Below are positions 1 to 64,000 of a DNA stretch of 64,000 bases, in pieces. The stretch spans positions 1-64,000 of the forward strand of contig SVHN01000002.1 of the NCBI GenBank assembly GCA_015055805.1. The letters run 5' to 3'. This DNA is from Clostridiales bacterium (GTDB taxonomy: Bacteria; Bacillota; Clostridia; Christensenellales; Borkfalkiaceae). Under the pieces are notes generated by a model. It saw nothing but the letters and a program-made list of their open reading frames with translations, did no database searches and had not been told where the DNA came from. The translations under genes were made by a program, and so were the position numbers. The stretch's first letter is position 1, and every line of letters begins with the position of its first letter.

Positions 1-120
1 TAATCTCCTTTGATTTATTTGATTGCGGTTGGTCACCACTTTCATTTTATCACAGGAGATTTTTTATGTCCATAGCCATAGGCTTTTCCCACCACCCGCA
101 TAGCAGGTGGTTTACTATAC
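1..120. other. Structured non-coding edge, possible IS200/IS605-type end
   Basis: No convincing gene lies here. Two dyads are visible. AATCTCCT at 2-9 pairs with AGGAGATT at 54-61 and is followed by a T-run, so on the plus strand it could end a transcript entering from the left. CCACC/GGTGG forms a short hairpin around 91-111. Short subterminal hairpins with this kind of CCACC(C)GCATAGC..GGTGG core are typical of IS200/IS605-family ends, but no transposase reading frame is present in the window, so this is at most the tip or remnant of such an element. A 19-codon reading frame starting near 66 after an AGGAGA sequence is probably fortuitous. Confidence 0.3.
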
Positions 121-123
121 AAT

Positions 124-155
124 AAAATCCCGACCACAATATGTAGTCGAGATTA
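124..155 (-). terminator. Terminator after spoIVFB
   Basis: On the minus strand the arm AATCTCGAC pairs with GTCGGGATT (one G-T pair) and is followed by a T-rich tail. It lies just past the stop codon of the SpoIVFB-like gene, where the operon is expected to end. Confidence 0.6.
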
Positions 156-159
156 AGCT

Positions 160-996
160 CTATATATACTCTTCAAGTTTGGAATACAGGTCAAACCTTG
201 CTATTATATCGTTTAATTTTGCTTGCGAAAGGGTGGCAATGCATTTATCGCCCGAATATACTGCTATTTCGTTTATAGCCGTTTGATCGAGCAAGGTCAT
301 AAGTTTTTTCACGGTGATACTTTTATCCACCGCTTGGCGTTTAACTTCCATACCGCGCTTTAATTTTTCGGTAGTAACAGCAGTATAAAGTTTGACGTAC
401 TTATTCTCTCTGCCCTTACCAAACGCGCCGAACAGCACGAACAACGAAAAGAACAGCAGAGAAAGATTTAGCGTATTAAACGCCGTAAAGATAAAGGCTA
501 TCAGTAGTAGCGCGGAAAACACCGCGCCCGTAACCTTGCAAAACACTTCCGAACGTTTCTTGCCCATCTTTAAGGCGGTAACGGCTGATAACACCCTACC
601 ACCGTCTAGCGGAAACACAGGCAAAAGGTTTACTATTGCAAGCGATAAGTTCGCCTCTGCAATAACGTCGGTAAAGGCGTAAATTTCTGGGAATATCCAC
701 CAAGTAGCCACAAAAAACAGTCCGATAGCAAGATTTATTAGTGGTCCGGCAAGCGCAATCTTTATTTCGTCTTTTAGTTTTAATCCGTCTATATCTCCAC
801 TTGCAACCGCCCCGAACGGCATTAGCGTAATTTTATTTAAGCGATACCCCAAGCCTGCCGCTGCAAAAGAATGCCCTAACTCGTGCACAACGGCAGACAA
901 GGTGTAAATTATAAAGATTAATATTTTTCCCGTTAAGGCGTAATACGCTCCGAATATTAAAAATAGTGGGTGTACGTATAATCTTAAACCGCCCAT
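160..996 (-). CDS. spoIVFB: SpoIVFB-like site-2 protease (M50 family)
   Basis: Membrane zinc metalloprotease of 278 residues. The zinc-binding motif HELGH is at 38-42 inside a hydrophobic segment, and the second metal motif NLLPVFPLDGG lies near residue 120-130. Several transmembrane segments follow, and the last 70 residues look like a single CBS-type module, as in SpoIVFB. The N-terminal VHP motif also matches that family. In Bacillus, SpoIVFB cuts pro-sigma-K in the outer forespore membrane of the mother cell; the same job here is inference. The start overlaps the end of the upstream SpoIVFA-like gene by 13 bases, so the two are probably translationally coupled. The length is normal for the family. 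Confidence 0.82.
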   Translation of the reverse strand: MGGLRLYVHPLFLIFGAYYALTGKILIFIIYTLSAVVHELGHSFAAAGLGYRLNKITLMPFGAVASGDIDGLKLKDEIKIALAGPLINLAIGLFFVATWWIFPEIYAFTDVIAEANLSLAIVNLLPVFPLDGGRVLSAVTALKMGKKRSEVFCKVTGAVFSALLLIAFIFTAFNTLNLSLLFFSLFVLFGAFGKGRENKYVKLYTAVTTEKLKRGMEVKRQAVDKSITVKKLMTLLDQTAINEIAVYSGDKCIATLSQAKLNDIIARFDLYSKLEEYI

Positions 997-1802
997 ATAA
1001 CAGAGCTATCGACTATCTCGTAATCGGAAATAACCGAGCCGTCCGCACCAGTAAAGCACATGGTTGCGCCGTCTGCCGACATATAACCCACGGGGATATT
1101 AAAGTAAACTTCTTGTTCTAAGTCGGCATACGCATAGTCAAGACCTTTTAACGTCGTCTTAAAGTTATCGCTATGCGAGATTTCCACGCTAAACTTTCCG
1201 TCTTCGCCCTGAGTTATTGCCGTAACCTTTCCATCGCAAGGCGCGTAAACACTTCCCTTTCCAGCAAAGCTTATAACGCCCTTTTCTAAGGAAGTAGTCA
1301 TATCCGCATCAACTGCAATCACAGGCGCGAACTCAGAATAGTTTCTATCGTCTACTTCTACCGTCTGTTCGTTCCCACCAAACATTTGGCGCATAAACAC
1401 GTTTATTCCGCTATCAGCAAAAAACACGTTGGTCAAAAATATTGTAGCGACAAGCACGCCTATAACTACTAACTGAATACCGATTACCGAAAGTTTGATT
1501 GAACCTATATTAAACCGCTTTTTTTGGTTTACGGGCGGTTGATAGGTTTCTACTTCGGATACTCCTGAATAACAAAAACCGTCTTGATCGTTAGGGTAGT
1601 TTTGCTGAACAAAGTTTTCAGGCTCTGGCTGCTCTAATGGATATTCTTCGGCGTTGATTTTGTTCATAAGTTCTTCTTTTACGGTGTCGGGATTGACGTC
1701 CTTTTTGCTAGTTGCTTTTCTTTTTTTAGACGGCTGAAAAGTTACGTTACAAGTATTAACGGGAATTTCCAGCATGGTCGCGTACTGCAATTTTTCGTTC
1801 AT
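984..1802 (-). CDS. spoIVFA: SpoIVFA-like membrane protein with degenerate LytM/M23 domain
   Basis: Protein of 272 residues. A charged N-terminal cytoplasmic part of about 110 residues precedes one transmembrane segment (about 115-135) and a C-terminal beta-rich domain with the peptidase M23 fold pattern (VYAPCDGKVTAI) but without the usual metal-binding HxH residues. That is the architecture of SpoIVFA, which holds and inhibits SpoIVFB. The start at 1802 is chosen because an AAGGAG site sits 8 bases before it. A longer frame beginning at 1829 lacks a ribosome binding site. The gene directly precedes and overlaps the SpoIVFB-like gene, which strengthens the call. Confidence 0.72.
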   Translation of the reverse strand: MNEKLQYATMLEIPVNTCNVTFQPSKKRKATSKKDVNPDTVKEELMNKINAEEYPLEQPEPENFVQQNYPNDQDGFCYSGVSEVETYQPPVNQKKRFNIGSIKLSVIGIQLVVIGVLVATIFLTNVFFADSGINVFMRQMFGGNEQTVEVDDRNYSEFAPVIAVDADMTTSLEKGVISFAGKGSVYAPCDGKVTAITQGEDGKFSVEISHSDNFKTTLKGLDYAYADLEQEVYFNIPVGYMSADGATMCFTGADGSVISDYEIVDSSVIWAV

Positions 1803-1863
1803 AATGTTTCTCCTTTTTGGTTTGTTCATAAAAACTATATGACTAAAAAAAAGCGGTTATGAC

Positions 1864-1902
1864 AAAAAAATACCGCCCGATAATTTTTCGGACGGTTTTT
1901 TT
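1864..1902 (-). terminator. Terminator after apgM
   Basis: CCGCCCG at 1873-1879 pairs with CGGACGG at 1889-1895 (G-T wobble included) and is flanked by A- and T-runs on both sides, so it could work in both directions. It separates apgM from the SpoIVFA-like gene. Confidence 0.7.
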
Positions 1903-1912
1903 GTCGATTAAA

Positions 1913-3124
1913 TTATTTGTTGCCCATTAATCTCTGTATAAGTTCATATCCGTGCTCAACGAAAATTCCGCTATTTTTCGCCTCTTCTTCGTCGTAAGAT
2001 TTTGCGCCCACGCCTTTTTCCTTTCTACTGTCGTATATAAGATAAGGTACGGGGTCGGAACAATGCGTTCTTATTGCAATCGGGGTTGGGTGGTCGGGCG
2101 CAATCAGCACGGCAAAATCTTCGCCTGAATTTTTTAAGCTTTCCACAACCGTCTTAACGACCTTTTCGTCTATTTCCTCAATAGAGAAAATCTTTTTCTC
2201 AACGTCGCCGTGGTGTCCACACTCGTCGGGTGCTTCCATGTGTATATACACGAAGTCTAGACCGCTATTTAACGCGTCGATACACGCCTTTGCTTTTCCG
2301 CTAAAATTCGTATCGTAATTACCTGTTGCGCCTTCAACTTCTATAACTTGCATACCCGTAAGTTTTCCTATGCCTTTAAGTAGGTCTACTGCGGATATTA
2401 TACCGCCTTTAAGATTAAAACGGCTTTCAAAACTTTGAAGGCTCGGCTTTGTCCCTTCGCCCCAAAACCACAACGAGTTGGCAGGGTTTTTACCCTGCGA
2501 TATTCTTTTTATGTTTATCGGGTGGTCTTTTAACAGTTCGTAAGAACGTTTCATTAGGTCTAGATAAAATTCACCGTCGCCGTCGGGAAGATGTCCTTTA
2601 ACGGGTTGCCCCGTAATATCGTGCGGAGGGGTTAATTTGCCATAAACCTTGCCGTTATCAATGACCAAGCAATGACGATAGCTTATCCCCGCGTAGAGCG
2701 AAAGTTTATCGGTATTAAGTTCTTTTGCAAGATATTCGATAAGTTCTTTTGCCTCAGCGGTAGATATTTCACCTGCGCTATAATCAATCATTGTCTTATC
2801 TTGATACTCTTCTTCGTTTGAAACAGTGACTAAATTTGCGCGCGCGGTAACGTCGGTATCTTTAAGGTCGATACCGATACTTGCCGCCTCTAACGGCGAT
2901 CTGCCCGTATACCCTTCTTTGGGGTCGTACCCTAAAACCGAAAGGTTTGCAACGTCGCTCCCCGGTTTCATACCGCAAGGTACGGTCTGACAAAGCCCTA
3001 CTTCGGATATTTTACTAAGGCTGTCCGTATACGGTTTTTTCGCTACCATAAGCGGTGTTTTATTGCCCAAAATTTCTTGACGATAGTCTGCCATACCGTC
3101 GCCTAGTATTACAACGTATTTCAT
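1913..3124 (-). CDS. apgM: Cofactor-independent phosphoglycerate mutase, ApgM type
   Basis: Protein of 403 residues in the alkaline phosphatase superfamily. It opens with VILGDGMADY, which carries the metal-binding Asp, and has the family block PGSDVANLSVLGYDP with the candidate active-site Ser near residue 60. The metal site near the C-terminus contains APDHPTP. ApgM-type enzymes interconvert 2- and 3-phosphoglycerate without 2,3-bisphosphoglycerate and are found in archaea and anaerobic bacteria. Some members of this family have instead been proposed to act as homoserine kinases, which the sequence alone does not exclude. The start overlaps the stop of ung by 4 bases (ATGA), so the two genes form one transcript. 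Confidence 0.85.
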   Translation of the reverse strand: MKYVVILGDGMADYRQEILGNKTPLMVAKKPYTDSLSKISEVGLCQTVPCGMKPGSDVANLSVLGYDPKEGYTGRSPLEAASIGIDLKDTDVTARANLVTVSNEEEYQDKTMIDYSAGEISTAEAKELIEYLAKELNTDKLSLYAGISYRHCLVIDNGKVYGKLTPPHDITGQPVKGHLPDGDGEFYLDLMKRSYELLKDHPINIKRISQGKNPANSLWFWGEGTKPSLQSFESRFNLKGGIISAVDLLKGIGKLTGMQVIEVEGATGNYDTNFSGKAKACIDALNSGLDFVYIHMEAPDECGHHGDVEKKIFSIEEIDEKVVKTVVESLKNSGEDFAVLIAPDHPTPIAIRTHCSDPVPYLIYDSRKEKGVGAKSYDEEEAKNSGIFVEHGYELIQRLMGNK

Positions 3125-3789
3125 AACGCGCTCCAGTCAATCGGCGTTTTGCCGTGTGATAATAAATATTCGTTGGTTTTCTTAAAGTGTCCGCACCCGA
3201 AAAATCCGTTATACGCAGAAAGCGGACTTGGGTGAGCGCACTCTAAAATTAGATGTTTAGTTTTATCAATAAGCGGTTTTTTACTGCGAGCATTTCCACC
3301 CCACAGCAAAAACACGACGTGGTCTTTTTGGTCGGATATCTTCTTTATTATGCTGTCGGTAAAGAACTCCCAACCCTTGCCTTTATGCGAGTTGGCTTGG
3401 TGCGCCCTTACCGTTAGAACGGCGTTAAGAAGTAATACGCCCTGCTTTGCCCAACCGACAAGGTTTCCACTTTTTCTTATAGGAATACCGAGTTCGGCAT
3501 TTAGTTCTTTATACATATTGACGAGTGACGGCGGAACGTCCACACCGTCAGGCACGGAAAAGGAAAGCCCCATTGCTTGACCTTCGTTGTGGTAAGGATC
3601 TTGCCCCAACAGCACGACTTTAACGTCGTTAAACGACGTGTATTTCATACTGTTAAAGATGTCGTACATGGACGGATAAACGACGTGCGAAGAATATTCG
3701 GTTTTCAAAAACTCTCTTAAAGCGAGATACTCTTTCGAGTTAAACTCTTCTTTTAATATTTCGTCCCACTCTTCGGTTATCTTAATCAT
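3121..3789 (-). CDS. ung: Uracil-DNA glycosylase, family 1
   Basis: Base-excision repair enzyme of 222 residues that removes uracil from DNA. The catalytic water-activating motif GQDPYH is near residue 62, the region LLLNAVLTVRAHQANSH is conserved, and the DNA-binding loop HPSPLS is near residue 188. Length is typical. An AAGGGGATAAA sequence before the ATG is the ribosome binding site. It is the first gene of a two-gene unit with apgM, a pairing with no obvious functional link. Confidence 0.97.
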   Translation of the reverse strand: MIKITEEWDEILKEEFNSKEYLALREFLKTEYSSHVVYPSMYDIFNSMKYTSFNDVKVVLLGQDPYHNEGQAMGLSFSVPDGVDVPPSLVNMYKELNAELGIPIRKSGNLVGWAKQGVLLLNAVLTVRAHQANSHKGKGWEFFTDSIIKKISDQKDHVVFLLWGGNARSKKPLIDKTKHLILECAHPSPLSAYNGFFGCGHFKKTNEYLLSHGKTPIDWSAL

Positions 3790-3990
3790 TTTATCCCCTT
3801 AGTATTTACGGCATATTTTAACCGTGTAGTTAATATAAACTATATGAAGCTAAAAATTTTGCAACGCAAAATCTTTCGCAAAACTGACGTTTTGCATTAA
3901 AAACTTTGGTTTTTATTCTTCAAGTTTGAAATATTGCGAAGTTGTAAATCCTTGCAAGCAAGTTTCCAACTTCTTATATTATAATATCAC
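3790..3990. other. Non-coding stretch with hairpins
   Basis: This gap between divergent ung and mntP has no gene. It contains a GCAAAA..TTTTGC stem around 3870-3900 and the palindrome CTTGCAAGCAAG around 3953. The 16-base string beginning CCAACTTCTTATATTA near 3967 recurs upstream of yqfC near 52219. I looked for a manganese-sensing (yybP-ykoY) riboswitch here and did not see one. Confidence 0.4.
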
Positions 3991-3997
3991 ATTTACT

Positions 3998-4026
3998 TTG
4001 ACAAAATCAATTTAATTTAATATAAT
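3998..4026 (+). promoter_or_regulatory. Consensus sigma-A promoter of mntP
   Basis: TTGACA at 3998-4003, a 17-base spacer and TATAAT at 4021-4026 match the sigma-A consensus at every position. Transcription should begin near 4033, about 27 bases before the mntP start codon, so the leader is short and leaves no room for a riboswitch downstream of the start site. Confidence 0.85.
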
Positions 4027-4059
4027 ATGTGGGTATTTTATTTTTGCACAAGGAGTCTT

Positions 4060-4647
4060 ATGCAATTATACGAAGTTATTTTAATAGGTATTGCAATGTC
4101 AATCGACGCTTGCGCGCTGACCATATCCAACTGCACCACCTATAAAGATTCGCTGAATAGAAAAAAAGAACTAGCAATGCCCATAACCTTTGGCTTGTTC
4201 CAAGGCGTTATGCCCTTACTTGGGTATTTTATCGGGTCGCTGTTCAAAAGTTTTATCGGTTCAGCGTTAAAATTTATTAGTGCGGCAATCTTTTTGGTGC
4301 TAGCAATCAAAATCGTAGTTGACTTATTAAAAGAGCGCAACCAAGAAATAAAACTGTCGGAAGTAAAAACCGCTAAATCTCACGTCGCTTTTACTTTTGC
4401 TATCCTACTAATTCAAGGCATAGCAACCAGCATTGACGCTTTCGTTATCGGAATAACCCTAGTCAGCGTAACCTTTTCTATATATCTTGCCGTTTTAATT
4501 ATAGCGGCGGTTACCTTTATATTCGTTCTTCTAGCATTGTTTTTTGGAAAATGTCTTGGCAAAATCTTCGGCAGTTACGCCAAATGGCTAGGCGCGGCAA
4601 TACTTTTCGCCCTATCAATAAAAGAATTTATCGAAGCAATAATTTAG
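4060..4647 (+). CDS. mntP: Manganese efflux pump MntP
   Basis: Integral membrane protein of 195 residues with six predicted helices in two homologous halves. The paired motifs SIDACALTISN near the N-terminus and TSIDAFVIGITL near residue 123 carry the acidic residues typical of MntP, which exports Mn(II). The start at 4060 is selected because AAGGAG lies 5 bases upstream and the mapped promoter would place an in-frame ATG at 4027 almost at the transcript start. The gene is monocistronic, between a perfect promoter and a strong terminator. Confidence 0.9.
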   Translation: MQLYEVILIGIAMSIDACALTISNCTTYKDSLNRKKELAMPITFGLFQGVMPLLGYFIGSLFKSFIGSALKFISAAIFLVLAIKIVVDLLKERNQEIKLSEVKTAKSHVAFTFAILLIQGIATSIDAFVIGITLVSVTFSIYLAVLIIAAVTFIFVLLALFFGKCLGKIFGSYAKWLGAAILFALSIKEFIEAII

Positions 4648-4663
4648 TTTATAAATATAGATT

Positions 4664-4699
4664 AAAGGCACTTGCCATTGTTGCAAGTGCCTTTTTATT
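4664..4699 (+). terminator. Bidirectional terminator between mntP and icd
   Basis: GGCACTTGC pairs with GCAAGTGCC around a short loop, with AAA before and TTTTT after, so it serves mntP on the plus strand and possibly icd on the minus strand. Confidence 0.85.
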
Positions 4700-4706
4700 T
4701 TGTCAA

Positions 4707-5906
4707 TTAAATTCTTTTTGCGATTGCTTTTAAGAAATCTTTAGAGTTGAGTTTTTTTGGCGTTACGCCGTCTTTTTTGAATAAGCCTACTAAATCGCCT
4801 GTCATTTCGCCCTCTTCAATAGTTGATATAGTTGCTTTTTCCAAACGGTTTGCAAAGTCAACTAATTCGGGAAGATTATCAAGTTCACCACGCTTTCTTA
4901 ACGCTCCACTCCAAGCGAAAATAGTTGCAACGGGGTTGGTGGACGTTTCTTCGCCCTTTATATATTTATAATAATGTCTAGTAACCGTGCCGTGCGCCGC
5001 CTCGTATTCGTAAACGCCGTCTGGTGAAACGAGTACGCTAGTCATCATTGCCAAACTTCCGTAAGCGGTTGCGACCATATCACTCATAACGTCGCCGTCG
5101 TAGTTTTTGCACGCCCAAACTATTCCGCCCTCACTTCTAACTATTCTTGCAACGACGTCGTCGATAAGGGTATACATATATTCTATGCCCACCTTTTCAA
5201 ACTTTTCTTTGTATTCGTTTTCGTAAATATCGCTAAATATTTTCTTAAAGTTACCGTCGTAAATCTTGCTTATGGTATCCTTGGTAGAAAACCATAAAGG
5301 AAGACGCATATCGAGCGCGTAATTAAAGCAAGCGCGCGCAAAACTTGCGATTGATTTATCGGTGTTATGCATAGCCATTACTACGCCGTCACCATCGAAC
5401 TCGTGAACGGTCTTAATCGTCTTATTTCCGTTCTCGTCGGTAAAGACTAGTTCTGCCTTGCCTTTCGTCGCCTTTCCGTCGACTGCTTTATAAATATCGC
5501 CGTAAGCGTGTCTTGCAATAACGATAGGTTTCTTCCAGGTAGGAATATACGGCGTTATTCCGTCCACTAAGATAGGCGCGCGGAAAACCGTTCCGTCAAG
5601 CATAGCGCGGATTGTGCCGTTCGGACTTTTATACATTTTCTTTAAGGAATACTCTTCCACCCTTTGAGCGTTGGGGGTTATTGTTGCACACTTTACCGCT
5701 ACGCCGTATTTTTTAGTAGCGATCGCGCTGTCAACGGTTACCTTATCGTCGGTGTTATCTCTTTCTTTAAGTCCCAAATCATAATATTCGGTTTTTAAGT
5801 CCACGAACGGCTGGATAAGAATTTCTTTAATCCATTGCCATAAAACTCTTGTCATTTCGTCCCCGTCCATCTCGACGAGTGGGGTAATCATTTTTATTTT
5901 ATCCAT
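4707..5906 (-). CDS. icd: NADP-dependent isocitrate dehydrogenase (type II, eukaryotic-like)
   Basis: Protein of 399 residues that oxidatively decarboxylates isocitrate to 2-oxoglutarate. The N-terminus [15 protein letters not shown] and the substrate region [18 protein letters not shown] are diagnostic of the homodimeric type II subfamily (like cytosolic IDH1) rather than of the E. coli type. The metal-binding region [13 protein letters not shown] and the cofactor region [12 protein letters not shown] are present. A GGAGA site precedes the ATG. An aconitase-family gene lies at 55226-57394, so the window holds two steps of an oxidative citrate branch, probably used to make 2-oxoglutarate for biosynthesis. 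Confidence 0.95.
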
Positions 5907-5958
5907 AGTTGTTCTCCGTTGTTTTTTTCCTGCTTATTTTACCACACGGACGATTATT

Positions 5959-7056
5959 TTACAAGCGTTTTGCGCCCTTACTGCCAACACCGCTTAAAAT
6001 ACCCGATTTATAATCGGTCTTAAAGGTCGAACTTACGGCAAACTCTTTTTCTGCTAGGGCTATTATATCGCTAAGCATTACCGTAAAGCCTTTGAGCGTT
6101 TTGCTAAAAAGGTAATAGCTTAATGACCCCGGCACGGCGTTTATCTCGTTTAAGTACACAACGCCACCCGATATAAAGTAATCTATCCTTATAACGCCCC
6201 TAAAATCCAGTTCGCGGTAAATTTTTTCGGTTGTCTGCTTAATTTTATCGGAAAGTTTTTTGTCGATATCCGCAGGGAAAACGCGTTTACCGTCCTCGTA
6301 TTTATCACCAAAGGTTAAAATTTTATCTCTTCCTACCGGTCTTTCACACTCGGACACCGTTATTTCTTTATTCCCCGAAAGGTACGCCGCGCAGTTTATT
6401 TCTATAAAGTCTTCTAAGCACGGCTCAATGATTGCACCCGAACCGAACCTTAACGCGTACCTTATTGCCGCCACTAACTGCCCCTTATCTTTTGCACGCA
6501 TAACGCCTATACTTGAACCCAAAAGATTAGGTTTTACTATCATAGGATATTGAAGATTTTTTTCCGCGGTTTCCGCATCGCTCTCTTTTTTTGCAAAAAC
6601 AAAGGGCAAAGTCTTTACTTTTAGTCCCGACATAACCGTTTTAGTAAACCGTTTATCCATACTCACCGCCGACGGCAATATAGGTGGTGATGCAAGCGGT
6701 ATTCCGCACGATTTTAAAAGTCCTGCAAAACTTCCGTCTTCCCCCGAACCGCCGTGCATACAGTTTATCGCTACCGCCACACTATCTATCGGTTTTAAGC
6801 GATTATTCTTTATGCGATATAAAACGTTGCTCCCACCAACTAGGGTTACCCGACTAAGTTTTTTATAGTTAAGGTTATTATATTCGTCGGGGTCTTTTAA
6901 GATATCGCCCGTATACCACTCACCTTTTTTGTCAACGTAAATAGGAACAGGCGAGTACTTTTCCTTGTCGATAGAATTTAAGGTCATTACTCCTGTTATA
7001 ACCGAAACGTCGTGCTCAACCGACTTTCCACCAAAAAAAACAACAACCGTTTTCAT
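5959..7056 (-). CDS. ddl: D-alanine--D-alanine ligase
   Basis: ATP-grasp ligase of 365 residues that makes the D-Ala-D-Ala dipeptide for peptidoglycan. It has the N-terminal VVVFFGGKSVEHDVSV motif, GGSGEDGSFAGLL, the ATP-binding VKPNLLGSSIGV and the metal-binding YLNEINAVPGSL. The middle segment EDFIEINCAAYLSG differs from the classic Ddl sequence but is common in clostridial homologues. A GGAGGTG site lies 7 bases before the ATG. Alanine racemase (40017-41036) and a MurF-like ligase (7410-9092) in the same window supply and use the product. The gene tail has no close downstream partner. Confidence 0.93.
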   Translation of the reverse strand: MKTVVVFFGGKSVEHDVSVITGVMTLNSIDKEKYSPVPIYVDKKGEWYTGDILKDPDEYNNLNYKKLSRVTLVGGSNVLYRIKNNRLKPIDSVAVAINCMHGGSGEDGSFAGLLKSCGIPLASPPILPSAVSMDKRFTKTVMSGLKVKTLPFVFAKKESDAETAEKNLQYPMIVKPNLLGSSIGVMRAKDKGQLVAAIRYALRFGSGAIIEPCLEDFIEINCAAYLSGNKEITVSECERPVGRDKILTFGDKYEDGKRVFPADIDKKLSDKIKQTTEKIYRELDFRGVIRIDYFISGGVVYLNEINAVPGSLSYYLFSKTLKGFTVMLSDIIALAEKEFAVSSTFKTDYKSGILSGVGSKGAKRL

Positions 7057-7166
7057 TAAAAAAACACCTCCGCTTTAATTTTTCAGCTTTGGTGCTTTTA
7101 ATATTTTTAGTGAATAAGTAAAAGTGAATAGTGAATAGTTGCGGTATAATTATTAAATATAGCAAC

Positions 7167-7293
7167 GTTAAACGGATTAGATACAAGCAATACAAGGAAA
7201 GTGAAGTTTTACGAAGTGCGTGTACTTTTACGTACACAATCAAGCAAATCTGAAGTTTGACGAACTATTACGAAGTATGTAAGCCAGTTAAAC
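7167..7293. repeat. Palindromic intergenic element, copy 1 (subtype A)
   Basis: About 125 bp bounded by GTTAAACGGATTAGATAC and, inverted, by GTATGTAAGCCAGTTAAAC. The core holds the perfect stem GTGTAC/GTACAC (7220-7225 and 7232-7237) followed by AATCAAG. The same core and layout occur in copy 4 at 32418-32543. It shares the terminal GTTAAAC with copy 2, so the two are fused head to tail. No coding potential. Confidence 0.75.
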
Positions 7294-7413
7294 GGGTTAG
7301 ATGCGAGTTGGGCTAGGCTCGCTCAAAGGGAAGGACTGCCGTGACCGTCTGGTCATAAAGGTCTTCCCTTTAGAGCAGTAAACGACGCCCAACGAAGTAT
7401 ATAAGCCGTTTAA
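7287..7413. repeat. Palindromic intergenic element, copy 2 (subtype B)
   Basis: Outer stem TTAAACGG (7288-7295) pairs with CCGTTTAA (7406-7413). The inner stem AAAGGGAAG (7325-7333) pairs perfectly with CTTCCCTTT (7363-7371), and the apical hairpin is TGACC-GTCT-GGTCA (7342-7355). Copy 3 has the same apical hairpin and the same conserved GGCTCGC and GCAGTAAACGACG boxes but a quite different, equally perfect inner stem. The right arm overlaps the stop codon of the MurF-like gene, so the element sits exactly at that gene's 3' end. Confidence 0.78.
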
Positions 7414-9092
7414 GAGTAGTTGTCGGGCAAATCATTCTCAAACAACACCACGTCACCTTCAGCCATAATCTGGTTGAGAAGATCGTTGCCTTTGTTTAGG
7501 GTTTTGGCAAACTTAATGTTGTCGGTACTCATGCCGCCGTCTTTAAGTCCGTTTATAAGCATCTCCGCGTTGTGCTTGCCTATTACTATGACGATATCAG
7601 CGTGTTTAGCAAGGGTTTTACCAAATTCAAGGTTTAAGACGTTTTCCATTTTACCGAGTTCGACAAGCCCTGGTGTCAATACGATTTTTCTGCCCTCGAA
7701 AGTATCAAGCACTTCCATTGCCGCTTTTACGCCGTCCTCGTTAGAGTTATAACTGTCGTCGATTATGACTATATTTTTATTGTTGGGCATAAGTTCTAAC
7801 CTATGACCTATCGACTGTATTCTGCTTATGCCAGCCGCTATTTCCGTGCTTGTGAGCCCGATTTTATAGGCAACGCCTGCGGCAAGACAAATGTTTCTTA
7901 CGCTGTGTTTACCGAGAAGTACGGTTGAACACTCGACGGGTTTTTCGCCCTTTATATTGAGCATAAACGACATACCTTTGACGTCGGTTTTAATATCGGT
8001 CGCGGTAACCAAGTTATCGTCGCCACTAATACCAGTAGAATATTTTTCGCCGTCAAACTTATGATAGAGTTCTTGGGCGTTAGGATTATCGGCAGAGAAA
8101 ACACCCACACCGTCTTTATCCATGTATTCAAAGAGCTCGAACTTAGTTTTCTTAATGTTTTCTAAACTTCCGAAAGTTTCTAAGTGCTGATTGTTTACGC
8201 CTGTCAATATTCCGTAGTTAGGCTTAACTAGTTTTGATAGGGATTTAATATCGCCGACGTTTCTTGCGCCCATTTCTGCGATAAATACGTCGTGCGTACT
8301 ATCAAGCGATTTTAAAGTTATTGCTATTCCCAAAGGCGTGTTATACGATTCGGGGGTAGCAAGCACTCTGTACTTTTGAGAAAGCAAGGTCTTTAAGATT
8401 TCCTTGACCGAAGTCTTTCCAAAGCTTCCTGTAATACCAACTTTTATAACGCTTGACTTAGCAAGTTTATTTTGCGCTACACGAAGATGGTGTCTACGCA
8501 TAATCTCTTCAAACGGCTCGTTTAAGCAATAGGCAACGAACAGCAGCACAGGCGTTAAAATCGGGGTTGCGCATATAAGCGAATACCTTAACAGCGCGAC
8601 CATCGTGGCACCTATTTTAAAGGCTAATAGGTTTATAAGCGTTATAAACCCAAAAGTAAACGCGAATAGAACTAACATATAAGTTATGCAAAGTCTAACC
8701 AGTCTTTTGGTCTTTTTTAGTGGGACTTTTGCATTTACTGCGCTTTCAGATTTAATGTATAAAAGAGTGAACAGAATATAAGAAATAAACCCGACGTACG
8801 AACCTATACCCTTACCGATTAGCGGAATAGGCGAAAAGCAAGTGTTTAGCACGCAGAAGAACAGAAAACCTAAAAGGCAGAGCAGCATAAGCCTTGACAT
8901 ATACGGCGTTTCTCTGTTACCCAGCCACTTAAAGTATCTAGTTCCGTGATAACCGCATTGTTGAAGAACGAGTAAAAACTTCATACTCGCAAAGTAAAGT
9001 AATACGGCGTTTGCCGCGCTCATTATTAAATATACGGCTAGCTGCGCACCTGTAAACAACTCGCCAAAGGTCTGTACGCTTGATGGAAACAT
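7410..9092 (-). CDS. Membrane-anchored MurF-like Mur ligase
   Basis: Protein of 560 residues. The first 200 residues hold about six hydrophobic helices, which normal MurF lacks. A cytoplasmic Mur-ligase core follows, with the ATP loop GITGSFGKTSVK near residue 218, the central-domain signature YNTPLGIAITL, the AEMGARNVGDI block and the C-terminal-domain motif DDSYNSNEDGVKAAM. These are MurF features, the enzyme adding D-Ala-D-Ala to the UDP-MurNAc-tripeptide. The N-terminal substrate-binding domain of canonical MurF has been replaced by the membrane domain, so the substrate may be lipid-linked or altered. The neighbouring ddl gene supports a D-Ala-D-Ala-related role. Not certain whether it is the essential MurF. 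Confidence 0.75.
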   Translation of the reverse strand: MFPSSVQTFGELFTGAQLAVYLIMSAANAVLLYFASMKFLLVLQQCGYHGTRYFKWLGNRETPYMSRLMLLCLLGFLFFCVLNTCFSPIPLIGKGIGSYVGFISYILFTLLYIKSESAVNAKVPLKKTKRLVRLCITYMLVLFAFTFGFITLINLLAFKIGATMVALLRYSLICATPILTPVLLFVAYCLNEPFEEIMRRHHLRVAQNKLAKSSVIKVGITGSFGKTSVKEILKTLLSQKYRVLATPESYNTPLGIAITLKSLDSTHDVFIAEMGARNVGDIKSLSKLVKPNYGILTGVNNQHLETFGSLENIKKTKFELFEYMDKDGVGVFSADNPNAQELYHKFDGEKYSTGISGDDNLVTATDIKTDVKGMSFMLNIKGEKPVECSTVLLGKHSVRNICLAAGVAYKIGLTSTEIAAGISRIQSIGHRLELMPNNKNIVIIDDSYNSNEDGVKAAMEVLDTFEGRKIVLTPGLVELGKMENVLNLEFGKTLAKHADIVIVIGKHNAEMLINGLKDGGMSTDNIKFAKTLNKGNDLLNQIMAEGDVVLFENDLPDNYS

Positions 9093-9097
9093 CTCTT

Positions 9098-9805
9098 CTA
9101 CGAGAGTAAAAACTCTCTAACCTCCGTATTGAATTTGGCGCATTTATCAATAAAGCAAAAATGCCCTGCGCCCTTTATGAATATAAGCTCGGAATTTTCT
9201 ATGCCACGATAAAGCCGTTTCGCCATATACGGCGGAGTTTCCCTATCGTTAGCACCGTTAATCACGAGCGTTTTATTTTTGATTTTACCTAGCACGCCGT
9301 CAAGATACTCGTTTACTATCAGTTTAAAACTCTCTTTCATAATCGGCGATAATTGCTGATAGTCGGGGGAATAAAAGCGTACGAGTTTTTCTTTTGGCAC
9401 AAAAGTTTTAAGCACCTTAAAAACTGTTTTTTTAGTCGCTCTTTTTAACGACGGTCTAGGCTTTAGCCCAGCCGCGCCCGTAAGCACGATTTTATCGAAA
9501 AGTTCGGGGTCTTCCGCCGCGCCTTTTACGGCTATTCTTCCACCGAACGAGTGGGCTATAACCGACGGTTTTTTAAGGTTAAATTTATAAAGGTATTCCT
9601 TAACTTCTAAGAGATAGTCGCTCAATGCATAAGGAAAAGGCATGCCTTGATTTTCGCCGAACCCTTTAAGGTCTATGGCGTGAACGTCAAAGTCCCTAGA
9701 AAAAAACGGGATTTGCCTATTAAAGCTGCGCTTATCGGCAAGGTAGCCGTGCAAAAATAACAGACTTTTTTGCTCGTTAGTAAAAACCTTACTCTGGTTT
9801 TTAAT
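9098..9805 (-). CDS. Alpha/beta-hydrolase with probable AUU start
   Basis: Serine hydrolase-like protein of about 235 residues. The oxyanion motif LFLHGY is followed by VIAHSFGG carrying the nucleophile Ser, an acid residue region NGANDRETPP, and a late His in KGAGHFCF, so the catalytic triad is complete. No ATG, GTG or credible TTG start covers the N-terminal strand. The TTG at 9754 would remove the strand before HGY and lacks a ribosome binding site. Upstream, AAGGAG inside the last codons of rimI is followed after 5 or 8 bases by in-frame ATT codons (9808 or 9805), giving a natural N-terminus. Translation is probably coupled to rimI. The substrate is unknown. Confidence 0.7.
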   Translation of the reverse strand: MKNQSKVFTNEQKSLLFLHGYLADKRSFNRQIPFFSRDFDVHAIDLKGFGENQGMPFPYALSDYLLEVKEYLYKFNLKKPSVIAHSFGGRIAVKGAAEDPELFDKIVLTGAAGLKPRPSLKRATKKTVFKVLKTFVPKEKLVRFYSPDYQQLSPIMKESFKLIVNEYLDGVLGKIKNKTLVINGANDRETPPYMAKRLYRGIENSELIFIKGAGHFCFIDKCAKFNTEVREFLLS

Positions 9806-9807
9806 AA

Positions 9808-10239
9808 TTATATCTCCTTGACCATAACGACGGCGTTTTCCCCGTCGGAATAATATTTTTTCCTGACCGAAAGTCTTTTATACCCAGCATTTGTGTACAG
9901 TCCGATTGCAGGATTATTAGACTCTCTCACTTCAAGAAATATCTTGCTTATACTTTTTTCTTTTATAGTATGTTCTGCGATTTTTAATAGATCCTTGCCT
10001 ATCCCTTTTCTACGGTAATTCTTATCCGTTACGATATCTTCGATATCCGCCGTATCAATAGAGAAAGTAAAGGTTACCACGCCGACCAAACTATCGTCAA
10101 AAAATGCGCCGACTGCAAAAAATTCTCTCAAACTAAACGCCGATAAAAGCATATCTTCGTTCCAGCCGTCCGAAAAGTTTTTAGAAAAAAATTCGGCTAT
10201 CGACTTAGCAAAAGAACTGTCCAGCGACTTAAAATTCAT
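9808..10239 (-). CDS. rimI: Ribosomal protein alanine N-acetyltransferase RimI
   Basis: GNAT-fold acetyltransferase of 143 residues. The acetyl-CoA-binding signature RRKGIGKDLL lies near residue 79 and the C-terminal NNPAIGLYTNAGYKRLSVRKKYY is the RimI hallmark. In E. coli it acetylates the N-terminal Ala of ribosomal protein S18; in Firmicutes it is usually found next to the tsa genes, as here. Its start overlaps tsaB by 4 bases, and its own 3' end supplies the ribosome binding site of the following hydrolase. Confidence 0.9.
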   Translation of the reverse strand: MNFKSLDSSFAKSIAEFFSKNFSDGWNEDMLLSAFSLREFFAVGAFFDDSLVGVVTFTFSIDTADIEDIVTDKNYRRKGIGKDLLKIAEHTIKEKSISKIFLEVRESNNPAIGLYTNAGYKRLSVRKKYYSDGENAVVMVKEI

Positions 10240-10844
10240 CGCCCTTCCTCCGCCTGACTTTTCCTAACGTACAGCGGTTCAAGTTTATCTAGGTCAAAAG
10301 TTATCTCATTGTATTTTTCTTCAATCGCCAAGACGTATCCGTCTAAGGTGGATACCACCTGAACGTCTAAACCGCTAATCTGTTCAAAGGATAAGAGTTT
10401 ATAACCGTCTTTAATCTCGTTAAGTTTATCGCGCATTATATACGACGGTTCAAAAACCACCTTTCCGCCGTCGTATCCACAGACGTAAAATCCGTCGTGC
10501 TTAGCGTCGATTACGGCAAGCACTCTCTCGCCTTTTTCATTATACGCAATGGTGTCGAAAGATGTTATAGGCAGACACGGTTTTTTATAGGCAAAGCACA
10601 TTGCTTTAATAGTCGCAACGCCTATCCTTATGCCTGTAAACGACCCTGCGCCTAAAGTGCAAGAAAAAAAGTCCATTTCGTTTAAGGCTACCCCTGCTTT
10701 AATTGCAAGTTCTTCCACTCTTGGCATAAGTTCAACCGAGTGGCGCACCGCGCAGTCCTTATCGAAAAAGGTAAAAAGTTTATCGTCGTTTTTTATTATA
10801 ACGGTAAGATTTTTACCGCTTGTGTCTATTGCAAGATATTTCAT
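10236..10844 (-). CDS. tsaB: tRNA t6A synthesis protein TsaB
   Basis: Protein of 202 residues of the ASKHA fold. It has the N-terminal LAIDTSG and the SFTGIRIGVATIKAM motif near residue 68 that mark TsaB, the non-catalytic partner of TsaD in threonylcarbamoyl-adenosine (t6A37) synthesis on tRNAs reading ANN codons. It overlaps tsaE by 4 bases and rimI by 4 bases. TsaD is not in the window. Confidence 0.92.
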   Translation of the reverse strand: MKYLAIDTSGKNLTVIIKNDDKLFTFFDKDCAVRHSVELMPRVEELAIKAGVALNEMDFFSCTLGAGSFTGIRIGVATIKAMCFAYKKPCLPITSFDTIAYNEKGERVLAVIDAKHDGFYVCGYDGGKVVFEPSYIMRDKLNEIKDGYKLLSFEQISGLDVQVVSTLDGYVLAIEEKYNEITFDLDKLEPLYVRKSQAEEGR

Positions 10845-11236
10845 AGAATAATTCTTCTTTCCTCTTCCGCCGTCTTTAAGATAGTAACCTTTTTTACGCT
10901 ACTAGGCAAAGCGTCTTCAATATTTTCCGCCCACTCTATCAAGCAGATATTATCACCGTTAAAGTAATCGGTAAGCCCTAGCCTTTCAGCGTCTTCACCG
11001 CAAGATAAGCGGTAGCAATCGTAATGATAAATAAACTCGCCGTACACGTTAAGATAAGCGTAAGTCGGACTAGTAACACCGTCTAGCCCAAAGTATTTTG
11101 CAACGCCTTTAACGAACGCGGTTTTGCCTGCGCCAAGGTCGCCCTCTAAAATAACGACGTCGCCTTTTTTAAGGGTTTTTGCATACTCAAACGCTATATC
11201 TTCCGTTTGTTTTTGACTGTTAGAAATATATTCCAT
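10841..11236 (-). CDS. tsaE: tRNA t6A synthesis ATPase TsaE
   Basis: P-loop ATPase of 131 residues with Walker A LEGDLGAGKTAF, the switch motif VTSPTYAYLNVY and the late HYDCYRL block, all typical of TsaE, which drives the TsaB-TsaD complex in t6A synthesis. First gene of the tsaE-tsaB-rimI-hydrolase unit. The upstream ribU ends only 6 bases before it, so read-through from the FMN-controlled transcript is likely. Confidence 0.94.
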   Translation of the reverse strand: MEYISNSQKQTEDIAFEYAKTLKKGDVVILEGDLGAGKTAFVKGVAKYFGLDGVTSPTYAYLNVYGEFIYHYDCYRLSCGEDAERLGLTDYFNGDNICLIEWAENIEDALPSSVKKVTILKTAEEERRIIL

Positions 11237-11242
11237 AACGCT

Positions 11243-11785
11243 TTATATCCGTTTAATAAAACCAGATATCCTTTTATATAAAAGTATAGTAACTATGCTG
11301 ACGGCAACTGCCTTTATGGCGTTAAAGGCTAGAATAAACGCCCAAAGAGAATTAAACCAACTTTCCGCCTCATCACCGAAAAAGAGCGGAAACATTATAA
11401 ATCTGTTGGATAGTAATGCCAAAGCGATCTGAACGGCGCAACCCATTAAAATGGTTATTATTACGGTAGTAAGACCTTTTTTATAGCAGTAAACGATAGA
11501 CGGAATAAGTATATATCCCGATATAACTATAAAGTTTGCTATCTCGCCTATACCGCCGGTCGAACTTTTAGTTAGATATGCGATAAGTTCTTTAATAAAG
11601 CAAGCGGCAACGCCGTACACAGGTCCAAAAATAAACGCTGCAAGCGCAATGAATACGGCGGAAAAATCGAGTTTTAAAAAGGGTGCGGCAGGAAATATAG
11701 GAAATTCCAGCATACTCGTTACGTATGCAAGCGCCGCAAACATAGCCGTTCCGACAAGTCGTTTAGTTGTTGTTATACCGTTCAT
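11243..11785 (-). CDS. ribU: ECF transporter riboflavin-binding subunit RibU
   Basis: Membrane protein of 180 residues with five to six predicted helices. The stretch FPAAPFLKLDFSAVFIALAAF is the usual S-component pattern, in which a KLDFS motif precedes the substrate pocket. Identification as a riboflavin importer rests on an FMN riboswitch directly upstream. The energizing EcfA/EcfT proteins are not encoded here and would be shared from elsewhere, as in group II ECF systems. It heads the transcript that continues into tsaE. Confidence 0.88.
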   Translation of the reverse strand: MNGITTTKRLVGTAMFAALAYVTSMLEFPIFPAAPFLKLDFSAVFIALAAFIFGPVYGVAACFIKELIAYLTKSSTGGIGEIANFIVISGYILIPSIVYCYKKGLTTVIITILMGCAVQIALALLSNRFIMFPLFFGDEAESWFNSLWAFILAFNAIKAVAVSIVTILLYKRISGFIKRI

Positions 11786-11788
11786 AAA

Positions 11789-11815
11789 AACACGCCCCTA
11801 AAAGTATTTTTGGGG
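11789..11815 (-). promoter_or_regulatory. Hairpin masking the ribU ribosome binding site
   Basis: On the minus strand GCGCCCC pairs with GGGGCGT, and the 3' arm contains the AGGGG that serves as the ribU ribosome binding site, followed by a short T-run before ATG. The same GGGGCG string occurs in the 5' part of the FMN aptamer, so CGCCCC could pair with either copy. That is a plausible switch between sequestered and open states. Confidence 0.6.
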
Positions 11816-11857
11816 CGCAAAGCAAACAAAAAACCGCAGCGAAAAACTTCCGCCGTC

Positions 11858-11971
11858 AATTCTTTTCCCATCCGGACTTTAACCGTCGGTTTCGGAAACG
11901 CTCCGAATCAGCCAAAACTAGGCTCGCAGACTTTACTGCCGATGAGGAATTCCACCTCGCCCCAAAGAATT
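11858..11971 (-). promoter_or_regulatory. FMN riboswitch (RFN element)
   Basis: On the minus strand the element opens with AATTCTTT paired to AAAGAATT (P1), followed by GGGGCGAGGTGG, the conserved GCGAGCCT, GATTCGGA/TCCGAA hairpin, ACCGACGGT and the closing AGTCCGGATGGGA. These are the invariant boxes of the FMN aptamer. It controls ribU and probably the tsaE operon behind it, shutting expression when FMN is plentiful. Confidence 0.96.
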
Positions 11972-12023
11972 AATTATTAATTTAAGTATATTGTATTATG
12001 ATTTTAACCTTTTGTAAAGCAAA

Positions 12024-12998
12024 TCAATGCAACTTTACGCTTTTTATTTCAAATCTTTCCACTAGTTCTTGACCGATAGCGTCGGCAAACGGTGAAAGGA
12101 TTCTGTCTACGCCCTGCTTAAACAGTTCCTGTATACTGTCCGCGCGGTCAACGTTTGCAATAACCGATACTTTTTTGTTGCCTTTATATTTATTGATTAT
12201 CTGCATTTTTTCTTTTAAGTCGCTAACCGTTGCTTCGCCGAAAGCAAACACTACGAAAGAAAGTTTGCTCTTTCCAACGATTTTCATGGCGCGTTTAACC
12301 TGTTCTTCCTGAATATCGGTAGCGTTTAATACGACACCCGAACTACCCTTATAAGATTTTGCAATCTTTTTGACCTGTTTACGGAAAGTCTTTATATGGT
12401 CAGGGGTAGTAAGTAGCGACGGTATCATAACCGAAACTTCGTCAACGCCGATTTTAACCGAATCTTTGACGTTGTTTATCTTGCTCTTAAACGAACTTTC
12501 GCCAAACGGGAAGTCTATAATAGAGCCAACGCATACGTTATGTAGTTTGTGCTTTTTTACAATGCGTTCACACGTCGGAAGATATACTGGGGATACCAAA
12601 ACTTGATTAATGGTCAAAGCGTTTGCGTTCAAAAAGATTTTTTCAAGTTCATTTTCAGTAACGCTGTGACGCACGACTACTTTGCCGATTTTACTCATAA
12701 GTTTTCTTATCTGAAACAAGAAAAACTCGTCGCGAAGATTTTCCACCGTGGTATTCATAAGTCTTGCTAGGTCGGGAAACTTTTCGTAAACGTCCTTTTC
12801 AACGCAAGATCTTTCCGCGTCTTTTACCTTATCGACGGCGCTCGTTTCTTTTTTCTTTACAGCCTTTTTTTCCTGAACGGCAGGCAGATTTTCACTCGGT
12901 GCTTGAACTAGTTCTTCGCCCAAAGGTTCGGTAGTTATTAATTCTTTCTTTTCTAAAACTTCAACTTTTTTATTATCTTTCTTTTTCTTTCCTAACAT
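12024..12998 (-). CDS. DeoC-fold protein lacking aldolase catalytic residues
   Basis: Protein of 324 residues. About 85 N-terminal residues are highly charged and lysine-rich; the rest matches the TIM barrel of deoxyribose-phosphate aldolase, as seen in VLVSPVYLPTCERIV, GSIIDFPFGESSFKSK and GVDEVSVMIPSLL. The DeoC Asp in DEVDxV is replaced by Ser, and the strand that should carry the Schiff-base Lys (KTSTG) reads FVVFAFGEA. It is therefore probably not an aldolase and may bind a ligand or partner. The start at 12998 (ATG) is preferred over an in-frame GTG at 13007. It stands alone, divergent from a small membrane protein gene. Confidence 0.65.
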   Translation of the reverse strand: MLGKKKKDNKKVEVLEKKELITTEPLGEELVQAPSENLPAVQEKKAVKKKETSAVDKVKDAERSCVEKDVYEKFPDLARLMNTTVENLRDEFFLFQIRKLMSKIGKVVVRHSVTENELEKIFLNANALTINQVLVSPVYLPTCERIVKKHKLHNVCVGSIIDFPFGESSFKSKINNVKDSVKIGVDEVSVMIPSLLTTPDHIKTFRKQVKKIAKSYKGSSGVVLNATDIQEEQVKRAMKIVGKSKLSFVVFAFGEATVSDLKEKMQIINKYKGNKKVSVIANVDRADSIQELFKQGVDRILSPFADAIGQELVERFEIKSVKLH

Positions 12999-13100
12999 AA
13001 TTATCACCAGCCTTTAATCTAAAAAATTTCAATTATCAACAAATAATATCACTAAACTATTGTTTTTTCGTGTTACACTCTAAAAAAAACGAGGTAACTT

Positions 13101-13361
13101 ATGCAAGCTTTTTTAGCATTTTTGAACGGATTTTTATATACCGCCACCCTGTTTTTGCTGTGTTTAGTATTGGTTGTCGGCACAAAATCGGTCTTGGTTT
13201 TAATAAAATCAAAACTAAGTAAGCACGAAGAAGTCCCAAAAGAAAAACCTTCGCCCAAACCTAAACCACAAAAAAGCGCGCAAAAATCCACTAAGCCCGT
13301 AAGAAGTATTGAAATAAACACCGACGACGTCGATAGAATTTATTTTAAGAAATCGGGCTAA
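13101..13361 (+). CDS. Small single-pass membrane protein, unknown
   Basis: Protein of 86 residues with one transmembrane segment (about 8-35), then a cytoplasmic tail with a Lys/Pro-rich stretch (KPSPKPKPQK) and an acidic end. A GAGG site precedes the ATG. I do not recognise the family. It converges on rsfS with only 8 bases between the stop codons and has no partner on its strand. Confidence 0.6.
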   Translation: MQAFLAFLNGFLYTATLFLLCLVLVVGTKSVLVLIKSKLSKHEEVPKEKPSPKPKPQKSAQKSTKPVRSIEINTDDVDRIYFKKSG

Positions 13362-13369
13362 ATTAAAAC

Positions 13370-13711
13370 TTAGTATTTAGTGGTGTTCGTGTCGTTTCCC
13401 CAAAGGCTTTCGAGATGATAGAAAAGCCTTGTTTCGTCGTTAAAGATGTGAACTAATACGTCACCGTAATCAAGGACAGCCCAACGCCCTTCCCTAACGC
13501 CTTCACGGCGAACGGGGGCAATCCCAAGTTTATCTATCTCTTCTTCGACGTGTTCTATCAACGCGCGCGTATGGGTCATTGATCTGCCGCCTGCAACAAC
13601 GTAATAGTCTGCGACTTCGGTCTTACCCCTTACGTCAATACTGACGACGTCTTCCGCTTTGCGGTCAATGAGTATTTGGCATATTTTTTCAACAAATTCT
13701 TTTGATTCCAT
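13370..13711 (-). CDS. rsfS: Ribosomal silencing factor RsfS
   Basis: Protein of 113 residues of the RsfS/Iojap family, which binds ribosomal protein uL14 and blocks subunit joining under starvation. The family motifs DYYVVAGGRS, the RREG..GRWAVLDYGDVLVHIF block and YHLESLWG are all present. Its ATG abuts the stop codon of the nadD-yqeK fusion, with GAGG in the last codons of that gene. This is the conserved nadD-yqeK-rsfS order of Firmicutes. Confidence 0.95.
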   Translation of the reverse strand: MESKEFVEKICQILIDRKAEDVVSIDVRGKTEVADYYVVAGGRSMTHTRALIEHVEEEIDKLGIAPVRREGVREGRWAVLDYGDVLVHIFNDETRLFYHLESLWGNDTNTTKY

Positions 13712-14851
13712 TTAATTTTCCTCTTTTTTTGACTTTATATAATAATCGTACGCGTTAAGCGTTTCTTCATAAATATACTGTTTTTTGTTTATAAGGTGGA
13801 TTACTTCTTCTTTCAAGCACTCGGTAAAGCACCTTTCAAAATCGTCCTTTTCGTAAAGTTCTCTCAAAGTTTCCACGCCGTCGTAGTCCCTTCCTTCTTC
13901 AAGCATATCGGCAACGAACACCAACTTTCCAAGTAAACTCATATCGGCTTTGCCCGAAGTGTGGTATCTTATAGCGTCGATAATTTCTTGGTCTTGAACT
14001 TTAAGAACTTTTTCTGCAATATACGCGCCTAAAAAGGCGTGAACGACCGGCGCGGGTACGCCGTCTGGCAGATTAAACCCGTCCACGGTTTTATAATCGA
14101 TATACTTTGCCGAGTCGTGAAGTGTACAAGCAGCGACAACCTTTTCTCGGTCCAGACCTAATTCCTTTACCTTTTTTAACGCGCATACGATTACGTCAGC
14201 CGTATGTTTTAGGCGTTTAGTTGGCAGAAGTTTTTTTACGAACTCAACGTATTCTCCACCCGAATAAAGTTTATTCTCTTGTATATACTGCTCAACTTTT
14301 TTATCTAATAACCCGTCGGTAGGTAACTTAAACGCAGAGTACGTTCTTATCTTGGTTGAAGACACCCTTTTACCAACGTAGTTTAGGCGTATAAACGATT
14401 TACCGAAAGTTTTAAGAAAATACCGTTCTTCCGCTTGATAGTCGGTGAAAAAATCTTCCCGACCAAAAACTGCAAGATTACACGACGCTAATACGCGATC
14501 GGGATAACGCCAAGTCTTAAAGTCGGTGAGCATATCACCGCCGCAAATAAAGAATAGTTCGCACTCTTCCCTACCCTTAAAATATTCCACCGTTTGATAG
14601 GTATAACTTTTGCCTTGCTTTTTTATTTCGTAGTCGGAAACTTCTATTTTATCCAGTCCATGAAAGGCAATTTTTAGCATATTCAGTCTATCTTCCGACG
14701 GCGCAGGGGCGTTACTTTTATGCGGTGAAAGATAGGTTGGCATAACGAGTAGTTTATCAAGATTAAGTTCTTCAGCCGCGGAAAGGGCAAGCCTTACGTG
14801 CTCGGTGTGCACGGGGTTGAACGTTCCGCCTAAAATTCCTATCCTTTTCAT
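13712..14851 (-). CDS. nadD: NadD-YqeK fusion: nicotinate-nucleotide adenylyltransferase plus HD phosphohydrolase
   Basis: Protein of 379 residues with two enzymes in one chain. Residues 1-195 are NadD (ILGGTFNPVHTEHV for ATP binding, SSTKIR near 165), which adenylates nicotinate mononucleotide for NAD synthesis. Residues 205-375 are a YqeK-like HD domain (RLKHTADV, LHDSAKY, HAFLGAYIA, RYHTSG), a family known to hydrolyse diadenosine tetraphosphate. In many Firmicutes these are adjacent separate genes; fusion is a known variant. The start at 14851 is chosen for the family N-terminus MKRIGILGG; an ATG at 14869 is possible. No strong ribosome binding site is visible. Confidence 0.92.
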   Translation of the reverse strand: MKRIGILGGTFNPVHTEHVRLALSAAEELNLDKLLVMPTYLSPHKSNAPAPSEDRLNMLKIAFHGLDKIEVSDYEIKKQGKSYTYQTVEYFKGREECELFFICGGDMLTDFKTWRYPDRVLASCNLAVFGREDFFTDYQAEERYFLKTFGKSFIRLNYVGKRVSSTKIRTYSAFKLPTDGLLDKKVEQYIQENKLYSGGEYVEFVKKLLPTKRLKHTADVIVCALKKVKELGLDREKVVAACTLHDSAKYIDYKTVDGFNLPDGVPAPVVHAFLGAYIAEKVLKVQDQEIIDAIRYHTSGKADMSLLGKLVFVADMLEEGRDYDGVETLRELYEKDDFERCFTECLKEEVIHLINKKQYIYEETLNAYDYYIKSKKEEN

Positions 14852-14983
14852 AATGATATTATCGCACATTTTTCAAATAAAATCAATAATTTTATTGCAA
14901 ATCCTAGCTAGCCAACGTAGGTTTTTAGGTATAATTAATCAAAATAAAGGCAAATATTTAATAAAAACACTTTCGAGGTTATT

Positions 14984-15766
14984 ATGAAGTTTGCCTTTAC
15001 CGTATTTTTGGACGTCCTTTTCTTTCTGTTTTTAAGTTTTAGCTTATCTTTCGCGGTGCTAAACTTTTTTGTCGACCGTCCTTTTTCCATAGTATTTTCC
15101 GCGGTATTTGCCGCGCTCTTTTCTTTGATCGCGACCAGAAAAATGATTGATAATTTCGTAAAGACTAGACTTAAAAAGCAAGAAAAAGAAGAACTTGACG
15201 ATATGCTTATTCAGTTTAATTTCTCTACCAAAACCGACAATAACGACCTATTTGAAAAATTGATTAACCGCCTTGGCTATCAAACTGAGCGGAAAAAAGG
15301 TGGAATATTTCTCACCGAAAAAAACGCTGCGGTATTTGTAGCGTTCGGATTTAACGACGTGGGAAAATCCGAGATAGTGAAAGTTTTTAACTCTATACGC
15401 AAAAACGACGTGGCGTATATTCTTTCAGAAACCTTTTCCCAAGACGTAACTTCTTTTGCCGCTAGGTTTATGGGACGAATAATTTTAGTGGACGGAAAAA
15501 CCGTTTACACTAGCTTAAAATCGCACGACGCTTTGCCCGAAAAAAAGTACGCTATAACACCCGAAAAACAGCACGGACTAAAACTGTTTAGAAACCTTTT
15601 GCTAAAAAGAAAAGCCAAAAGCTATCTTACTTTCGGCTTAATTTTTCTGTTCACGAGCTATTTTATGCCCATAAAACTGTATTACGTTATATTCGGTTGC
15701 GTTTTCCTTATAGCCGCTCTATTTTGCAAACTTTTCGGCATAAAGGAAACCGAAGAAAACTTTTAG
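14984..15766 (+). CDS. Membrane protein with possible Mrr-like nuclease-fold domain
   Basis: Protein of 260 residues. Two transmembrane helices (about 5-27 and 33-50) are followed by a basic linker, a soluble domain (about 80-195), and two more helices (about 213-232 and 235-253). The soluble part begins with FEKLINRLGYQTERKKGG and continues with alternating strands and helices, a pattern like restriction-endonuclease-fold Mrr domains, but the catalytic D-(E/Q)xK residues are not clear. The inner membrane topology is inferred. GAGG precedes the ATG. Its end overlaps the converging yhbY by 4 bases. The fold assignment is tentative. Confidence 0.55.
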   Translation: MKFAFTVFLDVLFFLFLSFSLSFAVLNFFVDRPFSIVFSAVFAALFSLIATRKMIDNFVKTRLKKQEKEELDDMLIQFNFSTKTDNNDLFEKLINRLGYQTERKKGGIFLTEKNAAVFVAFGFNDVGKSEIVKVFNSIRKNDVAYILSETFSQDVTSFAARFMGRIILVDGKTVYTSLKSHDALPEKKYAITPEKQHGLKLFRNLLLKRKAKSYLTFGLIFLFTSYFMPIKLYYVIFGCVFLIAALFCKLFGIKETEENF

Positions 15767-16056
15767 AACTCTAAGTGTTCTACCTTGGGGTTTTTGCTTT
15801 TTCTGTAAAACACGAGTTTTCTGCCCGTTGCGCACACGAACTCTGCCGAGAGTTTTTCGGCAATCTCAAAACCTGCATCCTTGGGAACGAGTTCAGAGTT
15901 CTCAAGAACGGTTACTTTTATGAGTTCTCTTTTTTCTATTGCCTTATCAAGACTTTCGATAAGGCTTTCGTTTACGCCGAGTTTTCCTACCTGAGTGATC
16001 GGCTCTATCTTTGCAGCAATCGAACGAAGATTGCTTCTCTGTTTTGAAGTCAACAT
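15763..16056 (-). CDS. yhbY: YhbY-type RNA-binding protein (CRM domain)
   Basis: Protein of 97 residues consisting of one CRM domain. LTSKQRSNLRSIAAKI and the GxxG-like loop VGKLGVNESLIESLD are characteristic, as is KVTVLENS. Members associate with pre-50S ribosomal subunits. It sits just downstream of obgE, another large-subunit assembly factor, in a probable operon. Confidence 0.93.
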   Translation of the reverse strand: MLTSKQRSNLRSIAAKIEPITQVGKLGVNESLIESLDKAIEKRELIKVTVLENSELVPKDAGFEIAEKLSAEFVCATGRKLVFYRKSKNPKVEHLEF

Positions 16057-16074
16057 ATTTTTCCTTCCTTTTTA

Positions 16075-17337
16075 TCAGTCTATAAATTCAAATTCTTCGC
16101 CGCCGATAATGATTGTCGATTTATCGGTTGCGCCCATTTTTCTAAGTTCTGCAATAATGCCCCTATCCCTTAAAACCTTATGGAAGTATGCAAGCGAGTT
16201 CATATCGTCCAAAACGACGTTGCGCTTTAACACTTCAACAAGCGTACCTTCAATAACAAAGGTTTCGCCTTCTTTGAAAATCTCATAGTCAAGTCTTTCG
16301 GGTTTAACGTAATTAAACTCTTCAAATTCCATAGGTTTAACGGGCGGAAGTTTAACCAGCATTTCATAAACGGCTTTTTTGAGTTTATCAAGCCCTTCAC
16401 CCGTTATTGCAGAAACGCTTATAACCTTGTGTTTTCTTCCTATTTTTTCCTTGAAAACTTTTAGGTTTTCTTCCGCGCCGAACATGTCCGTCTTGTTGGC
16501 AACTACAATCTGCTTTAACTTTGAAAGTTCCAAACTGTAATTTTTAAGCTCGGTATTAATCTTTAAATAGTCTTCGTAAGGATCTCTACCTTCTACCCCC
16601 GACACGTCAACCACGTGAACTAACATTCTCGTCCTTTCGATATGTCTTAAAAACTCTATGCCTAGTCCTGCGCCGTCGCTTGCGCCTTCGATTAGCCCTG
16701 GGATATCGGCAACGACGAATTGATTGTCGTAATAATCGGCTACGCCAAGATTTGGGGATAAAGTGGTAAAGTGGTAGTTAGCAATCTTAGGTCTTGCCTT
16801 TGTGAGTTTTGATAAAATCGTTGATTTGCCAACGTTAGGAAAGCCAACCAAGCCGACGTCGGCAATGGTCTTTAATTCTAGAACGACCCTTTTAGACTCG
16901 GTCTTTTCGCCCGTCTGAGAAAAGTGCGGCGCGTGTCTACGAGAGTTGGTAAACTTTGCGTTCCCTTTACCGCCGTCACCGCCTTTTAGCACGACTTTAC
17001 TCTGTCCGTCGGTAAACATATCGGCAATAATTCCGCCCGACTCTCTATCCTTTATAACCGTACCTAGCGGCACGCGAAGAACTAGGTCTTTTCCAGCCTT
17101 ACCGAAACAGTCCTTAGGTTCTCCCGGACTGCCGTTTTCAGCGACGTACCTAGTTTTATAATAATAGTCGGAAAGGTTGGTCATAGTCTTGTCCGCAACG
17201 AAGATTATGTCGCCGCCCTTACCGCCGTCACCGCCGTCAGGACCGCCGCTAACCTTGCCTTTATAGTGGATAAACGACGTCATACCATTTCCGCCGTCAC
17301 CCGATTTAATTGTGATTATCGCTCTGTCTACAAACAT
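16075..17337 (-). CDS. obgE: Obg GTPase (50S assembly and stress)
   Basis: Protein of 420 residues. The N-terminal glycine-rich Obg domain (about 1-157; GGPDGGDGGKGGD) is followed by the GTPase domain with G1 GFPNVGKST, G3 DIPGLIEGASDGAGLG and G4 NKTD, then a C-terminal OCT domain ending near residue 420. Obg acts in late large-subunit maturation and stress signalling. In Firmicutes obg often follows rplU-rpmA; here nth lies upstream instead, 3 bases away. Confidence 0.97.
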   Translation of the reverse strand: MFVDRAIITIKSGDGGNGMTSFIHYKGKVSGGPDGGDGGKGGDIIFVADKTMTNLSDYYYKTRYVAENGSPGEPKDCFGKAGKDLVLRVPLGTVIKDRESGGIIADMFTDGQSKVVLKGGDGGKGNAKFTNSRRHAPHFSQTGEKTESKRVVLELKTIADVGLVGFPNVGKSTILSKLTKARPKIANYHFTTLSPNLGVADYYDNQFVVADIPGLIEGASDGAGLGIEFLRHIERTRMLVHVVDVSGVEGRDPYEDYLKINTELKNYSLELSKLKQIVVANKTDMFGAEENLKVFKEKIGRKHKVISVSAITGEGLDKLKKAVYEMLVKLPPVKPMEFEEFNYVKPERLDYEIFKEGETFVIEGTLVEVLKRNVVLDDMNSLAYFHKVLRDRGIIAELRKMGATDKSTIIIGGEEFEFID

Positions 17338-17340
17338 ATT

Positions 17341-17967
17341 TCACCTTTTGATTTTTTTCTTACAGTATCCCGATACGGGACAGTTTAAGCAGTCGGGATT
17401 TTTGGCTTTGCAAAACCCACGACCTAAGTAAATAAGATAATGATGCGCCCTTGACCAGTCGCTCTTATCCAAAATTTTCATTAGTCCTTTTTCGGTGTTT
17501 AAGACGTTATCAGCCGTAACCAAGCCCATGCGGTTAGCAACCCTAAAAACGTGCGTGTCCACGGCTATAGCCGCGCCACCGAACGCAACGCTATAAACGA
17601 CGTTTGCCGTCTTTCTTCCAACACCTGCAAGCGAACGAAGTTCTTCAAGCGTGTTAGGGACTTTTCCGCCGTACTTGTCCACGATATCTTGCGTAGCCGA
17701 AAGAATATGCTCTGCCTTAGACTTATAAAGTCCACAGGAAAAGATATATTTTTCCAGCTGCGCTTGAGAGAGCGTCAAAAGTTTTTCGGGCGTACCGTAA
17801 TCTTCAAACAAGACCTTGGTAACCTTATTAACCCTTTCGTCGGTGCATTGCGCGGAAAGAATAACCGCAACCAGCAACTGATATTCTGTTTTGAACTCTA
17901 ACGCCGGTTTATCGGTAAATATTCCCGACAAGGTTTCCACGACGGCTTTTGCTGTCTTTTTATCCAT
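17341..17967 (-). CDS. nth: Endonuclease III
   Basis: DNA glycosylase/AP lyase of 208 residues that removes oxidised pyrimidines. The helix-hairpin-helix motif LAGVGRKTANVV contains the catalytic Lys, the catalytic Asp lies in VDTHVFRV, and the [4Fe-4S] ligands are the four Cys in CKAKNPDCLNCPVSGYC. Full length. Three bases separate it from obgE. Confidence 0.96.
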   Translation of the reverse strand: MDKKTAKAVVETLSGIFTDKPALEFKTEYQLLVAVILSAQCTDERVNKVTKVLFEDYGTPEKLLTLSQAQLEKYIFSCGLYKSKAEHILSATQDIVDKYGGKVPNTLEELRSLAGVGRKTANVVYSVAFGGAAIAVDTHVFRVANRMGLVTADNVLNTEKGLMKILDKSDWSRAHHYLIYLGRGFCKAKNPDCLNCPVSGYCKKKIKR

Positions 17968-18029
17968 AATATATATTATAATATCACAATATTCGGATTT
18001 TTTACAAGCGTTTTAACCGTCTTAAAAAC

Positions 18030-18287
18030 TTAAATACTTCTAACAATCCGCCGCCCTTCCTTTACGCTCACCAGAAAAAATCCGGCAAACGAATTAAGCC
18101 CGACGCTAAACGTTAGGTTTTTTACCGCGTAAAACCGCTCTTTTGCAACTTTAACCGACAGTCCGCAACCAACCCCCGCTTCTTTCGGGGTGTTAATAAT
18201 TTCGTTAGGCAGTCCGTTTCTTTTTAATATTTCCGAAAACTTAACGGTATGCGCCCTTGAACGGAACGCCACTACAACGTACTCCAT
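18030..18287 (-). CDS. DUF3343 putative selenium/sulfur carrier protein
   Basis: Protein of 85 residues matching DUF3343: N-terminal VVVAFRSRAHTVKFSEIL, then PKEAGVGCGLSVKV with the single conserved Cys near residue 42. Family members have been proposed as carriers of labile selenium or sulfur. It is divergent from, and shares a 93-base regulatory gap with, a class V aminotransferase of the cysteine desulfurase type, the neighbour expected if the pair moves sulfur or selenium. No selD is present in the window. Confidence 0.75.
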   Translation of the reverse strand: MEYVVVAFRSRAHTVKFSEILKRNGLPNEIINTPKEAGVGCGLSVKVAKERFYAVKNLTFSVGLNSFAGFFLVSVKEGRRIVRSI

Positions 18288-18380
18288 AAAACTTTCTCCT
18301 TGGCATAAATAACGAATATTTCTTATACAATATAGTATTATCTATCCGTTAAAAATTGTTACCGCAAAGGAGATGTTTTT

Positions 18381-19517
18381 ATGATTTATTTTGACAACGC
18401 CGCCACGGGCGGATTTAAACCGAGAGCCGTTACCGACGCAGCGGATACGATTATAAGATACCTATCCGCAAATCCCGGTCGCAGCGGACACCGCCTATCC
18501 CTTACTGGCGCAGAAACCGTTTACGGGTGCAGAGAACTTATTGCAGATACCTTTTCCGCATCGCCCGACAGGGTAATATTTACTAAAAACTGCACCGAGG
18601 CACTTAACCTTGCAATATTCGGCTCGTTAAAGGTAGGTGGACACGTAGTCACCACGACTTTTGAACACAATTCCGTTCTTCGCCCCCTGTTCACTCTTAA
18701 AAACAAGGGGCTTATAACCTTGGACGTAGCGAGTCCGTCTATCGGGCAAAGCCTTCTTGACGCAGTAAAAGAAAAAATTAATAAAGACACCTATCTTATC
18801 GCTTGCACCGCCGTATCCAACGTGACGGGCGAAACTCTCCCCTTGCAAGAAATAGGCAATCTTTGCGCTGAAAGGGGGTTATGTTTTTTAGTCGACGGGG
18901 CGCAAGGCGGTGGACATATCGAACTCGACATGAAAAAACTAGGCATAACCTACCTTGCCCTTGCAGGACATAAAGGTCTTTACGGCATTATGGGTAGCGG
19001 CGTGCTCATTATCGAGGACGGCGCGGACCTTGAACCGCTAATCCTTGGCGGAACGGGCAGCGAATCGTTTAATCTTTCACAGCCGCGGTGCTATCCCGAA
19101 CGATTAGAGTCGGGTACGTTAAACCTACCTGCTATCGCCGCGCTTTCCGAAGGCGTTCGGTTTGTTAAGAATAACCGTGAAAACTTTGCTAATCATCTTT
19201 TATCCGCTACTTCACTACTTATAGACGGACTTTCTAAGATTCCGTATATCACTTGCTATTCTTCACCCAACCGTTCGGGCATAGTTGCTTTTGAGATAGA
19301 CGGGATACCTAGCGCGGAAGCGGCGGACGTATTAAATTCTAAGTACGACGTTGCCGTGCGCGGCGGATTTCATTGCGCGCCAAAAACACACGAATACTTA
19401 AAAACCAACGTTCACGGTCTTATAAGGGTTAGTCTTGCCGTTCAAAACAGTTCTAGAGAAATAAATTATTTTCTTAAATCGGTTTTGGAAATGGTAAAAC
19501 AAATCAAATCTCTTTAA
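18381..19517 (+). CDS. Cysteine desulfurase-like aminotransferase class V
   Basis: PLP enzyme of 378 residues. It starts YFDNAATG, has TKNCTEALNLAIFG, the PLP-binding Lys in ALAGHKGLYG and the active-site Cys candidate in RGGFHCAP. The length and sequence fit the desulfurase subfamily typified by EF2568 of Enterococcus, which is linked to selenium-dependent molybdenum hydroxylases, rather than IscS/NifS. AAAGGAG precedes the ATG. Divergent from the DUF3343 gene. Function as cysteine desulfurase or selenocysteine lyase is inferred. Confidence 0.85.
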   Translation: MIYFDNAATGGFKPRAVTDAADTIIRYLSANPGRSGHRLSLTGAETVYGCRELIADTFSASPDRVIFTKNCTEALNLAIFGSLKVGGHVVTTTFEHNSVLRPLFTLKNKGLITLDVASPSIGQSLLDAVKEKINKDTYLIACTAVSNVTGETLPLQEIGNLCAERGLCFLVDGAQGGGHIELDMKKLGITYLALAGHKGLYGIMGSGVLIIEDGADLEPLILGGTGSESFNLSQPRCYPERLESGTLNLPAIAALSEGVRFVKNNRENFANHLLSATSLLIDGLSKIPYITCYSSPNRSGIVAFEIDGIPSAEAADVLNSKYDVAVRGGFHCAPKTHEYLKTNVHGLIRVSLAVQNSSREINYFLKSVLEMVKQIKSL

Positions 19518-19794
19518 GTTCGGCAATAATTTTTTTAAGCATCTTGCGTTTTTTATCGTCAAGCATAGGCGACAACATTGCCCCGAAATTATCTATCTCG
19601 GCGTTAGTAAGAGTTCCGTTCTTTTTACCGCGCTTTGCCTCTTCGTATATGGCTAGAATAAGGTCGTTTTGACTTTTTCCGTCAAACCTTGACGCCAAAG
19701 AATTTACAAGGCTGAACAAATTTTTATCCATACCTTCCACGCCGTCACCGCTCACGCCACCGCCGTTTTTTACGTAATCGTTAAAGTCTTGCAT
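19504..19794 (-). CDS. Small helical protein, unknown
   Basis: Protein of 96 residues, hydrophilic, predicted mostly helical, with a glycine-rich N-terminal loop (GGGVSGDG) and a basic C-terminus. AAGGAGG lies just before the ATG, so it is very likely translated. It overlaps the converging desulfurase gene by 14 bases and is divergent from another small gene. I do not recognise the family. Confidence 0.65.
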   Translation of the reverse strand: MQDFNDYVKNGGGVSGDGVEGMDKNLFSLVNSLASRFDGKSQNDLILAIYEEAKRGKKNGTLTNAEIDNFGAMLSPMLDDKKRKMLKKIIAELKEI

Positions 19795-19864
19795 ACACTC
19801 CTCCTTAATAATCTTTCAATTTTATTCTATGAAAGACATATATTATATTGTTAGCGGAGTGAGT

Positions 19865-20149
19865 ATGGAAATATTACAAGTTTTGTTATCTTTATTCTTA
19901 AACGGTGAAAACGGCGGAGCGTTTGCGCCCGTAATAAAAAGGCTTGCGAACAACTCGTTTGACCTTAAAAAAACCTTGCTTAGTTTAACGCCCGAAGAAG
20001 TTGAACCTATCATAAAAGAGTTTATGAAGTTTAGCGATAAAAAAAGCCCGACCAACGGTTATTCGCCGTCGGTGGGGCTTGACCCTATTGCAATGATTGC
20101 CGATAAAGAAATAGTCTATACGCTAAATAAATACTTTCACGAACCGTGA
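19865..20149 (+). CDS. Small protein, unknown
   Basis: Protein of 94 residues, starting at MEILQVLLSLFLNG, with a GGAG site 5 bases before the ATG. An upstream in-frame ATG at 19829 has no ribosome binding site. The protein has a hydrophobic first helix, a middle PEEVEPIIKEFMKF helix and a Pro/Gly-rich tail. Divergent from the 96-residue gene on its left; the two may share regulation. Family not recognised. Confidence 0.6.
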   Translation: MEILQVLLSLFLNGENGGAFAPVIKRLANNSFDLKKTLLSLTPEEVEPIIKEFMKFSDKKSPTNGYSPSVGLDPIAMIADKEIVYTLNKYFHEP

Positions 20150-20151
20150 AT

Positions 20152-21447
20152 TTAACCTAGCGTTTGCTCAGCGCGAATTATAGCATCAGCACTATCCACC
20201 GAGTTTATCTCGCTAGTATAAATACCTTTACCGTGGATACAGTTGCCGTTCGGCCATAAAATTCTTGCCGTAGTTAACTTAAACGCGCCGCCACTTATCA
20301 ATCTATAAGTGGTCTGCATTATTCCTTTGCCGTAAGTTTTAGCAACGCCTTGGGAATTTTTTTCTATAACAAGTCTATCTTCACTAAAAATATCACCGTA
20401 CGATATAAGCGCGCCTATCAAACACTCGGACGCTGATGCCGAACGCTCGTTTGCAATGACCGATATAGTCGTCAAATGCTCGAAAAAGTTATACGCGCCC
20501 GACTTAAAAACGCCGCTTTTATTTTTCCCTTCGTAACTAGCAACGACCATATTGCCCTTGCCGTCGTTACGGATAAGCATTGCGGCAATGTCGGACATAA
20601 TGTTTACGTATCCGCCGCCATTATCCCTTAAATCGAGAATAAGTTTAGTTCTGCCCTGCTTTTCCATAAATTCAAGGGCGTTTTCTACTTGGTCTGCCGC
20701 ATCACCTTCAAACTGTTCAAGGCGGATATACGCGGTATCGTCACCTAACCCCAAAACGTTTTCGATTTTTTCACTCTGCGCTATTAATTTTCCGTTAGGC
20801 TCTTCCGAACGAAAGCGCAAAACCGTTTGACTGTCGTAATAGGTTACGTACGACGCCTTGTATTCGGACTTATAAAAACTGAAGTCTTTCTGTTCACCGC
20901 CACGCACAACCGTTAGGGTTATCTGCTTTTCGCTAGGGGCGGCAACTAAAAAATTATACACTTCTTCCGAAGTCTTAAAATCAATTTTTTCTTGACCGTA
21001 ACTGTTTCCACAAAGCACAACGTCGCCCTTTTGCAAGCCACTCTTATCGGCAGGGGAATTTAGGGTTACCTTTCCTATCTCGGTTGACAGCGAAAAAAAG
21101 GATAAGCCCACGCCGTCGTATCTACCCTTGCCTTCGGCTTTGATTTTCCTATACTCTTCCGCCGTGTAATAATCGGAATAATCGTCTAGAAAGGAATTGA
21201 CGAGAGCGTCCGCGATATCTTCGTCGGTTAGTTCTCTCATCTCGCCCGTAACGGGGTCAACGACGTAACCGACGTTCTTCATAATTCTAGACACTTCCGC
21301 CGCAACGAAAGCCGTTCTGCCGTTTATTAAATAAAAAGAAAAATAACCGCCTACAAAGGAAACGAGTATTGCCACCGCTAATACTAGCGCGAAAATAGTC
21401 TTGCTCTTTTTTCCTTTGTTTTGACGGTTATCCGTATTATGCTCCAT
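20152..21447 (-). CDS. S41 family C-terminal processing protease with PDZ domain
   Basis: Protein of 431 residues. One N-terminal transmembrane anchor (about 20-42) places the catalytic part outside the cell. A PDZ domain (about 115-195; GVGLSFFSL..SGLQKGDVVL) precedes the S41 domain. The nucleophile is the Ser in NERSASASECLIGAL and the general-base Lys is in TYGKGIMQTTY, giving a Ser-Lys dyad. It is CtpA/CtpB-like; in Bacillus CtpB signals to the SpoIVFB complex, and a spoIVFA/B pair lies elsewhere in this window, but a sporulation role is only a guess. The regulator gene upstream ends 4 bases away. Confidence 0.88.
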   Translation of the reverse strand: MEHNTDNRQNKGKKSKTIFALVLAVAILVSFVGGYFSFYLINGRTAFVAAEVSRIMKNVGYVVDPVTGEMRELTDEDIADALVNSFLDDYSDYYTAEEYRKIKAEGKGRYDGVGLSFFSLSTEIGKVTLNSPADKSGLQKGDVVLCGNSYGQEKIDFKTSEEVYNFLVAAPSEKQITLTVVRGGEQKDFSFYKSEYKASYVTYYDSQTVLRFRSEEPNGKLIAQSEKIENVLGLGDDTAYIRLEQFEGDAADQVENALEFMEKQGRTKLILDLRDNGGGYVNIMSDIAAMLIRNDGKGNMVVASYEGKNKSGVFKSGAYNFFEHLTTISVIANERSASASECLIGALISYGDIFSEDRLVIEKNSQGVAKTYGKGIMQTTYRLISGGAFKLTTARILWPNGNCIHGKGIYTSEINSVDSADAIIRAEQTLG

Positions 21448-21451
21448 AAAA

Positions 21452-22492
21452 TCACCTTACAAGTTTAGAAAGTACGGTAATCAGTCTAAAAGTTACCGCA
21501 TCTGAAAATTTCCTTAAATTAAGCCCCGTTTCCTTTTCGATTTTATCTAGTCTGTAAATAAGCGTGTTTCTGTGTAGATATAATTTTCTTGAAGTTTCGC
21601 TGACGTTAAGGCTATTTTCCAAAAACTCTTCCGCGGTATTAGTCATTTCTTCGTCGTTAAAGATTTCCCTAGACCCCGTATCCATAAGAATTTCCAAGTA
21701 TTCGTTAAGTTTATACTTTGGCAAATCTTCTATCATTTTTATAAGAACGTATTCTTTGAACGAGTGAACGTCGCCCTTAGACTCTATTGCGTCGCGCATT
21801 CTGACTGCGCTCATTGCTTGCAAGAAAGAAGTGTTAAGGTCGGCTACCGTTTTGACCGTACCGCCGATAGCGATTAGTGCTTTTGCGCCCGTCTCTTCGT
21901 AAATAGACTGTTTTAAAAACTCTGCGTATTCGGTTGAAGATTGATACTCTTCGCCGTCTTCGTTGATAAACTTAACGAACGCCAACTGATTGTCGTCGAT
22001 AGTTTTAACAAAGTCGGAACTATCCGAACTGTAATTTTTAAGTATATTTTCCACGTCCGAAAGGCTTGACGCCGGAACGTTTATTATCATGACGAAAGCC
22101 GGCATATCGCGCATAGAGTATTTGCGCATATATCTATTGATTTGCGAATAGTTTGCTTCGCCTAAAAGTATGGCTTTACAAAATTCCGAACGGGACAAAC
22201 CGAATTCCTTAAAGAAAGAGTTCTCTGCAAGTTCAGAAATTAGATACGCGTAATTCTTTTCGGTCTTAGTCGCGCCGTCGATTTTGCCTATAAAGCATTT
22301 GTTTTTATACTTAATAGTAAACAGCGTGCGATTATTTGCGGTATCAACGACAATGCCGTCAATATTTGTAGGCACGGGTCTTGCGGGATCGTAATCCCCT
22401 GAAATATGCGTACCGTCCGCACCGTAAACGGCAAAAGCTATGCCTGTTTTTTCCCTAATACCGTTGATAAAAAGTTTAATATCCGCTTCCAT
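21452..22492 (-). CDS. PucR/CdaR-type transcription regulator
   Basis: Protein of 346 residues. The C-terminus holds a helix-turn-helix of the PucR/CdaR class (NVSETSRKLYLHRNTLIYRLDKIE). The middle resembles the GGDEF-derived domain of that family, and the N-terminal 100 residues may be a sensor. The start at 22492 is used because the promoter at 22524-22551 lies between it and a longer frame beginning at 22555. Its target may be the S41 protease directly downstream, but no operator was identified. Confidence 0.8.
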   Translation of the reverse strand: MEADIKLFINGIREKTGIAFAVYGADGTHISGDYDPARPVPTNIDGIVVDTANNRTLFTIKYKNKCFIGKIDGATKTEKNYAYLISELAENSFFKEFGLSRSEFCKAILLGEANYSQINRYMRKYSMRDMPAFVMIINVPASSLSDVENILKNYSSDSSDFVKTIDDNQLAFVKFINEDGEEYQSSTEYAEFLKQSIYEETGAKALIAIGGTVKTVADLNTSFLQAMSAVRMRDAIESKGDVHSFKEYVLIKMIEDLPKYKLNEYLEILMDTGSREIFNDEEMTNTAEEFLENSLNVSETSRKLYLHRNTLIYRLDKIEKETGLNLRKFSDAVTFRLITVLSKLVR

Positions 22493-22523
22493 TTTCTTAT
22501 CCCTATCCGTTGATATATAAAAG

Positions 22524-22551
22524 ATTATACCGCATTTTCTGAAAAAATCAA
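22524..22551 (-). promoter_or_regulatory. Sigma-A promoter of the PucR-type regulator
   Basis: On the minus strand TTGATT (22551-22546), 16 bases, then TATAAT (22529-22524). The start site would be near 22517, 25 bases before the chosen ATG. Confidence 0.75.
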
Positions 22552-22581
22552 ACAAAAAAGCGCGATTTGTGCAAAATAACC

Positions 22582-22610
22582 AAAAACCGAGAAAATTTTC
22601 TCGGTTTTTA
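22582..22610 (-). terminator. Terminator after ceramidase-like gene
   Basis: AAAACCGAGAAAA is followed directly by its reverse complement TTTTCTCGGTTTT, a perfect palindrome with A- and T-runs. It ends the ceramidase-like gene on the minus strand and insulates the regulator promoter. Confidence 0.85.
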
Positions 22611-22614
22611 GCGG

Positions 22615-23970
22615 TTATCTTATTTTTTTAAGTAAATTTACAGCCTTTTCAGTAACGAGTTCAGCAACGCCAGCCTTATATTTGGACGCCCTTGCTTCAT
22701 ATCCGCCCTCGTCGTAAGCGTCTTTCATCGGGAAATATCCCGTTGAACCGTTAGTACAACAGCACGGCAAAATCAAGTCGTACCCTTCGGTTTGCTTTGT
22801 GGCTCTGCCTATGCCCGTAAACGGTTCGCCAGAAAATCCCATAAACGCGATATCACCTATTCTAAGCGCAGTTTGCGGTATAGTAAAGAACTCTGGACCG
22901 TGTTCAAGGTTTAACATTCTTTTCGCTTCGGAAACGACAGTCGTAAGCATCATTCCTTTATACGGAATTTGGTCGTCTTTACCTGCGCGATGTAATTCAA
23001 GGTATTTTCTCGCAAGCGGCAACTGTTCTTTGGTGGGAACGTTTGCAGGAATATCTATTAACTCGTAGGCATAATCAATATCTTTAATATCGGTATAGCA
23101 TACTTTATCGTAAACTTGCATAACTGCGCCTGCAACCACTCTACCGATATGCCTTGCGTGCCCGTAGCCGCGTGAACAACCGTCAAAATCGTTGAACATA
23201 TCGTTAAAGTCACCGCCGTTCGGGTGTACGTTTACGTGATTGACGTCACCTTGCGCGCCGTTAAAGAAAACACACTTGGTGTTATCAATGGCTTTTTCCA
23301 CAAACTTTCTCACAAAACCCGGCCAGTCGGCGGAAATTTTGCTGCCGCCTACCGTGTCGGGGTGGTTGCCGAAGTTTGCTATAACTACGGTTTCCGCATT
23401 TTCTCTATCTATTCTTATAACGTTTACCCTTTCGTCAACTTCACCGATAGGTTGAAGTATGTCGGGATTATTTACACCGGGGTTAGTCATGACTGAACCG
23501 TCTTTCATACGAAAACGACGAACAAACGCAACCCTTTCCGCCTTGCCTATTCCGTAACCTAGTTTTGCAGGTTTTAAATCGGATACGGCAAGATACGCAG
23601 CATCTGCTATTTTACGTTCAAGCTCAGCCAAATATTCAACCAACTTTGGGTCATTACCGCCAAAAGTAAGGCTAGGTCCGGGTCCCGTGTGCGTGTGAGT
23701 GGAATGAATAAAAACTGCGTCCTTATCAACGCCCGTCATTGCGTTTATCTTTTCTCTTACTTTATCTAGTAGCATGCTTGATAAACCGCAGTTGTCAACG
23801 CTTATTATAATAGCCGTTTTATCTGCCGCCTTAAAAGCCACGGCGTTAGCCTCTAAGTTATCTAAAACGCCCTCCGACCTACGCTCAATATAGTAGCCGA
23901 TAATCGGCGTGTCAATACTCGGCGTTACGTCAACGCGCGCAAATCCTACTTGAAAATTTTCGTTATACAT
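22615..23970 (-). CDS. Neutral/alkaline ceramidase-like hydrolase
   Basis: Protein of 451 residues resembling the N-terminal catalytic domain of neutral ceramidases. It has the N-terminal GFARVDVTPS motif, the zinc-binding-type stretch IHSTHTHTGPGPS near residue 92, a second His motif GNHPDTVGG and NGAQGDVNH. It lacks the usual signal peptide and the C-terminal domain, so it is probably cytoplasmic and may act on a substrate other than ceramide. Such homologues are common in sugar-degrading gut bacteria, where their role is unknown. A monocistronic gene with its own terminator. Confidence 0.75.
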   Translation of the reverse strand: MYNENFQVGFARVDVTPSIDTPIIGYYIERRSEGVLDNLEANAVAFKAADKTAIIISVDNCGLSSMLLDKVREKINAMTGVDKDAVFIHSTHTHTGPGPSLTFGGNDPKLVEYLAELERKIADAAYLAVSDLKPAKLGYGIGKAERVAFVRRFRMKDGSVMTNPGVNNPDILQPIGEVDERVNVIRIDRENAETVVIANFGNHPDTVGGSKISADWPGFVRKFVEKAIDNTKCVFFNGAQGDVNHVNVHPNGGDFNDMFNDFDGCSRGYGHARHIGRVVAGAVMQVYDKVCYTDIKDIDYAYELIDIPANVPTKEQLPLARKYLELHRAGKDDQIPYKGMMLTTVVSEAKRMLNLEHGPEFFTIPQTALRIGDIAFMGFSGEPFTGIGRATKQTEGYDLILPCCCTNGSTGYFPMKDAYDEGGYEARASKYKAGVAELVTEKAVNLLKKIR

Positions 23971-24068
23971 TTTTCTTCTCTTCCTTTATTTTAATTATAA
24001 GTATAAATAAAACCAAAGCCGTTGTCAACGATTAACTTTTAAAATAGTATTACGTTCTTTTAAAAATA

Positions 24069-24099
24069 TCAAAGCCGAAGAATTTTCTTCGGCTTTGAC
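24069..24099 (-). terminator. Terminator after the ABC ATPase
   Basis: TCAAAGCCGAAG pairs with CTTCGGCTTTGA around a four-base loop, followed by a T-rich run on the minus strand. Confidence 0.8.
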
Positions 24100-24116
24100 G
24101 ATATCTTAATTAAAGA

Positions 24117-25517
24117 TTATTCAGCTTTTTCTTCTTCAGCAGCGGGAGCTTCTTCAGCAGCAGGTGCTTCTTCAACTTTGCCTGCTTTCTTTGCTAATTT
24201 CTTCTCCATTTTAAGTCTCTGCTTTTCAGCTTCTTCAGCAGCCTTTGCTTCTTCCTCAGCTAATTTCTGAGCAGCAGCGGCAGCCTTGTCAGCTTCTTCC
24301 TGTTCACGCTTAGCCTGTAATTCTTCGATTACAGCCTTGTTTTCTTCGCTACGAGCGAGAATAGTGATTTCAGTATCTTTATCGAAGAGATGGCAATGGT
24401 CAACGTCAATAGCTACTTTAACAATGTTACCTGCTTTGGTTGCAGAACGTGAGTCAACCTTTGCGATAAGGTTGCTTACGTCGTCTGCGATACTCTTAAG
24501 GTCTTCACCTTCAGAATATTCAGAACTGGTCTTGCAGTAAAGCAAGGTTTCCGGTCCGAGTTGTTCAACAACGTCAACTTTAACTTCGATAATCTGCTTC
24601 TTAGCGTCTTCTACCCAGTCAGCATCGTCGTGGATATCTTCGGGACGAACACCTAACACGATTTCTTTATCGGTGTTGAGATATTTGTCCATATTGCAGA
24701 TAAGTTTAATCTTGTCCTTGGGAAGTTCAATCTTATCCTTACCGAATTCAACGTAAACCTTGGTCTTCGTGCCGGTGAGTTTACCGGTGAAGAAGTTCAT
24801 CTGAGGCGTTCCGATAAAGCCTGCAACGAACTGGTTAACGGGGTAATCGTAAAGATTGATAGGCGTATCAACCTGCTGCATAAAGCCGTCCTTCATAACT
24901 ACGATTCTCGTACCCATGGTCATAGCTTCAACCTGGTCGTGAGTAACGTAAATAAAGGTGGTAGCAAGTCTGTTATGGAGCTTGGTTATCTCGGTTCTCA
25001 TTTGTGAACGGAGCTTAGCGTCCAAGTTAGATAGCGGTTCGTCGAGAAGGAATACCTTCGGTTCACGAACGATTGCACGACCTAGTGCAACACGCTGTCT
25101 TTGACCACCAGAAAGAGCCTTCGGCTTTCTGGAAAGATACATTTCAATACCGAGAATTCTTGCAGCCTCTCTAACTCTCTGATCGATTTCGGGCTTCGGA
25201 ACTTTTCTGAGTTTAAGACCGAACGCCATGTTGTCGTAAACGGTCATGTGAGGATAAAGCGCGTAGTTCTGGAAAACCATCGCGATATCTCTGTCCTTAG
25301 GTGCGGTGTTGTTAACGAGTACACCGTCAATGTAAAGTTCACCGGAAGAGATTTCCTCTAAGCCTGCGATCATACGAAGAGTGGTTGATTTACCGCAGCC
25401 AGAAGGTCCAACGAATACGATAAACTCTTTGTCCTCGATGTCAAGGTTAAAGTCCGTAACGGCGGTTACGCCTGACGGATAAACCTTATAGATGTTTTTG
25501 AGATTCAAACTTGACAT
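24117..25517 (-). CDS. Sugar-type ABC transporter ATPase (UgpC/MsmK class) with acidic-basic tail
   Basis: Protein of 466 residues. The ATPase core has Walker [11 protein letters not shown], signature [14 protein letters not shown], Walker [14 protein letters not shown] and the switch His in [10 protein letters not shown]. An OB-type regulatory domain follows (about 240-375), as in MalK/MsmK, which energise CUT1 sugar importers. After residue 385 comes about 80 residues of Glu/Ala/Lys-rich sequence likely to form a helix or coiled coil, absent from typical members. No permease or binding protein is nearby, so it is probably a shared ATPase serving several importers. Confidence 0.9.
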
Positions 25518-25641
25518 AATTTTCCTCCATAGTCGGTTCTTACCGACTTTTGTTTTCTATTATATTTTACTGCTTTTCAGGTTTTTTTACAACGGCATTT
25601 TTTATAAATAATACGGCTATTTATATACAATTTGCACAAAT

Positions 25642-26217
25642 CTAATCCAGTTCGTCCAAAGTTAGTTCGTATGCTGGCGCAAATTCTTTCAAATAATAGG
25701 CAACCGCTGGGTTTTTAACGGCTTTAAGTTCTGCGCCGATAGAAGTTTTTGCCTTTTTAAACTCTGAATTTCCAGCCTTTACTTCTTCCACACACTTAAA
25801 GTAAGCGGCTAGTCTATCGGCATATTTTACAAGTTTATATTCTTCACTATCTTCGTCGGGCAAAACGTACTCTTTGTATTCGTCTTGTAATTCTTCTGGC
25901 AGCATTCCCAAAAGGCGAACGGACGCGTTCTTTTCTAAATCTTTATACGCCGTCTTTATCTCAGGATTAAAGTATTTTATGGGCGTGGGTAAATCCCCTG
26001 TTATAACTTCGCCAACTTCGTGGTATTGCGCAAGCAATACGACTTTATTCACGTCGATATTACCGCCGTATATTTTATTGTTTATAAGTGCTAAGGCGTG
26101 GGCTATTACCGCGACCTGCTGACTGTGTTCCATAATGTTTTCTGAACGCACCGAGCGCATAAGCGACCAACGCTTAATGTATTTCATACGATTTAAAAAA
26201 GCAAAGAATTTAAACAT
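25642..26217 (-). CDS. HD-domain 5'-deoxynucleotidase, YfbR-like
   Basis: Protein of 191 residues with the HD signature: MEHSQQVAVIAHAL (His), QYHEVGEVITGDLPTP (His-Glu/Asp pair) and KYADRLAAYFKC near residue 130. The N-terminal KYIKRWSLMRSVRSENIMEHS is nearly the YfbR consensus. YfbR removes phosphate from deoxynucleoside 5'-monophosphates. Divergent from the TPP-riboswitch thiT transcript, with no visible link to it. Confidence 0.88.
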   Translation of the reverse strand: MFKFFAFLNRMKYIKRWSLMRSVRSENIMEHSQQVAVIAHALALINNKIYGGNIDVNKVVLLAQYHEVGEVITGDLPTPIKYFNPEIKTAYKDLEKNASVRLLGMLPEELQDEYKEYVLPDEDSEEYKLVKYADRLAAYFKCVEEVKAGNSEFKKAKTSIGAELKAVKNPAVAYYLKEFAPAYELTLDELD

Positions 26218-26294
26218 TATATATATGCTCCTTTTTTTGTAATTTTTTACGCAAAACTTTTTTGTTGGAAATACATTTTACCACAATATTTTGC

Positions 26295-26323
26295 TTGACG
26301 CAATAAAATAAATGTGATATTAT
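26295..26323 (+). promoter_or_regulatory. Promoter of the thiT transcript
   Basis: TTGACG at 26295-26300, 17-base spacer and TATTAT at 26318-26323. Transcription would start near 26330, just before the TPP aptamer. Confidence 0.75.
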
Positions 26324-26349
26324 TTGGATAATAAAAATTTAATTATTCG

Positions 26350-26420
26350 CTATGGGTGCCGTTTTGGCTGAGATTACACCATTGAATCCGCAAGGTAATG
26401 CTTGAAGGAAAGTGCAAACT
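26350..26420 (+). promoter_or_regulatory. TPP riboswitch (thi-box)
   Basis: The conserved boxes GGGTGCC, GGCTGAGATTACACC and the later GGTAATGCTTGAAGGAAAGTG are present in order. The aptamer lies between the promoter at 26295-26323 and a terminator hairpin at 26434-26464, upstream of thiT, so thiamine pyrophosphate should switch off thiamine uptake by premature termination. TATTCGCTAT at 26344-26353 is the exact reverse complement of ATAGCGAATA at 26471-26480, just before the thiT ribosome binding site. Confidence 0.92.
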
Positions 26421-26433
26421 TTTTAGTCTTTAT

Positions 26434-26464
26434 AACCGTACCCGTTATCGGGTGCGGTTTTTGT
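26434..26464 (+). terminator. TPP riboswitch terminator
   Basis: AACCGTACCCG pairs with CGGGTGCGGTT around a TTAT loop, followed by TTTTT. It lies between the aptamer and the start codon and fits a transcription attenuator. Confidence 0.85.
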
Positions 26465-26492
26465 CATTATATAGCGAATAGAAGGAGGCAAA

Positions 26493-27659
26493 ATGCTTTT
26501 TAACTTACTCTCGTCCGCATATCTTTCGGACACACTTGAACCGATTGCCAAATGGCTGACAATCGGGATAGTCGCAGCAATACTTATCGGTTATCTTATA
26601 ACCTTTTTGGTTAACAAAGACTTATCGAAAGTATTCATCAAAAAGTCAGCGATAGGCTTTATTTTCTACGCTTTGGCTTTGGGAATTTTCTTGCTTATAT
26701 TAGAAATCTCAAAGAAGTTTGACGTAGCGTACCTAGAGGAAAACTGGGTTAGTCTTGACGTTATAAAATACGTTCTCGTTCCCTTGCTTGTAACCCTATC
26801 CGTTGCGCTAGTTGGTGGAATAACGCTATTCGTTCTCGTCAAAAATCAATCGCCACTCACCAAAAAAGTAACCGCTATATTCGGTTTGATTTTGGTAGTT
26901 TGCCTAATCGTTACCCTCGTTTTAATCGGAATACATTTTTCAAACAATATTAATGGCGACGGATATTACACGGGCGAAGACGCAAACCTTAACCCAACCG
27001 CGCTATACGTCTTTGCAGGGGTTTTGATTGTTGCAACCGTTACAATCGCACTTTTCCTTGGCAGAAACGACAAAAAACCGTTTGATACGCATTGTATTGC
27101 CCTTGCTGGAATTTGCGCGTCTTTATCCTTTGCCCTATCCTATATTAAACTTTGGGATATGCCAACGGGCGGTTCGGTAACCTTAGTATCACTTCTTCCC
27201 GTAATGCTATTCTCTTATATTTACGGAACGAAAAAAGGACTTTTAGTCGGATTTTTGTACGGTGTTTTGCAAGCCGTTCAAGATCCATGGCTTATTCACC
27301 CCGCGCAGTTCTTGCTTGACTACCCGATAGCCTTTTCAATGGTATGCTTTGCAGGCGTTTTGACAGATTTAAAACTTCTCGACAAAGTACCGCAAGTTAA
27401 GTTCACGCTTTCCGCAATAATTGCAGGCGCGCTAAGATTCTTCTGCCACGTTTTATCGGGCGTATTTGCATTTGGTGCGTATGCTGTGGACGCAGGTGCA
27501 ACAAACTTCTGGGTTTACAGTTTGATATATAACTCTTACGTCTTTATTGACATTGCATTAGTTGTTGCCGCTGGCTGTATTCTTCTCTCGTCAAAAGCGT
27601 TTAATAGAGAGATTGAAAAACTCAACCCCGACAGTTTTTCTAAACAAGATATCGCATAA
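26493..27659 (+). CDS. thiT: Thiamine ECF transporter subunit ThiT with extra N-terminal membrane domain
   Basis: Membrane protein of 388 residues. The C-terminal 190 residues are ThiT, the thiamine-binding subunit of ECF importers, with the motifs MPTGGSVTLVSLLPVML and GLLVGFLYGVLQAVQDPWLIHPAQ followed by LDYPIAF. The first 195 residues form about five further hydrophobic helices with no family I recognise; ordinary ThiT has only about 190 residues in total. AGGAGG precedes the ATG. The TPP riboswitch upstream confirms the substrate. The ECF energizing module is encoded elsewhere. Confidence 0.9.
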   Translation: MLFNLLSSAYLSDTLEPIAKWLTIGIVAAILIGYLITFLVNKDLSKVFIKKSAIGFIFYALALGIFLLILEISKKFDVAYLEENWVSLDVIKYVLVPLLVTLSVALVGGITLFVLVKNQSPLTKKVTAIFGLILVVCLIVTLVLIGIHFSNNINGDGYYTGEDANLNPTALYVFAGVLIVATVTIALFLGRNDKKPFDTHCIALAGICASLSFALSYIKLWDMPTGGSVTLVSLLPVMLFSYIYGTKKGLLVGFLYGVLQAVQDPWLIHPAQFLLDYPIAFSMVCFAGVLTDLKLLDKVPQVKFTLSAIIAGALRFFCHVLSGVFAFGAYAVDAGATNFWVYSLIYNSYVFIDIALVVAAGCILLSSKAFNREIEKLNPDSFSKQDIA

Positions 27660-27672
27660 TATCTTCTTATAA

Positions 27673-27714
27673 CAAGACGGCTCGTTCCCAAAATAGGACG
27701 AGCCGTCTTTTTGC
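27673..27714. terminator. Bidirectional terminator between thiT and the C_GCAxxG_C_C gene
   Basis: AAGACGGCTCGT pairs perfectly with ACGAGCCGTCTT, flanked by T-runs on both strands, between two convergent genes. Confidence 0.9.
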
Positions 27715-27716
27715 TT

Positions 27717-28154
27717 TTATATTTGTTTTTGTAAATATTTAGCGGTTATATCCGCAGCAAGCACACAAAGGTCTGCGCACGGACGCTTTTTATAATATTG
27801 TTCGGTGCGTTTTTCAGGTACTGCCGACTTATCTTTCAGGGTTTCCCCGTCTAAAAGTTCAGAGCAGATTATCGAACCCACCGCATCTGAGAACTCTTTG
27901 CACGCCGCTTGTATAAGCGAATAGATTTTTAATTTATCTATTCCGTCCGATTTAAGATAACTTAAAACCATAGCCATACCCGACACAGCCCCGCAAACGT
28001 TTCTAAGTCTTGCTAATCCACCGCCGTGCCCTATGGATATCTTTTTCAATAAGGTTTCATCTAACCCCATTTCTTCCTTAAACGCCAAAACCACCGCTTG
28101 CGAACAGTTAAGTCCCGTCATAAAATTCTCTTTTGCAATCTCACCCTTAGTCAT
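27717..28154 (-). CDS. C_GCAxxG_C_C family putative redox protein
   Basis: Protein of 145 residues. The clustered Cys pattern is visible: NCSQAV, then NVCGAVSGM, then CADLCVLAADI near the C-terminus, giving the family name. Members are thought to be redox-active or metal-binding and often neighbour oxidoreductases; the function is not established. AGGAG precedes the ATG. The large non-coding repeat island lies directly upstream. Confidence 0.85.
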   Translation of the reverse strand: MTKGEIAKENFMTGLNCSQAVVLAFKEEMGLDETLLKKISIGHGGGLARLRNVCGAVSGMAMVLSYLKSDGIDKLKIYSLIQAACKEFSDAVGSIICSELLDGETLKDKSAVPEKRTEQYYKKRPCADLCVLAADITAKYLQKQI

Positions 28155-28252
28155 AGTAATCTCCTAAACGTTTATAAAAACATTTTACCACAAGCCTATC
28201 AATTTGTAAAATTTTTTTACAAAAAAATATAACGTCAAACCCAAACAGTAAA

Positions 28253-28380
28253 TTTAAATGGGTTAGATGCAAGTTATGCTAGGCTCGCGATGCGTTTGGG
28301 GTGAAATTGACCTTGTTGGTCATTGAAGTCCAAACGCAAAGCAGTAAACGACGCAGAACGCCGCATATAAACCATTTAAA
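28253..28380. repeat. Palindromic intergenic element, copy 3 (subtype B)
   Basis: Outer stem TTTAAATGG (28253-28261) pairs perfectly with CCATTTAAA (28372-28380). Inner stem TGCGTTTGG (28291-28299) pairs with CCAAACGCA (28330-28338); apical hairpin TGACC-loop-GGTCA is at 28308-28322. Compared with copy 2 (7287-7413), both stems have different sequences but identical position and perfect pairing. Confidence 0.8.
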
Positions 28381-28848
28381 AAATTCAAAAAGCAATAACT
28401 ACAAGTTACTGCTTCCTGCACGACTTTGACGTTGCCCCCTTGACCGACTAGTGCTCCGTAGCATAGCGGAGGAGAAGGAAGCAATATTCAGTTGTTACTC
28501 AAATAAATGAAAAAGCCTATAGAAATTCAAAAAGCAATAACTACAAGTTACTGCTTCCTGCACGACTTTGACGTTGCCCCCTTGACCGACTAGTGCTCCG
28601 TAGCATAGCGGAGGAGAAGGAAGCAATATTCAGTTGTTACTCAAATAAATGAAAAAGCCTATAGAAATTCAAAAAGCAATAACTACAAGTTACTGCTTCC
28701 TGCACGACTTTGACATTGCCCCCCTTGACCGACTAGTGCTCCGTAGCATAGCGGAGGAGAAGGAAGCAATATTCAGTTGTTACTCAAATAAATGAAAAAG
28801 CCCATAGAAATTCAAAAAGCAATAACTACAAGTTACTGCTTCCTGAAT
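28381..28848. repeat. Three tandem 142-143 bp repeats plus partial fourth copy
   Basis: Units start with AAATTCAAAAAGCAATAAC at 28381, 28523, 28665 and (partial) 28808. They are almost identical; the third unit has one extra C in its C-run and one G-to-A change. Each contains TGCTTCCT paired with AGGAAGCA and an inner CTCCG-TAGCATAG-CGGAG hairpin, so each can fold. A 48-codon frame is open only in unit 3 (28649-28795, beginning MKKPIEIQKAITTSYC) and is broken in the others by the missing C. There is no ribosome binding site at the usual distance. Confidence 0.9.
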
Positions 28849-29063
28849 AATATATGATAAGGGGGAAAATGATGAGCTTTTTTTCGTGCCGAGTAGGTTT
28901 CCCTTTCGACAATGATATCTTACTACTTTCGACAAAGTTTGTAAAGCGTTTTACCACCGTTTTTTAATTTTTTATGAAAATTTTTCACACAATTTTTACC
29001 ATATAGACTATTTTTGTTATAAATTAACATTTTTTGTTATTAAGCACCAGTTTTGTGTTAAAA
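28849..29063. other. AT-rich non-coding stretch with Spo0A boxes
   Basis: No gene seen. It holds a possible minus-strand promoter, TTTACA-17-TAAGAT at about 28922-28949, and two Spo0A-type boxes, described separately. The direction of that promoter is toward the tandem repeats. Confidence 0.45.
28905..28934 (-). promoter_or_regulatory. Tandem Spo0A boxes
   Basis: On the minus strand the 0A-box core TGTCGAA occurs at 28934-28928 and again at 28911-28905, 23 bases apart, in the same orientation. One lies in the spacer of a possible promoter (TTTACA-17-TAAGAT) and the other just downstream of its start, an arrangement like repressed Spo0A targets such as abrB. Binding is inferred from the match only. 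Confidence 0.5.
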
Positions 29064-29096
29064 TAAAACCGCTAGACTAAAATCAAGCGGTTTTTC
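29064..29096 (-). terminator. Terminator after nagB
   Basis: AAAACCGCT and AGCGGTTTT are paired around a short loop, with a T-run on the minus strand, just past the nagB stop codon. Confidence 0.8.
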
Positions 29097-29112
29097 TTGT
29101 TGGCGTATATTA

Positions 29113-29865
29113 TTAATTAAATTTTTTTATTAATTCAGGCGTAAGCATTGATGCTGAGTCGGGATCGCAGTAAACGGTGCAATCGTCGTGGTTTTTCATA
29201 AGCGTTGCGGGAACGTCTACGGAAAGTTCTGAGTTTAAGGTGTTAAAGATTGCCTCTGCTTTTACCTTATAGGGAACGACGGATATTATGTGCTTACAAG
29301 CCATAATTCTTGAACACGTCATACTAATTGCTTGTTTATAAGTTTCTTCAACCGATTTAAACCAGCCTTCGCCGATTTGCTGTTGCAAGCATCTGGGCGC
29401 AAGAGTTACTACCTTATAAAATCTTTGGTCGTCAAAATCCGCAGGTGGATCGTTAAACGCGATATGCGCGTTTTCACCGATACCGATAAGACCAACGTCA
29501 ACGGGGCACTCGGAAAGAAGTGCCGTAAGGCGCGCAATAGTTTCTTCGGGATTGTCTTCGCCGTTTATAAGGTTGGCTTTCTTTAGAGGAACTTTGCTTA
29601 CAAAACGTTCGGTTAAATATTTATTAAAGCTTGCCGGGTGGTCTTTGGAAATTCCAACGTATTCGTCAAGGTGGAACATTTCAACCTTTGACCAGTCGAT
29701 ATCTTCTTTGATAAATTCTTCAAAGAAAGGGAACTGCGACGCGCCCGTCGACAGAAGAATACGCGCGTAACCTTTTTCTGCAATCGCTGCATTTATAAGT
29801 TTTGCAGCGTGATCGGCAGATGCCTTACCTAGTTCTTTAGTGTCTTTTGAGATAATAAGTTTCAT
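29113..29865 (-). CDS. nagB: Glucosamine-6-phosphate deaminase
   Basis: Protein of 250 residues that converts glucosamine-6-phosphate to fructose-6-phosphate and ammonia. The motif FHLDEYVGISKDHPASF holds the catalytic Asp, and GIGENAHIAFNDPPADF the catalytic His. The start overlaps nagA by 4 bases. Last gene of a three-gene operon ending at the terminator near 29064. Confidence 0.96.
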   Translation of the reverse strand: MKLIISKDTKELGKASADHAAKLINAAIAEKGYARILLSTGASQFPFFEEFIKEDIDWSKVEMFHLDEYVGISKDHPASFNKYLTERFVSKVPLKKANLINGEDNPEETIARLTALLSECPVDVGLIGIGENAHIAFNDPPADFDDQRFYKVVTLAPRCLQQQIGEGWFKSVEETYKQAISMTCSRIMACKHIISVVPYKVKAEAIFNTLNSELSVDVPATLMKNHDDCTVYCDPDSASMLTPELIKKFN

Positions 29866-31025
29866 TTAATTTCTATTCCTTTATATATTATTTTTTCTAT
29901 TTCACAGTTTTCGTCTATCAAAAGTAGGTCGGCTAGTTTTCCTTCCCTTATCTCACCCCTATCGGTAAAATTCATAATCTTTGCCGGATTATAAGACGCC
30001 ATTTTTGACAGAGCCACAAAGTCGTTACCGACGGCTTTAGCCATAGTTTTATAAATCTTATCGAAAGTTGAAGTGCTACCTGCAAACGCTTGCCCGTCGG
30101 CGGTAAACGCCACACCGTCTTTTATGATAATGGGCATAGGATCTTCTTTCGTGCCTATAAACGACTTAGTGCCGTCTTTAAAGCCACAACCCCTAGTCGC
30201 GTCGGTTATTAAGGATATCTTATCCGCGCCCTTTAATTTATAAATAAGTTTAAGTAAACTTTGCGGTAAGTGTTTGCCGTCTGCAATTATCTCAACGTTC
30301 ATATCGTCAAGATAATATCCAGCCTCAACCGCGCCTGCAACCCTATACGCGTTTATTCTGGTCACGCCTTTCATGCCCGAATAAAAATGTGTAAGCAGCG
30401 TATAGCCGTTCTCGTTTGCTTTTACGATCGTGTCAAAATCGGCGTCGGTATGCCCAGCCGAAACGACTATATTAAGTTCTTTGCCCTTTCTGCCAAACTG
30501 CATTTCTTCGTCGATTTCAGGGGCAGCCGAAACCCTTAACAAAAACGGATACTTTTTCTTTAATTCTTCAAGGTCTTTCGCGTTCGGTTTTTTCATAAAC
30601 GAAGGGTCTTGCGCACCGCTTTGCGCAGGTGAAAACCAAGGTCCTTCCATATGAACGCCGACCAAAACGCCGTCGGGATTAAAACTTAAATACTCGGAAA
30701 AAGTCTTTAAACTGTTTTCTATTATTTCCCACTTTGCCGTAAGAGTTGTCGCAACCATCGTCGTCGTGCCGTGCGAAAGATAGAACTTTTCTAGTTCTTC
30801 CATTTCTTTTGCCGTACAGTCGGTAAAGTCTAGTCCTTTTGCGCCGTGACAATGCATATCGATAAACCCTGGGATAAGGTATTTACCCTGTCCGTCGATT
30901 TCTCTTTCGCTACTTATCGCGCTATCGGAAACTTTACTTATTATTTTTCCGTCGATTTCTACCGCGCCGCCGTAAATAATCTTGTCGGCAGTTACTACGT
31001 TTACGTTGTTGATAACAAATTTCAT
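29862..31025 (-). CDS. nagA: N-acetylglucosamine-6-phosphate deacetylase
   Basis: Amidohydrolase of 387 residues. Metal ligands are in IDMHCHGAKGLDFTD and VHMEGPWFSPAQSGAQ; later His residues lie in VVSAGHTDAD and LTHFYSGMKG, and the catalytic Asp in LITDATRGCG. It removes acetyl from GlcNAc-6-phosphate and hands the product to NagB, whose gene it overlaps. It also overlaps the preceding oxidoreductase gene by one base. Confidence 0.96.
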   Translation of the reverse strand: MKFVINNVNVVTADKIIYGGAVEIDGKIISKVSDSAISSEREIDGQGKYLIPGFIDMHCHGAKGLDFTDCTAKEMEELEKFYLSHGTTTMVATTLTAKWEIIENSLKTFSEYLSFNPDGVLVGVHMEGPWFSPAQSGAQDPSFMKKPNAKDLEELKKKYPFLLRVSAAPEIDEEMQFGRKGKELNIVVSAGHTDADFDTIVKANENGYTLLTHFYSGMKGVTRINAYRVAGAVEAGYYLDDMNVEIIADGKHLPQSLLKLIYKLKGADKISLITDATRGCGFKDGTKSFIGTKEDPMPIIIKDGVAFTADGQAFAGSTSTFDKIYKTMAKAVGNDFVALSKMASYNPAKIMNFTDRGEIREGKLADLLLIDENCEIEKIIYKGIEIK

Positions 31026-32239
31026 TATTTTACACTTTCAAGGAATTCTGTTAATTCTATCCTTTTTCCTTCCTTTATACTTTCAACGGCTGCAATACCT
31101 ATCATGGCAGACTTAATGCCGTCGTAACTCGTTGAACATTGTCCCAAGGGGTCGGGTCTATCAGCAAAAAACATATCGAGCATTCTGTCGTCACCGCCGT
31201 TATGCATACCCCTAGTTTTGGGACATCTTATAGTATGAGTACTATTATCGTCAAGGAACGCGGTGATTTCTTCGTAGTCGTTTTTGAGATAATCAAAGTG
31301 GCTCATTTCCACTCTTCCCTTTGTTCCCGTGATGTTTATTCTAAACCCTTCGTTCGGGCTAAACATGTGTAGCGAATAAGACATTATCGCGCCTTTTTTA
31401 TACTTAACGGATACGCTCATATTGTCGTAAATATCGGTGTCGGGCTTAAATACGCAATGGTCACGCTGATATCCGTCAACCTTTTCTGGTCCGAAATATA
31501 AAAGTTTAATATCTTCCCTATCGTCTTCCAACCAGTCGAAACTCGTACAGGTTTCCTTAAACTTGCATTGCAAGCAACGTTCACCGTGTTCTCTGTCGTC
31601 GTTACCATAATATACTCTGTTACCTAGCGCGATTACCGATTCGGGATCGTCTTTTAATATCCAGTTGACAACGTCAAAGTGGTGGGTAGATTTATGAACG
31701 AGCATACTGCCACTCATTTCCATAAACCTATGCCAACGCTTAAAGTAGTCGCCTCCGTGAGTATACGGTAAATGATAATCGTAGTTTATTGACAAAGGCG
31801 TACCGATAATCCCCGAATCAACAACTTGTTTCAACTGAACGAAGAAGGGAATAAATCTGCAATTAAAGGTTATGGTAACCTTTTTGCCGCTTTTCTTTTC
31901 CGCCTCGCGAATAGCCAAGCAGTTTTCGCGAGTGGTGGTTAAGGGTTTTTCGGTATAAACGTCAACGCCTGCGTTCAACGCTTTTATTATATATTTATGG
32001 TGATATCCGTCAGGAGTAGTTACGAGCGCAGCGTCAGGCTTTAACTCTTCAAGCATTTTATCGAAGTCGTCGTAATACTTCATATCCTTGTCGATAGTAT
32101 CGATATAAATCTTAGCACGCTCATAGTTAGGGTCGCATACGCCGACTATTTTACAACGGTCTGAAAATCTATCTCTAATAGTTTTTGCAAACATGTGATA
32201 GCATCTAAACCCTGCGCCAACAATTACCATTCTTTTCAT
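31025..32239 (-). CDS. Gfo/Idh/MocA family oxidoreductase
   Basis: Protein of 404 residues. The N-terminal Rossmann domain begins MVIVGAGFRCYHMF and has the family motif TEKPLTTTRENC; the C-terminal half is the Gfo/Idh/MocA substrate domain. A Cys-rich loop GERCLQCKFKETC near residue 215 may bind a metal, as in some members of this family. First gene of the operon with nagA and nagB, so the substrate is probably an amino sugar or a derivative feeding N-acetylglucosamine breakdown. AGAGGTG precedes the ATG. Confidence 0.85.
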   Translation of the reverse strand: MKRMVIVGAGFRCYHMFAKTIRDRFSDRCKIVGVCDPNYERAKIYIDTIDKDMKYYDDFDKMLEELKPDAALVTTPDGYHHKYIIKALNAGVDVYTEKPLTTTRENCLAIREAEKKSGKKVTITFNCRFIPFFVQLKQVVDSGIIGTPLSINYDYHLPYTHGGDYFKRWHRFMEMSGSMLVHKSTHHFDVVNWILKDDPESVIALGNRVYYGNDDREHGERCLQCKFKETCTSFDWLEDDREDIKLLYFGPEKVDGYQRDHCVFKPDTDIYDNMSVSVKYKKGAIMSYSLHMFSPNEGFRINITGTKGRVEMSHFDYLKNDYEEITAFLDDNSTHTIRCPKTRGMHNGGDDRMLDMFFADRPDPLGQCSTSYDGIKSAMIGIAAVESIKEGKRIELTEFLESVK

Positions 32240-32351
32240 AACACACCTCTTAAAGTTTGTTTTTATTTGCCAACATTATACACCAAACTTTTAGAGATTT
32301 TTATATGTAATATTACACAATGTATTAATTTTTACATAAATCGTAAATACT

Positions 32352-32401
32352 TTTTAAGACGGAAAATCCTAGATCGTCTATTCAGGTTGTCCGTCTTAAA
32401 A
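32352..32401. repeat. 50-bp inverted repeat
   Basis: TTTTAAGACGG (32352-32362) pairs perfectly with CCGTCTTAAAA (32391-32401) around a 28-base loop. It lies 110 bases upstream of the oxidoreductase start and next to palindromic element copy 4. It shares the TTTTAA outer sequence with that element and could be a short relative, an operator or a simple hairpin. The rest of the gap (32240-32351) shows nothing. Confidence 0.6.
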
Positions 32402-32417
32402 CAACTACTTGGTTACG

Positions 32418-32543
32418 TTTTAAGGGGTTATATACGAGCAAGAGCAGGAAAACTAGGATTTCAGAAGTGCGTGTACTGAGCGTACACAATCAAGGAAATC
32501 CGACGTTTGACAAACTTTTGCGACGTATATAGCCCCTTAAAAA
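32418..32543. repeat. Palindromic intergenic element, copy 4 (subtype A)
   Basis: Outer arms of 17 bases (from TTTTAAGGGG at 32418, and its complement ending at 32543) match at 16 positions. Inner GGATTTC (32456-32462) pairs with GAAATCC (32495-32501), enclosing GTGTAC-TGAGC-GTACAC (32471-32487). The right arm ends one base before the stop codon of tex, the same placement as copy 2 at the MurF-like gene. Confidence 0.8.
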
Positions 32544-34829
32544 TTATCTACCGAACTTTTTCAAAAGAAGTTCGCGCAATTCTTCGTCGGTTAATTGACG
32601 TTTTTCTTCACGTTTTTTCTCGGCGTCACGGCGACCTTGTTTTCTTTCCCTATCGGTCTTTTGGTTGCCAACCGCTATACCGTGGGGAAGTTCGGTCGTT
32701 TTCATAGTAAGCGAAATCTTTTTCTTTACCGTATCAACGCCTAGAACCTTTACCTTGACCAAATCGCCAACCTTTAACACGTCGGACGGGTGCTTAACGT
32801 AATTATCGGAAATTTGGGAAATATGCACTAAGCCGTCTTGATGCACGCCGATATCGACGAACACGCCGAAGTCTATTACGTTTCTTACCGTGCCGTTAAT
32901 TTCCATACCTTCTTTTAGGTCGGATAAATCCATAAGGTCACTTCTAAGTATGGGCTTTGGTAAACTATCACGAATATCCCTACCCGGTTTTAAAAGTTCT
33001 GCGGAAATATCTTTTAACGTTGGAACACCAACGCCGCTAATCTCTGCCGTCTTTTCCCAACCTTTCTCTTCTATTCTGGCAATTAAATCCCCTATTTTGC
33101 CTTCTGCTACGTCGTTAAGAGTATAACCGACAGCGTCGAGAAGTTTTTCTACCGCAGGGTAAGATTCGGGGTGAACGCCCGTGTTATCGAGAACGTTCCC
33201 GCCGATAATACGCAAGAATCCCGCGCATTGCTCAAACGCTTTCGCACCTAGTTTTTTAACTTTTAATAAATCTTCTCTCTTAATGAACGGCTGTTCCGCT
33301 CTATACTTAACTATCTCTTTTGCTATACCTTTATTAAGTCCTGCAACGAACGACAATAAACTAGGTGATGCGGTGTTAAGGTCAACGCCGACGCTGTTTA
33401 CGCAGTCTTCAACTACGCCGCCCAAAATTTCTTCAAGTCTTGCTTCCGGCATATCGTGCTGATACTGACCTACGCCTATGGACTTAACGTCAATCTTTAT
33501 TAATTCTGCCAAGGGGTCTTGAAGTCGTCTTGCGATTGATACCGCGCTTCTCTGCGCAGGTTCGTAATCGGGAAATTCTTCCGCGCCGAGTTTGCTCGCG
33601 CTATAAACTGACGCGCCAGCCTCGTTTACTACGGCGTACGAAAGGTCAAGACCGCTCTCTTTAATCATGTTCGCAACGAATATTTCCGATTCCTTGCTTG
33701 CCGTTCCGTTACCGATTGAGATAATGGAAACGCCGTGTTTCTTTATAAGTTTTAGTAATATCGCTTGCGCTTCTTCAATCCTATTCTGTGGCGGAGTGGG
33801 GAACACTACCGCAGTATCTAAGACGTTGCCTTCGGAATCTATTACCGCTATCTTACAGCCCGTTCTGTACGCAGGGTCTAAACCTAGAATAATCTTGCCT
33901 TTAAGCGGTGGCTGTAAAAGCAAGGGACGAAGATTGACTTCAAACATCTTTATAGCCTGTTCACTTGCTTTCTCTGTCAAATCACTTCTAACTTCCCTTT
34001 CTATCGACGGGAAAATAAGACGAGAATAAGCGTCTGCCGCAGCTTCAGCAACTATCTTTGCAGACGGTGTATCGTTCTTAACGTATATAGAGTTAATCGC
34101 GCTTATAAACGCGTCGTTATCAACGGTTATATTAACGCGTAAACACTCTTCCTTTTCACCGCGGTTTACGGCAAGAATTCTGTGTGAAGGAATTTTTGCA
34201 ATCTTTTCAGAATAATCAGCGTACATATCGTAAGTCTTAGCGTTTTCATTTTCCAAAAGTTTGCAAGAAAGTTCGCCGACTTCGCCTATCTTCTTCCTTA
34301 AAGTTTTTCTAAGTTCTGCATCGTCGGAAATACGCTCTGCAATAATATCAGCCGCGCCTGCTAACGCGCTATTTTCGTCAGCAACGCCCTTTTCTTCGCT
34401 GATAAACTCTTTGGCTTTTACCAACACGTCGCCGTCAGACTGTTCCAAAATAAACTCTGCAAGCGGAGTAAGACCTTTTTCTGCAGCAACACTCGCGCGC
34501 GTTTTTCTTTTCTGTTTGTAAGGACGGTAAACGTCTTCCGCCTCAGTAAGCGTTTCCGCGCCGGCAAGGGCTATCATAATCTCGTCGGTCATCTTGCCCT
34601 GTTCGGTTATTGACGAAACGATTTCTTCCTTTCTTTTATCAAGGTTTCTTAGGTATTTAAGCCTATCGAAAAACTCACGCAACACTTGGTCGTCACAACT
34701 GCCCGTCGCCTCTTTCCTATACCTTGCTATAAACGGAATAGTGTTGCCGTCGTCAATAAGCTGAATAATGTTTGCCGAGTGGTCGGCTCTGATGCTAAAT
34801 TCTTTACTGAGTTTAATTGAGTAATCCAT
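32544..34829 (-). CDS. tex: Tex-like transcription accessory protein
   Basis: RNA-binding protein of 761 residues. The N-terminal helical region, the YqgF-like RNase H fold (KIILGLDPAYRTGCKIAVID), helix-hairpin-helix segments (NSVGVDLNTASPSLL, LGAKAFEQCAGFLRI) and a C-terminal S1 domain (GMEINGTVRNVIDFGVFVDIG) appear in the usual order. Full length. A basic tail of about 60 residues follows the S1 domain. Role in transcription or RNA metabolism in Firmicutes is poorly defined. Confidence 0.95.
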   Translation of the reverse strand: MDYSIKLSKEFSIRADHSANIIQLIDDGNTIPFIARYRKEATGSCDDQVLREFFDRLKYLRNLDKRKEEIVSSITEQGKMTDEIMIALAGAETLTEAEDVYRPYKQKRKTRASVAAEKGLTPLAEFILEQSDGDVLVKAKEFISEEKGVADENSALAGAADIIAERISDDAELRKTLRKKIGEVGELSCKLLENENAKTYDMYADYSEKIAKIPSHRILAVNRGEKEECLRVNITVDNDAFISAINSIYVKNDTPSAKIVAEAAADAYSRLIFPSIEREVRSDLTEKASEQAIKMFEVNLRPLLLQPPLKGKIILGLDPAYRTGCKIAVIDSEGNVLDTAVVFPTPPQNRIEEAQAILLKLIKKHGVSIISIGNGTASKESEIFVANMIKESGLDLSYAVVNEAGASVYSASKLGAEEFPDYEPAQRSAVSIARRLQDPLAELIKIDVKSIGVGQYQHDMPEARLEEILGGVVEDCVNSVGVDLNTASPSLLSFVAGLNKGIAKEIVKYRAEQPFIKREDLLKVKKLGAKAFEQCAGFLRIIGGNVLDNTGVHPESYPAVEKLLDAVGYTLNDVAEGKIGDLIARIEEKGWEKTAEISGVGVPTLKDISAELLKPGRDIRDSLPKPILRSDLMDLSDLKEGMEINGTVRNVIDFGVFVDIGVHQDGLVHISQISDNYVKHPSDVLKVGDLVKVKVLGVDTVKKKISLTMKTTELPHGIAVGNQKTDRERKQGRRDAEKKREEKRQLTDEELRELLLKKFGR

Positions 34830-34841
34830 TGTTTAGTCCCT

Positions 34842-36041
34842 TTAATAAATTTTATAATTTTTTGCGATACCGCCACGAGCGGTTTCGAGATATTTTTGAT
34901 TTAAGTCTTTGCCCGTTTCATACATTGTTTTGACTATAACGTCAAAAGGAATTTTCCGCATAGGCGCAAGATAATATGCAACGCAAAAAGAATCAAATGC
35001 GCGCATAGCCGCCATTGTATTTCTCTCTATACACGGTACTTGTACGAGTCCTAAAACAGGGTCACAAGTAAGACCTAGGTTATGTTCCATAGCAACTTCC
35101 GCCGCGCACTCTATCTGATCAACCGAGAGCGAATAAATTTCACCTATGCCGGCAGCAGCCATTGAACACGCCGTACCTATTTCCGCTTGACAACCGCACT
35201 CTGCGCCACTTATTGATGCGTTAGTCTTAACGATATTACCTATAAGCCCAGCCGTTGCTAGGGCATCAATTATAAGGTCTTCATAAACGTGTTCGTTCTT
35301 ATACGCATAATAAAGCACCGCTGGTAATACGCCGGCAGCACCGCACGTCGGTGCGGTAACGATAGTCCCGTTATCGGCGTTTTCTTCTGCTACCGCCAAG
35401 GCGTAAGCACAGGTAAGTTTATTCCTAAGCAAAGAATCTCTTACAAAAATATCCGTGCTTTCAAAAATAAATTTAGCTTTCTTTGCTACATTAAGTCCGC
35501 CGGGTAACGTTCCACTCTTTTTTAGTCCGCGCTCAACGCAGTCTTTCATTACAGACCATACGCGTTTTAAGTACTCTTTAATATCGGGTTCGGTCTGATA
35601 AACGTAGTCGCAAATCCTTATGCCTTTTTCAATAACGTAATCCTTAATCTCTGAAAACTTATCGTGTTTGTAAATCCCATCGGATTCAACAAACTCTACG
35701 CCGTCAATCTTAATACTGCCGCCGCCAACCGAACACGCCCGAACTTTGTTTATTTGTTTGCCGTCTTTATAGACCAACACGTCCATGGTGTTTGGGTGCG
35801 GTAAATCTTTTGCCGATACAGAATTATCAAAGATTATTTCCGTATTTTCGCCTAGAACTTTTTTCAACACCCTATCCGTTCCGTGCCCTTTACCTGTATA
35901 ACACAGCGAACCGTAAAGCGCAACCTTAAATTCACAATCGGGATATTTTTCAAGCACAAACTCTGCTATTTTTTCAGGTCCTATGGTATGTGAACTAGAC
36001 GGTCCGATACCTATTTTATATAATTCCCTAAGCGATTGCAT
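34842..36041 (-). CDS. sdaA: L-serine ammonia-lyase, iron-sulfur type, single chain
   Basis: Protein of 399 residues that deaminates L-serine to pyruvate. The beta domain is N-terminal (GIGPSSSHTIGPEKIAEF) and the alpha domain follows. The [4Fe-4S] ligands lie in VTAPTCGAAGVLPAV, ECGCQAEIGTACSMAA and LTCDPVLGLVQVPCIERN. Here alpha and beta are fused, as in E. coli SdaA, rather than split as in Bacillus. The ATG lies 3 bases after the rarA stop codon. Confidence 0.93.
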   Translation of the reverse strand: MQSLRELYKIGIGPSSSHTIGPEKIAEFVLEKYPDCEFKVALYGSLCYTGKGHGTDRVLKKVLGENTEIIFDNSVSAKDLPHPNTMDVLVYKDGKQINKVRACSVGGGSIKIDGVEFVESDGIYKHDKFSEIKDYVIEKGIRICDYVYQTEPDIKEYLKRVWSVMKDCVERGLKKSGTLPGGLNVAKKAKFIFESTDIFVRDSLLRNKLTCAYALAVAEENADNGTIVTAPTCGAAGVLPAVLYYAYKNEHVYEDLIIDALATAGLIGNIVKTNASISGAECGCQAEIGTACSMAAAGIGEIYSLSVDQIECAAEVAMEHNLGLTCDPVLGLVQVPCIERNTMAAMRAFDSFCVAYYLAPMRKIPFDVIVKTMYETGKDLNQKYLETARGGIAKNYKIY

Positions 36042-36044
36042 TAA

Positions 36045-37358
36045 TTACTTTTTCCCTTTATTTAATCTTATTTGTTTAATCTGGTTTTCGTATCCGTTAT
36101 TTTTAGGCTTATAATAAACCCTATTTTTTAGCGCGTCGGGAAGATACTGTTGCTCGACGTATCCGCCGTAATCGTGTGGATATTTATAGAGCGACTTTAA
36201 TTTTTTATCGTCCTTAGACGCAAACTCGTAATTTTTTAGATGGGCTGGAACGGTGTCGTCCTTAGCGTTTACCGCGTCGTCTTTTGCGGCGTACATTGCC
36301 TCGACTACGGTGTTAGATTTTTCCGCTTCGCAAACGTATATTATGGCTTCGGATAGCGGTATAAGTCCTTCGGGAAGTCCTAGGTTTTGGAAGGCAACCA
36401 ACGCGTTGGTTGCAACCACTAAGGCGTTGGGGTCTGCTAGTCCCACGTCTTCCGCCGAGTGCACGACTAACCGCCTTGCAAGAAGTAGCGGATCACAACC
36501 GCCCTGAACAAGTCTTTGCATGTAATATAGCGCAGCGTCCGAATCACTTCCCCTTAACGATTTACAAAAAGCCGACAGTAGGTCGTAATACAGATTTTCG
36601 TCAAACGACAAGGCTTTTTGTTGGATAGATTCTTCAGCGTCTTTTAGCGTAACGGTGATTTTTCCGTTTCCGTCGGGGTTGGTGGTAAGCGCAGCGAGTT
36701 CTAACGCGTTATACGCCACCCTTAAATCACCTGCCGCCGTCTTTGCAATGTGCGCTATCGCGTCTTCTTCCACGGTAAGGTCGTAATTGCCTAAGCCGCG
36801 TTCTTTATCGTTAATAGCCTTTTTTAAGGCTTGAATAATGTTGTTTTCCGATAAGCGTTTAAGTTCAAAAACTCTGCACCTAGAAACTATTGCAGGGGTC
36901 ATTGCCGCGAACGGATTTTCGGTAGTAGAACCGATAAATATTATATCGCCCTTTTCGATTGCAGGAAGAAGACTGTCGCTCTGTGTCTTGTTAAAGCGGT
37001 GACACTCGTCAAGAAGAAGATAGGTCTTTTTTCCGTACAGTTTTAGGTTGGTCTGCGCTTCGTCAACCACTCTCTTTACGTCGGCAACACCGCTGTTGAC
37101 GGCGTTTAATTTTACGAACTTTCCGTCGGTGCTGTTTGCTATGACGTTTGCAAGCGTGGTCTTTCCACACCCGGGCGGTCCCCAAAAAATACAGCTGCCT
37201 AGCCTATCGAGTTTTATGGCGCGGCGAAGTAGTCCTGTTTCGGAAACGATATGGTCTTGTCCTAAAAACTCCGAAAGGTTTCTTGCGCGCATACGCTCGG
37301 CAAGCGGCGCAGCGGAAGTTTCTTGTTGTTTCTCTTTTGCAAAATCAAATAAATCCAT
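36045..37358 (-). CDS. rarA: RarA/MgsA replication-associated AAA ATPase
   Basis: Protein of 437 residues. Walker A GPPGCGKTTLANVIA, Walker B LLLDECHRFNK, sensor-1 FIGSTTENPF and the C-terminal MgsA tetramerisation part (VHSAEDVGLADPNAL) are clear. RarA acts at stalled replication forks in association with single-strand binding protein. Full length. Shares a transcript with sdaA without evident functional link. Confidence 0.95.
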   Translation of the reverse strand: MDLFDFAKEKQQETSAAPLAERMRARNLSEFLGQDHIVSETGLLRRAIKLDRLGSCIFWGPPGCGKTTLANVIANSTDGKFVKLNAVNSGVADVKRVVDEAQTNLKLYGKKTYLLLDECHRFNKTQSDSLLPAIEKGDIIFIGSTTENPFAAMTPAIVSRCRVFELKRLSENNIIQALKKAINDKERGLGNYDLTVEEDAIAHIAKTAAGDLRVAYNALELAALTTNPDGNGKITVTLKDAEESIQQKALSFDENLYYDLLSAFCKSLRGSDSDAALYYMQRLVQGGCDPLLLARRLVVHSAEDVGLADPNALVVATNALVAFQNLGLPEGLIPLSEAIIYVCEAEKSNTVVEAMYAAKDDAVNAKDDTVPAHLKNYEFASKDDKKLKSLYKYPHDYGGYVEQQYLPDALKNRVYYKPKNNGYENQIKQIRLNKGKK

Positions 37359-37411
37359 AGAAATATTTTAACATATCCCATATTTTTTTTCAAGTCATAA
37401 TACAATATATT

Positions 37412-38380
37412 ATGACTAAAACCTTTAACAGATTTTTTGAATTTGCCTTTTTTCTCGTGCTTTTGAGTTTTTCGGTGATTTTATGCACGGGAAATTTTAC
37501 CGCCGCCGTAACGGACGGGGTTGGACTTTGGGCGGCTGTCGTTCTGCCGTCCCTTTTTCCGTACTTTTTTATAACCGCAATCCTATCGTCGCTTAACGTC
37601 ACTTCCAAAATCTCAAACAAATTATCGCCGTTATTTAACAAGGTATTTAACGTGAACGGCGCGGTCGGGTTTTGTTATCTTATGAGTTTGATATCAGGAT
37701 ACCCTGTGGGCGCAAAAACGGTATCCGACCTAAAAGAAAAGGGGATTATAGGCGATACTGAATCAATACGCGCCGCCGCGCTTTGTTCGACGTCGTCACC
37801 TATGTTTTTAATCGGCAGCGTGGGAAGTTTAATGTTTAGATCCACGGCGTTTGGATTAGCGTTATTTTTTTGTCACTTTTTATCTTCGGTCATTATAGGT
37901 ATTATCTTTTCTTTTTATAAACGAAATGATAAACCTAAAATCCAAGCCGCTTTTAATTTTAATGGCAAAATAGACAACTTACTATACGAAAGCGCGTATT
38001 CTTCGGTAATATCTATTTTAGTAGTCGGCGGACTTATTACTATATTTTATCTGCTTACCGAAATCTTACTTTTTTACAACGTTTTATCACCATTTATAAA
38101 ATTATTGTCGGTTATACTTGGCGATAACGCTGAGCCGCTCGTGCTTGGACTTTTCGAGTGCACCAAAGGGCTTAAAAATTTGTCGGAGTTTGGTATCGGT
38201 TTAAGCGGATTTTTAATAAGTGCGTTTATATGCGGTTTTGGCGGACTATCGGTAATAGCGCAGTCGGTTGCATACCTAAAAAAGGCAAAAATAAAGACCG
38301 CCCCTTTCCTTGTTGCCAAGGTTTTACAGGCGGTCGTTTCCTTTATGATTGCACCGATTGTTTATATTATCTGCTTTTAA
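37412..38380 (+). CDS. YlbJ-like sporulation membrane protein
   Basis: Integral membrane protein of 322 residues with about eight hydrophobic segments. The region VLPSLFPYFFITAILSSL and the conserved MSLISGYPVGAKTVSDL with downstream ALCSTSSPMFLIGSVG are those of YlbJ, a nucleoside-recognition (Gate) domain protein needed for spore cortex in Bacillus. No ribosome binding site is seen before the ATG, so it may be weakly or leaderlessly translated. The end overlaps converging coaD by 14 bases. Confidence 0.8.
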   Translation: MTKTFNRFFEFAFFLVLLSFSVILCTGNFTAAVTDGVGLWAAVVLPSLFPYFFITAILSSLNVTSKISNKLSPLFNKVFNVNGAVGFCYLMSLISGYPVGAKTVSDLKEKGIIGDTESIRAAALCSTSSPMFLIGSVGSLMFRSTAFGLALFFCHFLSSVIIGIIFSFYKRNDKPKIQAAFNFNGKIDNLLYESAYSSVISILVVGGLITIFYLLTEILLFYNVLSPFIKLLSVILGDNAEPLVLGLFECTKGLKNLSEFGIGLSGFLISAFICGFGGLSVIAQSVAYLKKAKIKTAPFLVAKVLQAVVSFMIAPIVYIICF

Positions 38381-38849
38381 GTATCTCGTTAATCTTTTTT
38401 ATAGCGCGGTCTGGAACGTAAACGGAAATATCCGACGACAGCGCGATTATATTTCTTATTGCAGAAGAGCTGACGTAAGTCAGTCCGGACGGCGTTGGTA
38501 TATACATAGTTATAATCTCGTCGTACATATCTTGATTAAAGTGCGCCATCGTGGTTTCGTACTTATAATCGTCTTGGTTTCTAAGTCCCCTTACCGTATG
38601 CTTTATGCCGCGCGATTTCATAAACTCAACGAGCATACCATTAAAGGTAGCAACTTCTACCCTTTCATCACCCTTAAAGGTTTCTTTTATGATATCAACG
38701 CGTTCTTCTAAAGAAAAAAGCGGTTTTTTATCCACGTTTACGCCCACGGCAATAACCACCTTGTCAAAGGTTTCAAGGCATTTATTGACGACGTATTCGT
38801 GCCCTTTGGTAATCGGGTCAAACGTTCCTGCAAACACACACGTTCTCAT
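38367..38849 (-). CDS. coaD: Phosphopantetheine adenylyltransferase
   Basis: Protein of 160 residues for the fourth step of coenzyme A synthesis. The nucleotidyltransferase motif FAGTFDPITKGHEYVV, the PLFSLEERVDII block and the C-terminal YVSSSAIRNII signature are present. It follows rsmD with a 4-base gap, the usual rsmD-coaD pairing. Confidence 0.97.
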   Translation of the reverse strand: MRTCVFAGTFDPITKGHEYVVNKCLETFDKVVIAVGVNVDKKPLFSLEERVDIIKETFKGDERVEVATFNGMLVEFMKSRGIKHTVRGLRNQDDYKYETTMAHFNQDMYDEIITMYIPTPSGLTYVSSSAIRNIIALSSDISVYVPDRAIKKINEILKSR

Positions 38850-38853
38850 AAAT

Positions 38854-39387
38854 TTATTCCCCCTTTTTATAAAAGGTCAGTCTTGCCCTGCCGTACTTTC
38901 TCTCGTCGTATTTTATTAGCCCGTCCACCTGTCCGTCAAAAGGCTGTTCACTTTCAAAAATTACTATTCCGCCATCATTTAGGGCGTTTACGGATAGTTT
39001 TAAAAGTTTGTCGTAAATATCCATCTTATACGGTGGGTCTATATATATTATATCGTATACAGGTCCACTACGCATTAAAAAACTAAGGGCATCAAAGTTG
39101 GTTATCTTATAGTCTTCGGTAACTTTTAATTTTTCCAGATTGCTTTTTAAGACGGCAAGACTCTTTCTTTCAATATCGTTAAAGGTAACGGTTTTTGCGC
39201 CGTGAGAAATGGCTTCAATACCGATAGCACCCGTGCCGCAAAACAAGTCCAAAAAATTACTTCCGTAAATTCTGTTTCTTAAAATATTAAAAAGGCTTTC
39301 CCTTGCTTTATCGGAAGTAGGGCGAATATCTTTTCCTTCAAACCCCGAAAGCACTCTACCGCCGTATTTACCACCGACTATTCTCAA
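38854..39387 (-). CDS. rsmD: 16S rRNA (guanine-966 N2)-methyltransferase
   Basis: SAM-dependent methyltransferase of 177 residues. It has the N-terminal GGKYGGRVL, RPTSDKARESLFNIL, the SAM-binding FLDLFCGTGAIGIEA and the catalytic YIDPPYKMD. It overlaps the upstream membrane protein gene by 4 bases. Confidence 0.96.
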   Translation of the reverse strand: MRIVGGKYGGRVLSGFEGKDIRPTSDKARESLFNILRNRIYGSNFLDLFCGTGAIGIEAISHGAKTVTFNDIERKSLAVLKSNLEKLKVTEDYKITNFDALSFLMRSGPVYDIIYIDPPYKMDIYDKLLKLSVNALNDGGIVIFESEQPFDGQVDGLIKYDERKYGRARLTFYKKGE

Positions 39388-40001
39388 GACTTATCTCCGT
39401 AAATCATGCGGTGTTTTTCTTTTATTTGTTGTTGTTGAAGTTCTATTTTTCTTCCGCCGAGATAATAACAAACTCCGGGGATAGCAATAAAAATCGGGAC
39501 TGCAATGAACACAAAATAATAGGCTGTCGCCGTCAACGCCACCGTGCTATTGACCTGCATAAACGCAAAAAACGCTATATAAATTAGAGCCGCGATTGCG
39601 CCGCAAGTGTTAGTTGCTGTAACGGGGTCTTTACCCGCCGTTAATATAACGTGGATAAGCATAAAAATAACGAGTGGAATACAGTTTATTGCGCCGATTA
39701 AAAAGCCTTTCCACGGCTTGTACTCTTCGTTGAGTTTTAAGGGGATATCTTTACCGGTTTTAATAATCTGTTCACGACTTAAATCGTTTGCTATGCGAAC
39801 TTTATACGCAGCCTGTCCGTCCTTATAGAACACCGCGCCCAAGATGAACGCATAAAAGCCAAGACTTACGAGAAGTAATATGACTTTAAGCGCGATTAAG
39901 TTGTCGCCAATACACAAAATTCCCAACGCGATAATGTCGAAAATAAACAAATACATTATCGGTATGAACATTTGCTTAACGTAGTACCAAAAAGTTTTCA
40001 T
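39384..40001 (-). CDS. Membrane protein, unknown
   Basis: Protein of 205 residues with about five hydrophobic helices and a hydrophilic loop around residues 65-95 (VRIANDLSREQIIKTG). It ends in a basic cytoplasmic tail. Family not recognised. It lies between alr and rsmD, overlapping rsmD by 4 bases, so it is probably cotranscribed with rsmD-coaD. Confidence 0.7.
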   Translation of the reverse strand: MKTFWYYVKQMFIPIMYLFIFDIIALGILCIGDNLIALKVILLLVSLGFYAFILGAVFYKDGQAAYKVRIANDLSREQIIKTGKDIPLKLNEEYKPWKGFLIGAINCIPLVIFMLIHVILTAGKDPVTATNTCGAIAALIYIAFFAFMQVNSTVALTATAYYFVFIAVPIFIAIPGVCYYLGGRKIELQQQQIKEKHRMIYGDKS

Positions 40002-40016
40002 TTACCATAACCCTCT

Positions 40017-41036
40017 TTAACGTATGTAAATTTTTTGAGCGCGACTTGCTACGCTAGTTAAAATCTCGTAACTTATCGTGCCGTATTCTTTTGCTAATAA
40101 TTCCGCATCGTCCATAATAACCGCCTCGCCGTTCGACGTTTTAACCGAAGTTAAAGCCGTTAAATCCATACAGCGATTATTGAACTGCCCTACGATATTT
40201 TTTCTTGCCAAGCCGTCTGCGTAACCGTACCGCACAAGACTTACGTCCTGCTCTATACCGCTAGGGCAATTTCCGTACAGCATGGACTCGCCCTTTTTTA
40301 GCCGCCGTTTTGTAAGCATAGGGGCACACACTTTCATTACGGGTGAAACGGATATTTTTTCGCACGGGAACGGTTTATAACCGTATAGAAGTATTCCTAT
40401 TCTCACCATGTCAAAATATGCGCCTTGCAAAAATCCGCCACTTGCCGATATGTGCAGAATTGCTTTATTATTATAACGCTTAACGAGATTATTTGCAAGT
40501 AAAAACGCATTTTGCGCACGGATTAGTGCTTTTTTATTTTCAGGCTCAGCAAAATGCGAATATCCACCGCCCAGCCTAACGTGTTTTGACGATTGAATTT
40601 TTTCTAGGATTTTTTCTAGTTCGTTAAGATTATCAACGCCCTGTCTATTCATACCCGTATTTATTTTAACGTGAACGGACACTTGCTTATTTTGACGTTT
40701 ACCTTCTTTTTCTATACCTAAAACGTCGGCAACCGTCGCGACGGTCAACGTTAAATTATAATAGACTGCGCGCTCTAAATCAGATTTTTGGCAAGGTATT
40801 AAAACTAATATTTCCTTATCTATACCGCTTAATCTTAACGATATCCCTTCTTCAATAAGGGCGACGGCAAAGCAGTCCACAATATTATATAGCGCGGCAG
40901 CAACCGTCTCTGCCCCGTGACCGTATGCGTCGGCTTTTACTACCGCGCAAAACTTTACGCCCTTAGGCAACTTTTTCCTAACTGTTAGGGCATTGTTTTT
41001 AAGTTTTCTTAAATCAATATAGGCATTATTTAGCAT
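40017..41036 (-). CDS. alr: Alanine racemase
   Basis: PLP enzyme of 339 residues. The PLP Lys is in VVKADAYGHGA near residue 36. The other half-site shows VRYGYADGLARKN; in most Alr proteins this second region reads GYADGxxR and holds the catalytic Tyr upstream. Somewhat shorter than the usual 370 residues, mainly at the ends. It provides D-alanine for the ddl product. Located downstream of a terminator that ends the glycosidase-like gene. Confidence 0.9.
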   Translation of the reverse strand: MLNNAYIDLRKLKNNALTVRKKLPKGVKFCAVVKADAYGHGAETVAAALYNIVDCFAVALIEEGISLRLSGIDKEILVLIPCQKSDLERAVYYNLTLTVATVADVLGIEKEGKRQNKQVSVHVKINTGMNRQGVDNLNELEKILEKIQSSKHVRLGGGYSHFAEPENKKALIRAQNAFLLANNLVKRYNNKAILHISASGGFLQGAYFDMVRIGILLYGYKPFPCEKISVSPVMKVCAPMLTKRRLKKGESMLYGNCPSGIEQDVSLVRYGYADGLARKNIVGQFNNRCMDLTALTSVKTSNGEAVIMDDAELLAKEYGTISYEILTSVASRAQKIYIR

Positions 41037-41050
41037 ACCTTTATTGTATG

Positions 41051-41083
41051 AAAAAACCGACGGAAAATTTCCGTCGGTTTTGA
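41051..41083 (-). terminator. Terminator after the 1078-residue gene
   Basis: AAAACCGACGGAAA pairs with TTTCCGTCGGTTTT, with a T-run on the minus strand. Nearly identical in sequence to the terminator at 44411-44448. Confidence 0.88.
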
Positions 41084-41100
41084 TTTAACTTATTCTTTTT

Positions 41101-44100
41101 TTAATCTCTTTGTAAACGCAACATAGATTTACCGTTAAGTTTTATCGAGATAATTTGTTCCTTTACCGCCATTTGGGCAATTTCTTTTCCGTCAATAGTA
41201 ACTCGTGCTTTTTTATGAGAAACAACGTGCAAATCGTATACGCCAAAACCGTAGATTTCATAGGCGTTCGTATCTTCCGCGCTCGCCACAACGTTTACTT
41301 GTTGGGTTGTTGCGTATACGGCACTTTGATTTTGATACGCGATTTCTAAAAGATTATTTTCTTCCACGTCGCACGAAAAAGAAAAATCATCTTTTACTAT
41401 TTCCACGCTCTTTTTATTACCTGGCTTTGTCCAGTCAATATTTAAAAGATATAATTTGCCGCAGTTACCGTTTTTCCAATCCGACCAGTAAACTTGCTTA
41501 GTTTTATCACGCACGAAAATATCCTTTTTAACGTAAGTTTCTAGCAAGGTTTGCATAATATTTGCCGAAATGTATTTAAGTTTTTCATGCCCTGGGTAAG
41601 CATAAGTACAAAGCAAATACGCATAGCCTTTGCCAAGTTTTTTTCTAACTAATAGCGGACGAAGACTTTCTGCGTCTTTTAAGCAGACTTCGGCGTCGTT
41701 CAATATAATTTCCGCCAAACGGCAATCGCCGTCTTCATCTTCATTTTTGGACGGTAAGCGTATTAAATCTCTTGTTGCCGTGTAATCTTTTTCAGCAAAA
41801 TTCACGCACTCGATATTCCCCGACAACTCGTCGCAAGGCTTTCCTATGCTAACGCCAAACAAATCGCTGACGTCACCGTCATTATAAAGTTCGGCATTTT
41901 CCCAGTCGTGAAATAACTTTCTGTCCACTCTTTGAGAGAGTTGCGGAACGGATAAAACGATAACTCCGCCTTGATTAACGTAGGCTTTCAAGCGTTCGTA
42001 ATCGTTATTAAACGCGTCGTCTACGCCTTCCGCATTTTTTGCCATCGTATTCCAGCCCAGCATAAACAAAATCTTATACTGTGCGTAAGCGTTTTGCGTT
42101 GCTTCTATCGGCAAGAAGTCCCACTCGCCGTACGGGTTAGACGCGAAAACCTTTCTAGTTTTATACGCGTCTTGATTTAGTGGCGTTAAATAAATATTCG
42201 GCGCGACGATTTCTAGTAGGTGCATACCTTTTTCCGGTTGACGATGTCCCCACTCTTCTTCGGGTGAGCCGTTTTTGCCCCAAATGCGCCTATCTTCGTG
42301 GTCGTATAAACGTTTCATATTAGCGTTACACGAAGATATTGCAGTAAACGGTGCTTCGTGTCTGCCTTGAATAAACGCAAAATCGACTTGCGGTTTTCCT
42401 TTTCTTGCATGCGTTTGGATATGCTTATAAAACTCAGCCGTCACCTTTTGCTTTTCCGACGTCATATAATCGTCGTTTACCATGCGGTAATATTTGTTGT
42501 TTTGGAACAAACTATCTTCTTCAAACACTAAGTTCGCCCCAAAAACCCAAGGCAGATACATTGCTAGCCAGTATCTATTTATAGCCGTTTCTAATTCCGC
42601 TTGAAAATTGTGTTGCGATGCGACGTGCGCGCCCCAAACGTTTTTGCCATACGCTCTTGCGCTACCACGGGCATCTGGCAAAATGGTAAGGTGGTTTGCG
42701 CAATAGGTTTCGTGACGCAAAATGTCAAAGCCTGCCTTATATGCATACCTTGCGCCGCTGGTACAATCACCCATTGCCACCTTTGCATCGCCTATTTTCA
42801 ACTCTTTATAGTCGGTCTTAAATTTTTCCACCGTCAAGCGTTCGGCTTGATCCATGGTCGTAACCGACGGATTATCAAAGTAATTGCCCCAATAAACAAT
42901 CCCCGTGCGCTCGTGTCCACCCACGGCAAAATTATACTCTTTCGACGCGTCGATAACCGCTTGCAAAAGCCAAGACTTGACTAAACCGTGCATAATAACG
43001 TCGGTATACACCTGATGCTTTTTGCACTTTGCAGCAAAATCATAAATCTTATCTACGGGAACGTTCCACGTTCTATAACCGCGCAAAACGACGTAGTTAC
43101 CCATTTGCTCGTCTATCATTTTTTGCAAATAGTATTGATAGGTTTCGGGTTGGTCTATCTTTATTTCAATACCCGTTTTAGGCTCGATTTCTTCTCGCGG
43201 ACCTTCCCAGATTTCTTCTATAACTGCAACCGACTTCTTCCCCTTGATAGCGTCGGTAAAAGTAATTTCCGCCTTTCCTTTTCCTGTCGCCTTAAAAAAG
43301 TATTGGTTTTCACCATGCGTAAAAATATTGTTGGTGTTTTCGTGAATTTCATATTTTCCACTTGGGTCACACCCGACCACGCCTTCGCTACAAGTAATTA
43401 AAACTTTCGCAGAATTTAATGCAAATACTCGCACGGAAAAAACTTGTCCTTTATTAAGCCATTTCGGGCAAGATAATATTTGTAAATGCTCTAATCGTTT
43501 AGTAAACAGCCTAACCATCTGTGCTAAAACGACTATCGAACCGTCATGGTTGACTATTTCGACTTGGTTTTTGCCGTTTTGCAAAACAGCAGTAGGTATC
43601 GAGAAAAACGTTTCTTCAAAATGTTGCGATTGATGGTCCCAGTCACACGAATATTTACTGTTTTTGTAAACGCTGTTGCCGTTAATTAACACTTCAAAAT
43701 CAGCAACACCGCTTATCGACAGGTCGCGATTTTCGTTTCGGCTTTGAATTACACGAATAGCACCTTGTATTTGAAGTTCATTTTCCTTAGTCGTTTCTTC
43801 AAAAAAATCAAAAGTAGCACTAACACTCTTTCCGCAAGGAACAACAACGCCGTTTACACCGAAAAAGGTGTTTTGCGCCCCGGAAAAATTTTCGCCCTTG
43901 ATGCGGATTTCACCTTGCTTTTGCTTGGCTAAATACCACTCGTCTTTTTGCATATATACGTGCATTGCGGCAAGCAAGAAAGGATTTTCAAGGTCAAAAA
44001 CAAGATGTTTTTTCTCGAACAATTCTTTTAGCGTAAATTTTCCGCTTGCAGAAACAGTTTTAATTTCTATGGTGGTATTTTCATCGCCGTCTACCGAAAA

Positions 44101-44337
44101 AGCAAAACCGTCGTAACGATTACAAATGGTTGAAGTCCACTCGGTATTTCCGTACGGCACGGCAACTGGGGTTAAAACGTGACAACCAAATCTATCTTCT
44201 TGAAATTCCAAACGTTTTATATCAAGCAACTTACCACCCTTTACGTTGACATGTCCGTCAAAACAAAAAGTTGGTAAAAATTTCTCGTCAAAATAAATAT
44301 GTCTATATCCCCAGTCAACAAAAAATTCTACTTTCAT
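41101..44337 (-). CDS. Large cytoplasmic glycosidase-like protein, family not assigned
   Basis: Protein of 1078 residues without signal peptide. Residues 1-370 look like beta-sandwich domains. About 385-660 read as a TIM barrel (YYLQKMIDEQMGNYVVLRGYR, AVGGHERTGIVYWGN, GANLVFEEDSLFQNN), with candidate acids in HERTG and FEEDS. About 730-880 look like the glutamine-amidotransferase-fold domain found after the barrel in GH42-like enzymes (ILFMLGWNTMA, LKAYVNQGGVIVLSVPQ). A C-terminal beta domain ends the chain. This suggests a glycoside hydrolase, but I cannot name the family or substrate. Monocistronic between two terminators. Confidence 0.55.
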   Translation of the reverse strand: MKVEFFVDWGYRHIYFDEKFLPTFCFDGHVNVKGGKLLDIKRLEFQEDRFGCHVLTPVAVPYGNTEWTSTICNRYDGFAFSVDGDENTTIEIKTVSASGKFTLKELFEKKHLVFDLENPFLLAAMHVYMQKDEWYLAKQKQGEIRIKGENFSGAQNTFFGVNGVVVPCGKSVSATFDFFEETTKENELQIQGAIRVIQSRNENRDLSISGVADFEVLINGNSVYKNSKYSCDWDHQSQHFEETFFSIPTAVLQNGKNQVEIVNHDGSIVVLAQMVRLFTKRLEHLQILSCPKWLNKGQVFSVRVFALNSAKVLITCSEGVVGCDPSGKYEIHENTNNIFTHGENQYFFKATGKGKAEITFTDAIKGKKSVAVIEEIWEGPREEIEPKTGIEIKIDQPETYQYYLQKMIDEQMGNYVVLRGYRTWNVPVDKIYDFAAKCKKHQVYTDVIMHGLVKSWLLQAVIDASKEYNFAVGGHERTGIVYWGNYFDNPSVTTMDQAERLTVEKFKTDYKELKIGDAKVAMGDCTSGARYAYKAGFDILRHETYCANHLTILPDARGSARAYGKNVWGAHVASQHNFQAELETAINRYWLAMYLPWVFGANLVFEEDSLFQNNKYYRMVNDDYMTSEKQKVTAEFYKHIQTHARKGKPQVDFAFIQGRHEAPFTAISSCNANMKRLYDHEDRRIWGKNGSPEEEWGHRQPEKGMHLLEIVAPNIYLTPLNQDAYKTRKVFASNPYGEWDFLPIEATQNAYAQYKILFMLGWNTMAKNAEGVDDAFNNDYERLKAYVNQGGVIVLSVPQLSQRVDRKLFHDWENAELYNDGDVSDLFGVSIGKPCDELSGNIECVNFAEKDYTATRDLIRLPSKNEDEDGDCRLAEIILNDAEVCLKDAESLRPLLVRKKLGKGYAYLLCTYAYPGHEKLKYISANIMQTLLETYVKKDIFVRDKTKQVYWSDWKNGNCGKLYLLNIDWTKPGNKKSVEIVKDDFSFSCDVEENNLLEIAYQNQSAVYATTQQVNVVASAEDTNAYEIYGFGVYDLHVVSHKKARVTIDGKEIAQMAVKEQIISIKLNGKSMLRLQRD

Positions 44338-44410
44338 TATTTTTCCGCCCTAATAAAAACAGCGTTTTTACTTATTATATGGCATTACTTAAATATTTTC
44401 AAGCGTAAGC

Positions 44411-44448
44411 ACAAAAAAACCGACGGAAATTTTCCGTCGGTTTTGATT
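44411..44448 (-). terminator. Terminator after ppdK
   Basis: AAAACCGACGGAAA pairs with TTTCCGTCGGTTTT; on the minus strand it ends in seven Ts. Twin of the terminator at 41051-41083. Confidence 0.88.
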
Positions 44449-44464
44449 TTAGTTTAATCTTAAC

Positions 44465-47095
44465 TTAGTTTCTAGGATTTTTAAGCTGAGCCTGTGCCGC
44501 TGCAAGTCTTGCAATCGGAACACGGAAAGGCGAGCAAGAAACGTAAGAAAGACCGATCTTATGGCAGAACTCGATTGACGAGGGGTCGCCGCCGTGTTCG
44601 CCACAGATACCGCAATGCATTTCTGCGCGTACGCCTCTTCCGAGCTTAACAGCCATATCCATAAGTTTGCCTACGCCGTTCTGGTCGATTTTTGCAAACG
44701 GATCGTTTTCAAAAATCTTGGTGTCGTAGTAAGCAGTTAAGAACTTACCAGCGTCGTCACGAGAGAAACCGTAGGTCATCTGAGTAAGGTCGTTAGTACC
44801 AAAGCAGAAGAATTCTGCTTCTTTTGCGATTTCGTCTGCGGTAATGCACGCTCTAGGAATTTCAATCATAGTACCAACTTCATACTTCAAGTTAGATTTT
44901 GCGTTTGCAATTTCTTCGTCAGCAGTTGCAACTACTATGCTCTTAACGTATTTAAGTTCTTTTGCTTCGCCAACTAGCGGAATCATGATTTCAGGAACAA
45001 CCTTCCAGTCGGGGTGTTTAGCCTGAACGTTGATTGCTGCGCGGATAACCGCTCTAGTCTGCATTTTTGCGATTTCAGGATAAGTTACCGACAAACGGCA
45101 GCCACGGTGACCCATCATCGGGTTAGCTTCGTGAAGAGCCGAGATGATTGCTTTGATGTCTGCAACGGTTTTACCCTGCGCGTTAGCGAGTGCTTCAATA
45201 TCGTATTCCGCAACGGGAACGAACTCGTGAAGCGGTGGGTCAAGGAAACGGATAGTAACGGGGTTACCCTCCAAAGCCTCGTAAAGTTTTTCAAAGTCAC
45301 CCTGCTGCATGGGAAGAATCTTGTCGAGTGCTTTTTCTCTCTCTTCAAGAGTATCCGAACAAATCATTTCACGGAACGCGTCGATTCTGTCGCCTTCAAA
45401 GAACATGTGCTCGGTACGGCAAAGACCGATACCTTCTGCGCCTAGTTCTCTTGCCTTTGCTGCGTCTTTCGGTGTATCAGCGTTAGTACGAACGCCGAGT
45501 ACTCTGTACTTATCAGCCCAAGCCATAATTCTACCAAAATCGCCAGAGATAGTTGCGTCTACCGTGGGGATTGCGCCGTCGTAGATGTTACCAGTAGAAC
45601 CGTCGATAGAAAGTATATCGCCTTCCTTGTAGGTCTTGCCAGCAAGAACGAAAGTCTTAGTGTCTTCGTCGAAGTTAGAAATAGCCGAGCAACCAGAAAC
45701 ACAGCAAGTACCCATACCACGAGCAACAACTGCTGCGTGAGAAGTCATACCGCCACGAGCGGTAAGGATACCCTGTGATGCTTTCATACCTTCGATATCT
45801 TCTGGTGAAGTTTCCAAACGAACGAGAATAACCTTTTCTTTTCTAGCCTTCCAGATTTTAGCATCTTCTGCGGTGAAAACGATTTTACCGCAAGCAGCAC
45901 CAGGCGATGCGCCGAGCGCTCTTGCCGCGGGTTTCGCGCTCTTTAACGCTTTTGCATCAAACTGAGGATGTAAAAGGGTATCAAGATTTCTGGGGTCGAT
46001 CATTAAAACAGCCTGCTTTTCGTCAATCATGCCCTCGTCAACAAGGTCGCATGCGATCTTGAGCGCAGCCGCAGCCGTTCTCTTACCGTTTCTGGTCTGT
46101 AGCATATAGAGTTTGCCGTGTTCAACGGTGAACTCCATATCCTGCATATCTCTATAATGATCTTCAAGGATTTTGCAAACGTTTTCAAACTGCTTATAAG
46201 CGTCGGGGAATTTTTCAGCCATCTGAGCGATAGGCATCGGTGTACGAACACCTGCAACAACGTCCTCGCCCTGAGCGTTAGTAAGGAATTCACCCATAAG
46301 TTTCTTTTCACCGGTAGCAGGGTCACGAGTGAACGCAACGCCCGTTCCGCAATCGTCGCCCATATTACCGAACGCCATTGCTTGAACGTTTACTGCCGTA
46401 CCCCAGCTGTAAGGAATATCGTTATCACGACGATATACGTTTGCTCTGGGGTTGTCCCACGAACGGAATACAGCTTTTACTGCGCCGATAAGCTGTTCTT
46501 TGGGGTCTGAGGGGAAATCGCTACCGATTTTAGCCTTGTATTCTGCTTTGAACTGGTTAGCGAGTTCTTTAAGATCTTCAGCAGAAAGTTCAACGTCAAG
46601 TTTAACGCCCTTTTCTTCTTTCATCTTGTCGATAAGCTGTTCAAAGTATTTTTTGCCGACTTCCATAACGACGTCGGAATACATCTGTATAAATCTTCTG
46701 TAGCAGTCGTAAGCCCATCTTGCGTTGCCGCTCTTTTCAGCCATAACTTCAACAACCTGTTCGTTAAGACCAAGGTTTAAGATGGTGTCCATCATACCCG
46801 GCATAGACGCTCTTGCGCCCGAACGAACGGATACGAGCAAGGGGTTTTCAAGATCACCGAACTTCTTGCCGGTAATCTCTTCCATTTTAACGATATATTC
46901 CATGATTTGACCCATGATTTCATCGTTGATCTGCTTTCCGTCTTCATAGTATTTAGTGCAAGCTTCGGTTGAAATGGTAAAGCCTTGGGGAACGGGAAGA
47001 CCGATTTTGGTCATTTCTGCAAGGTTTGCACCCTTTCCGCCCAAAAGCTCACGCATCGACGCGTCGCCTTCACTAAACAAATAAACATACTTCAT
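44465..47095 (-). CDS. ppdK: Pyruvate phosphate dikinase
   Basis: Protein of 876 residues that interconverts pyruvate and phosphoenolpyruvate using ATP/PPi. The N-terminal ATP-grasp part has GGKGANLAEM and the phosphorylation-swivel domain has GGMTSHAAVVARGMG with the phospho-His. The C-terminal PEP barrel has FCFGTNDLTQMTYGFSRDD. AGGAGG precedes the ATG. In anaerobes this enzyme supports PPi-dependent glycolysis or gluconeogenesis. Confidence 0.98.
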   Translation of the reverse strand: MKYVYLFSEGDASMRELLGGKGANLAEMTKIGLPVPQGFTISTEACTKYYEDGKQINDEIMGQIMEYIVKMEEITGKKFGDLENPLLVSVRSGARASMPGMMDTILNLGLNEQVVEVMAEKSGNARWAYDCYRRFIQMYSDVVMEVGKKYFEQLIDKMKEEKGVKLDVELSAEDLKELANQFKAEYKAKIGSDFPSDPKEQLIGAVKAVFRSWDNPRANVYRRDNDIPYSWGTAVNVQAMAFGNMGDDCGTGVAFTRDPATGEKKLMGEFLTNAQGEDVVAGVRTPMPIAQMAEKFPDAYKQFENVCKILEDHYRDMQDMEFTVEHGKLYMLQTRNGKRTAAAALKIACDLVDEGMIDEKQAVLMIDPRNLDTLLHPQFDAKALKSAKPAARALGASPGAACGKIVFTAEDAKIWKARKEKVILVRLETSPEDIEGMKASQGILTARGGMTSHAAVVARGMGTCCVSGCSAISNFDEDTKTFVLAGKTYKEGDILSIDGSTGNIYDGAIPTVDATISGDFGRIMAWADKYRVLGVRTNADTPKDAAKARELGAEGIGLCRTEHMFFEGDRIDAFREMICSDTLEEREKALDKILPMQQGDFEKLYEALEGNPVTIRFLDPPLHEFVPVAEYDIEALANAQGKTVADIKAIISALHEANPMMGHRGCRLSVTYPEIAKMQTRAVIRAAINVQAKHPDWKVVPEIMIPLVGEAKELKYVKSIVVATADEEIANAKSNLKYEVGTMIEIPRACITADEIAKEAEFFCFGTNDLTQMTYGFSRDDAGKFLTAYYDTKIFENDPFAKIDQNGVGKLMDMAVKLGRGVRAEMHCGICGEHGGDPSSIEFCHKIGLSYVSCSPFRVPIARLAAAQAQLKNPRN

Positions 47096-47166
47096 TACGT
47101 TTGTTTCCTCCTAAATGTTTTCCTAAATTGCATTTTTGTTATACTGTTATGTCATTTGACTTATAC

Positions 47167-47195
47167 ATTTTACTATAAATAAAAATTTTTTTCAA
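47167..47195 (-). promoter_or_regulatory. Promoter of ppdK
   Basis: Minus strand TTGAAA (47195-47190), 17 bases, TAAAAT (47172-47167), about 60 bases before the ribosome binding site of ppdK. Confidence 0.65.
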
Positions 47196-47221
47196 CTGAT
47201 ATTAGGGTGCTTTTTTACTTT

Positions 47222-47935
47222 CTATAAAATTTTAATCAATTCTTTTAGAGAGTTAAAAGACTCTTCCGCGCGGTTTTCGATATAATACGATAAAAGTTTT
47301 AAAGCTTTTACTTCAAACGCGTCCATACTATCAAGCCCGCTCTCTGCACGCTGTAAGGTTTTCAAGGTGTCCAAACTGACTTCACGCCCCACGCCGTCAA
47401 AGCACTTTTCGCAATAAAAAGACCCCGAACGATAATCGAAAAACACTCTGCCTTCGATTTCTTTTTCGCACGTGGCGCAACCTTTAACGTCCAACTGAAA
47501 GCCTGTATCTTTTAGTTCTTCAATAAGGTATGATATAAGCTTGCGCCTTGCGCTTCCGTCGCCGTAAGCAATATCTTTTAACACGTTTACCGTAGATATA
47601 AAACCTTCGGGGGAAGTTATGTTTTCCTTATAAAACCGCCTGACGAATTCTAGCACCGTGCCTGCGGCAAAATACTTTATTATATCTTCCCTTACCGGAT
47701 AAAAACTGTCGATTAAACTTGCGCCTATAACCGTTCGCATATTCGCCCTAACCGAAAAAATAAATTCGGCAAAACAAAAAGGCTCGGCTGCAAATTTTAG
47801 TTTTGCGCCTGCCTTTTTTACGCCTTTTATTTTAGCGGAAACTACACCTTTTTCCAAGGTGAACACGTTTAGTATTTTATCGTTTTCGCCAAAGTTTACT
47901 CCGCCCAAAACGATTCCGCTAAGTTTTTCTTCCAT
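47222..47935 (-). CDS. recO: DNA repair protein RecO
   Basis: Protein of 237 residues. The N-terminal OB fold begins with GIVLGGVNFGENDKIL; the C-terminal zinc site has four Cys in two CxxC pairs (CATCEKE and YCEKC). It helps load RecA on single-stranded DNA. The ribosome binding site lies in the end of yqzL, directly upstream, the standard era-yqzL-recO order of Firmicutes. Confidence 0.95.
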   Translation of the reverse strand: MEEKLSGIVLGGVNFGENDKILNVFTLEKGVVSAKIKGVKKAGAKLKFAAEPFCFAEFIFSVRANMRTVIGASLIDSFYPVREDIIKYFAAGTVLEFVRRFYKENITSPEGFISTVNVLKDIAYGDGSARRKLISYLIEELKDTGFQLDVKGCATCEKEIEGRVFFDYRSGSFYCEKCFDGVGREVSLDTLKTLQRAESGLDSMDAFEVKALKLLSYYIENRAEESFNSLKELIKIL

Positions 47936-47936
47936 A

Positions 47937-48050
47937 TCAATCTTCTTCCGTCAGTTTTTTATATAAACGGTAATAAGAAACTTTACCCGTATTCTTAAAC
48001 GCTGCCCAAGCAAGTTCGCTTGGCGTACCGCTCTTTTCTTTTTTATCCAT
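47937..48050 (-). CDS. yqzL: YqzL-like 37-residue protein
   Basis: Small reading frame too short for usual gene finders. It encodes 37 residues, with the core ELAWAAFKNTGKVSYYRLYK matching the YqzL pattern (Trp, Phe, TGxxxxYxLYK). GGAGAAG lies 3 bases before the ATG, and the gene sits exactly between era and recO, as yqzL does in Bacillus. It also carries the ribosome binding site for recO. Function unknown. Confidence 0.82.
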   Translation of the reverse strand: MDKKEKSGTPSELAWAAFKNTGKVSYYRLYKKLTEED

Positions 48051-48104
48051 TTACTTCTCCTTTTCCCAAAAGAGAGTATGTGGATTATCTTTGTTTTTAT
48101 ACGG

Positions 48105-48989
48105 TTAAACTTCTTCGCCGTAGCCGTATTCCTTCATAAGGAACGCGCTGTTCCGCCAGTCTTCTTTGACTTTTACATAGGTGGTTAAAAACACCTTTCT
48201 TCCCAAAAACTTTTCCATATCTTGACGGGCAAACGACGAAACTTCCTTTATCGCTGCGCCGCCCTTGCCGATAAGTATTGCCTTGTGGTTTGCCTTTTCA
48301 CATACTATATCAAGGCTTATTCTATACGTTTTTCCGTTCTCGGAAAGCCTAAATTCGTTTATAATTATAGCAACTCCGTGCGGAATTTCCTTGTCGAATT
48401 TAAGCAAGATTTTCTCTCGCATTATCTCGGATATCATAAACTTTTCCGAGCGGTCGGATATTATGTCTTCGGAAAACAACTTGTCCCCTTCGGGTAATTT
48501 ATCCACTATAACCTTTATTAATTCCTTAATATTTCTGCCCTTTCTCGCAGAAACGGGAACGATTTCGACCTTTTCTTCCGCAAGTTCTTTGAGTTCGCTT
48601 ATCAAAAGGCTTTCGGTCATTATATCTGTTTTAGTAAGCGCAAGCACGGTGGGTACACCTAACGCCGTGTACTTAGACAAAAGTTTTCTGTCATTATCGC
48701 TTATCCCTTCGTGCGCGTCCATAACGAAAAGCACCAAGTCAACGTCTGCAACCGAATCCTGAGTGGTCTTTTGCATTACCGAATTTAATAGGTTATCGGC
48801 TTTATATATACCGGGCGTATCAATAAACGCTATTTGATAATCGTCGGTGGTGAGTATTCCTAAAATTCTATCCCTAGTGGTCTGCGGTTTTGGTGAAACA
48901 ATGGCGATCTTTTCTCCCACCATAACGTTTATAAGCGTGCTTTTCCCTGCGTTCGCCCTGCCGACTACTGCAACCTGTCCACTTCTCAT
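48105..48989 (-). CDS. era: GTPase Era
   Basis: Protein of 294 residues. GTPase motifs GRANAGKSTLIN, DTPGIY and TKTD are followed by a C-terminal KH domain (IIVERPNHK-like region AIIIGKGGAAIKEV) that binds the 3' end of 16S rRNA. Essential for small-subunit assembly. It overlaps ybeY by 4 bases. Confidence 0.97.
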   Translation of the reverse strand: MRSGQVAVVGRANAGKSTLINVMVGEKIAIVSPKPQTTRDRILGILTTDDYQIAFIDTPGIYKADNLLNSVMQKTTQDSVADVDLVLFVMDAHEGISDNDRKLLSKYTALGVPTVLALTKTDIMTESLLISELKELAEEKVEIVPVSARKGRNIKELIKVIVDKLPEGDKLFSEDIISDRSEKFMISEIMREKILLKFDKEIPHGVAIIINEFRLSENGKTYRISLDIVCEKANHKAILIGKGGAAIKEVSSFARQDMEKFLGRKVFLTTYVKVKEDWRNSAFLMKEYGYGEEV

Positions 48990-49540
48990 TGCCGTTCTTC
49001 TCCGCTAGGCTGTTCTTCAAGTTCGACCTTTACTTCTTCCGCTTGAACGGGTTCTTCCACGGGCTTATCTTCGGGTTCGTCGGGGTGCAAAAGCGCGACG
49101 ATTTTCTTTTCTAGATCACGCATTTCTTTCTTGTCGAAATCGGTCATATGGTCGTAACCGAAAAGGTGTAACAACCCGTGAATAATAAGGTATTCTCTTT
49201 CCCTTTCTTCGCTGTGTCCGTACTCTTGTGCTTGCGCGCGAATTTTTTCGTCACACAAAACGATAGAGCCGATAAAGATATATCGACCTTCAAGTTCGGT
49301 CGGGCAATCCTGTGGACGAACGATTTTCCCGCGAATACCGTCCAAAGTGGGATAGGATAAAACGTCGGTTATACTATCCACACCGCGAGTGGTTTTATTT
49401 AAGTTGTGCATATCTTCGCCGTCCTGAAAGACGAGTTCTACTTTAAACCTAGAAACCTGACCTAACGCTCTATACACAGCCTTTGCAACTTTTCTAAGTT
49501 TTAACTTTCTATCAAGACACTCTATAAATATTCTTCCCAT
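48986..49540 (-). CDS. ybeY: Endoribonuclease YbeY
   Basis: Protein of 184 residues. The zinc motif HGLLHLFGYDH near residue 122 and the upstream TDVLSYP block identify YbeY, which takes part in 16S rRNA 3'-end processing. After the fold, about 35 acidic residues rich in Glu/Pro/Val extend the C-terminus; ordinary YbeY ends near residue 155. Confidence 0.95.
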   Translation of the reverse strand: MGRIFIECLDRKLKLRKVAKAVYRALGQVSRFKVELVFQDGEDMHNLNKTTRGVDSITDVLSYPTLDGIRGKIVRPQDCPTELEGRYIFIGSIVLCDEKIRAQAQEYGHSEEREREYLIIHGLLHLFGYDHMTDFDKKEMRDLEKKIVALLHPDEPEDKPVEEPVQAEEVKVELEEQPSGEERQ

Positions 49541-49560
49541 AAATTTCTTCCTTTAAGCAT

Positions 49561-51027
49561 TTACAAATCTATTCCGTCAAGGTTTACCTTGGGGTATTCA
49601 ACCCTGCTATGATATATACCCGTAAGGTTATTGACAACCGTATGGATAATAATGTTCAGTTCTTTTAAGGTTATCTCGCAGTCGTCGAATTGACCTAGCG
49701 CAAGTCTATCGTTTACGATTTTTCTCACCACCGTCTTAACGTTTTCACGCGAACGGTCTTGAAGTGATCTTGCCGCCGCCTCGCACCCGTCGGCTATCAT
49801 TATTATTGCGGCTATCTTGCTCTTTGGCTTAGGCCCTGGATAACAATACTGCGCAAGGTCTACGTCCCCGTCGGTGAACTTTCTTGCCTTGTCGTAAAAG
49901 TAAAGTATCGGCAGCGTTCCGTGGTGTTCCACACAAACGTCGGCAATCTCTTGCGGCAAACGGTTTTTCTGTATTAGTTTATAACCGTCTTGAGCGTGCG
50001 ATTTAATTATGTTTGCAGAAAGTTCGGGCGTTAAATCGTCGTGCGGATTGACGTTGTCCGCTTGGTTTTCCTTAAAAAATTCAGGACGCCTTAACTTTCC
50101 TATGTCGTGATAGTACGCGCACGTTCTAGCAAGCAACGAGTCTTCGCCTATTGCCGTTGCGCACGACTCTGCAATGTTGGATACCACTATCGAGTGGTTA
50201 AAAGTTCCGGGGGCTTGGGTAATAAGTTTTTTGATAAGTTTTGCTTTGTGGTCGGTAAGTTCGGAATACTTAAAGCATGAAACTTTCTTAAACAGAGTTT
50301 CAAACATAGGTAGCAGTATCATAAAGGTTGCTACTGCAAGCGGACCTGAGCACGCGCCGCAGATAAGCGCGACCACTATGTTTCCGCCGCCCTGTTCCAT
50401 AATGGATAAAACTACGCACACTACGGTTGGCAAGGATATTACTACGCTCATAAGCAAAAGTTTAAGACGAGAATAAACCTTATCCATACAAAAACACGCT
50501 ATCGTTCCCGACGAAAAGCCCATTACGAGAACGGGATAATTGCCGATAGAAAATTCGGTCGTCCCGAACGAGTCGAACAAAAAGATAACCAAACAGAAAA
50601 TAATGTTCATGAACACGGCTTTTCTTCTGTTCCCCGTCACGAAAAGTGTAAGCAGCGCGGCAAGCGCAATCGGACGTAGATAGATGTTGATATAACTACC
50701 GCTAGCGTAGCAGATTATAATGGTTAGTTCTATAATTAAGAACAACATCTGCGAGTTCACGGCATTTTTTAGAAAATCTCTGTCTTCAAACATAAAGTAG
50801 AACGCCATTATCGCCAAAATAAACACGAGCGACACCACGAAGTATACGAACGTGGTTGCGTTGGCAAAGTACGCTTGTAAGTCCAACTGATCGCGAAGTC
50901 CATCAAGGTACAGCGTAAAATAAAACAGCAACACCAAAACGATGGCGTTTGATAAATACGTTAAGACGTTAAGAACGACGTCTTTGGTTGTCCATTGCAA
51001 AATCTTTTGCGAATTGGTTTTTTGCAT
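49561..51027 (-). CDS. PgpH-like cyclic di-AMP phosphodiesterase, lacking the extracellular domain
   Basis: Protein of 488 residues. About seven transmembrane helices (25-270) precede an HD domain with NHSIVVSNIAE, CAYYHDIGKLRRPEFF, KSHAQDGYKL and MIADGCEAAARS. PgpH (7TMR-HD) of Listeria and Bacillus has about 700 residues, with a large extracellular sensor between the first helix and the rest. Here only about 10 residues separate the first two helices, so the sensor is missing. It hydrolyses c-di-AMP in those species; activity here is inferred from intact HD residues. Position in the yqfD-ybeY cluster is the normal one. Confidence 0.85.
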   Translation of the reverse strand: MQKTNSQKILQWTTKDVVLNVLTYLSNAIVLVLLFYFTLYLDGLRDQLDLQAYFANATTFVYFVVSLVFILAIMAFYFMFEDRDFLKNAVNSQMLFLIIELTIIICYASGSYINIYLRPIALAALLTLFVTGNRRKAVFMNIIFCLVIFLFDSFGTTEFSIGNYPVLVMGFSSGTIACFCMDKVYSRLKLLLMSVVISLPTVVCVVLSIMEQGGGNIVVALICGACSGPLAVATFMILLPMFETLFKKVSCFKYSELTDHKAKLIKKLITQAPGTFNHSIVVSNIAESCATAIGEDSLLARTCAYYHDIGKLRRPEFFKENQADNVNPHDDLTPELSANIIKSHAQDGYKLIQKNRLPQEIADVCVEHHGTLPILYFYDKARKFTDGDVDLAQYCYPGPKPKSKIAAIIMIADGCEAAARSLQDRSRENVKTVVRKIVNDRLALGQFDDCEITLKELNIIIHTVVNNLTGIYHSRVEYPKVNLDGIDL

Positions 51028-51040
51028 ATCCGTTTCCTTT

Positions 51041-51970
51041 TCACCCGACGCATAAGGCGCGTCTGTATTTTAGGGTAACCCTATATAAGTATCCCTCATT
51101 AGTCTGAAATTTTTCTACCTGAGAAGATATTATTTCCTTTTCAAAATGTTCGCTCAAAGCAAACAGTTCGGCTTTTTCTTCCTGATCGTCACCGCTCAAT
51201 ACGTACTCTTCGGTTTGATCAACTATTAGCGTAACCGACGCTAAGACGTTGGTTTTTACCGTCTGATCCTTTACAGTCATAAACCCGTCGACAAGTAAGT
51301 CGCCGACCTTTACCGTATCCCCGACTTTTACAACCGCCGTCCCACGATAAACCTTAACGCTTTCCACTTCGCCCGCCGCATCAGATACCATTTGGTAGAC
51401 GTTGCCGTCTAACGCCTTGACCTTTTCTGTGGAAAGAACGAGTTCTATCATAAGACGGTTGCCCTTCTTTTTGCAACTGACGAACGACAGTCTATCGTTA
51501 GATGCGAGTATTCCGTCTTCTAAGCGCATAAGGTCGATATCCGAAAACTTAGAATATTCTTTTACGCCTTTGCTCTCTAAGTACTTATCCACTTCGCGGT
51601 GATAAATCTTGCCCGTTCCCGAATAGCACACGTCAAAGACGATATCGTTTGCAAGGATAGCAACCGCAATAAAAATTGCCGCGCCGATAACGAGCCCGAA
51701 CGAAGACAGTAGCGAAAACAACGGACGAGCGCGCCCTCTTTCGCCTACTTTTTTTATATTATAGCACAATTCTTCGGCGATTGCAAAAAAATTTTGGCTT
51801 AACGAAAACTTTACCGCAAGTCGCATGCGTTTATTTGAATATTTTTTTACGTCGTAAAGGTCTATACCACGTTTTCTGACCGTGTTTATAAACCTGTCAA
51901 GGTTAAGCCCGTTTATCTCGTATATACAGTAAAGTTCTACGTCCGTTCTATACTTTTTATTTTCCCGCAA
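51041..51970 (-). CDS. yqfD: Sporulation protein YqfD
   Basis: Protein of about 309 residues with a TTG start. The N-terminal region NGLNLDRFINTVRKRGIDLYDV is the YqfD signature; one transmembrane helix lies near residue 90-110, and the rest is extracellular with beta structure (VKVGDTVKVGDLLVDGFM). The start at 51970 is preferred (AGGGGA about 10 bases upstream) over TTG at 51991; either way the gene overlaps yqfC. YqfD is made in the mother cell under sigma-E in Bacillus. Confidence 0.85.
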   Translation of the reverse strand: MRENKKYRTDVELYCIYEINGLNLDRFINTVRKRGIDLYDVKKYSNKRMRLAVKFSLSQNFFAIAEELCYNIKKVGERGRARPLFSLLSSFGLVIGAAIFIAVAILANDIVFDVCYSGTGKIYHREVDKYLESKGVKEYSKFSDIDLMRLEDGILASNDRLSFVSCKKKGNRLMIELVLSTEKVKALDGNVYQMVSDAAGEVESVKVYRGTAVVKVGDTVKVGDLLVDGFMTVKDQTVKTNVLASVTLIVDQTEEYVLSGDDQEEKAELFALSEHFEKEIISSQVEKFQTNEGYLYRVTLKYRRALCVG

Positions 51971-52197
51971 ATCACCACGTCCCCTGCGCAATATTTTTTA
52001 ATATACAGTTCTTCACCCTTGATTTTTAGTCCGCCGTGCCTTAAAGATAATTTAATCTCGTCCAAGGAATAGTACGATATCTGACAAACGTTTTCCAGAT
52101 ACACCGCGCCGTCCCCGAAAATCACCGCCCTATATATCGGCTCTTTTATACCTTCTTCGGGTGTAAAACACCTTTTTATGTCGTCAATAAATCCCAT
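51937..52197 (-). CDS. yqfC: Sporulation protein YqfC
   Basis: Protein of 86 residues of the YabP/YqfC family (AVIFGDGAVYLENVCQISYYS, LKIKGEELYIKKY, GKIKSIE). It starts the conserved block leading to recO. Downstream yqfD begins inside its last 12 codons, a strong sign of translational coupling. AAGGT lies shortly before the ATG. Confidence 0.88.
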   Translation of the reverse strand: MGFIDDIKRCFTPEEGIKEPIYRAVIFGDGAVYLENVCQISYYSLDEIKLSLRHGGLKIKGEELYIKKYCAGDVVICGKIKSIERT

Positions 52198-52301
52198 TAT
52201 TTTACCTTTTTATATGTTTAGCCAACTTCTTATATTAATATGTTTATGCGCTCTTTCTTGCAAAAAAAACTTGACGGCTAATTTTATATAGACTTTGGTT
52301 A

Positions 52302-52330
52302 TTGACAAAACCCGACTTTAACTATATACT
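52302..52330 (+). promoter_or_regulatory. Promoter of the 908-residue gene
   Basis: TTGACA at 52302-52307, 17-base spacer, TATACT at 52325-52330, giving a start near 52337 and a leader of about 96 bases. Confidence 0.78.
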
Positions 52331-52361
52331 TTAATCAATAAATCAAATATTCATAACTTTA

Positions 52362-52387
52362 TGTCAACTTTTCATATTGAATTGACA
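52362..52387 (+). promoter_or_regulatory. Inverted repeat in the leader, possible operator
   Basis: TGTCAA at 52362-52367 and TTGACA at 52382-52387, separated by 14 bases, lie about 25-50 bases downstream of the predicted transcription start. The spacing fits a dimeric repressor site, but no regulator gene is nearby. Confidence 0.4.
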
Positions 52388-52432
52388 GATAAAATGTATT
52401 ATCATTGAACTATCGACCGTTAGGAGTTTAGT

Positions 52433-55159
52433 ATGCGATACAGAATAACCGAAGACCCCTTTAAGGATAAACAGCCAAAACAAGAGTTTATAAAAGAACT
52501 CACTCGTCCCGTTCACGAGAAAAAATCGCTCGGTTTTAACAAGCGCGCGGCTAAGGATACCGAACTAAAATTAAGCGCGGTAAACCTTAACTTTACTTTC
52601 CCCGACCCCGAAAACCTTTTGGATACTATATATGACGATTTTAAGTTATTCTTAAAAGTGTTCGAGATTCCCTTATCCCCCGACGGAATAACTATTCTAA
52701 CCGCTTATTCGGCTATCGGAAAAAAGGAAGGATATAAAATAGAAGTTACCGAAAACTCAGTCCGTATTCTTTCAGAAGACACCGAAGGAATAAGGCGCGC
52801 TCTTATTTTTATTGAAGACGAAATGCAAAGAAGAGACGGTGCGTTTTTACAAAAAGGCGTTATCGAAAGATTTCCATTTATAACCACGAGAATTTCACGC
52901 TGTTACTTCACTCCGCCAAGCCACAACGATAATCAAGGCATGGTCAACGAACTTGACAGCGATATAGATTATTATCCTGAAGAATATCTAAATAGACTTA
53001 TGCACGACGGAATAAACGGGCTATGGATAGGTTCTAATTTTAGGGACTTAGTTAAAACGGATATTATCCCCGAACACGGTGAAGGCGCAGAAAAACGAAT
53101 AAAAAAACTTAACGCAACCATAGAAAGATGTAGAAAATACGGCATAAAAATATATCTGTTCGTAATAGAGCCTGCGTCAACCTACCGCAATGACGCGCTT
53201 AAAAATCACCCTGAACTACTAGGCGCAATGGGATACCCCGACGTGTATCTTTTTTGTCCGTCAAATCCTAAATGCGAAGAATATATTAATCAAGCGGTGG
53301 AAAAACTCTTTACCGCCGTACCAAACCTTGCAGGGCTTATAGACATAACCGCAGGCGAAGCGCTGTCTGGTTGTGGGTCGCATAAACTTTTTAGATGCCC
53401 TAAGTGTAAGGAAAAATTCAAAACCCACGGCGCGACGCTTGCCGCTACCGAAAAAATGCTTGCCGACGCCGTTAAAAGGGTTAAGCCCGACGCCGAATTT
53501 ATCAGTTGGACTTACGCGCAAAGGGGTTGGAACGACGACGAACTTATAGACACTTGCGCCCACCGCGATAAAAACGTTATCCATATGCAAAACTTTGAAG
53601 ATATGCTGATCGTCAACCAACTCGGCAAGGAAAGGCTTGCAATGGACTACTGGCTTGCTCAAGTTGGTCCAGGCAAAACAATGAGATTATCGCTTGAAGA
53701 AAACACCAAGCGCAAAATTAAGACTTACGCTAAAATTCAAGCGTGTTCTTCACACGAAATATCTTCCGTGCCGTATATCCCAGTACCCGGAATACTTTAC
53801 GAAAAGTATAAATTTATGCGTGAACACGGTATAAGCGGTGTTCTTCAATGCTGGTATTTGGGCAACTATCCAGGACTTATGAATAAGGCGGCGTGCGAAC
53901 TTTCTTTCGAGCCGTTTATACCCGACAAAAAACAATTTTTAATTCACCTTGCAGGCATATACTGGGGCAAAAACGCAGAGATTGCTGCAAACGCCTTTAT
54001 TGAGCTTGAAAACAGTTATCGAAACTTCCCCGTAAGTTGCTCAGCGCCGTGGTTAGGACCGTTCCACGACTCACCAGTTTGCCCCTTACACCTTAAACCC
54101 GTTGACCTAGTTATGCCGTCAACGTGGATGGTCGTTCAAATGGTCGGCTCGGACCGTATAGGCGACTGTTTGCTTGACGGGCACTCTATTGAAGAGGCGG
54201 CTGAACTTTCTAGGCTTATGACCGAATATTGGAAAAAAGGCGCGAATATCTTTAGCGAGATTGACGATAACGACGGATATGCTCATTTTGAACAGCAAAG
54301 CGTTAGTAAAGCCATTGATGTTTTATTAAGAAGCGCGCATAACGTCATAGAGTTTTATAGGTTAAGACGACTTCTCGGCATAGGAAAGGGCGGAATAGAA
54401 ATCCTTAACCAAATGCAAAAAATCGTCCGCGACGAAATGGATTTAAGTGCCGCGCTCGTTCCGCTGTGCGAAAAAGATTCAAGGCTAGGTTATCACTCGG
54501 AAGCGTTCGGCTACAAATTCTTTAAGGAAAAACTGCTTTGGCGAATAGCAGAACTAAAAAAACTACTAGATACTGAATTTAACGAAGTAAGAGAAAGATT
54601 GAATAATAATCTTCCACCACTAACCTTTTATCTTGGCGAAGAAGACAATGCTAGGGTATGCAAGATTGCAAAAGATAAAGGTTCATCAAAACCGCTATAC
54701 TTTGTGAACGCAGACGGCAGTATCGACCAAAACACTTGCGTTACTGCTTGCGAAAAAGGCGGGGTTATCAATCTTGAATTTACGGCAAAGGACGCTGATG
54801 AAAATATTCGCTTTGATATAATGCCTGAATTTAGAATGTTCCATCTATCTGCACCTTTCTCGTTTTCACGCTTTGGATTATCCTTTCCTGAAAACCCACA
54901 GCAGTCGTTTTTTGGTAAAAGAATTGAAGAGCGAAAACAAGCAATAAAACTCGACTATAAAAAATTAGACGATAGAGTGGTTTTTAACCTTTCTTTAGAT
55001 AAAGCAAAACTCAATATGGACGAAAACGAAGTTTTCCGCTTAGGAATTTCAAGGGTAGACGGCAAGCCGTCCACCATAGGAATAGCCGACAGAGTTTTTG
55101 TACGGCTTGTTCTCGGCAGATTTTCCCCCGATTCTTTCGCATTTTTTATTAACGAATAG
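52433..55159 (+). CDS. Cytoplasmic glycosidase-like protein with GH20/GH67-type N-terminal module
   Basis: Protein of 908 residues without signal peptide. Residues 1-150 resemble the small alpha-beta domain preceding the barrel in GH20, GH67 and GH84 enzymes (IEVTENSVRILSEDTEGIRRAL). A TIM-barrel-like part follows (YLNRLMHDGINGLWIGSNF, GLIDITAGEALSGCGSH with a candidate acid in GEAL). A CPKC pair near residue 322 may bind zinc. The C-terminus has helical and beta parts. Family not assigned. The gene has its own promoter and terminator and stands alone on the plus strand. Confidence 0.55.
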   Translation: MRYRITEDPFKDKQPKQEFIKELTRPVHEKKSLGFNKRAAKDTELKLSAVNLNFTFPDPENLLDTIYDDFKLFLKVFEIPLSPDGITILTAYSAIGKKEGYKIEVTENSVRILSEDTEGIRRALIFIEDEMQRRDGAFLQKGVIERFPFITTRISRCYFTPPSHNDNQGMVNELDSDIDYYPEEYLNRLMHDGINGLWIGSNFRDLVKTDIIPEHGEGAEKRIKKLNATIERCRKYGIKIYLFVIEPASTYRNDALKNHPELLGAMGYPDVYLFCPSNPKCEEYINQAVEKLFTAVPNLAGLIDITAGEALSGCGSHKLFRCPKCKEKFKTHGATLAATEKMLADAVKRVKPDAEFISWTYAQRGWNDDELIDTCAHRDKNVIHMQNFEDMLIVNQLGKERLAMDYWLAQVGPGKTMRLSLEENTKRKIKTYAKIQACSSHEISSVPYIPVPGILYEKYKFMREHGISGVLQCWYLGNYPGLMNKAACELSFEPFIPDKKQFLIHLAGIYWGKNAEIAANAFIELENSYRNFPVSCSAPWLGPFHDSPVCPLHLKPVDLVMPSTWMVVQMVGSDRIGDCLLDGHSIEEAAELSRLMTEYWKKGANIFSEIDDNDGYAHFEQQSVSKAIDVLLRSAHNVIEFYRLRRLLGIGKGGIEILNQMQKIVRDEMDLSAALVPLCEKDSRLGYHSEAFGYKFFKEKLLWRIAELKKLLDTEFNEVRERLNNNLPPLTFYLGEEDNARVCKIAKDKGSSKPLYFVNADGSIDQNTCVTACEKGGVINLEFTAKDADENIRFDIMPEFRMFHLSAPFSFSRFGLSFPENPQQSFFGKRIEERKQAIKLDYKKLDDRVVFNLSLDKAKLNMDENEVFRLGISRVDGKPSTIGIADRVFVRLVLGRFSPDSFAFFINE

Positions 55160-55168
55160 ATTTAAAAA

Positions 55169-55210
55169 CCAACGCCGCCGCTACTTTTTCGTAGCGGCGG
55201 CGTTTTCTTT
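55169..55210 (+). terminator. Terminator after the 908-residue gene
   Basis: AACGCCGCCGCTAC pairs with GTAGCGGCGGCGTT with a six-base loop and a T-rich tail; it is also suitable for the converging aconitase gene. Confidence 0.92.
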
Positions 55211-55225
55211 TGTTTTTGTTTTGTA

Positions 55226-57394
55226 TTAACCTTTATAGTAGTTAATCAAGCAACCTTTAAGTATAATTTGTTTTTCAGCGTCGGTAAGCGCGTCCATTTT
55301 AAGAACGATTTCCCTTGGATTATCGCCGATAACCTTTGCGGTAAACTCTTTTGCGCCGTTTGCTATTTTTTCTTTTACGTTTTCAACGTAAATATATTCG
55401 TCCACTTTAAAGTCGTTTTTATCGAATAAGAAAGGTAGCATACCCCAGTTGATAAGGTTACTTCTATAACGCTTGGTAGCGTACTCTTTTGCAATATTTG
55501 CAACGCCGCCAAGTACTCTTTGGCATGACGCAGCCTGTTCCCTTGCAGAACCGTCACCCGGTTTTACCGAGCAAACGACGCTGCCGTAAGAAGTATTTTC
55601 TTCATTAAGCCCAAGTTCAGTTGGGAACGCGCCGTCACGAACGGCCTTTGCTCTACCAACGTATAAGGGGTCTTTTCTTGAAAGAGCGAACTCTGCAAGC
55701 TTTAAGGGGTTAGAACGGTAAGACGAAGTTTCGCCCGACGGAATAAGTTCGTCGGTCGTAGTTACGGGGTCGTTTAGTACCGAAACAACTTTTAGTAAAA
55801 GGTTGTCTTTTAGCGGTTGCATTTTGGGCCAGTCGGCTATATTCGGGCCGTAAACCAACTCGTTTTTATTGTCTGCGTTGCCTACGCCGTTAAATACTCT
55901 TGCCTTATAAATTTTGTTTTCAAAACGATACTTTCTAATCTTTTCAGAATATTCCATATCCATTGCCGAAGTTATCGCGCCGCCGTTTTTAGCGGTTGCC
56001 GCAATACTTCTTGCGTCCATAAGCGCAACGGCTGAAAGTTGACCGTTTGCAGGCTTACTGCCTTCACGGCTTTCAAAGTTTCTGGTCGTATGTCTTATAG
56101 AAAGTCCGTTGTTTTGCGGTACGTCGCCCGCGCCGAAACACGGTCCGCAGAACGCCGTTTTAATAACCGCGCCGTTATCCATAAGTTTTCCGATATAACC
56201 GCCTTCAACAAGACCTTTATATACCGGCTGGCTGGACGGATAAACGTCTAGGGTAAAGTCGTTGTTATCGATAGCAGTATCGCCCAAAATCTCTGATGCT
56301 GCCGCAATGTTTTCATACATACCGCCTGCGCAGCCTGCAATAACGCCCTGTTCAACGTAAACCTTGCCGTCCTTAATTTTATCGGTAAGTTTGAACGTGC
56401 CTTTGCCTTCGGGCAAAAGTTTTTGTCCTGCCTCTTCCGCCTCTTTTAAGAGTTCGTACGGACGCGACAAGAAGTCTTTAATAGTGTAAGCGTTAGACGG
56501 GTGGAAAGGTAGAGCAATCATAGGCTCTACTTTTGATAGGTCAATGACAATTCCTCTGTCGTAGTACGCGCCGTTATCGGGCGACATCTCTTTATACGCG
56601 CTAACTCTGCCGTGTTGTTCGTAATATTTTTTGGTTTTCTCGTCGGTTACCCAAACCGAAGACAAACAAGTAGTTTCGGTAGTCATAACGTCGATACCGT
56701 TTCTAAAATCCATAGAGAGCGTCTTTACGCCGTTACCGATAAATTCTAAAACCCTGTTCTTAACGAATCCGTTCTTAAAGGTTGCCTTAACGAGTGCAAG
56801 CGCAACGTCGTGCGGACCAACGCCTTTTCTTAATCTACCTTTAAGGTATACTGCAACTACTTCGGGCATATCCACGTCGTAAGTTCTGTTTAAGAGTTGC
56901 TTAACTAATTCAGGACCGCCTTCACCTACCGCGAGCGTGCCGAGCGCGCCGTAACGGGTGTGTGAGTCCGAGCCTAAAATCATGCCGCCGCAGAACGCGC
57001 GCATTTCACGCATATACTGGTGGATAACGGCAAGGTGTGGCGGAACGAACGCGCCGCCGTATTTTTTTGCTGCCGAAAGACCGAAAACGTGGTCGTCTTC
57101 GTTTATAGTACCGCCGACTGCGCACAAAGAGTTGTGGCAGTTGGTAAGTGTGTACGGTATAGGAAATTTATCAAGACCGCTTGCCTTTGCAGTTTGGATT
57201 ATTCCGACGTAGGTTATGTCGTGAGAAGTAATCTCGTCAAACTTAACGTTAAGTTTTTTATCGTTACCCGAAAGGTTGTGCGCCGATAAAATCTTATACG
57301 CAAGAGTGCCTTTCGCCGCTTGCTCGTCTTTTGATTTTGCGCGGACTAGTTTGCCGTCCTTAAAAAATACGCCTTTTTCAATAAGTTTAATCAT
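55226..57394 (-). CDS. Aconitase-family hydratase
   Basis: Protein of 722 residues. It shows the aconitase [4Fe-4S] ligand regions: [24 protein letters not shown] and [12 protein letters not shown]. The substrate loops [20 protein letters not shown] and the C-terminal swivel domain with [11 protein letters not shown] are also present. It belongs to the divergent branch annotated as hydratase/YbhJ-like rather than classic AcnA, so citrate as substrate is likely but not proven. With icd it would make 2-oxoglutarate from citrate. Confidence 0.88.
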
Positions 57395-57516
57395 AGGTAT
57401 CTCCGTAAATTTTGTGTACGGTTATTATACAATATACTTTAAATTTTGTAAAGCGTATAAAAGGGGGTGTTTATGGCAAAAAAACTTATCGGGGCTTTGC
57501 TTTTTTATTAAAGACC

Positions 57517-57545
57517 TTGCTTTTTCGCGCGTTTTATAATACAAT
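57517..57545 (+). promoter_or_regulatory. Promoter of the PH-domain gene
   Basis: TTGCTT at 57517-57522, 17-base spacer, TACAAT at 57540-57545. Transcription would begin only about 12 bases before the start codon. Confidence 0.6.
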
Positions 57546-57563
57546 ATAGTATAAGGTGGAATT

Positions 57564-58022
57564 ATGAAAACTTTTAGATATATTCATTCTGTCGCCGTTT
57601 ACGTTATGTTATCGGTTATTCTAATCCTATCGGGCGTTGGCGTATACTTTAACGTTTACAGCGCGTTTAACTGTGACGGCGTTATCCCAAAAATTATTTC
57701 TTACTGTGTTCTAGCGGCGATTTGCTTAATTCTTATCGCTGCCGTTGGTAGCGTTATTATTAAAAGTCAGTACGTTATTAAAGACGGAAAACTTTGCCTT
57801 TATTTCGGTGTGGTTTCGGTAAAGACGGATATCAACGATATGGTATCTATCACTCTAATAAAGAAAAGCAACCGCTTGGTCGCAGAGTTTACGGGGTCAA
57901 GATTTTCCGCCGTCGTTATTGCGCCGCAATACTTCGACGAGTTTATTTGCTCAGTAAGGGAAGTCAAGGCTGATATTATATACAACGTTGATTCTTCGGG
58001 AACGGAAGAACCAGAAGAATAA
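57564..58022 (+). CDS. Membrane protein with PH-like domain (YyaB-type)
   Basis: Protein of 152 residues. Two transmembrane helices (about 12-35 and 46-68) are followed by a beta-rich region (YVIKDGKLCLYFGVVSVKTDINDMVSI) resembling bacterial PH domains of the bPH_4/YyaB type, and an acidic tail. AAGGTGG precedes the ATG. Monocistronic. Function unknown. Confidence 0.7.
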   Translation: MKTFRYIHSVAVYVMLSVILILSGVGVYFNVYSAFNCDGVIPKIISYCVLAAICLILIAAVGSVIIKSQYVIKDGKLCLYFGVVSVKTDINDMVSITLIKKSNRLVAEFTGSRFSAVVIAPQYFDEFICSVREVKADIIYNVDSSGTEEPEE

Positions 58023-58071
58023 AAAAATTCTTTTACCTGTATAAAAAAATTAAAAACCCTATAAAATATCC

Positions 58072-58101
58072 TTGACAAGTGCTATTTTTAGGGTGTACAC
58101 T
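58072..58101 (+). promoter_or_regulatory. Promoter of mgtE
   Basis: TTGACA at 58072-58077, 18-base spacer, TACACT at 58096-58101, just upstream of the M-box. Confidence 0.72.
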
Positions 58102-58116
58102 AAGTTTAGAAATTAT

Positions 58117-58260
58117 AAGTCCGGTAGGTAAGGCTACCATAGGGATACGGACTGCTACCGCGAAATGGTGGAGACACTATTAGTTGGTGAACAGACCACG
58201 TCGAATCAAGGCGTGATTTAATGCAGTTTCACAGCCCTACGGTGCTAAAGCCAGTATGGT
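58117..58260 (+). promoter_or_regulatory. M-box (ykoK) magnesium riboswitch
   Basis: The conserved M-box strings appear in order: GGTAGGTAAGGCTACC, GGATACGGACTGCTACC, AAATGGTGGAGAC, GGTGAACAGACCACGTCGAA, ATTTAATGCAGTTTCACAGCC and GTGCTAAAGCC. It lies between the promoter and the terminator at 58296-58330, so high Mg2+ would end transcription before mgtE. Confidence 0.95.
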
Positions 58261-58295
58261 TATACGCAAAAGGTTTTTGCGTTTTATTCGGTTTA

Positions 58296-58330
58296 AAACC
58301 CACCGCTTATTTTCGGTGGGCTTTTTTATT
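58296..58330 (+). terminator. M-box terminator
   Basis: CCCACCG pairs with CGGTGGG around an 8-base loop, followed by a T-run. It ends about 10 bases before the mgtE ribosome binding site. Confidence 0.88.
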
Positions 58331-58351
58331 TGTTATCAAGGAGGTACGGCT

Positions 58352-59725
58352 ATGACTGAAGAATTAGAAATAACTTTTGAAAAACTTAGTTTTTGCTTTG
58401 AAACACGGAAGTTTGCCGATCTCCGAATTTTGCTCCTTGATATGGAGCCTTTCGATATCGCTAGTTTTATGGAAAATAACCTTGACGAAAAAGAACAGAT
58501 AATGTTCTTCCGTCTACTTCCCAAAGAACTTGCCAGCGACGTTTTCGTCGAGTTTGATTCAGATACACAAGAGCGACTTATAAAGGCGTTCACCGATAAG
58601 GAACTTAAAGCGGTTGTAGACGATATGTTCCTTGACGATACGGTTGACATCATTGAAGAAATGCCTGCTAACGTTGTCAAGAGAATACTTAAAAACTCCG
58701 ACCCCGAAAACCGCAAACAAATAAACGAACTTCTTGAATACCCCGACGACTCGGCAGGTTCGCTTATGACAACCGAGTATATCTCGTTTGCCGCAAGCAC
58801 GACTGTTGAGGCGGCGTTCGATAAGATTAAAAAAATCGGTATCAATAAGGAAACCATTTATACTTGTTACGTTACCGACAGAAAGAAAAAACTTATCGGC
58901 GTAGTGACGGTAAAAGATATGTTGCTTGCCGAAAAGAACGAACTTATCGCGCACATTATGGACACTAACGTTATCACCGTCGAAACGCTAGACGATAGAG
59001 AAAACGTTGCCCTAAAATTCACTAACTACGGTTTTCTTGCCCTACCGGTTATTGATAAAGAAGGGTGCTTGGTCGGTATCGTTACCGTTGACGACGCTGT
59101 TGAAGTTATTCAGGAAGAAGCCACCGAAGATATCCAAATGATGGCAGGTGTCATTGCAGACGAAACGCCTTATCTTAAACAGTCTATTTGGAACATTTGG
59201 AAATCACGCGTGCCGTGGCTACTATTGCTTATGATATCCGCAACGTTCACGAGTATGATACTTTCTAACTACGAAACCAGCCTTGCGGCAATCACGGGCG
59301 GCGCAGTATTATACGCGTTCGTTCCTATGCTCATGGGCACGGCAGGTAACGCAGGCAACCAAACGTCGGTCACCGTTATCCGCGCCGTTGCGCTTGGCGA
59401 CGTCAAGTTTAAGGATATTTTCAAGGTAATTTTGAAAGAACTCTTAGCGGCGTTACTACTTGGACTTACCGTATCGGTAGTGTGCTTTTTAAAACTTATG
59501 TTTATAGACAATCTTTATAACGAAATCTCGGTGCGTGTCGCGCTGATAGTTTCTTCGGTTATGTGGCTATCAATCGTTATGGCAAAACTTGTCGGGTGCA
59601 TACTCCCCCTTATCGCAAAAAAATGCAAACTCGACCCAGCCGTCGTTGCAAGCCCGTTCATGACCACTATCGTAGACGTATTATCGCTTATAATTTACTG
59701 CTCGGTCGCAATCGCCGTGTTGTAA
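58352..59725 (+). CDS. mgtE: Magnesium transporter MgtE
   Basis: Protein of 457 residues: N-terminal helical domain (about 1-125), two CBS domains (about 130-250; EEATEDIQMMAGV follows) and five transmembrane helices with the ion-pore motif PMLMGTAGNAGNQTSVTVIRA. MgtE is a Mg2+-gated Mg2+ channel. The start at 58352 follows AAGGAGGT; a longer frame beginning at 58256 would overlap the riboswitch and lacks such a site. Confidence 0.97.
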   Translation: MTEELEITFEKLSFCFETRKFADLRILLLDMEPFDIASFMENNLDEKEQIMFFRLLPKELASDVFVEFDSDTQERLIKAFTDKELKAVVDDMFLDDTVDIIEEMPANVVKRILKNSDPENRKQINELLEYPDDSAGSLMTTEYISFAASTTVEAAFDKIKKIGINKETIYTCYVTDRKKKLIGVVTVKDMLLAEKNELIAHIMDTNVITVETLDDRENVALKFTNYGFLALPVIDKEGCLVGIVTVDDAVEVIQEEATEDIQMMAGVIADETPYLKQSIWNIWKSRVPWLLLLMISATFTSMILSNYETSLAAITGGAVLYAFVPMLMGTAGNAGNQTSVTVIRAVALGDVKFKDIFKVILKELLAALLLGLTVSVVCFLKLMFIDNLYNEISVRVALIVSSVMWLSIVMAKLVGCILPLIAKKCKLDPAVVASPFMTTIVDVLSLIIYCSVAIAVL

Positions 59726-59745
59726 AAAATATTAATCTGCAAAAT

Positions 59746-59786
59746 GCACGGTGCTAGGCAAATTTGCTTAGCACCGTATTAATTTT
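59746..59786. terminator. Bidirectional terminator after mgtE
   Basis: ACGGTGCTAGGCAAA pairs with TTTGCTTAGCACCGT, flanked by A- and T-rich runs, between converging genes. Confidence 0.88.
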
Positions 59787-59792
59787 ATTTAG

Positions 59793-60971
59793 TTATTTTT
59801 GCCACAAAAGAATCCTGTCACTATAATTTATAAAATTCTTACTGCTGTAAAACTCTTTGTGCGCATCACTCATATCAATGACGTTATTTGAAACGTAATA
59901 AGTGTTCTTATTGAAGTTGTCTACCACTTCAAAGCCCTTAAATCTTCCGTCGCCAGCTTCCCAAGCAAACTGCCCGTAGGGCGAAAAGTATTTTTTACAA
60001 TTCAACGCGCTCGCCACTCTATACGGGTTTTCTTCGGTATATTTTACCGCTGATTTGCTAGTTTCCATAATGTTGTCCGACCAAATAAATCTATAATACT
60101 CGTCGTTCTCTATATATCCGTATTCCACTCTTGGATAACCGCTACTGTATTCAATTATAAAATACTCTGGCTCTCCGTCAAAGGAATATAAAAAACTAAA
60201 ATATTCTATTTCCCTGTTTCGCTTTTGTACTTCCGCGCGTATTCTTAGTTCATGTTCTTCTAGCGTATATATCGTGGAAAATTCGGGTTTTATGTATCCG
60301 CTTTTATAATCCCCCGTAAATTCTTCAATCCGCCCATCACTTACAAACCTATTCATTTTTAATTCTTCTATTTTTTCTGCGGATAGTTCAAACAAGTTTT
60401 GATTAAATCGTTTTGTTTTTTTATCGTAGTCTGGGCTTGTATCATATCCTGTTATTTTACCGTCAGCATTTTCCCAAGCAAAAATACCTGCGGTACTGTA
60501 ATATGTTCTATCCGCATAATATTTCTTTTTATCTAGAACACCATTTAAACTATAAGGATTTTCACCATCAACAACTTTTACAACACCTTTATCTCTACAA
60601 TAAATTTTCATTAAATAGTATTTATCATTTTCAATAACACCAAAAGAATAATAAACGGGAATATCTTTTCCGTCTTCGCCCACCCTATAATGTTGTATTA
60701 AAAAATATTCGGGCGCGTTATCAAATGAATAAACGATATAAACTTCGGCTTTAGTCCTTCCATTATTGTTACGCTCTTCAATATCTTTTATTCTCGCCAA
60801 ATGTTCTTCTTCGGTCAACTTGCTTGAATACACGCTGCGTTCGTAGCCACTTGGAATGCTCTTTTTTCCATATTGAATTGCCACTATAGTTTCCCCGATT
60901 AAAGTTACTAGTATGGGAATTAATAACAAACCAACTAAAATTGCTGATGTAATTATAATCTTTCTTTTCAC
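59793..60971 (-). CDS. Membrane-anchored protein with two copies of an unknown domain
   Basis: Protein of 392 residues with a GTG start after AGGGGGG. One N-terminal transmembrane anchor (about 5-32) places the rest outside. Two copies of a roughly 150-residue domain follow: about 50-205 (EEHLARI, VYSFDNAPEYFLIQHY, GVIENDKYYL, AGIFAWE) and about 228-378 (EEHELRI, LYSFDGEPEYFIIEY, GYIENDEYYR, YGQFAWE). The lipoprotein encoded just upstream has one copy. I do not recognise the domain. Last gene of the protease operon; an accessory or inhibitor role is conceivable but unproven. Confidence 0.7.
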   Translation of the reverse strand: MKRKIIITSAILVGLLLIPILVTLIGETIVAIQYGKKSIPSGYERSVYSSKLTEEEHLARIKDIEERNNNGRTKAEVYIVYSFDNAPEYFLIQHYRVGEDGKDIPVYYSFGVIENDKYYLMKIYCRDKGVVKVVDGENPYSLNGVLDKKKYYADRTYYSTAGIFAWENADGKITGYDTSPDYDKKTKRFNQNLFELSAEKIEELKMNRFVSDGRIEEFTGDYKSGYIKPEFSTIYTLEEHELRIRAEVQKRNREIEYFSFLYSFDGEPEYFIIEYSSGYPRVEYGYIENDEYYRFIWSDNIMETSKSAVKYTEENPYRVASALNCKKYFSPYGQFAWEAGDGRFKGFEVVDNFNKNTYYVSNNVIDMSDAHKEFYSSKNFINYSDRILLWQK

Positions 60972-60995
60972 TAATTTACCCCCCTAATATTCGAG

Positions 60996-61076
60996 TTAAT
61001 ATACTATTTCAAACTCCCCACAATACAAGCATTTATCTCCATATTTGCTAAAATGTGGAGATATATGCTTTTTCAT
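60996..61076 (-). CDS. 26-residue CxxC micropeptide
   Basis: Reading frame of 26 codons with AAAGGAGAAACAA directly before its ATG, placed 11 bases after the lipoprotein stop codon and 24 bases before the next gene. The product contains HFSKYGDKCLYCGEFE, which aligns with the final repeat of the protease two genes upstream (HMFKNGNKCLVCPYIE). It looks like a free-standing copy of one Cys/His repeat. No signal peptide; it may bind zinc. It could also be the relic of a larger gene. Confidence 0.6.
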   Translation of the reverse strand: MKKHISPHFSKYGDKCLYCGEFEIVY

Positions 61077-61087
61077 TTGTTTCTCCT

Positions 61088-61834
61088 TTAATTATTTTTC
61101 GCTAATTCAAGCAATGACTTTTTCACGCCTCTAACGTAAGTACACTTTTTATACTGTTCATAAACCTCCTCACTCATCTCAACTATCTGATTATCTATAT
61201 ATAACGTATCTCCAGAAGGTGCAGTTGTTAAATAGTGAAAAATTCTCCTCTCTTTTGAATTTTTAAACGTACTCTCCTCTAATTCCCAAGCAAACATTCC
61301 CATACAACCATAATATTTCCGAGCATTAATCACACCAGCCTTTGAATAAAAATTTTCTCCTACACAAATCCTATTACCGTCTAGTCCAATGCCCTCTTTA
61401 CCTTCTTCGTAAAATTTTACAACTCTAGAAAGATTAAATATATAATATTCATCATTCTCCACATGTCCAACATAATAACAAAACGGCTCGCCGTCATCCC
61501 AACTATATGTTTGGATCAAGAAATACTCGGGGTTCTCTTGAAATGAATATAATATATAAACTTCATATTCTCCAGCCCGAACATCAAATAAACTTGACTC
61601 TTTAAACTGCTCCGCAATTCTTTGAATATGTTCTTCCTCGTTATATACACTTTCGTATTTCCTTCGAAAATACCCATATGAACCGTCACCATATGCTTTC
61701 TCTTTGTGTGTATGCTCAGCGTATTGATTAATCGGTGGTTGTGCCCAATCTGTATTTCTATGACAACCACAAAAACTACTACAACTAAAAACTATTACAC
61801 AAAAATTTGCAAAAAACTTAAAAATTTTTTTCAT
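61088..61834 (-). CDS. Probable lipoprotein with one copy of the unknown domain
   Basis: Protein of 248 residues. The N-terminus is a signal sequence ending in an imperfect lipobox (SSFCGC), so it may be lipid-anchored. The rest contains one copy of the domain found twice in the membrane protein downstream: EEHIQRI, LYSFQENPEYFLIQTY, GHVENDEYYIF, MGMFAWE, MSEEVYEQY. The gene starts 7 bases after the protease stop codon. Family not recognised. Confidence 0.68.
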   Translation of the reverse strand: MKKIFKFFANFCVIVFSCSSFCGCHRNTDWAQPPINQYAEHTHKEKAYGDGSYGYFRRKYESVYNEEEHIQRIAEQFKESSLFDVRAGEYEVYILYSFQENPEYFLIQTYSWDDGEPFCYYVGHVENDEYYIFNLSRVVKFYEEGKEGIGLDGNRICVGENFYSKAGVINARKYYGCMGMFAWELEESTFKNSKERRIFHYLTTAPSGDTLYIDNQIVEMSEEVYEQYKKCTYVRGVKKSLLELAKNN

Positions 61835-61840
61835 GTTGCT

Positions 61841-63526
61841 CTAATTATTTTCTATATACGGACATACAAGACATTTATTACCATTTTTAAACATATGCTG
61901 TTCTAGATAAGTATCTTCTCCGCATATTGTACATTGTAACATATGCCTTGTTTTATCAAACGGAATAAACTTGGTTGCTCTATGTTGTTCCTCATATACA
62001 AGCCCACATATACATTCGCAAATATGATAATTTTTATCCACCACCATTGGTCCGTTATCTTCCTCATAATGATACTTAGCCCTTACTGTTTTAGCCGTGT
62101 GGAAATCGTTTGCTTTATATCTACCACAAATATCACATTGCATTATGTGATAATTATTATTCCCCTCTAAAAACACATAAGACTCACTTGTATGTGTATG
62201 CGAAGTTTGAAAAGTCAAACAATCATCAGCCCAACTCGCATTAAACCAAACATTGTTACAATCCGTATTATACACATCCCCACTTTTTACTCCCCATCCA
62301 AAGTGGGCAATATATCCAGCAATATTAACATTATTAACTCTAAACGTTTGATATCCATAAACCACAACAGAATGTGGTTTTACCTCTATTTCTTTTGGTT
62401 TACTTGTATCGTTTCCGCTCGTTTCTGTTTCATTTGCATCTTCAGTGTCTGCCTTCACCCTGTAAACATTCATACCTACAATTATGGGATAACCTTGATT
62501 TACATTACTTTTTATTATACTGTCAATGTTTTTGTCGTAAAAATTTAGTTCCACATTTTGTTCAACATCTGACACTGTATTATTATCCAAATATCTTTCA
62601 ATTGCCCTTTTTGCCGTAGTTAAAGATACGCCGTCAGAAGTATCCCCCATGTACGATTTTAACAATTTAAAAAATTCATCATTCGCCCCTAAGCCTTTAG
62701 GATTATAAATTTGTTTTCTTTGTTCTTCCGTTCCATTCAAATAGCTTTTATCTATCAATCTTCCATCATTTGACCAATTATTGTATCCTAAAAGCAACTG
62801 CGTTGCTACAACAGAACACTCTGTTCCACCGTTTATTGTATGGCTAGGTTTTAGCAAAAAATATTCTTTGTTAGGAATATATCTTTGACTAACTATTTGG
62901 TATTCGTCAATATCAACATATCCTTGATCTGTTGAACCTGTTCCCGTTGGTCCTGGATCTACAGATAATAAAGACACGTTCAAATTCGGTTTGGCAACGC
63001 TTTTTGCCGTTACTTCGTTTGATTTTACAACGTCTACTTCCTTTTCTTCTTCTACTTTATCTATCCTTTTTGCAGAAGTTTTTTCCCTTAAATTATCGGA
63101 TATTGTTTTTAGATGTTCCTTATTTATTCTCTCTTTTGTGTTTATATTCTCAATTTCTCCATCTTTTTTAGTAAAATAGTTGGCAGGTCCACCATAATAA
63201 CTATCCGACTTGTTTAAATTTCCAAAAGGCGAACTTCCCTCTGCACTATATTCTACTATTTGCATATCTTTCCTTGTAAAAATAACGTATCCTTTATCTT
63301 GCCCTGTCGCAATTATATAATCATTTTCGCCGTCTAAACTTTTCAAATCATACGACAGCACGGATTGATCAACAGGATTTATATCTTGTTCAAAAAGTTT
63401 AAGGGCAATAGCCTCGGCATTTAGTTTCTGCTCATCATAAACACCTGTTCCGCTTAAGCCTAAGATTACCGTAACAAAAATAACCATACTTAATAATTGC
63501 GAAATAACTTTCAAATACTTTTTCAT
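61841..63526 (-). CDS. Secreted papain-like cysteine protease (C10/C39-like) with Cys/His repeats
   Basis: Protein of 561 residues with a signal peptide (about 1-28). A propeptide-like segment follows (YIIATGQDKGYVIFTRKD, similar in pattern to streptopain prodomains). The catalytic Cys is in GGTECSVVATQLLLGYNNW near residue 237, the His in KPHSVVVYGYQ near 386, and the HFGWG and NNVWFNASW motifs complete the papain-like core. The C-terminal 120 residues hold four CxxC units separated by His (CDICG, CECICG, CTICG, CLVC), probably zinc-binding repeats. AAGGAG precedes the ATG. First gene of the operon. Confidence 0.75.
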   Translation of the reverse strand: MKKYLKVISQLLSMVIFVTVILGLSGTGVYDEQKLNAEAIALKLFEQDINPVDQSVLSYDLKSLDGENDYIIATGQDKGYVIFTRKDMQIVEYSAEGSSPFGNLNKSDSYYGGPANYFTKKDGEIENINTKERINKEHLKTISDNLREKTSAKRIDKVEEEKEVDVVKSNEVTAKSVAKPNLNVSLLSVDPGPTGTGSTDQGYVDIDEYQIVSQRYIPNKEYFLLKPSHTINGGTECSVVATQLLLGYNNWSNDGRLIDKSYLNGTEEQRKQIYNPKGLGANDEFFKLLKSYMGDTSDGVSLTTAKRAIERYLDNNTVSDVEQNVELNFYDKNIDSIIKSNVNQGYPIIVGMNVYRVKADTEDANETETSGNDTSKPKEIEVKPHSVVVYGYQTFRVNNVNIAGYIAHFGWGVKSGDVYNTDCNNVWFNASWADDCLTFQTSHTHTSESYVFLEGNNNYHIMQCDICGRYKANDFHTAKTVRAKYHYEEDNGPMVVDKNYHICECICGLVYEEQHRATKFIPFDKTRHMLQCTICGEDTYLEQHMFKNGNKCLVCPYIENN

Positions 63527-63577
63527 AATTGTTTCTCCTTTTTTCTAAAATTTGGCAAAACCGCACCTTATACTGCG

Positions 63578-63606
63578 ATAGTAGCATAAAAAGGCAAGTG
63601 TTTCAA
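63578..63606 (-). promoter_or_regulatory. Promoter of the protease operon
   Basis: Minus strand TTGAAA (63606-63601), 17 bases, TACTAT (63583-63578), with the start codon about 45 bases downstream of the predicted start site. Confidence 0.7.
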
Positions 63607-63646
63607 GACAAAAAGTTCTAAAACTAGCCAAAAAATTAGAAATAAA

Positions 63647-63684
63647 AAAGAGAGCTGACTTTTTTATTTGTCAAACTCTCTCAG
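63647..63684 (-). terminator. Terminator of the mscL-like gene
   Basis: Minus strand AGAGAGTTTGAC pairs with GTC-AG-CTCTCT, followed by a run of Ts. Confidence 0.75.
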
Positions 63685-63704
63685 TTTTAAGGTTTTAAAT
63701 AGGC

Positions 63705-64000
63705 TTATTTTGCCATGTTCTTTTCAAGCAATTCTTTTATTGACTTTAATAAATCTTCGGTAGTGGGATTTGCAAGTCTTTCTGCTAGAGCCTTTTCGTC
63801 GGCAATTCTCTTTTCTTCAGCCGCTTTTTCGTCCGCTGCTTTTTTCTTGTCGTCAAAGTATTTCTTTACAGCGTCTTTATCGGTCAATTTTACGCCTGCC
63901 GCTTTAAGTTCTTTTCTTTCGTGTCTATCGAGATACTTATCGTCGAACTCTTTGTGGAACTGTTCGTTGCGTTCTTTAATCTTGTTGATAGTTTTAACGA
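63705..64000 (-). CDS. mscL: C-terminal part of a MscL-like mechanosensitive channel (cut by window edge)
   Basis: Only about 98 residues are visible; the frame is open through the right edge. The first visible residues, VKTINKIKER, look like the end of the second transmembrane helix region of MscL, and the last, PTTEDLLKSIKELLEKN, match the C-terminal helical bundle of MscL. Between them lies a charged linker of about 65 residues rich in Lys, Asp, Glu and Ala, much longer than the usual 10-15. The pore-forming part is outside the window, so the call is provisional. Confidence 0.55.
   Translation of the reverse strand, partial: VKTINKIKERNEQFHKEFDDKYLDRHERKELKAAGVKLTDKDAVKKYFDDKKKAADEKAAEEKRIADEKALAERLANPTTEDLLKSIKELLEKNMAK

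Follow-up and report, generated by a model that had tools for sequence, protein, structure and literature searches.

The 64-kb window (the whole stretch of 64,000 nucleotides that was analysed) includes four elements recognised by models of two element types, all on the minus strand, which is the direction of their upstream genes. The first type A element (7286–7415; model R1, 124.2 bits) follows a Mur-ligase-domain gene (7410–9092, minus strand; Pfam PF08245/PF02875), and its basal helix P1 takes in the stop codon of this gene at 7410–7412. A type B element (7167–7292; model R2, 111.7 bits) lies in tandem behind it in the gene direction. The second type B element (32418–32542; R2, 128.7 bits) is located directly after the stop codon (32544–32546) of a Tex gene (32544–34829, minus strand; Pfam Tex domains). 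The second type A element (28252–28381; R1, 116.5 bits) comes, in the gene direction, after a 142-bp tandem repeat (28381–28845, 3.3 copies), the unit of which ends on the minus strand in a hairpin and a T-run. This repeat is possibly a tandem small-RNA gene, and terminator-like sequences similar to the end of its unit precede elements in two other genomes (L100 in G008 and L113 in G034). An initial annotation had described four palindromic elements in the window, and all four were recovered in place together with the stems quoted for them; the first two of its copies overlap by 7 bases and are arranged head to tail. Rfam matches further place an FMN riboswitch at 11856–11973 and an M-box riboswitch at 58113–58267.

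As read from the sequence, the 5′ strand of P1 in element 7286–7415 (7397–7413, minus strand) lies on the gene side, holds the stop TAA, and pairs with the 3′ strand at 7288–7304 (minus strand). The 5′ strand of the second helix, P2 (7387–7393, minus strand; helix 2 of the covariation test below), pairs with 7307–7313 (GTTGGGC/GCCCAAC). A variable inner stem (7325–7371, minus strand; helices 4 and 5 of the test) is formed by AAAGGGAAG at 7325–7333 with CTTCCCTTT at 7363–7371, and within it lies an apical hairpin made of TGACC (7342–7346) and GGTCA (7351–7355), also on the minus strand. The apex TGACC..GGTCA is found in both type A elements (7286–7415 and 28252–28381), and GTGTAC..GTACAC in both type B elements (7167–7292 and 32418–32542). 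Types A and B have the outer arms, P1 and P2, in common and differ inside. The outer stem of the 7167–7292 copy is weaker (TTAAACGG against CCAGTTAA). Additional core types are present elsewhere; one of these, type D, is found in elements that are longer and have additional hairpins within this frame (L005 and L022 in G000, the genome of the window, and L285 in G019). A short repeat resembling GTGAATAGTTGCGGTATAA adjoins several elements, in the window at 7110–7160 and also at L024, L032 and L126, and is perhaps another small repeat family.

Many further copies were found in G000 (1.73 Mb, 20 contigs, 95.7% complete) and in its relatives. A DNA search of the genome, with the query counted in each case, found 24 matches for type A and 12 for type B. 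At E values up to 1, the type A model gave 48 matches and the type B model 50, largely at the same places. Forty-five copies of ~125 bp with inverted ends (P1/P2), a few of them shortened, were catalogued. The family is therefore dispersed, short and non-coding and has inverted repeats at its termini, which agrees with the MITE-like character suggested in the initial annotation.

Among 61 genomes, the type A model matched 25, namely G000 and 24 of the 36 relatives from the same genus, with none of the 24 from other families. A genus-restricted family, as suggested by the last figure, was ruled out in a wider sample, where matches were present in 41 of 297 genomes of the order and in 20 of 125 genera; both counts are lower bounds, as stricter filters were used and few candidates (11) were scored per genome. 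A pattern scan matched one named record, a Clostridia metagenome-assembled genome from yak rectum, and possibly left out near records. Phage and plasmid collections gave no match to one query, and in viral contigs one pattern gave 0 matches and the other 4, none of which matched model R1. The host range observed for the family is uncultured gut Clostridia.

Covariation was tested in the 24 type A copies of the genome. In this alignment 93.5% of 880 cells pair, as compared with a mean of 74.1% (s.d. 0.9) after shuffling and at most 43.3% with slid partners, the latter comparison being favourable to the tested structure because this was the consensus fold of the same alignment to which P1 had been added by us. 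Double changes occur in 27 of 38 pairs (18.8 after shuffling), and the covariation score is 0.458 (0.145 shuffled, at most 0.116 slid). None of 500 shuffles reached the observed pairing, double-change count or covariation score, and all five helices covary beyond both the shuffled and the slid controls. In type B alone (14 copies), double changes were found in 22 of the 37 predicted pairs. Stem changes are hence not random with respect to pairing, and covariation far above controls upholds the proposal that the family is structured, spreads and undergoes compensatory changes in its stems.

The position of the elements was examined for 145 of them, 45 from G000 and 100 from relatives, the latter being mainly the best matches listed and not a full census. 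In the gene direction, 89 begin at a stop codon (open frames of 50 codons or more, offset −7 to +16, only stops in the gene direction counted), 28 lie behind another element, 24 lie right after an intrinsic terminator, and 4 have another position. The corresponding numbers for 435 random TTTAA sites on either strand were 60, 48, 37 and 290, and these sites, being drawn from the same loci, are themselves enriched for element surroundings. Matches in other genera are placed similarly, 18 of 22 being at −9 to +14 from the stop of an open frame. The stop held in P1 may be TAA, TAG or TGA. Ten upstream genes tested by Pfam (those for Mur ligase and Tex in the window, and for Hsp70, GAPDH, QueA, NifU, DegV, SRP54 and ribosomal proteins S9 and L32) are housekeeping genes and not cassettes.

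The same gene ends bear elements in different species. At dnaK, an element lies right after the stop codon in 4 of 30 loci read (G000 included), with three kinds of core, and many of the loci lacking an element show just a conserved terminator-like hairpin. Orientation by replication rather than by the gene was considered for two apparent exceptions (C16:44075 and C16:44279) and rejected, as the first of them in the gene direction comes after the L32 gene. Two further elements, L110 and L192, lie directly behind the terminator of what we take from its motif to be a T-box leader.

The extent of P1 was determined using 118 unique anchored elements (119 of the 145 could be anchored and 26 were left out). 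Watson-Crick pairing is mostly 0.75–0.94 as far as position 17; exceptions are position 5, a conserved mismatch (0.08), and positions 9 (0.47) and 11 (0.64), where pairing is lower. It decreases to 0.55 at position 18 and 0.20 at position 19 and is at background beyond, which defines a helix of 17–18 bp. Scored copy by copy with a mismatch-tolerant rule, the end of the helix is more diffuse than the column profile suggests, and falls at 16–19 in 63 of the 118 elements, before 12 in 16, and at 20 or later in 32.

The relation of P1 to the host gene is seen most directly at queA, which was found in 40 of 44 genomes. Thirty-one loci were read and one (L293), which did not fit the end pattern, was dropped; the remaining 30 genomes include 10 with an intact element, 3 with a remnant and 17 without an element. 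The encoded protein has a conserved end (FSFGD...), and the core of the intact element begins right after the stop codon. Thus, the 5′ strand of P1 is made up of the last codons of queA and its stop. The 3′ strand pairs with the gene end of its own species at 10.5 of 12 positions, as compared with 6.97 for the gene ends of other species; the own end is best or tied in 9 of 10 cases, and none of 20,000 permutations was as good.

The same holds outside the genus, where the arm pairs with its own flank at 15.63 of 18 positions and with other flanks at 9.78, the own flank being best in 19 of 19 cases with none of 20,000 permutations as good. This test included 19 of 23 matches (omitted were both matches of L308 and the second copy in each of L321 and L326), of which L325 represents another genus of the same family and 18 represent other families. 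The 3′ strand of P1 therefore mirrors, as an inverted complement, the gene end of its own species. With regard to target-site duplication, the outer arms were found to be inverted and not direct. Duplication of TTAA or TA fits many copies, but it was not adopted, as some arms that lack TTAA or TA are still inverted copies.

Comparison of near-identical copies indicates that core and P1 can part. The elements L047 and L050, at different loci of G000, are 100% identical over the P2-core-P2 segment and differ in P1, where the own strands pair at 9 of 10 positions and the exchanged strands at 5. In 42 near-identical pairs, tandem neighbours among them, own P1 pairing is 7.76 as compared with 6.37 for cross pairing, and in the 21 pairs with 5′ arms differing at 4 or more of 10 positions the values are 7.29 and 4.74. 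When the 3′ arms were permuted within families, all 2000 permutations fell below the observed value of 355 (mean 313, maximum 346). Since near-identical cores can carry different, self-matching P1s, the outer stem is not accounted for by gradual compensatory drift alone. On the other side, copies with a TAAGGG arm have the same P1 at different loci and genes, hence some units move with their P1. As part of P1 travels with the core in some copies, both modes exist, and P1 is not always newly made.

These data divide the initial interpretation of the outer stem, according to which its paired changes reflect either selected folding or an element that spreads as a structure. The spreading structure is retained. 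Simple selection on folding is disfavoured, given the host origin of the 5′ strand at queA and its mirroring in the 3′ strand, the matching to own flanks in other genera, and the identical cores with different matched outer stems.

The explanation that we prefer, with a probability of roughly 0.45, is that the elements are non-autonomous mobile hairpins of gene 3′ boundaries, in which P1 is completed with host flank sequence, probably by fold-back (template-switch) synthesis, and then maintained. A miniature non-coding hairpin of ~125 bp, MITE-like and non-autonomous, with a modular core in a conserved P1/P2 frame, would reach a new locus and settle, in the gene direction, on a stop codon or immediately after an intrinsic terminator. 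On arrival of the core, the 3′ strand of P1 would be made by fold-back DNA synthesis copying the adjoining host flank, and each copy would then bear an inverted copy of the end of its gene. Pairing in P1 may subsequently be kept by further template switching and/or by selection on the folded antisense strand, as ssDNA or RNA. Template switching, which we infer as the maker of P1, is in the available text of PMC8794818 a route to perfect stems, a single event being enough for a stem without mismatches or for compensatory changes at several bases. The 17–18 bp limit is no obvious product of ordinary template switching and counts against this explanation.

A search of G000 with arm patterns allowing up to 3 mismatches (22 and 21 matches, compared by eye with the catalogue) revealed no parent insertion sequence with the same ends and no arm pair enclosing a longer element. 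The one new place found, an orphan 5′ arm at C2:42369, was considered as a parent candidate and proved to be a remnant at queA-tgt. These negative results, like the failure to find a mobilising enzyme in two families searched (Y1_Tnp in G000 and the integron integrase in 44 genomes, see below), count against the preferred explanation.

Appreciably less probable is a functional structured RNA, in the 3′-UTR or antisense, with all helices including P1 kept by compensatory selection. P1 would in that case use the gene end since overlap with the stop codon is required of the motif, which might need, for instance, to be unfolded by the ribosome at termination or to define where the mRNA ends. The strong covariation of all five helices beyond controls, the occurrence of all three stop codons inside P1, and the recurrence of elements at the same gene ends across species are consistent with such an RNA. 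A compensated double change in G024 and G067, whose queA elements are similar, fits plain compensatory evolution.

Further support for an RNA comes from the strand that folds. In 71 representatives, the non-canonical cells of P1 on the gene strand include 55 A.C and 17 G.U, as compared with 87 and 91 outside P1 (Fisher p 7e-5), and those of P2 include 19 A.C and 7 G.U. The A.C cells of the gene strand correspond to G.T or G.U on the antisense strand, and non-canonical pairs thus speak for folding of the antisense strand. For 63 of the 71 representatives (and for 133 of all 145 copies, which are not independent), the antisense strand also gives the more stable core fold. This asymmetry of non-canonical pairs is a further sign of selection, which probably acts on the fold in addition. 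However, G.U pairs in the predicted folds hardly differ between the strands (2.84 and 2.71), which weakens the case for antisense folding.

Other data are less easily reconciled with a functional RNA. No promoter-like signal was found on the antisense strand beyond the elements, where 29 of 143 reached at least 9 of 12, as compared with 30 on the sense strand and 31 after shuffling. In Rfam 15, no family reached the gathering score at the elements of the window, and 8 other element loci gave only 6 sub-threshold matches, all at L163. The structured RNA named in the initial annotation would then belong to no Rfam family at gathering score, and its better-kept folding strand would be antisense to the gene. 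Moreover, the 24 of 145 elements beyond a terminator and the identical cores with different, already matched P1s speak against it, as do the cores at orthologous loci, which are no more alike than others (0.602 in 33 pairs from different species, taken from loci with one anchored element, and 0.625 in 5964 other between-species pairs).

An unlikely variant would have a folded antisense intermediate, ssDNA or RNA, moving cores to the ends of translation or transcription, with a dedicated enzyme copying 17–18 nt of the gene end into the opposite arm. In the literature searched, no target-templated terminal repeat was found in any other element.

It is slightly more doubtful still that the P1 frames are old residents of their loci that co-evolve with the gene end, only the cores being exchanged by gene conversion or by a recombinase acting at P2. 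Such exchange would account for the replacement of type A and type B cores by one another at orthologous gene ends, for the identity of L047 and L050 that ends beside P2, and for cores that are more alike within a genome (0.683) than between genomes (0.625); core pairs more than 0.9 alike number 85 within genomes, tandem neighbours included, and 51 between genomes. Long residence is disfavoured by sister species that differ at queA, with an element in G024 and G067 and none in G004 and G064, respectively, where the empty junctions are short, and by the TAAGGG-arm copies that carry their own P1 to different genes. In addition, fragments of the queA end accompany tandem copies. In G063 (L304) each of the further tandem copies is preceded by such a fragment, one of which codes for FGDACLIL where the resident gene has DSMLVL, and in G036 (L288) a queA-end fragment likewise precedes tandem copies.

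Targeting in the manner of a guide, with the 3′ strand of P1 serving as a ~17-nt guide that pairs with a matching gene end and is renewed at each site, appears improbable. Complementarity of 17–18 nt to the flank beside a structured core would suit it, as would the greater similarity of 3′ than of 5′ arms among near-identical pairs (0.66 and 0.51 at positions 9–12). Yet the gene matched by the arm is the one at which the element is already located, and no associated nuclease or recombinase was identified in the two families searched (Y1_Tnp and the integron integrase).

Integron attC sites are located at the stop codon of a gene in one direction, fold on the antisense strand, and are more conserved in structure than in sequence. 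Despite this likeness, which extends to variable stems, attC sites and REP sequences are rejected on the features tested as very improbable, since no match to the integron integrase model TIGR02249 exceeded the cut-off in any of 44 genomes, the terminal boxes are in the reverse order by eye relative to the attC consensus, no cassettes were seen and the tested upstream genes are housekeeping genes, while the Y1 REP-associated (RAYT) transposase family (Y1_Tnp, PF01797), present in 6 of the 44 genomes, has no match in the 95.7% complete G000, contrary to the REP-like alternative of the initial annotation. Sub-threshold TIGR02249 matches in 32 of the 44 genomes, with 7 matches in G000, are presumably other tyrosine recombinases.

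The family resembles the MITE-like and BOX-like structured repeats, from which it differs by the host-matched terminal helix and by its address at stop codons or terminators. The repeats ERIC/RU-1, Correia/NEMIS and RUP are, in the available text of PMC2229807 and PMC10969869, likewise 100–200 bp long, non-coding and intergenic with inverted ends and a stable stem-loop, and most are described there with TA ends and target duplications. According to the available part of PMC2759123, some MITE-like repeats become joined to the ends of genes, to which they contribute codons or stop signals. Unlike ERIC/RU-1, Correia/NEMIS and RUP, the family described here has outer arms that are an inverted host flank, a stop or terminator site in the gene direction, and several unlike cores. 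The BOX elements of Streptococcus are also modular and structured, with end modules, a variable inside and many intergenic copies, and are compared here by description; a host-matched terminal helix is not among the features described in the available text of PMC3049150. Template-switch hairpins are described in the accessible part of PMC8794818 for RNA genes in general, and not as a gene-end element with a 17–18 bp limit.

Compensatory stem changes alone are therefore not proof of a selected RNA structure, as one strand of a helix can be host coding sequence, and the partner strand of P1 can acquire its match at the pace of the core's spread. Whether long perfect stems originate by template switching or by selection becomes directly testable in a family that occurs naturally and offers numerous cases. 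A base helix in which, for many copies, one strand is the gene's own last codons and stop, mirrored by the repeat, hints at an unusual attachment of small DNA elements to genes. Should the 17–18 bp arm be made by a dedicated mechanism, small elements would have a new means of targeting gene ends.
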